A DNA stretch of 28,210 bases from positions 1 through 28,210 of IMG/VR virus record IMGVR_UViG_3300008116_000206, one strand, 5' to 3'. The notes beneath the pieces were generated by a model. That model ran no database searches, was not told the DNA's origin, and saw only the letters and a program-made list of their open reading frames with translations. The translations under genes and the position numbers were made by a program. Shown here in pieces: positions 1-28,210 of the stretch (positions are counted from its first letter, which is position 1; every line of letters starts with the position of its first letter). This DNA is from a virus.

Positions 1-911
1 TATACGTTGTGAAGCTCATCAAGCTCCCAACCATTCATAATCTTAACGTATATTTTGCCGTTATTAGCATGTGCATACTCAACATATCCTATCACAACAA
101 TGTGACCTGTTAAACCTGTAGGTTTAATGTTGGTTACTCTTCCAGGAGTAGTAGGGCTTAAATAAAGTACGTCACCATCTACCCAAGTTTCTCCTTGTAG
201 ACTACCTGTTGTATTAATTCCTTCTAATTGACCAACAGTCATAATAAAACCTTCTTGGTTAGTAGCAATCGTTTCAATTACTAAACCAAGTGTATCAGCA
301 CTATTGTTGTCATTATTTGCTTGTGCGTATGCTATAGCAAGTCTTTGTCCTTGTGCCCCACTTACTCTTACTACAGGGTAATTTGCTTTTGTAAGTGTAG
401 TATTTGGAGTTACTTTATTGACTACTCTAGCAACTAAATCAACACCATTTTTTAATATAACGCTACCACCTTTAAGAGTTGTTTCTGAGCTTCCAATATT
501 ATCGTTCCATCTTGTTGTTCCTACAGCAGCAGTTCCTGTTGGTGACGTATCTAAAGTAAGTTGTCCAGCTTTTAATTCGTATTCTCCTAAATTAACATTT
601 CCTGTTGCTCCTATGTAAGGTACTAACCCTGTAATAGAAGGAATAGGTATTGTCCACGATCTATCAGAACTTAAATCTTGTGCTATACCGTTAATATTAA
701 TAATTCTAGATGATGGTACATAACCTCCTAAAGTACTTTGTTGTACAAAAGGATTAGAACTTGTATTTGTAAATTGTGATAAATCGTAATTCTGAGGATT
801 AATTATAGATATAGGCGCAGTATTAATATTAACTTGAATTAAGTTATTAGCAGCATTAATAGAAACTTCTTCTTTAATAATCGCAACATTAATATCAATA
901 TTTTCGCTCAT
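1..911 (-). CDS. Tail fibre protein, N-terminal 303 codons (runs off left edge)
   Basis: The reading frame opens at ATG 911-909 and stays open to the window edge, so the C-terminus is missing. ATG overlaps the stop of the upstream gene (ATGA), implying translational coupling. The N-terminal 60 residues are rich in N, I and V with little order. Around residues 65-85 comes the module SSRIINING..QDLSSDRSWTI, shared with the 880-residue fibre at 1298-3940. After it is a segment beginning VPYIGATGNVNLG and running through GTTRWNDNIGSSETTLKGG to HANNGKIYVKI, a beta-rich module I recognise from many environmental and flavobacterial phage fibres. By family this is a receptor-binding or fibre-shaft protein at the virion tail. 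The exact structural role is inference. Confidence 0.8.
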   Translation of the reverse strand, partial: MSENIDINVAIIKEEVSINAANNLIQVNINTAPISIINPQNYDLSQFTNTSSNPFVQQSTLGGYVPSSRIININGIAQDLSSDRSWTIPIPSITGLVPYIGATGNVNLGEYELKAGQLTLDTSPTGTAAVGTTRWNDNIGSSETTLKGGSVILKNGVDLVARVVNKVTPNTTLTKANYPVVRVSGAQGQRLAIAYAQANNDNNSADTLGLVIETIATNQEGFIMTVGQLEGINTTGSLQGETWVDGDVLYLSPTTPGRVTNIKPTGLTGHIVVIGYVEYAHANNGKIYVKIMNGWELDELHNV

Positions 912-1240
912 CGTGTAATATCATTTAATACTGTAAATTGCCCAGATATCCAAGTTCTTACTTCTCCTGATGGAAATGTTATTTCTATATCATAAAGATA
1001 TACATTGGCTTCTAGATTAATAATTGCGCTATTAATTTTAAACTTTCCAGCAAGAGCATCTGTAATAGTAATACCCGCAGAAGCTGTAGAAATTAAATTT
1101 AAAAATACGGGTCCTCCTGGAGCTTTACGTAATTGCATGTGAATAGTAGCACCTGTAAGATTAATAGCTACACCGTCTTTTTCAAGTTCAAAAAGAACTT
1201 CATCAAAAGTATCTCCACGTTTAGTGCTAAAATTTAACAT
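908..1240 (-). CDS. Small BppU-N-like tail/baseplate protein (110 aa)
   Basis: The pattern KRGDTFDEVLFEL..DGVAINLTGATIHMQLRK, then GITITDALAGKFKI and NVYLYDIEITFPSGEVRTWISGQFTV, matches the beta-sandwich domain found at the N-terminus of baseplate upper proteins (BppU-like) and in small stand-alone fibre-attachment proteins. It is the whole protein here. It probably links a fibre to the tail; the next gene downstream is a fibre and overlaps it by four bases. A TACCTTTG promoter box lies 20 bases upstream, which makes this the likely first gene of a short tail-fibre transcript. The fold assignment rests on remembered family patterns, not on a search. Confidence 0.7.
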   Translation of the reverse strand: MLNFSTKRGDTFDEVLFELEKDGVAINLTGATIHMQLRKAPGGPVFLNLISTASAGITITDALAGKFKINSAIINLEANVYLYDIEITFPSGEVRTWISGQFTVLNDITR

Positions 1241-1259
1241 TTTTTTCTTTTAATAGTTT

Positions 1260-1267
1260 CAAAGGTA
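1260..1267 (-). promoter_or_regulatory. Bacteroidota -7 box (TACCTTTG) upstream of the BppU-like gene
   Basis: The minus strand reads TACCTTTG, a perfect match to the Bacteroidota -7 consensus TAnnTTTG, 19 bases before ATG 1240 in a 57-base gap between genes. This predicts a leader of about 16 bases. No convincing TTG -33 element is seen at the usual distance, so this is a candidate only. Confidence 0.45.
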
Positions 1268-1297
1268 TAAAATAATTATACTCGGTTGTTAAATATT

Positions 1298-3940
1298 TTA
1301 AAATAAAGGTTGCCACGTTGCGCCGTCGTAACAACATAATTTTCTATTTGTTAAATCATATACTACAAGACCTTCTGCTGGTGTTCCGATAGCAAGCATT
1401 TCTGTATTAGTCATCCTTGGAGGAAGAAATCCTTGAGTGGTACTATCTATTTGAACTTTTGCGGAGGTGTTTACCGCAGTAGCATCTCCTACCTTTAATT
1501 GACCACTTAACCATCCGTGTCTATATCTTGCGAATTGCTGACCTATATCATGAGTATTATCTGAGCTTGGAAAAAATGCTCTTGTGTTTGCAGAAATACC
1601 AAGAGTAATTTGACTTTGCCCTAATGTGAGAATTAAAGATGATTGAACATAAAATTTCCAATCAGGATTTGAATTGTTTACTTGTACAAAGTTTCCGTTA
1701 CCCCAAGATAAAGACGAATTATTAGTCAGCGTTAAATCTCCGTTTACTCTTGCAGTTCCATTTACATCTAGCCTAAATCCAGCATCTGTAGTAGTTCCAA
1801 TAAGTAAATTACCGCTATATTGCAAGCGCATTTGTTCAACATTATTGTGAAAAAATCTATGAGAGTGATTACTTCCATTTATTGAAGACAAGTAGTTAAT
1901 GCCTCCGCCTCCGCCGCCTGTACCTTTCTCACTTCTTAAATTTAAATTATCACCATCAGCTACAGTAGATATTATACTATTACCACTTGTTCCTCCTTGA
2001 AGTAATAATCCTGAACCTTGTGCTGTTAGATACAATCTTGATAAAGTAGTAGCATTTAATTGAGCGAGAGATACATTATTTCCCGATGAACCATATATTC
2101 CACTACTATTACCGCCATTATAATTTAATCTAAAAAATGAAGTACCGTTAGCAGAAGATGATGGATTAGCTCCAACAGAAAAAATATCTCCAGTATTATT
2201 AGTTCCCGAACCAGGATGATATCCGCCATACCCAATAAAGTTTGCAATTCTATAATTATTAGAACCTGTATCTACAAAGAAAAGAGATGAGCTAGTACTT
2301 AAAACATTAAATACTGAACTAGCAATAGTAAATGCATTTTGTATTCTAGCTGTACCATTGACATCTAGCATGTAGCCAGCATTAACTGTAGCCCCAATAA
2401 TTAGATTAGTACTAAAAGAATAAGAGGATGAGTTTACAAATCTTGATTGCCTACCTGATACTAACCCATATTGCATGAATGGGGTAAGATTATCCCAGTA
2501 TATTGATAATCCAGTTTGACCGCCAGAATTAACTTGAAAACCAACACCTGTATTTGGTCCAGAGTTATTTACAGTTAATAATCCTCTTACATATGCAACA
2601 TCCCATCCATTATTATTACCTATATAAATTCTTCCAGGTCCAGGTCCACCAGCTCCACCACCAACATTTAAATAAATATCTCCTCCATTTCCTGATGTCG
2701 TAGCAGATCCTGATTGAATTACTAAGTGGTTGCCACTTCCTGATGATGTTGGATTAAGTACTGAAATTGTTCTTGTTGCTCCTGGTTGAAATACTATGTT
2801 TCCACCAAATCTTGCAGCATAATTTTGTACTCCTGTAAATGCTCCATTATTAAAAGTTGGAGCAACATCTAATCCTATTAATACATCATTATTAGCACTA
2901 GCACTAATTGTATTATTAACTAGTAAAGCAGTACTTAATCCTGATACAGCAGTAAGATTGCCCATTACTCTAGCTGCATATTGGTTAGCAAAACCTCTTA
3001 CATGAAAATAAGTTACATTGTCTACTTTAAATTCTGTTCCCGAACCTTGATAATTATGAATTACAGTGACATTATCAGTTTGAGTAATTTGAGAAGTTAT
3101 ACCGCCATCGCCAGCTCTTCTTAGATTTATAGTTCCTGCATACCCTACTGATCCAAGGTCTAATGTTCTTTGTAGTCTAGTTGTACCATTGACATCTAGT
3201 TTGTATCCTGCGTCTGTAGTAGTACCTACTAATAAATTACCACCATTAAAATAACTTGTAGCATTAGAAGCTAGTAATATTCTAGGGCCGTTATCATTAT
3301 TATATAAAGTAAAACTTGGAAAGCCGCTACTATCTACAGTTAGTGCTCCATAAGTACGGCCTCCTGTCATTCCTGTTCTAGCTCCTGCAAAATACCAAGC
3401 TCTGTCTAATGCACTACCTCCATCAGTATCTGTATTAAAATACATTGACTGTCCAGTATTAAAAATAAACTGTCTTGAAGAACTAATAGTATAGTTTGAA
3501 CTTGCAGTACCTGTGATACTAAAACTTGTGTTAGCAGATAGGTTACCTGCTTGACTAACAAAAGGTGAATCAAAAAGTGATAAGGTAGCAGTAGTAGAAT
3601 CCCAACTTACACCGCTAGTTTCCCCAACTGTGCCTGCGTTATCAAACAGTAGTCTGCCTGAAGTGCCGCCTGTAATGGGCGTAGTATTTACAGTGATACC
3701 TGTAGAAATTGTCCAGGATCTATCAGCAGATAAATCTTGAGTAACTCCATTAATAGTTAATGTTCTAGATTTTGGTACTTTAAGATCTAAAGCATCCTGT
3801 AAATCTGTTTGGTTTGCTAAGACACCTGTGATGTTTCCCCAAGCAACCGTAACTACAGGAAGTTTAGATTTACCCGACTTAGTAGTAATTACTAAATGTC
3901 CTTGGCCAAAAGTATTCCCGTATTTATCAACTACTTGCAT
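1298..3940 (-). CDS. Large tail fibre protein with three LDVNGTAR modules (880 aa)
   Basis: This is a long beta-rich protein, low in charge and full of N, S, T and G, typical of a trimeric fibre. Near residues 50-75 it carries KSRTLTINGVTQDLSADRSWTI, homologous to the module in the fibre at the left edge. Three copies of a hinge-like motif, (G)TTTDAGYKLDVNGT(A/T)R, occur near residues 240-255, 520-535 and 715-730, separating long beta segments. A poly-glycine stretch lies near residue 675. The C-terminus (IDSTTQGFLPPRMTNTEM...GLVVYDLTNRKLCCYDGATW) is a recurrent end domain of Bacteroidota phage fibres. By inference it is a distal adsorption fibre. The repeated modules allow recombination between fibre genes. 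Confidence 0.85.
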   Translation of the reverse strand: MQVVDKYGNTFGQGHLVITTKSGKSKLPVVTVAWGNITGVLANQTDLQDALDLKVPKSRTLTINGVTQDLSADRSWTISTGITVNTTPITGGTSGRLLFDNAGTVGETSGVSWDSTTATLSLFDSPFVSQAGNLSANTSFSITGTASSNYTISSSRQFIFNTGQSMYFNTDTDGGSALDRAWYFAGARTGMTGGRTYGALTVDSSGFPSFTLYNNDNGPRILLASNATSYFNGGNLLVGTTTDAGYKLDVNGTTRLQRTLDLGSVGYAGTINLRRAGDGGITSQITQTDNVTVIHNYQGSGTEFKVDNVTYFHVRGFANQYAARVMGNLTAVSGLSTALLVNNTISASANNDVLIGLDVAPTFNNGAFTGVQNYAARFGGNIVFQPGATRTISVLNPTSSGSGNHLVIQSGSATTSGNGGDIYLNVGGGAGGPGPGRIYIGNNNGWDVAYVRGLLTVNNSGPNTGVGFQVNSGGQTGLSIYWDNLTPFMQYGLVSGRQSRFVNSSSYSFSTNLIIGATVNAGYMLDVNGTARIQNAFTIASSVFNVLSTSSSLFFVDTGSNNYRIANFIGYGGYHPGSGTNNTGDIFSVGANPSSSANGTSFFRLNYNGGNSSGIYGSSGNNVSLAQLNATTLSRLYLTAQGSGLLLQGGTSGNSIISTVADGDNLNLRSEKGTGGGGGGINYLSSINGSNHSHRFFHNNVEQMRLQYSGNLLIGTTTDAGFRLDVNGTARVNGDLTLTNNSSLSWGNGNFVQVNNSNPDWKFYVQSSLILTLGQSQITLGISANTRAFFPSSDNTHDIGQQFARYRHGWLSGQLKVGDATAVNTSAKVQIDSTTQGFLPPRMTNTEMLAIGTPAEGLVVYDLTNRKLCCYDGATWQPLF

Positions 3941-3945
3941 ATAGA

Positions 3946-4227
3946 TTATTTAATTACTAATGAATATGTAGTCTTAGCTACACTTGCAGAAGCAATTAAA
4001 CTATCTCCTTCACTTAATGGGTAAGGGAAAGTATCAGTTACTGTATCTCCTGCATCAAGGTTTAAGGTATATAATTCAATAGTTTGATTTGTTTGTTTAT
4101 CAAATTTACTAAGAGTAACGTTATAAGCAACAGGATTATTAAATCTAATACTTTCTACGGATACTGGTTGAGCACCGCAAGTATAGATCTTAGCAGGAAT
4201 AGTAGATATTTTGCCGTTTAATTTCAT
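3946..4227 (-). CDS. Small structural/tail-associated protein (93 aa), unknown
   Basis: I do not recognise a named family. It is a compact, beta-predicted sequence (alternating V/I/T with NVTLSKFDKQTNQTIELYTLNLDAGDTVTDTF) ending in SLVIK. There is no signal peptide or membrane segment. It sits five bases upstream of the 880-residue fibre in the same direction, so a fibre-joining or accessory tail role is likely by context. Such small beta proteins with an AGDTVTD..YPLSEGD pattern occur near fibres in other phages. Confidence 0.6.
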   Translation of the reverse strand: MKLNGKISTIPAKIYTCGAQPVSVESIRFNNPVAYNVTLSKFDKQTNQTIELYTLNLDAGDTVTDTFPYPLSEGDSLIASASVAKTTYSLVIK

Positions 4228-4284
4228 GTTGTCTTAGGAAAAGATAAATATACGTTTTAGTTTGTTTGTAACTAATTATAAATT

Positions 4285-4647
4285 TTAATTTTTTTCAAAC
4301 TCCTCCCCAATTAATGGATACTCTTCAGTTATTGCGTGACCTGCAAATGCGTGCTTAGGATTCTTAGGCTCTACTAGATTAGCACCGAAGTCATATTCAT
4401 TGTCTGACATTACATCGTAGTGGTAACCGTCAGCATATACAGCAGGAGTTAACTCATTTCCTTCTTCATCAAATGTAGGTGGCTCAAGCATGATAAGGCC
4501 GATTTCTACAACCGCTGCCACACCTTCTCCGTATACCAAAAATGTTTCTTCTTGGAATGTGCTTTCAACTAAAATCCCTTTAGCCTTTAAGTCTGCTACT
4601 GCTGTAGCTTTGTCTGAATAAGATAATTTAAAAATTTTTTCTGTCAT
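4285..4647 (-). CDS. Small phage protein of the tail locus (120 aa), unknown function
   Basis: An N-terminal helix (SDKATAVADLKAKGIL) is followed by a beta segment (TFLVYGEGVAAVVEIG) and an acidic stretch (EPPTFDEEGNELTPAVYADGYHYDVM). It is acidic overall. Proteins of this plan, with DLxAKG and YADGYHYDV, are frequent among tail genes of unrelated phages but have no established job. Its ATG shares one base with the stop of the homing endonuclease gene (TAATG), so the endonuclease insertion has preserved coupling to it. Confidence 0.65.
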   Translation of the reverse strand: MTEKIFKLSYSDKATAVADLKAKGILVESTFQEETFLVYGEGVAAVVEIGLIMLEPPTFDEEGNELTPAVYADGYHYDVMSDNEYDFGANLVEPKNPKHAFAGHAITEEYPLIGEEFEKN

Positions 4648-5228
4648 TATGCGTATATTAAAGATGTTTTATTATTTAATCTCCCAACAAGCATAGCCTG
4701 TAAAGTAGACATATTAATTCCTAAAGCTTCACTTGCTTCTATGGAGTTTTTATAAAATATTCCTGTACTAAAATCCAACAAAAGCTTATTATGTTTTTCT
4801 GCAATTTTACGTTTAGTCTCTTCTGAATGCTTGTATCCTTTTTTTGAATTGACTCTACTTGAAATGTGTTCAATACTTTGCTTTTTACCTTTACCCGCCT
4901 TGCTCATTTTTTGTCTCACTTCATCTGATGGTATTTGCTTTTTAGTTTCAGTTGAAACGTAATTACAATTTAAGCCTTTTATACAATTAAAGTGTTCTTG
5001 CCAAAATCTTTCACGTTCATTGAGCATTTGTACTTCACACAATTCAATGACCTCGTAAGTATGGTTAATAGTTCCGTATTTTACAAGTGAATTATACAAT
5101 TTTGTTTGTCCTTTGCAATTTGTCAATTTTTTATAACCTCGGAACCTACGTTCAATATTCATAGATTGACCTACATAAATGCTGCCTTTCGGATTTGTTA
5201 TTTTATATATGCCAATACTTTTTATCAT
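4647..5228 (-). CDS. GIY-YIG homing endonuclease with NUMOD3 repeats (193 aa)
   Basis: Counting from the second possible ATG (5228), GIY is at residues 6-8, YVG at 18-20, the catalytic arginine at 27/28, and the catalytic glutamate in NERERFW at residue 73. Residues ~108-150 carry NUMOD3-type DNA-binding motifs (SKAGKGKKQS, GYKHSEETKRKI), followed by a C-terminal helix-turn-helix of NUMOD1 type (NSIEASEALGINMSTLQAML). This start makes an ATGA overlap with the stop of the upstream fibre gene; an alternative ATG at 5249 would add seven residues. By family it is a site-specific DNA nicking or cutting enzyme that spreads its own gene. It is free-standing here, with no visible intron, and sits immediately after a fibre gene. 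Confidence 0.9.
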   Translation of the reverse strand: MIKSIGIYKITNPKGSIYVGQSMNIERRFRGYKKLTNCKGQTKLYNSLVKYGTINHTYEVIELCEVQMLNERERFWQEHFNCIKGLNCNYVSTETKKQIPSDEVRQKMSKAGKGKKQSIEHISSRVNSKKGYKHSEETKRKIAEKHNKLLLDFSTGIFYKNSIEASEALGINMSTLQAMLVGRLNNKTSLIYA

Positions 5229-6985
5229 AGCGTTGTTAATGCGATGCACTCTGCATCAGTTAATGATGTTGTATAAATTTCTAAAGCTTTTACTTTTCCA
5301 TAATAAGGAAATCCACCACCATTATAGTCAAATGAAAATCTATCCAATGCTGTAGTGAAAGCGCTAGATAAAGTATTTGAATATATTTTTACTCCATTTA
5401 GAAAAACTGCTTGTTCTCCTAACTTATACTTAACTGCTATTCTATTATTGTCAGTTTTTACTATATATCCAATATTAAAATTTATTAAATAGCTACTATT
5501 AACTCTGTACTCAAAATATAAATTAGTAGCTGTATTAGCATAGCCAATTGATATTCTATTTGCTCCTCCAATGTCACTTAAGCTAATTAATGAGTATGTA
5601 GAATCATCAACAAGACCTTTAGCTTGAAAATACAATGTTCCCTCTGTCTGACCAATCAAAGACGAAATACCTGTCTTAGTGCAAGTATCTGCATTCCTTG
5701 TAACTGATGCACTTGTAGTTGGTATGTATGAGGTAGGGTATGGGCCTACTTCAAGTTGTGCGCCCCAAGAATAAAAGAAATTTCCAACTCCGATGCTTCC
5801 TCCAACTCCTCCATTATAAAACAATACTGCTCCAATAGCAGGTATGTTTATTGTGTATTGAATGCGATACCATCCATTCCCTAAACTTGTAGATGAATGA
5901 GAAATAATAGTCCCACTAATTACACTTGTAGTATTTGTATTAAAGTCAAATGTAATATAACCTAAGTCACCTCCTTGAAATGCACCAAACCTAAACAATG
6001 TAGAACTATCAAAATTACCTTTTTTAAGGTATACAGTATAAGTGTAGTTTCCTACTGAAGATATAGTTATTGTTTGATTTATATTTAATGTACCACCTGA
6101 CTGAGTAATTGTATCAGCGTTTTGAATACCGCTTGGAGACACAATAGAATCTGAAGTTACAGTAGCACCTGATTTTGTCCAACTTCCATTGTTAAAATCC
6201 TCACTTCTTAAAGCTAAATTAGTTCTTTGTGTTTCAAGCAATAAAGCAGATGATCCTGTTGAATAGTCAATACGAGGGATGTCTAAACGGTCTGTTGTGG
6301 GTAGGTATGTGAGTGGTTGAGTTCCTTCTACTAGTTGCGCTCCCCATGCATAAAATGAATCAGTCAAGGAAAGAGAAACATTTATAGAGTTCATAAGACT
6401 ATTGGCAAAGTAAATACCAATTACTCTATTTGCACCTGTTGTTTCATTTGCTGTTTGACTTACTCTATACCAGCCATTACCTACATCAGTAATACTTGAA
6501 GTTGTTCCCGAAGTTGTTGTACCTACTACACCTGTGTTTATATCAAAATAAGAAGTTTGCAAAGAACCATTAATTGTGCTTACTAATGCTATATAGCCAT
6601 AAGTATTCTTTTTTACATAAAAAGATTGAGTGTATTGGCCAACATTTATAAAAAAAGAATTTCTAATTAAATAATATTGAGCATTTGTTGTGCTTGGTAT
6701 TGTTAATGTATCGGCAGTTAATGTACCATTTGGAGCAGTCGTTGTATTTACAGTAATTACATCAGTTGTGAACCAAGCAGCGTTGGTAAAATCCTCAGAG
6801 TAACTAAATAAGTTATAAGGCACAATCTCTACAAGTCCTGCTGCATTCACGCGCGTACCTGTGGTAGCACGAGTAAATGTCATCTCTCTTGGGTAATACT
6901 TGCTATCAATCGTCTTGTATCCCAATAGACTGTCTGACTTAACAGCCCAGTTGCCACTTCCTAATTGTAAACTTGGTGTCGCCAT
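5225..6985 (-). CDS. LamG-type tail fibre/receptor-binding protein, paralogue A (586 aa)
   Basis: The N-terminal 45 residues contain MTFTRATTGTRVNAAGLVEIVPYNL, a widespread phage fibre lead-in. Two homologous carbohydrate-binding-like beta domains follow (about residues 46-235 and 256-430). Each opens with (Y/R)SEDF(N/T)N and closes with GAQLxxGxxPxxYxPTT. A C-terminal concanavalin/LamG-like domain begins at TGISSLIGQTEGTLYFQAKG (about residue 437). It is the tandem paralogue of the 569-residue product just upstream; their stop and start share a base (TAATG). By family it is a host-surface glycan binder. The duplication suggests either heteromeric fibres or diversification. Confidence 0.85.
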   Translation of the reverse strand: MATPSLQLGSGNWAVKSDSLLGYKTIDSKYYPREMTFTRATTGTRVNAAGLVEIVPYNLFSYSEDFTNAAWFTTDVITVNTTTAPNGTLTADTLTIPSTTNAQYYLIRNSFFINVGQYTQSFYVKKNTYGYIALVSTINGSLQTSYFDINTGVVGTTTSGTTSSITDVGNGWYRVSQTANETTGANRVIGIYFANSLMNSINVSLSLTDSFYAWGAQLVEGTQPLTYLPTTDRLDIPRIDYSTGSSALLLETQRTNLALRSEDFNNGSWTKSGATVTSDSIVSPSGIQNADTITQSGGTLNINQTITISSVGNYTYTVYLKKGNFDSSTLFRFGAFQGGDLGYITFDFNTNTTSVISGTIISHSSTSLGNGWYRIQYTINIPAIGAVLFYNGGVGGSIGVGNFFYSWGAQLEVGPYPTSYIPTTSASVTRNADTCTKTGISSLIGQTEGTLYFQAKGLVDDSTYSLISLSDIGGANRISIGYANTATNLYFEYRVNSSYLINFNIGYIVKTDNNRIAVKYKLGEQAVFLNGVKIYSNTLSSAFTTALDRFSFDYNGGGFPYYGKVKALEIYTTSLTDAECIALTTL

Positions 6986-8694
6986 TATTGCAGTGTATAG
7001 TTATAATATGAAGCCATCTCGGCATATGTGTTGAATGAAGTGCCTGTTAGGGCTTCTAGTTGGTCATCTGTTAATGCTGTTTTCCAAACATTAAGAAAAT
7101 CATAATACATTGGTGCTACTCCCGAACCCATACTTAATTTGGAAATTGTATTGGTTATTGGGCTAGAGTTTGTGCTCGAAGCAACTTGAGATCCATTTAT
7201 ATATAATTTATATGCTCCCGCTTTATATACAATACCAATATTATTAATTCCTTTTGAAATTGGAGATGTAGATGTTAAAGTAAATGAGTATGAACTACCA
7301 ATGTAAAAATCAAATGCCACTTTACCATCATTGGCTACATAAGAAATAATAAATAATTGAGATTCTGAATCATTTGATGCTTTTAATAAAGATTGAACTC
7401 CTAAACCTATTGGTTGAACAACATTTGCTTTAAAAACAAATGTTCCTTCCGTCTGTCCAATCAAGCTACTAATACCTGTCTTTGAAACAACGTCTGCGTT
7501 GCGTGTTACAGTTGCTGATGTTGTAGGGATGTATGAGGTAGGGTATGAACCTGCTTCGAGTTGAAAGCCGTAAGCATAAAGTTGCACTATTGCAGGCGAA
7601 ACAAGCCCCGTACTCATTGAGGTCGAATCTGCTGTAAATGTATGAGTAAACCTTTGCCATTCTTGCGTGGCGGTAAAAACGCTTGATGCTTTATTCGAGT
7701 TTCCGTAAATTCTAAAGGATTGATTTGACCCCACAGCACTTTTTACATAGCAAGAAACCGTATAAGTATTTCCGCTTACAATAGTGCCATTTTGGTCTAT
7801 GTAGTTAGAAGCTGAAGTTATGTTTAACAGGTCTGCATTTTGTGTTCCGTCGGGACTGATTGCGGCATTTGCAGTTACGGAAATGTTAGATTTAACCCAA
7901 GCCGAATTATTAAAAGCCTCTGACCAAGTAACCACATTAGTCCTCTGCGGCTCTACCAACAAACTTGGGCAACTACCATTTGAGTAGTCTAAGCGTGGGA
8001 TGTTCAATCGTGTTATGGTAGGTTGATAAGGTAATAATGAACCTGCGTTTACTTGTGCACCATAAAGGAAAAGTCCATCAGTTGTATTTGCCCCCGAATA
8101 TGCGCTAATACCGAACCACTCCATTGATGCACTATTGGCAATAGCGCAATAAATACCATTTGAGCCGTTAGTAAATACAACGCTGCATCTATACCATCCA
8201 TTGCCTACATTTTCAATTTGTACATTACTTGCAAGGCTTCCATAAGTTCCGATTACACCCGTTCCTAAATTAAAATTAGCATATTCATAAATGCTTTGGG
8301 CAGATGCAATTTGAATAAATTGAAGTTCGCCAGCTTTTGCATAAACTGAATGTGCATTATTACCAGTTATTCCCGACAATCCTTGAGTAATGCTGTGATA
8401 GGCACTACTTGTATTATATTTTAATTTAATAGCATTATTACCACCAAATGGGTCTGCTTGACCTGATGTTGTTGTAGATTGAAATAAAGCCCAACTTGAA
8501 CTAAAATCATTGCTATAAGTAACCAAATTATAAGGCACAAGCTCAACCAAGCCTTGTGAGTTTACTCTCGTGGCAGTAGTCGCACGAGTAACGGACATAT
8601 CGCCCGAACCATCGGACGGAATAACGGAATATAGTTTGCCCTCTTTGTATCCGTTAGGCGTTACAATTAAAGAAGCGGTCTCTAATAGGCTCAT
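6985..8694 (-). CDS. LamG-type tail fibre/receptor-binding protein, paralogue B (569 aa)
   Basis: It has the same plan as its downstream neighbour: MSVTRATTATRVNSQGLVELVPYNL at residues ~32-56, two beta domains ending in GAQVNAGSLLPYQPT and GFQLEAGSYPTSYIPTT, then a LamG-like domain from TGISSLIGQTEGTFVF (about residue 402). Parts of the gene, notably 7500-8000, use more G/C in third positions than paralogue A, which hints at different ages or origins of the two copies. An exact 19-base stretch is shared at 7529-7547 and 5724-5742. ATG 8694 overlaps the stop of a 57-residue gene upstream. Confidence 0.85.
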   Translation of the reverse strand: MSLLETASLIVTPNGYKEGKLYSVIPSDGSGDMSVTRATTATRVNSQGLVELVPYNLVTYSNDFSSSWALFQSTTTSGQADPFGGNNAIKLKYNTSSAYHSITQGLSGITGNNAHSVYAKAGELQFIQIASAQSIYEYANFNLGTGVIGTYGSLASNVQIENVGNGWYRCSVVFTNGSNGIYCAIANSASMEWFGISAYSGANTTDGLFLYGAQVNAGSLLPYQPTITRLNIPRLDYSNGSCPSLLVEPQRTNVVTWSEAFNNSAWVKSNISVTANAAISPDGTQNADLLNITSASNYIDQNGTIVSGNTYTVSCYVKSAVGSNQSFRIYGNSNKASSVFTATQEWQRFTHTFTADSTSMSTGLVSPAIVQLYAYGFQLEAGSYPTSYIPTTSATVTRNADVVSKTGISSLIGQTEGTFVFKANVVQPIGLGVQSLLKASNDSESQLFIISYVANDGKVAFDFYIGSSYSFTLTSTSPISKGINNIGIVYKAGAYKLYINGSQVASSTNSSPITNTISKLSMGSGVAPMYYDFLNVWKTALTDDQLEALTGTSFNTYAEMASYYNYTLQ

Positions 8695-8864
8695 GAAATG
8701 CTATTTAACTTTGTTAATGCAGTTTCTAAACAAGATTCTGCTTCAAATACTCCTCCATCTATTTTAGTACGAGTTTCGAGTTTTAGTGTTAAGTATACAC
8801 TCAAATTTCTACTCCTCATAAAAAGGTTAGTATTGTAGGGATTATATGCTAAAAGATAGCTCAT
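8691..8864 (-). CDS. Small protein (57 aa) filling the gap before the fibre genes
   Basis: ATG 8864-8862 lies four bases after the stop of the 110-residue gene, and the frame closes at TGA 8693-8691, which overlaps the next ATG (ATGA). The product starts MSYLLAYNPYNT and ends in ALTKLNSIS; the C-terminal half reads as a beta strand plus helix. It has no recognisable family and no membrane segment. The exact fit between neighbours, with the same coupling geometry seen elsewhere in this operon, is the main evidence that it is real. A shorter start at 8819 would give 42 residues. Confidence 0.6.
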   Translation of the reverse strand: MSYLLAYNPYNTNLFMRSRNLSVYLTLKLETRTKIDGGVFEAESCLETALTKLNSIS

Positions 8865-8867
8865 ATA

Positions 8868-9200
8868 TTATCTTCTTACTAATAGTACAGAACCACTAGA
8901 TAATTTTAAAGAATTAAAATATTGCCCTTGACCCCAAGAAAGAATAGCACCTGCGCGTACAGGTAATGCTGGAGTTGTTACAAGATTTGTTAAAACTTCT
9001 TGATTATTTACTTTTATACTGTTAAATACTGTGTCTTCTAAAACTACAATCGATTCAAATTCTCCTGTAATAGTATTAACATCATTTAATACTACAGTAG
9101 AAGAACCTATCATACTTGATTTTGTAAGTATTTCTTGTTGTCCTGTGATTTTGACTTTTGTATTGTTATGCCCTACAATGGCAACTTCTCTTTGTGACAT
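8868..9200 (-). CDS. Small beta-rich virion/tail protein (110 aa), unknown
   Basis: The sequence is dominated by short strands (VAIVGHNNTKVKITG, STVVLNDVNTITGEFESIVVLEDTVFNSI) followed by a C-terminal ILSWGQGQYFNSLKLSSGSVLLV. This last pattern resembles the small proteins that cap or decorate fibres, and 'VxxAxxIxLSSGxVxxY' type ends seen in phage structural proteins. I cannot name the family. Context, between a small unknown gene and the fibre pair, supports a structural tail role. Confidence 0.6.
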   Translation of the reverse strand: MSQREVAIVGHNNTKVKITGQQEILTKSSMIGSSTVVLNDVNTITGEFESIVVLEDTVFNSIKVNNQEVLTNLVTTPALPVRAGAILSWGQGQYFNSLKLSSGSVLLVRR

Positions 9201-9248
9201 GATAATAAATTTAATGCTAAATTAAAAAATTTTAAGTAACAACTAATA

Positions 9249-9554
9249 TTAAAAAGAAAGTTGTTTATGTTCTTCTTCTGCCCTATAATTAATAAATCCA
9301 GTAGAATCTTCTATATTAATAGATGCCATAATTAGTGTAAATGTGCCTGTAGGCTTATTAGCATTATATAATGATTTGGCTAAATCAGAATCTTTTTTAG
9401 TTGGAGTTTTAGTTATTCCTACTTTAATAATAGCAGAAATTTCTTCACGTTCTTCTAATGTACCAGAGTTAAGTAATTCAAGTTGTTCTGGAGTAAGTTC
9501 TACTTTTTCTATACTGTACCAAGTATTTTCAGTAGTGCTATGTAATATTTTCAT
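9249..9554 (-). CDS. Hypothetical protein (101 aa), acidic
   Basis: A beta start (MKILHSTTENTWYSIEKVEL) is followed by a helical acidic segment TPEQLELLNSGTLEEREEISAIIKVG and a C-terminal tail rich in E, H and Q. No known motif or membrane segment is visible. It is read in the same direction as the glycosyltransferase gene, two bases after that gene's stop. A virion or tail-assembly role is only a guess from location. Confidence 0.55.
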   Translation of the reverse strand: MKILHSTTENTWYSIEKVELTPEQLELLNSGTLEEREEISAIIKVGITKTPTKKDSDLAKSLYNANKPTGTFTLIMASINIEDSTGFINYRAEEEHKQLSF

Positions 9555-9556
9555 CT

Positions 9557-10288
9557 TTATTTATTTAAAAGTTTACCATTAAAACCATATGTTCCAAAGT
9601 GAATTATTTCAGGATAAGCTACTGCATAAACTTTGCCACCTGTATCTCTCCATAATTTACAAAATTGATAATCTTCAGAAAGCAGCTCTTCTCGTTCATC
9701 AATAGTAAGATTCCAATAATCATAGATGTATTGACCCCTTTTTACATTATAAACTTCTGAGGTATTGTGCTTGTATTTTTTTACAACTGAAGATAACTTA
9801 TCAAATACATTTCTATTGATTAACATCATTCCTGTTCCAACATATTTTACTTCAAATACTTTTGTAAAATCTACTTTTTCAGATGGATCAATAGGATTAA
9901 TATTAAATTCTCCAGTATATAAATATAAATCTGGTTTAGCATCTAATACAGCTTCTCTAACATTTGTCCAATTAATACTTTTCATTGGAACAACAGCACC
10001 TAAAATATCTTTATCTTCATTATACATTCTTTCAATATCTTCAGCTCTGAATGTCTGATCCGCATCAATAAAAAGTAAATGCTTACAAGAACTTTGAAGA
10101 AATATTTCTGTAAGTGTATTTCTAGCTCTAGTTATTAAACTTTCATTAATTAAACTGCAATATTGAACATAATATCCTTTAGATACTAATTGCATTACCG
10201 TATTAACAAGAGACTCTGTATAACCTGCTGTACAATTACCTCCATACATTGGAGTAGCGATAAATATTGATTTATCAGCTAATTTCAT
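9557..10288 (-). CDS. GT-A fold glycosyltransferase (243 aa)
   Basis: The N-terminus IFIATPMYGGNCTAGYTESLV, then SLITRARN (residues ~51-57) and LLFIDADQTF (residues 72-80, with DAD as the nucleotide-sugar/metal-binding DxD motif), is the pattern of phage-encoded family-2-like glycosyltransferases. YVGTGMMLINRNVF (~150-163) matches the acceptor-side segment, and the late EDYQFCKLWRDTGG matches the conserved ED.xFC motif of these enzymes. Length is normal for the single-domain form. Lying inside the tail locus, it may modify virion proteins or host surface glycans; the substrate cannot be told from sequence. ATG 10288 shares a base with the preceding stop. Confidence 0.85.
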   Translation of the reverse strand: MKLADKSIFIATPMYGGNCTAGYTESLVNTVMQLVSKGYYVQYCSLINESLITRARNTLTEIFLQSSCKHLLFIDADQTFRAEDIERMYNEDKDILGAVVPMKSINWTNVREAVLDAKPDLYLYTGEFNINPIDPSEKVDFTKVFEVKYVGTGMMLINRNVFDKLSSVVKKYKHNTSEVYNVKRGQYIYDYWNLTIDEREELLSEDYQFCKLWRDTGGKVYAVAYPEIIHFGTYGFNGKLLNK

Positions 10289-11211
10289 TATAATTTATTT
10301 TGAGGAATAAATCCTGCATTATAAGGATTTGCACTATCGTAACAATATATAAATTTACCAGATCCTGACGGTGTAGGAAAGCTACCACCCTGTATACTAC
10401 AAAAAGTAAAAATTCCTGATGCGTTTCCAGAAATGCCACTACCAAAACTATTATTACCTCCTGAACATGCATCAAATGTTCCGCTTGCAGTTCCATTAAA
10501 GCCTCCAAATGATTCTGAGCCTGCTACACAATTTTTAAAAACACCTGTTGCTGATGTGCTATTGTAGCCACCGCCAAATGATAATGCTTGAGCTTCACAA
10601 TTTTTAAATGTTCCAGCAGCTACAGTATTACCACCAAAAGAAGCAAATCCTCCTACACAATTGATATATGTTCCATAGGCTCCTCCTGTATAACCAAAGC
10701 TATAATCTCCTCCTTTACAATTTTCAATAATTTGAGACCCTCCTCCACTAGAAGTTTTAAATGGTAAAATTCCAGTGTCAATTCCTTGGATATATACTTT
10801 ACTAGCAGTAACACTTATTGTATTTGAACCAATAATAAACACATCACGTAATCCTGTTAAAGAAACTATATTAATATAATTAGTAGTTACTAAAAAATCA
10901 GTATTAAAACTATAATAACCAGGGGCTAGTAAAATATAAAATTGATTATTTGCATCTATAATATTTCCGTATGGAGTAGTAGTTAAAGCTTTATTATAAG
11001 CAGCTATAACATTATTTCCATTTTGAAAACGATCTGTTCCATTTGCTAAAATAGTAGTAAAGTTTTCTCCTTTTAGTTGGAATTCACTAGTAGGAGCAAA
11101 CGGCACAATAATTCCGTTTTTGTCTTTATACGACATTTTATTAGTATTTCTATCAAAGAAGATTTCTTCTCTGTTAGCTTCTCCTGGAGTTTTAGTTTCG
11201 TAAAGTAACAT
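10288..11211 (-). CDS. Tail protein with cysteine-laddered beta-helix repeats (307 aa)
   Basis: The N-terminal ~45 residues (MLLYETKTPGEANREEIFFDRNTNKMSYKD) look like a fibre/spike anchoring segment. Residues 50-150 are consistent with a pectate-lyase-like beta-helix lead-in (LAPGYYSFNTDF, VSLTGLRDVFIIGSN). Residues ~160-292 contain about seven imperfect repeats of 19-23 residues, each with F/I-x-x-C at one corner and (S/A)FG or similar at another; cysteines fall at about 165, 185, 205, 228, 249, 271 and 290. It is probably a right-handed beta-helix spike. No catalytic pair typical of depolymerases can be assigned from the repeats. Confidence 0.75.
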   Translation of the reverse strand: MLLYETKTPGEANREEIFFDRNTNKMSYKDKNGIIVPFAPTSEFQLKGENFTTILANGTDRFQNGNNVIAAYNKALTTTPYGNIIDANNQFYILLAPGYYSFNTDFLVTTNYINIVSLTGLRDVFIIGSNTISVTASKVYIQGIDTGILPFKTSSGGGSQIIENCKGGDYSFGYTGGAYGTYINCVGGFASFGGNTVAAGTFKNCEAQALSFGGGYNSTSATGVFKNCVAGSESFGGFNGTASGTFDACSGGNNSFGSGISGNASGIFTFCSIQGGSFPTPSGSGKFIYCYDSANPYNAGFIPQNKL

Positions 11212-11215
11212 GATA

Positions 11216-11761
11216 TTAATAGTTTAATAAGTCGTTAATTGTATCGTAAGTAAGAGTATTATACTCTGGCTCTGTGTTATTTAAATCACGGAGATCGTAA
11301 CAATTTAATATACCGAGCACTCTTTTTTTATTTTTTAAATCTTCTAAAGCATTGCAACATGCAAAGCCAAACTCTAATGCTTTTAAATACTTTAAAGTTT
11401 CTTGAGCAAACTCACATTGTTTTTGCCATACTAAAGCATTATAGCAATTAATCTCCTCTAGTGTAGGATTACACTCTGTTATCTGAGGATTGTTTCCTAA
11501 ATAATAAGGACTTAGTTCTGCATTAAAAGTCCACTCACTTGTAGGGCAATCTATTGACGTACTACTGCCAATGCTAATATCTCCTTCATGAGCTACTACC
11601 CAAAGCGTCCAAAGTTCTCCATCCCAAATAATGTAAAATTCTTGACCTCCTAAGGTAAAATAATATTCGTTAAAACCCTCTACTATGACACCAAAAGCCT
11701 GTACAGTTTCTTCAACTCCTGTAATAGACGGTGTACCAGTAATTTGAAGGCAGTCACACAT
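11216..11761 (-). CDS. Cysteine-rich virion-associated protein (181 aa)
   Basis: It begins MCDCLQITGTPSITG, followed by a beta-rich domain with GGQEFYIIWDGELWTLWVV. The C-terminal half is helical and cysteine-rich (ECNPTLEEINCYNALVWQKQCEFAQ, FACCNALEDL, LNCYDL), resembling in pattern the C-terminal part of the 278-residue protein at 12327-13163. Proteins of this layout accompany fibres in Bacteroidota phages but have no established function. Start and stop fit tightly, its ATG sharing a base with the stop of the next upstream gene (TAATG). Confidence 0.6.
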   Translation of the reverse strand: MCDCLQITGTPSITGVEETVQAFGVIVEGFNEYYFTLGGQEFYIIWDGELWTLWVVAHEGDISIGSSTSIDCPTSEWTFNAELSPYYLGNNPQITECNPTLEEINCYNALVWQKQCEFAQETLKYLKALEFGFACCNALEDLKNKKRVLGILNCYDLRDLNNTEPEYNTLTYDTINDLLNY

Positions 11762-12315
11762 TATGATAAGCGATTAATAGTAAGTACTCCAAAATTTAAA
11801 TATGCTGTTGTTGGTGCTGTACTAGTAGAACGTACATCAATAATATCGCCTACAGCTAAAGTAACATTTGATATTTTAACTAATGCTGGAATAATAAATG
11901 ATCCTCCTTCTGCATTAGCATTACTTATTTTAATACGTTTTTGCACATTAGGGTTAATCTCTACACCATTTTTAAATACTTGAATAGTAACTTGATTAGA
12001 AGCTATACCTGTAAAAGTAAACTCTGTATCTGCAGCAAACTCTAATTCATATGTACCAGCACCTCCTGAAGGTACTGTGTAAGTCATATTTGTTAATAAT
12101 GTGTATGTAGGAGAAGTGCCAGATGTATTAATACCTAAACGTTCTGTTTGGTATTTTACTTGAGACTGTGCACAAGAGCATGGTAATGTTACAGTTTCTC
12201 CATTAGTATAGGTAAAAGTAACTGTACCAAATGAATTAGAAGTAATATTAGCAATACCTACCCCATCTTGGCCTGTTGGCATAGTAATATCTTTACAATT
12301 TTTGCAACCGCACAT
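11761..12315 (-). CDS. Virion/fibre protein with CxCxxC N-terminus (184 aa)
   Basis: The N-terminus MCGCKNCKDITMPTGQDGVGIANITSN contains a clustered CxCxxC and a short collagen-like GQDGVG turn typical of phage fibre and head-fibre N-termini. PCSC lies near residue 47. The C-terminal ~110 residues (from TYTVPSGGAGTYELEF to INRLS) read as a jelly-roll/C1q-TNF-like beta sandwich, commonly a fibre tip. It is probably a trimeric head or tail decoration fibre; the fold is inferred from strand pattern. Confidence 0.65.
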   Translation of the reverse strand: MCGCKNCKDITMPTGQDGVGIANITSNSFGTVTFTYTNGETVTLPCSCAQSQVKYQTERLGINTSGTSPTYTLLTNMTYTVPSGGAGTYELEFAADTEFTFTGIASNQVTIQVFKNGVEINPNVQKRIKISNANAEGGSFIIPALVKISNVTLAVGDIIDVRSTSTAPTTAYLNFGVLTINRLS

Positions 12316-12326
12316 AGTCTTTTAAA

Positions 12327-13163
12327 TTAACAGTTTCCACCGCAGCCGCAGCCACAGTCAGAAACTAATGAACAATATTTTGTAGCAGCTTCTAACAATG
12401 TAGTAGCTGTTGTATAATCTTGACATGAAAAAGCAGATTGAATTCCGTAAATAAATACTTCCATCTGATCTACTTGAGTTTTTAGTTTTTCTACTTCTAA
12501 TTTATCACATGCTTTTACTAATCTTGTAACAAGTGCGTCTTTACAGTTACATAGATTACAAATGAATAATTCATAACTTTTACTAGTTCTAATAATGCTG
12601 ATATCGTCTTCGTGCACTGTGTAGACCATCTGGTAAATACCATCAGGATTTGACCATGTTTGCTCTACTAATGCATCAAAGATATAAGGTGTAGTATAAC
12701 CTGGAGCACTAGCATAAACATTTATAGTATTATTGCGTAAATAATAACTAGCTGCAATGCTGATTCCTGTAATAGGAGTACTAGATACTGTTTGTGATAT
12801 ATTTACTTGGTAAGTACCACCATTATTAGATCCTGTACCCGTAAGTAAAGCAGTAATAACAGTTCCTGGTGCAATACCTAAACCTATTAAGGTTTGTCCG
12901 ACTTGAAAAGTCCCTGAAAGATGTGATGTATCAGTAAATGTAGTACCTGAGATAGTACCAGTTCCTGATGCATTGACTATACTATACGGAGCACTAAGAG
13001 GATAAAAAGATACGTAAGCTAAACTAATGTCTCCTGCGTCAATGTTAGGAGCTCCCCAACCTCCAGGATTATTTGTAGCATTATATGGCTTAGTTTCTTC
13101 TGTAAGCGTAATAAGATTACATTTACCTGAAATAGAAGCTGATATTTTAGGGATAAGTGCCAT
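12327..13163 (-). CDS. Structural protein with cysteine-rich C-terminus and inserted beta domain (278 aa)
   Basis: The N-terminal segment KISGKC-like start, [30 protein letters not shown] is a signature I associate with a Bacteroidota-phage tail/head protein family. Residues ~64-137 ([14 protein letters not shown]...[17 protein letters not shown]) look like an inserted beta module that occurs promiscuously in phage and bacterial surface proteins. After it the parental domain resumes ([13 protein letters not shown]). The C-terminal third is helical with clustered cysteines ([10 protein letters not shown]) and ends [10 protein letters not shown]. It follows a TAACTTTG promoter box by 14 bases and probably opens the tail-locus transcript. 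Confidence 0.65.
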
Positions 13164-13177
13164 ATTAATGTTTTAAT

Positions 13178-13185
13178 CAAAGTTA
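13178..13185 (-). promoter_or_regulatory. Bacteroidota -7 box (TAACTTTG) for the tail-locus operon
   Basis: TAACTTTG on the minus strand is a perfect TAnnTTTG match, 14 bases from ATG 13163, just downstream of a strong terminator. The same octamer occurs before the RepL-like gene. A CTTG at 13204-13201 could serve as the -33 element but the 15-base spacing is short. The predicted leader is about 11 bases. Confidence 0.5.
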
Positions 13186-13187
13186 AT

Positions 13188-13210
13188 CAATTTCTTTTAA
13201 CAAGAAATTG
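13188..13210. repeat. 9-bp inverted repeat (CAATTTCTT / AAGAAATTG)
   Basis: Two perfect 9-base arms (13188-13196 and 13202-13210) flank a 5-base loop. It sits exactly between the terminator of the 438-residue gene and the candidate -7 box of the tail-locus operon, overlapping the -33 region. It could be an operator for a dimeric regulator, or part of an extended termination region. No regulator is identified. Confidence 0.5.
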
Positions 13211-13218
13211 TAATTACT

Positions 13219-13263
13219 AAAAAATAGTAGCCCACCACAAGACAGCTATGTGGTGGGACTACT
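13219..13263 (-). terminator. Strong intrinsic terminator after the 438-aa structural gene
   Basis: On the minus strand CCCACCACA and TGTGGTGGG pair perfectly (9 bp) around a 9-base loop, with a further AGTAG/CTACT extension containing one bulge, followed by ATTTTTT. It lies 12 bases beyond the stop at 13276. This is a textbook rho-independent terminator and separates the head module from the tail module. Confidence 0.9.
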
Positions 13264-13275
13264 GTGGGCGGAGAA

Positions 13276-14592
13276 TTACATGTTAAGGATAGCCTTAATC
13301 GCTGTAGCAGCTGCTCCAGAGAATAAAGTATCTACAACTGCTTCTGCAGTTGTTGCAGTAATAACACCTGTTGCAACATTAGTCAAGTTACAGTGTAGAA
13401 GTACGCTACCTTGAGGCTTGTTAACAGATGCAAGACCGAGGATTTCTTCTGTCCAATTGAAAGTCAAAGTTGAGTAACGAGAAGATTGCTCAGTGTTACC
13501 AGCTACGCCAGGGATTTTAACAACTTGATCACGTGGTACAGAAGGAACAGCCAATTGGTTGTTTTCTCCTTCGAAACCATAGTTCAAGTACTCATCCATA
13601 GCTACTTGTTGCCATACACCGTTTCCGTTTTGAGCACCAGTTACAGTAATCAAAGTTGAAGAATCAGAGAAAGATGTAGTCCAACGGTTAGCATAGTAAT
13701 CACGGAATGCATTAACATCAAACGGAGCAACAACACCAGTAAGACGAATACCGAAGTTTGCAGTTGAAGCAGTTGCAGCAGCAATAACTTGTACGTTAGC
13801 AACAAGAATAGTTGCGCTATCGCCTACATAAGGAGTAGCTAAAGTAATAGTAGTTGCAGTTACGGCAGTTACACGATATACAGGGTTAGTTACGGCTGCA
13901 CCACCAATACGAAGGAAATCGCCTACAGCAACGTTAGATGTTGCAGTACCAGTGATAGTCATTACACGTGATTTGTAAGTAACACCGAAAGATGTAGGAG
14001 CACCTGTAATTGCAGCACTAGCAGCACTAGAGATAGCTTCAAATTTCAAGTAACCATTTGCAGGCTCTTGGTTAGTGAAGTTACGGTAGCCAGAAGCAAC
14101 AAGAGCAACAGCCAATTCTGCTTGAGTACCAGTAGCATCAGTTTTTACTGGACCAGCAAACAAACTCATCGGTTGTGAACGGTTAGCAGCATCGTTATCG
14201 CGCTTACGAACTTTGATCCAGAAATCAGTGTTGTTAGCTACAGGAAGAGCACCAGTAGTACCATTATAACCAACTGTAGTTACTTGTTGTACTGCAGCTT
14301 TAAATTTGCTTGCAGAAATAGTAACATTAGCTTTGGTCATAGCTGGAGATTTCATCAAAGGTTGAGTAGCACCTTTACCTTGTACGATGAAAAATTTGTC
14401 AGTTGCAGCCAATGCTGTATAAGAAGTATTGTCGAGACGACGCATACCCATGTCACATACTGCTACTGCTCCGATAGGGAGGTTCAAGTTTGTTACTACT
14501 GTTCCTACAGGAACTGCAGTATTCAAAGCTGAAGTTAATGCACTAGCGTCAGAAAGAACGACACTAAATACGTTGTTTGCTTTTCTAAACAT
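13276..14592 (-). CDS. Abundant structural protein (438 aa), probably head/tail component
   Basis: It starts MFRKANNVFSVVLSDASAL and includes NTDFWIKVRKRDNDAANRSQPMSLFAG (~120-147), a motif block I associate with a conserved structural protein of Bacteroidota/crAss-like phages. Residues ~187-285 (TYKSRVMTITGTATSNVAVGDFLRIGG..) resemble an inserted beta module. The C-terminal part is SRYSTLTFNWTEEILGLASVNKPQGSVLLH. Codons favour C in two-fold families more than in the tail genes, as does the capsid gene, and the gene has its own strong terminator; both fit high expression. It could be a capsid auxiliary, head fibre base or tail tube-like protein; I cannot decide among these. Confidence 0.7.
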   Translation of the reverse strand: MFRKANNVFSVVLSDASALTSALNTAVPVGTVVTNLNLPIGAVAVCDMGMRRLDNTSYTALAATDKFFIVQGKGATQPLMKSPAMTKANVTISASKFKAAVQQVTTVGYNGTTGALPVANNTDFWIKVRKRDNDAANRSQPMSLFAGPVKTDATGTQAELAVALVASGYRNFTNQEPANGYLKFEAISSAASAAITGAPTSFGVTYKSRVMTITGTATSNVAVGDFLRIGGAAVTNPVYRVTAVTATTITLATPYVGDSATILVANVQVIAAATASTANFGIRLTGVVAPFDVNAFRDYYANRWTTSFSDSSTLITVTGAQNGNGVWQQVAMDEYLNYGFEGENNQLAVPSVPRDQVVKIPGVAGNTEQSSRYSTLTFNWTEEILGLASVNKPQGSVLLHCNLTNVATGVITATTAEAVVDTLFSGAAATAIKAILNM

Positions 14593-14622
14593 TTTGTTTA
14601 AGTTTTAATTAATAATTATTTT

Positions 14623-15387
14623 TTATTCTAACTCTTTAAACGGTTCTACCGTTTGTATTTTCTGTTCTTGTACTCTTTGCATCATTAGATCGGTTGCAAT
14701 ATCAATAATAACTCTGTGAGTAGATTCATCTAATTCACAGTTTTGTTGATTTGCGGGCGTACTACGATCGACAACAATGTCTGATGGATTTTTGAGATAT
14801 CGCATATGATAATCAACGATATCAAAAGTTCCATCCGTTAGTAGCTCATGACGTTTAGCAGTTGCAGGTTGTAGCGGATCGATGCCCGATGTTTGTCTGC
14901 TATATTCTAGACGCCATACTCTACCATCACCATAAGATTTATAAAACGGTTTTTTGTATTTACTCCAATTAAAACGTTGGATCTCATTGTGTGCTACTGT
15001 AATTACATATGCGTAAATAGGATCTGTAGTTCCACACTCCGTTTTATTAATTGTACACTCTTCAAAAATAGTGTACATATGGTCGGTCGGTAAATCAAAG
15101 AACTTTCCTTGAAGTAGGTTGTTTGATATAACTCCTACTTGGGAAGCCGAAACTGGGAGTGAAGCAGCGTCTTTAACTAACGCTGCTAATCCCTGATTTC
15201 TTATTTCAATTTCTTCAAAGCCTTTTGCTTTGCGATTATTTACCTCATCGTAAAATTTCTTGACATAAAAATTAACGGCCTCAGTTAGTACAGAAGATAA
15301 TTCAAAATCTTCGTAACCAGGAGAACCAAAGCTGTCTGAGCGATCAAGCTTTAATTCTAATTCATTGGCCATGTCATTTGCCGTCAT
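14623..15387 (-). CDS. Head-tail connector (ring/adaptor)-like protein (254 aa)
   Basis: An N-terminal helical bundle (TANDMANELELKLDRSDS; LSSVLTEAVNFYVKKFYDEVNNRKAKGFEE) is followed by a beta-rich middle (GKFFDLPTDHMYTIFEECTI; YAYVITVAHNEIQRFNWSKYKKPF; GRVWRLEY) and a C-terminal helix (HRVIIDIATDLMMQRVQEQKIQ). This helix-sandwich-helix plan, with position after the capsid gene, fits the gp6/adaptor-type ring proteins that sit under the portal, and a conserved structural protein of crAss-like phages has the same FDLPxDHMY segment as I remember it. Assignment is by plan and context. Confidence 0.6.
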   Translation of the reverse strand: MTANDMANELELKLDRSDSFGSPGYEDFELSSVLTEAVNFYVKKFYDEVNNRKAKGFEEIEIRNQGLAALVKDAASLPVSASQVGVISNNLLQGKFFDLPTDHMYTIFEECTINKTECGTTDPIYAYVITVAHNEIQRFNWSKYKKPFYKSYGDGRVWRLEYSRQTSGIDPLQPATAKRHELLTDGTFDIVDYHMRYLKNPSDIVVDRSTPANQQNCELDESTHRVIIDIATDLMMQRVQEQKIQTVEPFKELE

Positions 15388-15389
15388 TG

Positions 15390-16328
15390 TTATTTACGTT
15401 TTGATAATTCAATTTTTGCTTTAACTCGAAGTTTTACCTCTTGGTTATCTGGATTAAGTAGGTAGTTAATAACATCAGTTAAGTCACCTAACTCAGCACC
15501 ATTATCTAGAGTATATCGCTTCTCACCTTTGCGGATAATTGCACCAGCTTCAACAGCTTCTTGTACAAAGATACGCTCATTATATTGTGGATGTGTCACA
15601 ATCTCTAGGAAATATTTAGGATTAGATTCCACAATATTTGCAACTTCTGACTTGAGCCACTCTTCAGTAGCAGTAGCAGGAATTGTTCGGCCAAGAGATT
15701 TGATAAATCCAATAGTTGCAGCCTTACTGTTTGTAACCTCTGCGTATTTAACATACGCTTGAGCTTTAAGATCTGCTTCTTCAAGTTTCTTAGAAGTGAT
15801 TTTATTTTCGTCTACAATCATAAACTCATACGTTGCTTTGTTTACTCTTTCTTCATAAGAAGGAGAAACTAACATTTTGTTAGAGATTAAGATTAGATAT
15901 TTTAACATATCTAATGGTAGATTAAGATTTAATGTTGTTCCTTCTTTTGTAAGAATAACACGTCCTCTACGATCACTTCTCCAGAAGTTTTTCTCTACTG
16001 GAAGTGTAGGATTTAAATCTACACCTAATTCTTTTTCAAAGAACTCTTTTTGAGTCATCCCGTTTGGATGAGACTCCATGTATTTCTGAATCTTCACACG
16101 TGTGATATCATCAAGAACTACTTTTACTCCACCTCCGCGTGTCTCGCTGTTAAGAGGCACTTGGTAGCTTCGTTTTGTTTTGTTGTACATGAACGGGTCT
16201 TTTAGACGCTCTTGTCCTTGTACTAGTAGGTTACTCCATTTGCCCGATGATTCTACTGGCTTAATTGATACAATACGATTCTGTAAGAATGAGCCGTATA
16301 CTACTTTGTCTTTTGTTGCTGTCTCCAT
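15390..16328 (-). CDS. Conserved virion-associated protein downstream of the capsid gene (312 aa)
   Basis: I do not recognise a named domain. Visible are an N-terminal GSFLQNRIVSIKPVES, a basic middle (QGQERLKDPFMYNKTKRSYQVPLN), a helical region (DMLKYLILISNKMLVSPSYEERVNKATYEFMI) and a C-terminal KGEKRYTLDNGAELGDLTDVINYLLNPDNQEVKLRVKAKI that looks like a small alpha/beta repeat. There is no signal peptide or membrane helix. It follows the capsid terminator and precedes the connector-like gene by two bases, so a head-completion role is likely by context. Confidence 0.55.
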   Translation of the reverse strand: METATKDKVVYGSFLQNRIVSIKPVESSGKWSNLLVQGQERLKDPFMYNKTKRSYQVPLNSETRGGGVKVVLDDITRVKIQKYMESHPNGMTQKEFFEKELGVDLNPTLPVEKNFWRSDRRGRVILTKEGTTLNLNLPLDMLKYLILISNKMLVSPSYEERVNKATYEFMIVDENKITSKKLEEADLKAQAYVKYAEVTNSKAATIGFIKSLGRTIPATATEEWLKSEVANIVESNPKYFLEIVTHPQYNERIFVQEAVEAGAIIRKGEKRYTLDNGAELGDLTDVINYLLNPDNQEVKLRVKAKIELSKRK

Positions 16329-16357
16329 TTTTGCTGTCTTATTATTTAATTCTCTTT

Positions 16358-16406
16358 AAAAAAAGGGGGGTCCTTGAGGCGTTCAACTCCCAAGGAGACC
16401 CCCTTT
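16358..16406 (-). terminator. Strong intrinsic terminator after the major capsid gene
   Basis: The minus strand forms a stem of AAGGGGGT/ACCCCC(C)TT plus CCTTG/CAAGG around a 14-base loop (with a two-base bulge), followed by TTTTTTT at 16364-16358. It starts about 17 bases beyond the capsid stop codon at 16423. It would uncouple capsid transcript level from the genes that follow, partial read-through being needed for them unless a separate promoter exists. Confidence 0.92.
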
Positions 16407-16422
16407 CTATAGTAGGTAGTTA

Positions 16423-17934
16423 TTATCTTTCAACAACTAAACGTAAATCAATTACTTTAGTTGGATCTTCGATCATCAAGCCACCCCATTTTTGGATGTG
16501 TACTTCGTAACCATCTACACGGGAAGCTACCATTTTTGGCGAACCTTTACCTGCAGGTGAGAACGGATCACGCATACCAGGGATGTATGCCCAGTTGTAA
16601 TCTGGAACTCCTTTTGGTTTAACGCGGTAGATACCAGCGTTATCACCATAGTCAAGAGCTAAGATACGGTGAGACTCAACAATACCTTTTCCATCTGGGT
16701 GACGTTGTGGGAAGTATACGTCATCATCGAAGAAATCAACGATTTCAACCATGATAGTAACTCCGTTGTACCACTCGTACACGTTCCACTGTGGCTCCAT
16801 GAGACCTTTAGTGTTTTTACCACCAAGGTTACCTGGGTTAGTGTTAGATGTAAGGAATTTGTCAGAGATAACTGTAAATTTACCGCTACCAGATTTAGCA
16901 TTGATTTGCTTAGAGATTTCAATTGCACCAAATTCACCTGTTAACAAGTGGATAGTACGTTTGCCACGCTCAAGTTTACCAACACCCATATCCAACAACA
17001 ACTCTAAATGCCAATCAAGGTCATAAGTGTTATAGTAGTGTACGTTTGAAGGAGCGATTTGATCAAAGAAACCTGCACCAGATTCGATAGCATATTTAGT
17101 CTTATCGTCTTTGTTTAAGTACTTGTGATCAGAAGTCCAGTTTTTCTTACCGTACATCAACATACGAGCAAACATTTCTTCTGCTTGGTGGTGAGCTACC
17201 AAATCTTGGTAGTTAATCCAAATAGACTCAGTTTGTCCTTTGTAGTTAAAACCAAACTCAAGTGGTTCGTTTTTACCTTTGTTGATTGTGTTACCTGCTA
17301 CTTCATACTCCATACGAAGTGTAGAAGGACGGTTTTCCATTCTCCAAGGAGAAGTGAAATAAGGCTTAGCACCTTGGTAAGAAAGTGTTGAAGGAGAAAG
17401 AGAGTAGAACTTAGACCAACGTGTACCAATAGCCAATTCCTCAGAAGGAATAGTTTTGTTAGCGTTGTCAGTTACTAATTCAACTTCAAACTTGTAACGA
17501 GAACCAGCATCCATAGCACGTTTTACCAAAAGATGGTAATCGTCTACTTCACCACGAAGAACGTTAGTTTCTTCGAAAAGTGGTTCGTCAAAGATTAAGT
17601 AGAAACGCTCACCGTTTGAACCTACGTTAGCTGGGAATGTACCAGCAGAGATAGACAAACCGTTAATTGTTTCTGCATCAACTAGAGGCAAGTTTTTGTC
17701 GTGTTGACCTTGCAACATCCAGTTGTAGAATCCGTTTTCTTGTTCAACCTCTTTAACAGGGAAACGATCAACGAATTCACGTAATTTACCTTGAAGATTA
17801 GTTTTGTAAATCTCTTTGATTACATTACTAATCAACTGCGGTTTTTGCTGATACAAAGAGTAGAAGTGATTATCAGTCACTAACCCGTTGTAATCTTTAG
17901 CCTCATACCGTTGTAGTGGAAGTAATTGAGCCAT
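16423..17934 (-). CDS. Major capsid protein, crAss-like type (503 aa)
   Basis: The length, position (after portal and scaffold) and composition fit the HK97-fold capsid proteins of crAss-like phages (about 490-510 residues). Visible segments include an N-terminal helix (FYSLYQQKPQLISNVIKEIYKTNLQGKL), a PWRMENRPSTLRMEYEVAGN segment (~residues 197-216), a helix with HHQAEEMFARMLMYGKKNW (~252-271), and a long beta-rich C-terminal part (EPQWNVYEWYNGVTIMVEIVDFFDDDVYFPQRHPDGKG). Codons are richer in C endings than in neighbouring non-structural genes, and a strong terminator follows. No delta-domain protease is seen nearby. Identification is by context and remembered pattern, not alignment. Confidence 0.82.
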   Translation of the reverse strand: MAQLLPLQRYEAKDYNGLVTDNHFYSLYQQKPQLISNVIKEIYKTNLQGKLREFVDRFPVKEVEQENGFYNWMLQGQHDKNLPLVDAETINGLSISAGTFPANVGSNGERFYLIFDEPLFEETNVLRGEVDDYHLLVKRAMDAGSRYKFEVELVTDNANKTIPSEELAIGTRWSKFYSLSPSTLSYQGAKPYFTSPWRMENRPSTLRMEYEVAGNTINKGKNEPLEFGFNYKGQTESIWINYQDLVAHHQAEEMFARMLMYGKKNWTSDHKYLNKDDKTKYAIESGAGFFDQIAPSNVHYYNTYDLDWHLELLLDMGVGKLERGKRTIHLLTGEFGAIEISKQINAKSGSGKFTVISDKFLTSNTNPGNLGGKNTKGLMEPQWNVYEWYNGVTIMVEIVDFFDDDVYFPQRHPDGKGIVESHRILALDYGDNAGIYRVKPKGVPDYNWAYIPGMRDPFSPAGKGSPKMVASRVDGYEVHIQKWGGLMIEDPTKVIDLRLVVER

Positions 17935-17967
17935 TGTTTTTTGTTTTTATTTATTAGACGAATTGTG

Positions 17968-19137
17968 TTATTTCTTATTAAAAGCATTCTCAAGCATAGA
18001 AAGTAGACCCTGTGTTTTCTGTGAAGTTTCTACAGAAGTGTTACGTCCTACACCACGTTGTTCTTCAGCTGCAATAACTTTATCAAGTTCGTTGATTGCT
18101 GCTGTTTTTGCAACTGTTTTAAGTTTAGAGATATCAGGTTTAAACTTACCTTCTTTATCTAAGTTGAATAAACCTATTGTATCATAGTAATTAATCAACA
18201 TTTCAAACTCAACAGGGTTGCGTTTTTGTTTATACATCAAGCTGTTGTACTCTACACCTGTTTCTGGATCCTTATGTACAGGATTCATAATATTGGCTTT
18301 AAGTTTATCTTTGGCAACCTTATTAAGATTTAAACCATCAATAAAAGCATCACGAGATTCAATGTTTTGTACAAGACTATCAAACATTTTAGTCTGCGCT
18401 TCTTGCTCAGCTTTTGTTTTAGTTTCTTTTTCAAGACGCGCACTTTCTACTACTTGATTAGCTTGTTGACGAAGTTCAGGAATTGCTTTTAAAGACTTTT
18501 CTTGTAACTTGTTCATTTGCTCAGCATCATTAATAGCTTCTACCGCATCTTGATCACTAAAGTTTTTAGATTTTAGAAGCTCATAGTAAATCTGTTTTTG
18601 AAGATTTACATCTGATTTTACTGCTTCTGCATCTACTGTATCAAAGAACTCTAATCGTTGGGCCATTAATATTGCTTGGTCCGTAGCATCAAAAGCATCT
18701 TCTATTTCTAAAAAACGCTTTTTAGTAGGGTCTAAATTTCTTTTCCAGTTTTCTTGAGTTTGTTTAACTCCAGTTTCAACTGTTTTAGAAACTAATTCCT
18801 TAATTGTATCTAGAGTACCTGGTAACTCATCTAACTTTTCTACCTCTTCTACTGTTAAAACTCCTGCAGTAACTAACTCTTTCATCAGAGCTTTGTAAAC
18901 TGCTTCGTTTTTAGTAATAGTTTCAGTAGTGTCAGGTTTATCTGGTACTACTTTATTTTCGCCAGCACCTTCTCCTGTTTCAGTTGTTACTGGTGTAAAT
19001 AATGTTGCAGGTTCATTATTTTCCGTTGCTTGACCTGCATTAGTATCTTCTTCTCCTTTTGTTTGACTGTCTACAGCCTTGTTTAATTCTTCAGGCGACA
19101 TTATCTGTAGCCCTTCAAATAATTCATTATTCTCCAT
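17968..19137 (-). CDS. Putative head scaffolding protein (389 aa)
   Basis: The sequence is acidic, helix-rich and free of beta pattern. A disordered T/E/G-rich N-terminus (about residues 20-75) is followed by long coiled-coil stretches (ALMKELVTAGVLTVEEVEKLDEL; AEQMNKLQEKSLKAIPELRQQANQVVESARLEKETKTKAEQEAQ, ~200-255), with a short basic C-terminal end (LLSMLENAFNKK). This plan and the place immediately upstream of the capsid gene are those of phage scaffolding proteins, whose C-terminal helix contacts the capsid shell during assembly. It follows a terminator, so scaffold and capsid form one segment. Confidence 0.72.
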   Translation of the reverse strand: MENNELFEGLQIMSPEELNKAVDSQTKGEEDTNAGQATENNEPATLFTPVTTETGEGAGENKVVPDKPDTTETITKNEAVYKALMKELVTAGVLTVEEVEKLDELPGTLDTIKELVSKTVETGVKQTQENWKRNLDPTKKRFLEIEDAFDATDQAILMAQRLEFFDTVDAEAVKSDVNLQKQIYYELLKSKNFSDQDAVEAINDAEQMNKLQEKSLKAIPELRQQANQVVESARLEKETKTKAEQEAQTKMFDSLVQNIESRDAFIDGLNLNKVAKDKLKANIMNPVHKDPETGVEYNSLMYKQKRNPVEFEMLINYYDTIGLFNLDKEGKFKPDISKLKTVAKTAAINELDKVIAAEEQRGVGRNTSVETSQKTQGLLSMLENAFNKK

Positions 19138-19158
19138 TTTGCTGTCGTTAATTGGTTA

Positions 19159-19166
19159 CAATATTA
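19159..19166 (-). promoter_or_regulatory. Weak candidate -7 box (TAATATTG) before scaffold-capsid segment
   Basis: The minus strand reads TAATATTG, one mismatch from TAnnTTTG, in the 90-base gap between portal terminator and scaffold start at 19137. Its place after a terminator makes a promoter here sensible, but the match is imperfect and no clear -33 box is seen. Confidence 0.25.
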
Positions 19167-19181
19167 AAATTATTTTTATAA

Positions 19182-19221
19182 ATAGGGCCTAGAATCTTTA
19201 TGAGAGCTTCTATGGCCCTAT
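19182..19221 (-). terminator. Intrinsic terminator after the portal gene
   Basis: ATAGGGCC and GGCCCTAT are perfect 8-base arms, extended inwards by TAGAA/TTCTA after a one-base bulge. On the minus strand the hairpin is followed by a T/A-rich tract (TTATAAAAATAATTTT). It starts 7 bases after the portal stop at 19228. Termination strength is less certain than at the capsid terminator because the T tract is interrupted. Confidence 0.8.
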
Positions 19222-19227
19222 AGCTTT

Positions 19228-21690
19228 TTATTTACTCTGTGTGCTTTGAGTCTTTTTAATGTTGAGTTCTTTTGCTTTAAGTTCTTCTGCTACAAGATTA
19301 GCACGAGTCTTTTCTGCAAGTTCTTCTTCTTTTAAACGAATCTGATTAATCTTGTAATTTTCATCGATATCTGTACGGCGTATGTCTATATAATCATCAA
19401 TACCGTTTTTATCAGTATCTACGCGATCTTGCTCTAAACCATTAGCTCTAGCATCACGAACATCAGCACCTATTTCTTTAATCTTAGCAATCTCTAAGTT
19501 AGTTGCCATTTTTTCGCGTTCAATGTTAACAACATCATTATGACGTTTAACTTCAAAGTCAAGAAGTGCTTGCTTAGCTTGGTTGTCCATTTGTGCTGCT
19601 TCTTGTGCTTGTTTAAGTTTGGCTTCTTCCATTTTGTTAGTTTCCTCCTTAATACGTTCAGCAGAATCTTGAAGACGGCGAGCAATGTCTTGTACAGATT
19701 CAGATTGAGAAATAGCAATAAGATCGGAGATAGTAGCTTGACCGTTTTGAATAGCAGCTTGAGAAAGTGCGCGCAAATCTTCGTAAAGTTTAGTATCGTT
19801 GGTAGAGTTAGATACGTGTAGATCATAATCTGTAGAAACAAATTCATCAAATTGTGTAACAAACTCTTGACCCATATCGTCAAGTAGGAATTGTCCCTTT
19901 TTAGGATTAGATTTGTAAGCAAACTTACAGCACTCTAAAAACTTAGTAAGTACTCTTTTACGGAAGTTAGCATCAATAGCAAACCACTTTTCAGTAATAT
20001 GTGATATCTGTGTAACTTCTTGGTTAACGTTAGATACTGCCGCACGCTCTTGTACCTGTCCTTCACGCGCACCTGATACACCTGCTAATTTTCCAAGTGT
20101 GTTTTCAATGTCAAGCAGTAGGTTAGTGTACATGCCGATGGCGTTAGGGTCGCCCATCTGAATTTGTTGAGCAGTTAACTGGTTAAATGCGCCAGCAGAT
20201 TTACCCTGTGATGGGCCTTTGAGAATTTCGTTAGTAGGATCCAACCATGCAAATTTATTAATAGTCACATAGCGCATCCACTCTTTAGGATCCCAACCTG
20301 AAGGAATAAGAGAAGAGTTAATAGCAGTAAAGGACCCCTTGTATGTAGCGATCTCTAGTTCGCGCTTGTAGTAGGCGATGTCATAAGAATAAGCAAGAGG
20401 CTTCATCACGTCCATGAGAGATTGGACTTTGTAATCATTGGTAGAGTTAACAGACCCTACATACGGAGGGGTGCCTTTAGATTTGTTTACTAATGATTTT
20501 GATGCATAAGGTACAGGACGCATAAGTGTATAAATATGGTCGGCAATTTTTGTACCTTCCATCCACTCATTGACCCAGATCCACTTAACAGTCTCTCCTA
20601 ATTCTTTTTTAGGTCGATAGTCTTCGGGAACATAGTCTTTTTGTTCTTGTCCGTCTTCATCAAAATATGTTAATTCTCCAATTTTACGACGTGATCTCCA
20701 GCATACTTTTAATACACGGACATTACCATATGTATCAAAAGCACCTGCAAATGTTCGTGTTCCCATCTCATTAGGATGGAATATATTCATTGCTCCTTGT
20801 TCTCCGTAGTAATCATACACCGAGATATCACGATTGAGACCAATACCGCCACCTGTTCCAAGTGACGCATCTACTTTACCATTTTCTAAGAAATCAATAT
20901 CAGCAGGTTCTAGTGTATCCCAATAGTCATCAATTACTTGGCCAATAGATTTGTAGCCATACTCTACAATAATGTCAGCATCCTCAATATACATTGAGTT
21001 GCCTCCCATAGTATAAAGGTTCATTGGGTTTACTCGACGCATAACAGGATTACCGCCTAGTACTCCACAATACATAATTTCTTCGCCTCCAACTAATAAG
21101 TCTTCAAAAGTTTTAAGGAAAGTAAAATCAAAGTCACCTTCTTTGTATTCTTTCTTGAGAATCTTGTTAGCTACTGTTTCTGCAATATCCTGATACTCAT
21201 ACTTGCGATAGTGCTCAAATTGTTTTAGTCTTTTTTGAATCTCCTCTTCTGTAAGCGATGTACTCATGATCATTTCGCTAGTGATCTTTTTGAGTTCATC
21301 CATAAGACCCATTTCTTTACGGCCGATAGCTTCAGAATCATTAGAAGAGATATAAGCTTTAAACTCTTTACGTCGTTGAGAGTATTCGCCAAGTAGTAAA
21401 TTAATCTTAGTATTCTCAATGCCGATATGTTGAAAGCTAGCAGGTAAAGATTCTAGATCTAGATTATCAGGGTTAATAAACTTTTCAAAATCTTTAGTAT
21501 TGATTATATTAGCTCTAAGATTATAATTAGTCTTTTTGTTCTTAAAGTTAGAACGTAGATTAACATCAGAGGTGAGCAAGTGCTCTGCAAAGTCCATGTT
21601 TTTCTTATACCAGTAATCGGTCTTTTCTTTGTCAGACAGTTTCTGACGAGGGAAACTGATATATCCTTGAATCTTTACAGGTGCGCTCAT
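19228..21690 (-). CDS. Portal protein, crAss-like (820 aa)
   Basis: This is a large alpha/beta protein beginning MSAPVKIQGYISFPRQKLSDKEKTDYWYKKNMDFAEHLL. The centre has portal-like features: INLLLGEYSQRRKEF, GGEEIMYCGVLGGNPVMRRVNPMNLY, a stem/crown region with RRKIGELTYFDEDG, and RERAAVSNV-type YxKxE helices (SGAREGQVQERAAVSNVNQEVTQI). Residues from about 670 to 815 form a long charged coiled coil with many K/E/Q repeats, as in crAss-like portals of about 800 residues. Within it, near residues 752-766, is DTDKNGIDDYID, a calcium-loop motif. The portal forms the dodecameric DNA channel at one capsid vertex and partners the terminase encoded just upstream. Confidence 0.88.
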   Translation of the reverse strand: MSAPVKIQGYISFPRQKLSDKEKTDYWYKKNMDFAEHLLTSDVNLRSNFKNKKTNYNLRANIINTKDFEKFINPDNLDLESLPASFQHIGIENTKINLLLGEYSQRRKEFKAYISSNDSEAIGRKEMGLMDELKKITSEMIMSTSLTEEEIQKRLKQFEHYRKYEYQDIAETVANKILKKEYKEGDFDFTFLKTFEDLLVGGEEIMYCGVLGGNPVMRRVNPMNLYTMGGNSMYIEDADIIVEYGYKSIGQVIDDYWDTLEPADIDFLENGKVDASLGTGGGIGLNRDISVYDYYGEQGAMNIFHPNEMGTRTFAGAFDTYGNVRVLKVCWRSRRKIGELTYFDEDGQEQKDYVPEDYRPKKELGETVKWIWVNEWMEGTKIADHIYTLMRPVPYASKSLVNKSKGTPPYVGSVNSTNDYKVQSLMDVMKPLAYSYDIAYYKRELEIATYKGSFTAINSSLIPSGWDPKEWMRYVTINKFAWLDPTNEILKGPSQGKSAGAFNQLTAQQIQMGDPNAIGMYTNLLLDIENTLGKLAGVSGAREGQVQERAAVSNVNQEVTQISHITEKWFAIDANFRKRVLTKFLECCKFAYKSNPKKGQFLLDDMGQEFVTQFDEFVSTDYDLHVSNSTNDTKLYEDLRALSQAAIQNGQATISDLIAISQSESVQDIARRLQDSAERIKEETNKMEEAKLKQAQEAAQMDNQAKQALLDFEVKRHNDVVNIEREKMATNLEIAKIKEIGADVRDARANGLEQDRVDTDKNGIDDYIDIRRTDIDENYKINQIRLKEEELAEKTRANLVAEELKAKELNIKKTQSTQSK

Positions 21691-21716
21691 AATAATTTTT
21701 TAACTAAGATACAAAT

Positions 21717-23888
21717 CTATGAATAAAAATTTGAATCAAATGTAGTAGGTATTTTCTTTTTTATTACACCCATTTTTTCAAAGTAGGGATCATCTAAGAA
21801 AGTTTTTACTTCTTCTACGCGTTGAGTTACTTCTTTATACATAGTAGAATCTAACCACATTAACATAATTAACGCAGAAACTCTATCAAAGTTTCCATCA
21901 GGGTTCCACATAATTAACTCTGTAATAATACCAGAAGAATAAATTGTCTCATATACGCGGGTCTCAGACACAGTAGATATTCTTTCTTGTAGCCAAGACT
22001 TAATCATATTACGTCCTTCTGAGTTAATAGCACCAGATGCGTTAATACCTTTAGATGTGTTAGTACCTGCTTTATAAGTATCTGTAGATCGTAACTGATA
22101 AGGAGTTTCTGCTAAAAGATACGTACATTTCATCTGGTCAAAATAATTATAAAGCCCGATGAGGTTTTTCTCATACATACCCACAGCGTTGTAGTATAAT
22201 AATAACTTACGACATGTTTCGTAGAAGTCCTTAGCCTCACCTGTACGGCCTGTATACTCTGCTACTATTTGTCTAGTAAGTCTATTCATTATTAGTATAC
22301 AAGGGAGAGAGTCTGTGGTTGACTTATCTTTATCAACAACGTCGATTCCTGCTATGTAGGTACCACGAGGTATAATCCCATCAGGATTTCTTTGTGGCTT
22401 AACCCAGATTTCTATACAGCCCCGCTTGTCATCATTTTTACTGAGTGGATATTTTCTAATAGGAGTAGCATCTTGCTCTGTGTAAAACTCTGGTTCGTTT
22501 TTAGTATTAAAACTGATGTGTCCTTTAAAGCTAGCCTCTTGGTATTTTTTATATTTACCGCCCTCTACTTCAGCAAGTTGTTCTTTGAGTAGTAAGGTAG
22601 GAAAGAAAGCGCCTTCGAGTACCAAGAAAGCCTCGGATGGTACTTCAGGACCGTTGATGATTTCTGTTTGATATACAGTAGGGTCTGGTGATTTTTTAGC
22701 CGTAGTACGTTTGTCTTCAATGTATAGTTTAGCTAGATCTAAATCTGTGATGTAGTCCTCTGTTTTTTTAAACTCATTAAGAGTGAGTCTGTATGGTACA
22801 AAATAACCTATGTTGCCACGGTTTTCAAAGATATCCTCAAAGATTAAGCAGTTATAATCTTGAGGATTACGAAATACGGACTCTGCATAGAGTGCTGCTC
22901 TACCAGATACAAGACCGCCTGTTCCTAAAGCCCAGATAACTAAGCTTTTCTTGGCCTTTGATGCTTGTGTTGCTTCAATAGCACCCCAAGATTCTTTAAG
23001 GTTGTACATGAAACCTACCTCATCGAGAATACACAGGTTAGGACGAGTACCGTTAGCTGCAAGTGGGTTATCTTTAAAAGATCGGTGGCGTAATACCGAC
23101 CCTGTACCTGTTGTACCTTCTCGGTTAGGCATTAGAGAACCCGTATAAGTAGTAGCTAGTGGTGAAGGGTATTTATCGTCTCCCATTTCAAAGCTACCTG
23201 GCAAAAGTGTTAAGGCAGTTTGAATCTTCTTCATTAGCGGCACGGTATACTTAGTATCAATCGCCCCAATGATAGTATCAGATGCTAGAAATTGCTTAGC
23301 TTTCTTACGTTCTAGATAGTCATCATAGTCAGTAGCACCATCAAAAAGAAAGTTATGGGCGGCAATACCTGATGAGGAGTAGGATTTACCTGAACCACGA
23401 GCCTGAATACTGATTAAATGCTGTGCAGAGTTACGATATAAGGGTTTGCCTAGGTTTTTTGGGTGGATTCTGCGTAGATATTCTCTAGCAGGAATGTAAG
23501 TTTTAGAATTAGCCTCAGCTTCTGTGATACGCTGTAGTTTAATGGCCATCTCTTTCTCTGGGCCATACTTTCTGTCGCATGTGAAAGCAGTATCTTCACT
23601 AAAACCAGAGAATCCACGACATTCTTCATATATCAAAAACAACTCCCAATCGATGTCGCGTAGAAACGGTAGACCAAAGGCCTGGGAAACTGAAGTGTCG
23701 TCTTCAAACTGAATGTTATGAAAGTTTATGTAATAATAAAGAGGTCCAGGCATCCACTTACCACCGACCCAATAACCTTCTATACACTTGCGTTTCTCAT
23801 CTCTCCAAAAAGAAACACGATCATAGTATTCTAACTCTGGATGGAAGTTAGGAATCTCCTTGAGCCTAAAGTTAGAATTGTTTATCAT
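21717..23888 (-). CDS. Terminase large subunit (723 aa)
   Basis: An N-terminal ATPase carries Walker A ARGSGKS (residues 163-169), Walker B LCILDE (285-290) and the coupling motif ALGTGG (320-325). The C-terminal RNase H-like nuclease has AGIDVVDKDKSTTDS (513-527, first acid D516), the MYEKN segment (E573) and DGNFDRVSAL (D664/D668). The N-terminal ~90 residues, with WVGGKWMPGPLYYYINF, are the usual lead-in of large terminases of this clade. It packages phage DNA into the prohead through the portal. It overlaps no neighbour: two bases after the preceding stop and 26 bases before the portal start. All catalytic motifs look intact. Confidence 0.95.
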   Translation of the reverse strand: MINNSNFRLKEIPNFHPELEYYDRVSFWRDEKRKCIEGYWVGGKWMPGPLYYYINFHNIQFEDDTSVSQAFGLPFLRDIDWELFLIYEECRGFSGFSEDTAFTCDRKYGPEKEMAIKLQRITEAEANSKTYIPAREYLRRIHPKNLGKPLYRNSAQHLISIQARGSGKSYSSSGIAAHNFLFDGATDYDDYLERKKAKQFLASDTIIGAIDTKYTVPLMKKIQTALTLLPGSFEMGDDKYPSPLATTYTGSLMPNREGTTGTGSVLRHRSFKDNPLAANGTRPNLCILDEVGFMYNLKESWGAIEATQASKAKKSLVIWALGTGGLVSGRAALYAESVFRNPQDYNCLIFEDIFENRGNIGYFVPYRLTLNEFKKTEDYITDLDLAKLYIEDKRTTAKKSPDPTVYQTEIINGPEVPSEAFLVLEGAFFPTLLLKEQLAEVEGGKYKKYQEASFKGHISFNTKNEPEFYTEQDATPIRKYPLSKNDDKRGCIEIWVKPQRNPDGIIPRGTYIAGIDVVDKDKSTTDSLPCILIMNRLTRQIVAEYTGRTGEAKDFYETCRKLLLYYNAVGMYEKNLIGLYNYFDQMKCTYLLAETPYQLRSTDTYKAGTNTSKGINASGAINSEGRNMIKSWLQERISTVSETRVYETIYSSGIITELIMWNPDGNFDRVSALIMLMWLDSTMYKEVTQRVEEVKTFLDDPYFEKMGVIKKKIPTTFDSNFYS

Positions 23889-23889
23889 G

Positions 23890-24411
23890 TTAAATTTCTC
23901 CTGAATCTGTTAATGATGCAATATTTTTGCCCTTACGTGTAGTCTTGTCTTCGTCGTATTCTTGTTTAATCTTTTTATAATCCTGAAACAGCTTAGCTGT
24001 GTTAGCTAACATCTTATCTAGCTCTACTAATTCTTTGAGATTTCTTTCTAAGATAGCATCTTTATACATGTTCTTCAAAGATTCATCCCGAACATTCATA
24101 ATTTCTGTCCAATTAACAAGACCGCGTTCTGCTGGAGTTAGTACTAACTCTTTATAAGTAAATACTTGTTGGCGTAAAGTATCCCAATTAAATTCTGGGT
24201 CTTTAAGAAAGTCTTTAGCTAAGACGTATAGCTTGTTAGGAATATTAAAAAACTTAGACTCTGGATTGTAAGCATAATAAATAGCCCACATTTTACGTGA
24301 GCTTTCTAATTTGTTTTTGCTTTTATCTCGATAATGCAACTCGTTAAAACTATCTAGCATTACTAACTCAGGATAGGTATCCCAAAAACTAAAGTCGTGG
24401 AGAGCTTTCAT
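23890..24411 (-). CDS. Helical protein next to terminase (173 aa), possible small terminase
   Basis: The sequence is mostly helical: DFSFWDTYPELVMLDSFNELHYRDKSKNKLESSRKMWAIYYAYNP, then NVRDESLKNMYKDAILERNLKELVELDKMLANTAKLFQDYKKIKQEYDEDKT, with a basic, flexible C-terminus (TTRKGKNIASL). Location immediately upstream of the large terminase is the usual place of a small terminase, and the long C-terminal helix pair could form a ring-oligomerisation domain. No clear helix-turn-helix is visible, so the role is an inference from context. ATG 24411 shares a base with the previous stop. Confidence 0.55.
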   Translation of the reverse strand: MKALHDFSFWDTYPELVMLDSFNELHYRDKSKNKLESSRKMWAIYYAYNPESKFFNIPNKLYVLAKDFLKDPEFNWDTLRQQVFTYKELVLTPAERGLVNWTEIMNVRDESLKNMYKDAILERNLKELVELDKMLANTAKLFQDYKKIKQEYDEDKTTRKGKNIASLTDSGEI

Positions 24412-24683
24412 TATTTTACTCCGTGTGTTTGAGTGTAAATAGTAGACAGTTTATCGTAAAGTTCTCCGTGACTATATGTACATAAGAATTCTGTACCTCC
24501 ACTAAATACTATAGTATAATCTCCATAAGGAGTTTTAAAAGGAGAAATAGCGTTGATAGTAAAAAACGTAGTAAACGTAGGCTCTAAACTATCATTAATT
24601 AGTTCTTCTATTTTTAAACTATTATCCGTTATCTCTATGTCTTCAGGAAACGGAACTGTCGGTAGGGTTATCTTGAGTATCAT
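24411..24683 (-). CDS. Hypothetical protein (90 aa)
   Basis: Beta-rich and small: MILKITLPTVPFPEDIEITDNSLKIEELI, then TFTTFFTINAISPFKTPYGDYTIVFSGGTEFLCTYSHGELYDKL. No known family recognised. Its first 41 bases overlap the end of the HU/IHF-like gene in another frame, and its stop overlaps the next ATG, so it is embedded in the packaging operon. A start further in cannot be excluded, but no other ATG gives a natural N-terminus. Confidence 0.55.
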   Translation of the reverse strand: MILKITLPTVPFPEDIEITDNSLKIEELINDSLEPTFTTFFTINAISPFKTPYGDYTIVFSGGTEFLCTYSHGELYDKLSTIYTQTHGVK

Positions 24684-24939
24684 CAGTTTTATTTTTATCT
24701 ATGCAATAATTAGCGTAATTGATTCTTTTTTTGTTAGGTATAAATTTACCAAAATGCTCTATGTGAATTACAGGAAATTTATCTAAGACAAACTTGTTAT
24801 CTTCTCCACGATGGTTAGAACTAATATGTTTAGCAATAGTAAAGCCAAAACTAGCCCAAATTTCTTCTGCTTGAGTAAGAGTTAGACCATGGCGTTGTGC
24901 TGTAGCTATTAGCAAATCACGTTGTCTAGAGTTCTTCAT
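24643..24939 (-). CDS. HU/IHF-like DNA-binding protein (98 aa)
   Basis: Residues ~1-45 form the two-helix dimer unit (RQRDLLIATAQRHGLTLTQAEEIWASFGFTIAKHI). Residues ~58-75 carry IHIEHFGKFIPNKKRI, which matches the core V.I.GFGxF..+.R pattern of HU/IHF proteins with HFGKF in place of GFGTF. A D/N/T-rich disordered tail ends the protein. crAss-like phages are known to encode IHF-subunit-like genes beside the terminase, which supports the call. By family it bends DNA; here it may aid packaging, replication or transcription. The DNA-intercalating beta arm looks short or divergent. Confidence 0.7.
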   Translation of the reverse strand: MKNSRQRDLLIATAQRHGLTLTQAEEIWASFGFTIAKHISSNHRGEDNKFVLDKFPVIHIEHFGKFIPNKKRINYANYCIDKNKTDDTQDNPTDSSVS

Positions 24940-25528
24940 CAGGCGGAGTTAAGCTAAAATCAAATTGTTCTTCTTCAATCACAGGAGCTTTAGATGCATC
25001 ATGCTGATATTCAGTAGGTGGAGTTACTTCTCCACCCCATACCATATTTTCCAGTACTTTAGTATCTTGCTCTGCTTGTTCTATCATAGCTTCTCCAAGT
25101 GTTTCGTTAAAAGACTTTTCAGGAGCAGTAGTAGGTATAGAAGGGGTTTCTGTCATCACAAGGTTTACTTCAATACGAAAGCCGTCTTGATCAGGTTTGT
25201 ACCTAAGCTCTTGATGTAAAAGATTATTATCATCTATCAAAGGCTTATTAAACAAAAGTTTCTTTTTAAGTCTAGAGATGATAACATTAAACTGCTTCTC
25301 TTCTATCTTAACAAGTTCTCTCATCTCTTTACGCATATCAGTAGACAAGATAAACTTAGCACGTTTCTCTTCAGGAAGAGCTGCGTACTCGTTATCTAAT
25401 CTAATAATCTCTGCTAAAACATCACGCTCTTGTGGCGTAAGGTTTAGCATGAAGTTCATGAACGCAAGGATCTGCTTATAGATCTTGTTTTGGTTCGTCG
25501 GTAGTGAAATTACTTTGCGTTGCTTCAT
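24926..25528 (-). CDS. Helical, winged-helix-like protein of the packaging/replication operon (200 aa)
   Basis: Residues ~17-95 are helical (YKQILAFMNFMLNLTPQERDVLAEIIRLDNEY; STDMRKEMRELVKIEEKQFNVIISRLKKKLLF). The last part has the 'new unit - recognition helix - conserved K' rhythm of a winged-helix DNA-binding domain, followed by a beta hairpin (LLHQELRYKPDQDGFRIEVNLVM). The C-terminal 75 residues are acidic and disordered. The ATG at 25528 overlaps the upstream gene by 53 bases; ATG 25459 would remove the overlap and give 177 residues. I kept the longer start because the N-terminal segment is plausibly helical. No enzyme signature. Confidence 0.6.
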   Translation of the reverse strand: MKQRKVISLPTNQNKIYKQILAFMNFMLNLTPQERDVLAEIIRLDNEYAALPEEKRAKFILSTDMRKEMRELVKIEEKQFNVIISRLKKKLLFNKPLIDDNNLLHQELRYKPDQDGFRIEVNLVMTETPSIPTTAPEKSFNETLGEAMIEQAEQDTKVLENMVWGGEVTPPTEYQHDASKAPVIEEEQFDFSLTPPDEEL

Positions 25529-25898
25529 CGATAATTTGTTTTTGTAATTCTTCGTCCGTGTTCATCATCTTACCCACTTGAAGCCAAGTAAATACAGAGG
25601 TCTCTGTAAATGCTGCAATTACTTCTACTAACACATGGTACTCCATATTCTTAGCATCAATACCAGCAGGCCGTGGATATCTAAACTGTTGGATAATAAC
25701 TTCAGGGTAAGCAGCTTCTTTTACCATAATGTCTACATGCCAAGCTTTAAATCCTTCTGTTTCTTCTGTAGCCTCTACTTCTACGGGGTAAGATTTGTAA
25801 GTAAATTGCAAACCGTATTGTTGTGCGCGATTAGTAGCTAGCATAAAAGTGTTTGCTAGTACCTCTTTAATCACTTGTAGTTTCTCCGTTGTTCCCAT
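25476..25898 (-). CDS. Hypothetical protein (140 aa)
   Basis: An alpha+beta protein with an N-terminal helix (TEKLQVIKEVLANTFMLATNRAQQYGL), a beta sheet (QFTYKSYPVEVEATEE; FKAWHVDIMVKEAAYPEVIIQQFRYPRPAG) and a helix (NMEYHVLVEVIAAFTETSVFTWLQVGKMM). The tail is D/E/Q-rich. No family recognised. It overlaps the preceding 70-residue gene by 32 bases and the following gene by up to 53, which is more than elsewhere in the operon. Confidence 0.55.
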   Translation of the reverse strand: MGTTEKLQVIKEVLANTFMLATNRAQQYGLQFTYKSYPVEVEATEETEGFKAWHVDIMVKEAAYPEVIIQQFRYPRPAGIDAKNMEYHVLVEVIAAFTETSVFTWLQVGKMMNTDEELQKQIIDEATQSNFTTDEPKQDL

Positions 25899-26079
25899 TA
25901 TTATTAATTTTAAATTGTAAAGTAAAAAGAGCGGCCCCAGTAGTGCTGGTAGAGATAAAATATTCTACTTCTAAATTCTTACTGTGCTGTCTACAGTAAG
26001 TATTAAATTTTTCCACCAGGGCTTCCTCCCGTTTGAATAGTTCTTCTAGACTATTTGATCTTAATTCTCCAATCTCCAT
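25867..26079 (-). CDS. Hypothetical small protein (70 aa)
   Basis: The N-terminal half is a helix (IGELRSNSLEELFKREEALVEKFNTYCRQH), the C-terminal half beta (KNLEVEYFISTSTTGAALFTLQFKI) with an N/G-rich end. No recognised family. ATG 26079 overlaps the stop of the winged-helix gene (TGATG), the coupling geometry common in this block. Confidence 0.5.
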   Translation of the reverse strand: MEIGELRSNSLEELFKREEALVEKFNTYCRQHSKNLEVEYFISTSTTGAALFTLQFKINNNGNNGETTSD

Positions 26080-26348
26080 CAGCAGTCCAAAAAATAATCA
26101 GGAAGCTTATACTTCCCTCTCTGTATTTTAATTAACAACCCTCGTTCTCGTAACGATGCTATCATTTTTTCTAAGGCAGGTAAAGATACATTAAGCTCCT
26201 CAACGATGAGGTTCTTGTTAAAGTTATCTGCGTACCATATGTTAGCGTATAGGTCTGCCTGTTGAATAATGTAATATAAAGCATGAAAGCTCGTATCGTT
26301 TGCTTTAAGCAAGATGCTGTCTTTTGTGTCAAGATAAACTAGTATCAT
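26079..26348 (-). CDS. Small winged-helix DNA-binding protein (89 aa)
   Basis: Residues ~38-85 have a clear winged-helix pattern: NIWYADNFNKNLIVEELNVSLPALEKMIASLRERGLLIKIQRGKYKLPDYF, with turn (NVSLPALEKM), recognition helix (MIASLRERGLL) and wing (IKIQRGKYKL). The N-terminal part (LVYLDTKDSILLKANDTSFHALYYII) is a beta/helix lead-in. It probably regulates transcription or accompanies the RepL-like protein encoded just upstream. A TATATTTG box sits four bases before its ATG, and a 12-bp palindrome lies just upstream, so autoregulation is possible. Confidence 0.7.
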   Translation of the reverse strand: MILVYLDTKDSILLKANDTSFHALYYIIQQADLYANIWYADNFNKNLIVEELNVSLPALEKMIASLRERGLLIKIQRGKYKLPDYFLDC

Positions 26349-26352
26349 GACG

Positions 26353-26381
26353 CAAATATATAAATAATTTAGAATAACAGA
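26353..26381 (-). promoter_or_regulatory. Candidate promoter TCTG-N17-TATATTTG before the winged-helix gene
   Basis: The minus strand has TATATTTG at 26360-26353, a perfect TAnnTTTG match, exactly four bases before ATG 26348, and TCTG (one mismatch from TTTG) 17 bases further upstream. By the usual geometry transcription would start one base before the ATG. A 12-bp palindrome overlaps the upstream element. Confidence 0.45.
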
Positions 26382-26390
26382 ATATATTCT
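26379..26390. repeat. 12-bp perfect palindrome AGAATATATTCT (possible operator)
   Basis: The sequence is identical to its reverse complement. It overlaps the -33 region of the promoter preceding the winged-helix gene. Perfect palindromes of this size are typical binding sites for dimeric repressors; the encoded winged-helix protein is an obvious candidate. In such A/T-rich DNA chance is not negligible. Confidence 0.4.
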
Positions 26391-26404
26391 ATAAATTATT
26401 ATAA

Positions 26405-26923
26405 TTATTTTATAAAAGGCTGAAAGACATTAAAGACAGTATTGTCTATCGTCTTACGTTTACGGGCTATGTAAGGATTTAACATATATACAACGCGTAG
26501 TTCTCCTGAGATCCTACCTTTGATCTGATAAAGCACACCAAGCTCCATAAGTTTTTTTAACAGCTTAAAGAACTTATCTCTTGATGAGTAGCCTAAGAAC
26601 GATTGAAGTGATTCATTGCTGTGAGGTTGAGGACCATTGTATACAAGGTTTAAGGGAGTCTTGAGATCAGTAGCCATAAGAAGCACGTTGCTAAGCTCAG
26701 CACGTGATAACTCATTAGATAAAAACTTTACTGTTTCACTGTCTAATACAACATAATCATCAGAACTCATTACGACATAGTCTCCTTTCTCTGTGACGCT
26801 TACGGAAAGTTTGTCTTTGCCAAGTGTAGAGCTTAGTAACTCACCAGTCTCGGTGTTAACATAAGTTTCTAGATCAAAGTCTATATTTTTCTTTAGTCTA
26901 GGCTGTGTAATTTTGTTTCCCAT
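26405..26923 (-). CDS. RepL-like winged-helix replication/initiator protein (172 aa)
   Basis: A beta-rich N-terminal half (NIDFDLETYVNTETGELLS; KGDYVVMSSDDYVVLDSE) precedes a winged-helix domain at ~62-152: KFLSNELSRAELSNVLLMATDLKT, SNESLQSFLGYSSRDKFFKLLKKLMELGVLYQIKG, then the wing ELRVVYMLNPYIARK. The closing 'vYMLNPyia+' and the domain order match the Firmicute plasmid RepL / phage replication-protein family, and crAss-like phages carry such a gene. By family it could start replication or regulate transcription. It is the first gene of the minus-strand block, with a complete promoter, and lies against a repeat-rich non-coding region. Confidence 0.65.
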   Translation of the reverse strand: MGNKITQPRLKKNIDFDLETYVNTETGELLSSTLGKDKLSVSVTEKGDYVVMSSDDYVVLDSETVKFLSNELSRAELSNVLLMATDLKTPLNLVYNGPQPHSNESLQSFLGYSSRDKFFKLLKKLMELGVLYQIKGRISGELRVVYMLNPYIARKRKTIDNTVFNVFQPFIK

Positions 26924-26927
26924 AGTA

Positions 26928-26958
26928 CAAAGTTAATATAATTTTTTTATAATACAAT
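26928..26958 (-). promoter_or_regulatory. Promoter ATTG-N19-TAACTTTG for the minus-strand block
   Basis: TAACTTTG (26935-26928) is a perfect Bacteroidota -7 match and ATTG (26958-26955) lies exactly 19 bases upstream, the standard spacing. ATG 26923 begins four bases after the -7 box, so the mRNA would have a leader of about one base. It is the best promoter in the window. Confidence 0.7.
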
Positions 26959-26966
26959 GACGTAAT

Positions 26967-27015
26967 GTCCCTTTTAGGGGACTTTTAACCCCCTATAAGT
27001 CCCTTTTAGGGGACT
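26967..27015. repeat. Direct repeats GTCCCTTTTAGGGGACT, two copies 32 bp apart
   Basis: The identical 17-base unit occurs at 26967-26983 and 26999-27015. Each copy is itself an imperfect palindrome (GTCCC...GGGAC), so it could also form a short hairpin. They abut the promoter of the RepL-like gene. Possible roles are iterons bound by the initiator, or operators controlling the divergent promoters. Two copies only, so not a CRISPR array. Confidence 0.7.
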
Positions 27016-27063
27016 CGTATAAATCCTCTGTAACGTAAGAGCAGTATAGGATATAGAAGATTT

Positions 27064-27091
27064 TTTGTGATTTCACGCTTGATATTATTTG
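27064..27091 (+). promoter_or_regulatory. Weak candidate plus-strand promoter
   Basis: TTTG at 27064-27067 and TATTATTTG at 27083-27091 approximate the Bacteroidota pattern, but the -7 box has an extra base between TA and TTTG and the spacing is 15. If used, the 98-residue gene would have a leader of about 225 bases that includes all A-tracts and the GC hairpin. Confidence 0.25.
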
Positions 27092-27271
27092 GGAACCTTC
27101 TTTCAGTAGTTAAGGGTATAGCCTTATATACCAAAAAAATTTTCAGGGTATGGCCTAAAAAAATACACCAGTGGTTTAAAAAAATATACCCCCCCCCCTA
27201 TTCCCTGTGGGGAAAAACTAAGAAGAGGCAATAGTGGTTACCACCTAGACCTCGAACCCCTACTAACTTTT

Positions 27272-27294
27272 GGGCGGGGGAAACACCCCCGTCC
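27272..27294 (+). other. Very stable GC hairpin in the leader of the 98-aa gene
   Basis: GGGCGGGGG pairs with CCCCCGTCC (eight Watson-Crick pairs and one G-U) around loop AAACA, 25 bases before the ATG. There is no T-run after it, so it is not a standard terminator. It may protect the 5' end of the mRNA or form part of a leader switch. Confidence 0.65.
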
Positions 27295-27302
27295 GTTTAA
27301 CG

Positions 27303-27313
27303 CCTCTAAAACC
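27303..27313 (+). promoter_or_regulatory. Leader element CCTCTAAAACC before the 98-aa gene
   Basis: The identical 11-mer precedes the micro-ORF (27713-27723), and CCTTTAAAAC precedes the gene at the right edge (28134-28143), each 6-8 bases before an ATG. It contains the TAAAA core typical of Bacteroidota translation initiation regions and probably promotes translation. Confidence 0.6.
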
Positions 27314-27319
27314 GTAATC

Positions 27320-27616
27320 ATGGCACTAAACATCAACCTCATCTCGGCTACCGTCAAGCAGTACGGTACGCCTCTATTCCAACTCGAAGAGACTATCGGC
27401 ACCTTCGATGCTAACACTGCCGATATCACCATCGTCGACGACACGACGTTTATGTTTCAAGGCTACTATGTACGCCTTCGAAACAAAAACATCGAGGCAG
27501 GCGAGACTACTGCGACACCACGTGAGTGGACCATGGGACAGTTCGTCTCGACACGTGAGTTCGAGTTCAACGGAACCACGTATCCTGCTGGTCGTCAGGT
27601 ACTTATGGCGTTCTAA
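27320..27616 (+). CDS. Small protein (98 aa) with atypical, C-rich codons; unknown
   Basis: No known family is recognised. The product MALNINLISATVKQYGTPLFQLEET... is predicted beta-rich (DITIVDDTTFMFQGYYVRLRNKNI; EFEFNGTTYPAGRQVLMAF), soluble, with no signal peptide, cysteine or membrane segment. Codon use differs sharply from the minus-strand genes: Ile is mostly ATC, Phe mostly TTC, Asn mostly AAC and Thr often ACC/ACG, consistent with strong selection for expression or with foreign origin. The leader element CCTCTAAAACC sits six bases before the ATG, and a UUCG-loop terminator follows nine bases after the stop. It is the first gene of the plus-strand block, so an early, abundant phage protein is a reasonable guess. 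Confidence 0.8.
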   Translation: MALNINLISATVKQYGTPLFQLEETIGTFDANTADITIVDDTTFMFQGYYVRLRNKNIEAGETTATPREWTMGQFVSTREFEFNGTTYPAGRQVLMAF

Positions 27617-27624
27617 GAGTGCTT

Positions 27625-27650
27625 ACCAACCCCCTTCGGGGGGTATTGGT
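27625..27650 (+). terminator. UUCG-tetraloop hairpin after the 98-aa gene
   Basis: ACCAA-CCCCC, loop TTCG, GGGGG-(TA bulge)-TTGGT: ten base pairs closed by the exceptionally stable C(UUCG)G loop, nine bases beyond the stop codon. The following GTTGTTCTG is only moderately T-rich, so it may end transcription partly and also block 3' exonucleases. Confidence 0.8.
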
Positions 27651-27712
27651 GTTGTTCTGCGGTCCTTAAATACGACTCGATATATTAAGTTTATCGCTTA
27701 ATTCAGTATTCA

Positions 27713-27723
27713 CCTCTAAAACC
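27713..27723 (+). promoter_or_regulatory. Leader element CCTCTAAAACC before the micro-ORF
   Basis: It is identical over 11 bases to the element before the 98-residue gene, with an ATGG start seven bases downstream (six in the other case). Since the intervening sequences are unrelated, the element looks functionally conserved and makes translation of the micro-ORF plausible. Confidence 0.55.
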
Positions 27724-27730
27724 TCAGACT

Positions 27731-27799
27731 ATGGAGACATACATCATAGTAGACGGTGTTGTTACTATCCTCGAATGGGTAGTAAACACCAACGCATAG
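27731..27799 (+). CDS. Micro-ORF (22 aa)
   Basis: Reading ATG 27731 to TAG 27799, the peptide begins METYIIVDGVV and ends WVVNTNA; it is hydrophobic-to-acidic and too short for a transmembrane prediction. Evidence that it is translated is the leader element shared with the 98-residue gene and C-ending codons (ATC, GAC, ACC, AAC). Its stop codon lies in the loop of hairpin ACGCAT/ATGCGT (27792-27809), so translation could affect RNA folding downstream. It may be a leader peptide rather than a functional protein. Confidence 0.5.
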   Translation: METYIIVDGVVTILEWVVNTNA

Positions 27800-28107
27800 T
27801 AACATGCGTGATAAACACAGCCCTTTGACTAGGGCTATGTTTAATATACTCTCATCCAATAGGTAAATGTGGGCCATCAGAAATGATGTCTGCTTCAAAT
27901 GTGTCACATACATCAAGGATTAGAACCTTGTGAGAGTACTAATCTAGGAGATGATACGTAGGCCTAGCTACAATTAACTAATCTGCACCATTCTCACTTC
28001 CCAAGGGTGAGCAGTTGTAATATACTCCCAGTAAATTTGCCTATAAGGTTTGGGGTTAAAACACGTAAAAGTAGCCAGTGAAACAAATGGTTGTGGTATT
28101 ACAACTG
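27792..28107 (+). ncRNA. Candidate structured RNA / long 5' leader (about 315 nt)
   Basis: Nearly continuous base pairing on the plus strand: (1) ACGCAT/ATGCGT, 27792-27809; (2) a 12-bp hairpin TAAACA.AGCCCT/AGGGCT.TGTTTA with one mismatch, 27812-27843; (3) a three-way junction closed by TACTCTCA/TGAGAGTA (27847-27854 with 27931-27938), holding ATGTG/CACAT, a GNRA hairpin CATCA-GAAA-TGATG, and CAAGG/CCTTG stacked on the closing stem; (4) CTAGG/CCTAG, 27944-27967; (5) CTCAC/GTGAG, 27993-28011; (6) a perfect 11-bp stem CAGTTGTAATA/TATTACAACTG (28012-28022 with 28097-28107) enclosing ATTTG/CAAAT. No open frame covers it. It matches no known riboswitch or ribozyme that I can recall. Confidence 0.6.
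27812..27843 (+). terminator. 12-bp hairpin after the micro-ORF, possible terminator
   Basis: TAAACA and TGTTTA, then AGCCCT and AGGGCT, pair around the loop TTGACT with a single C-A mismatch. It follows the micro-ORF stop by 12 bases. No proper T-run follows, so it may be only the first domain of the structured RNA; the two readings are not exclusive. Confidence 0.45.
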
Positions 28108-28133
28108 AGTGCAGAGGGGTTAACTATTATTTA

Positions 28134-28143
28134 CCTTTAAAAC
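28134..28143 (+). promoter_or_regulatory. Leader element CCTTTAAAAC before the right-edge gene
   Basis: One mismatch from the element of the two other plus-strand genes, eight bases before ATG 28152. It supports this ATG as a genuine start. Confidence 0.5.
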
Positions 28144-28151
28144 TAAACACA

Positions 28152-28210
28152 ATGAACACAATCAGATTAATCGGAAGACTAGCAGTAAGCATGCTAATTG
28201 TAATCTTATT
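28152..28210 (+). CDS. N-terminus of a membrane or exported protein (truncated by window)
   Basis: Only 19 codons are present: MNTIRLIGRLAVSM followed by LIVIL. Basic residues followed by a hydrophobic run suggest a signal peptide or membrane anchor. The TAAAA leader lies upstream, and the start is 44 bases after the last stem of the structured RNA candidate. Function cannot be told. Confidence 0.55.
   Translation, partial: MNTIRLIGRLAVSMLIVIL

Follow-up and report, generated by a model that had tools for sequence, protein, structure and literature searches.

Two uncatalogued families of structured RNA with variable arms in crAss-like phages

Introduction

Known small ribozymes are built on a conserved core with invariant loops and junctions, to which peripheral stems of free length are attached, and we know of no established natural role for the hatchet ribozymes. 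Exonuclease-resistant RNAs have a build comparable to a three-way junction with a loop-to-tail pseudoknot, and the phi29 packaging RNA and synthetic three-way-junction scaffolds feature a rigid junction that is able to bear foreign arms. Few phages of Bacteroidota are as widespread as the crAss-like phages, and for much of their early region there is no explanation. The GOLLD and ROOL RNAs are structured phage and prophage RNAs often located near tRNAs, composed of conserved and variable parts and with no function assigned (PMC12286853). The pistol ribozyme, small and phage-associated, combines three stems with a pseudoknot and is often found near phage genes (PMC4604425). A 2023 review of the Crassvirales contains neither "noncoding" nor "non-coding" and refers to ribozymes solely in the context of self-splicing introns (PMC10136315).

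The 28 kb window analysed here (the whole stretch of 28,210 nucleotides of viral DNA) contains two RNA modules, A and B, which are two uncatalogued structured RNA families of crAss-like phages. The open papers searched describe no such modules in these phages; an earlier description in subscription papers is possible.

Genome setting and distribution

The window belongs to a crAss-like phage and encodes a Crassvirales-type terminase (phrog_6681), portal (phrog_6547) and major head protein (phrog_11589) on the minus strand. Among named phages, the closest are Cellulophaga phage phi14:2 and gut Crassvirales, with approximately 23-36% protein identity. A divergent plus-strand unit of short genes begins at about 27.3 kb, and the RNA modules sit within this unit (Table 1).

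The 22-aa ORF at 27731-27799 is kept in relatives, with the L011 version reading MNKLVVVNGVVTILSWVVNTNA. The DNA of this ORF is also capable of forming a hairpin, and it may represent a leader peptide or a further RNA element. The leader GTGGTTACCACCTA...ACCCCTACTAA (27236-27290), which precedes the 98-aa gene, contains a C/G-rich hairpin, resembles the 22-aa ORF in sequence and is conserved, being shared with L002-L022. Within the divergent intergenic region, positions 26966-27012 feature 'tcccttttaggggact' repeats of inverted-repeat character, a candidate regulatory or origin site. The sequence AAATACGACTCGATATA at 27668-27684 is similar to the T7 RNA polymerase promoter (TAATACGACTCACTATA); neither L010 nor L011 preserves it in that form, and the similarity is probably due to chance.

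Module A recurs in at least 119 viral contigs (pattern for its 3' half) and module B also in at least 119 (pattern for its 5' half, with P2 left free). Each of 32 records contains one copy of A and occasionally two, and the reversed-pattern control returned none. A crAss-like portal gene is held by 24 of the 26 host records checked, and in all 24 module A is on the strand opposite to it. Across 168 loci holding A or B there are no strand conflicts, and downstream frames of at least 110 aa are co-directional in 338 cases versus 13 opposite. The tRNAs of these loci, where present, are typically 1-5 kb downstream and favour the same strand (51 versus 11), and the span around the modules that is free of frames of at least 110 aa has a median of 1.8 kb. 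The modules lie at the head of the divergent transcription unit, opposite the structural-gene strand, in a gene-poor array. A covariance model of B, R1, identified the module in 17 of 21 contig records and in 0 of 9 named phage genomes, though it scores copies with large inserts low and misses some genomes. Blastn queries made of the window end and of the A core provided nothing meaningful among named phages. Among GTDB cellular genomes there were only two exact matches to the A pattern, both without the 5' half of A, and they look like chance.

Table 1. Positions of features in the window and, where a locus or accession is given, in related phages
Feature	Position	Strand	Basis or remark
Terminase, portal and major head protein genes of crAss-like type	16423-23888	-	PHROG matches and named relatives
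98-aa gene of the divergent unit	27320-27616	+	Served as query for relatives
22-aa ORF (METYIIVDGVVTILEWVVNTNA) immediately 5' of the RNA stretch; GVVTILxW core	27731-27799	+	Sequence comparison
Small hairpin ACGCAT/ATGCGT spanning the stop codon of the 22-aa ORF	27792-27809	+	Also in L011 and L022, with different loops
Hairpin, 12 pairs including one C.A mismatch	27813-27842	+	z -5.4
Module A, three-way-junction RNA	27847-27938	+	105 copies of the form among the matches listed; covariation; arm families
A, P1, TACTCTCA/TGAGAGTA, 8 bp	27847-27854/27931-27938	+	Covariation
A, junction UCCAAUAGG	27855-27863	+	
A, variable arm	about 27864-27913	+	Holds CATCA-GAAA-TGATG hairpin, 27875-27888
A, P3, CAAGG/CCTTG, 7-nt loop AUUAGAA	27914-27918/27926-27930	+	Stacks directly on P1
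Linker between modules A and B	27940-27983	+	27944-27967 is CTAGGAGATGATACGTAGGCCTAG
Module B, three-way-junction RNA	27984-28119	+	Model R1: 27984-28120, 70.4 bits; covariation
B, P1 (closing stem), TGCAC/GTGCA	27984-27988/28109-28113	+	
B, P2, CTCAC/GTGAG, loop UUCCCAAGG	27993-27997/28007-28011, loop 27998-28006	+	
B, P3, CAGTTGTAATA/TATTACAACTG, 11 bp	28012-28022/28097-28107	+	Capped by the 74-nt variable arm, 28023-28096
B, 3' tail GAGGGG	GGGG 28116-28119	+	Possible pseudoknot with loop UCCC, 27999-28002
Next gene, start only (MNTIRLIGRLAV...), small membrane-like protein	28152-28210	+	Runs off the window end; complete copies in relatives
Hatchet (RF02678)	L028:46-208, L064:2069-2206, L096:10327-10463, L098:8591-8727, L113:968-1104		Rfam
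Hatchet (RF02678)	L117:4453-4619, L133:258-395, L144:5635-5767, L149:6387-6553		Rfam
Hatchet (RF02678), named crAss-like genome cr10_1	NC_055875.1:28907-29033		Rfam
Module C, GACGTGATATTCGTCGTATACCTGAGCATG...CTGCTC	L026, L028, L071, L109 and others		GACG/CGTC versus GCAG/CTGC
Module D, ACCACAAGGTTTCAGGC...GACTTGTGGT	L028, L043, L073, L104		AACCTC/GRGGTT versus AAACTC/GAGTTT

Organization of the structured stretch

The original prediction for this region was about 315 nt of RNA-like structure with a three-way junction. All of its stems are present, and the 8-bp P1, GAAA arm and CAAGG/CCTTG stem of A and the 11-bp stem of B around 74 nt are as described. The structured RNA with a three-way junction is borne out by covariation, but it is not one RNA: the stretch is composed of the hairpin at 27813-27842 followed by two independent modules, A and B. 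The closing stem TGCAC/GTGCA, which with the P2 hairpin was missing from the prediction, makes module B a second three-way junction. The predicted 12-bp hairpin is found at 27813-27842 but is not perfect. Its C.A mismatch is replaced by a U-A pair in L012 and L005, and L011 features a differently spelled hairpin at the equivalent position. No conserved reading frame runs through the modules, with arm lengths covering all three classes modulo 3. The near-identical TAATATACTCyCA with which both main domains were said to begin does occur in the window, but as a meaningful repeat it is rejected. Among the relatives checked, the pair is found in near-identical contigs only, and its two sites are non-equivalent, one being 5' of the P1 of A and the other at the start of the variable arm of B; it looks coincidental.

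The minimum-energy fold of 27792-28120 recovers both module cores with a z-score of -2.4, while A scores -2.1, B alone -0.8 and the linker, which alone is predicted to fold poorly, +0.5. This surplus of folding energy is only modest, and relatives were therefore sought for covariation among related contigs, which were gathered by protein searches with two neighbouring genes. Alignment of the relatives with the window identified high-similarity blocks split by unrelated insertions, the pattern of a modular region. The linker piece CTAGGAGATGATACGTAGGCCTAG is found again immediately 5' of a module A in L046, and by this recurrence it may be a further small module.

Comparison of 27700-28210 with the 4227 families of Rfam 15 provided no match at E<=1, and the best match at E<=10 reached 17.5 bits against a threshold of 50, consistent with the suggestion that the RNA may be new. 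A single large RNA resembling GOLLD or ROOL, as had been considered, does not fit, since the two small modules are also found apart from each other and in varying order. The alternative proposal of a cis-regulatory leader for the gene at 28152 is likewise rejected, since the same modules stand in many gene contexts with many different downstream sequences, and in L012 and L015 genes or RNA intervene.

Covariation of the module cores

The convincing support for structure is covariation in relatives rather than folding energy. Compensatory changes in the stems, arms included, go beyond the controls (shuffled and slid for B, slid for A), and modules A and B are almost certainly real structured elements.

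Module B has the general form UGCAC-CA..-[P2]-UUCCCAAGG-[P2']-CAGUUGUAAU-[variable]-AUUACAACUG-A-GUGCA-GAGGGR. Among 35 distinct B cores with the arm removed, 98.5% of stem cells are paired, versus 33-54% when the partners are slid by 1-3 columns. Two-sided changes are present in 74 cells compared to 18 in shuffles, and the covariation score is reached by no shuffle. P2 is found in more than a dozen fully paired spellings, including CTCAC/GTGAG, CCTGA/TCAGG, TCTAC/GTAGA, TCAGC/GCTGA, CTATC/GATAG, CTTAT/ATAAG and CTCCA/TGGAG; because P2 was left free in the search pattern, this covariation is not an artefact of the search. P1 alternates between TGCAC/GTGCA and TGTAC/GTACA. The loop UCCC and the tail GGGR are paired in 94% of cells with zero two-sided changes, so that the loop-tail pseudoknot is only suggested by the sequences.

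Module A has the general form UACUCUCA-UCCAAGCAGG-[variable]-CAAGG-RUUGCAA-CCUUG-UGAGAGUA. Its copies were found by sequence patterns rather than by a covariance model, as the insert lies within a bulge, which such models handle badly. In 30 A cores, 99.0% of stem cells are paired versus 33-58% when slid, the former figure being inflated since the helix search itself demanded pairing. Two-sided changes are seen in some relative for 5 of the 8 pairs of P1 and 2 of the 5 pairs of P3, the 3' half being partly fixed by the search pattern and so showing less variation. G-U pairs occupy 12 cells of P1 and A-C combinations 3, and in the stems of B the corresponding counts are 25 and none. This tolerance of G-U, with A-C almost never present, indicates that the folding molecule is the plus-strand RNA. 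The rare junction AAUAGG is found with the rare loops AUUAGAA and AUUAUAA, and AAGCAGG and AAUUGCAGG are found with RUUGCAA; this partnering, in few independent cases, suggests that the loop of A contacts the junction.

Variable arms and their exchange

Among the matches listed, the arms of A fall into 48 clusters in 99 copies and those of B into 102 clusters in 123 copies. Two large A-arm clusters have covarying folds of their own, with two-sided changes in 5 of 25 and 5 of 18 predicted pairs. Four contig pairs contain unrelated A arms between flanks that are identical on both sides. Identical B arms are found on cores differing in P2 (L091/L208 and L113/L133), and three B arms recur elsewhere on quite different stems (L200 twice, L175). 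Identical arms on different cores and different arms between identical flanks indicate that arms and modules are exchanged. Whole modules also come and go, as L015 contains a B module between CGCTTAAT and AGTATTCACC and the window has none at that place. The B core of L139 is almost armless, so the core fold does not require the arm. Arm folding energy is approximately one standard deviation below shuffles, equally on the antisense strand. A cis-antisense role was rejected, as complementarity of arms to their own phage region is in no excess over other loci, and so was a common pool of A and B arms, since a search for A-B arm matches found none.

Hatchet ribozymes and further modules of the arrays

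An Rfam scan of 48 related loci identified hatchet ribozymes (RF02678) in nine, with tRNAs, one tmRNA and one DUF805b as the other matches; A and B matched no family in these loci either. In the loci with compared coordinates, the hatchets are on the A/B strand roughly 0.5-1.3 kb upstream. They are separate modules, and A and B themselves have no RF02678 match, which rejects a hatchet identity for either. The arm of the hatchet also differs between phages. These arrays provide a natural genomic context for this ribozyme class.

At least two more recurring modules (C and D) exhibit compensatory changes. One recurring module has the form GACG-UGAUAUU-CGUC followed by UGAGCA...UGCUCA, where GACG/CGUC alternates with GCAG/CUGC, and another has the form ACCACAAG...CUUGUGGU. 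The tmRNA (RF00023, 78.9 bits) spans 555 nt of a related-phage contig (L188:6973-7527) and probably contains a large insertion. A tRNA-Leu-like gene (L048:10332-10489) carries roughly 70-80 extra nt, and even the tRNAs of these phages seem to bear extra arms.

Proposed function and alternative explanations

The preferred explanation, plausible though held at slightly less than even confidence, is that A and B are early-transcribed RNA modules acting in trans, each pairing a constant handle with a payload arm that can be exchanged. Judging from position, the modules would be transcribed early with the divergent unit. The constant core would be a handle for folding, stabilisation or binding, and the partner it meets would be invariant, whereas the swappable arm would be the payload that sets specificity, most plausibly toward variable host factors. 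A payload of this kind might, for instance, counteract host RNA metabolism or defence as an antagonist or a decoy. Related phages recombining at the conserved cores would swap arms and whole modules, which would explain both the different arms found between identical flanks and the identical arms found on different cores. In favour of this reading are the covariation, the conserved place and strand, the modularity, the folds that the arm families have of their own and the dispensability of the arm. Against it, the stability of the arms exceeds shuffles by only about one standard deviation and is equal on the antisense strand, the arms are without complementarity to the same phage region, their variability is equally expected of neutral peripheral ribozyme stems, and the presence of hatchets in these arrays speaks for some modules being catalytic or involved in processing.

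The main rival is that A, B or both are new classes of small self-cleaving ribozyme that cut the early transcript, with the junction and loop residues as the active site and the arms neutral. We regard this as rather unlikely. In its favour, the core is conserved, its loops and junctions are invariant and the peripheral stems vary freely in length, as in known small ribozymes. In 9 of 48 loci the arrays also contain hatchets, on the strand that carries A and B, the candidate loop-tail pseudoknot of B is paired in 94% of cells, and known ribozyme classes have been discovered through such a neighbourhood, pistol often being near phage genes (PMC4604425). No known ribozyme model matches A or B, however, and the arm families show their own covarying folds. 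Near-identical arms also recur on different cores and flanks, where neutral arms would be expected to drift, although recent recombination alone could explain this. It is improbable that the modules are instead cis-acting punctuation of the early transcript, such as exonuclease barriers, processing sites or antitermination signals for neighbouring genes. Their location between co-directional genes of the early unit, in many cases immediately ahead of a gene's AT-rich leader, would suit that role, and a three-way junction with a loop-to-tail pseudoknot would in principle resemble exonuclease-resistant RNAs. Yet a genome contains only one or two copies of A, not one for each gene, A has no fixed neighbour gene, and the very large pool of arms would be left without a role.

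Small mobile or recombination elements acting as DNA, with the module ends as terminal inverted repeats or folded single-strand sites and no RNA function, would account for the sharp, constant and complementary ends, the variable interiors and the presence or absence of whole modules, as for B in L015 and the window. This is very improbable given a copy number of one or two, a conserved location and an invariable strand, flanks with no evident target-site duplication, internal stems that covary, and a preference of B for G-U over A-C as expected of a one-strand RNA. A transposable element with terminal inverted repeats was rejected on the same copy number and strand and on a target-site duplication that inspection by eye did not find.

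An extension of the reading with a constant handle and an exchangeable arm is possible, and we put it forward with some doubt. In this extension, a few three-way-junction scaffolds would form a combinatorial RNA system into which recombination plugs structured domains from a very large shared pool, yielding phage-specific early effectors against the host, and a new ribozyme class may also be represented by at least one of the scaffolds. In the early region of crAss-like phages there are at least two large uncatalogued RNA families whose covariation is clear, beside hatchets. If the arms are payloads, nature would have its own version of the scaffold-plus-aptamer designs used in synthetic biology, and phages could vary their interaction with the host without proteins; if the cores self-cleave, they would be new ribozyme classes.

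Comparison with known systems

Module B shares its general build with pistol, its pseudoknot being only suggested; it differs from pistol in having no Rfam match and in its conserved residues and order of elements. The hatchets resemble A and B in being small RNAs with a conserved core, and in related phages they occupy the same arrays and the same strand, but A and B differ from them in conserved sequences and junctions. A rigid three-way junction able to bear foreign arms would be shared with the phi29 packaging RNA and the synthetic scaffolds. In contrast to the phi29 packaging RNA, with sequence comparison made through Rfam only, A and B are located in an early-side array and are not tied to packaging genes. 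The 5-bp stem and 7-nt loop of A stack on an 8-bp closing stem as the T arm stacks on the acceptor in the elbow of tRNA and tmRNA, and the loop may likewise touch the first junction; the RUUGCAA loop is not a T-loop consensus, however, and no tRNA or tmRNA was called in the window. The modules share with GOLLD and ROOL that they are structured RNAs encoded by phages, frequently located close to tRNAs, and made up of a conserved and a variable portion (PMC12286853). GOLLD and ROOL are single large RNAs, whereas those described here are separate modules, mostly about 65-200 nt, arranged in arrays.
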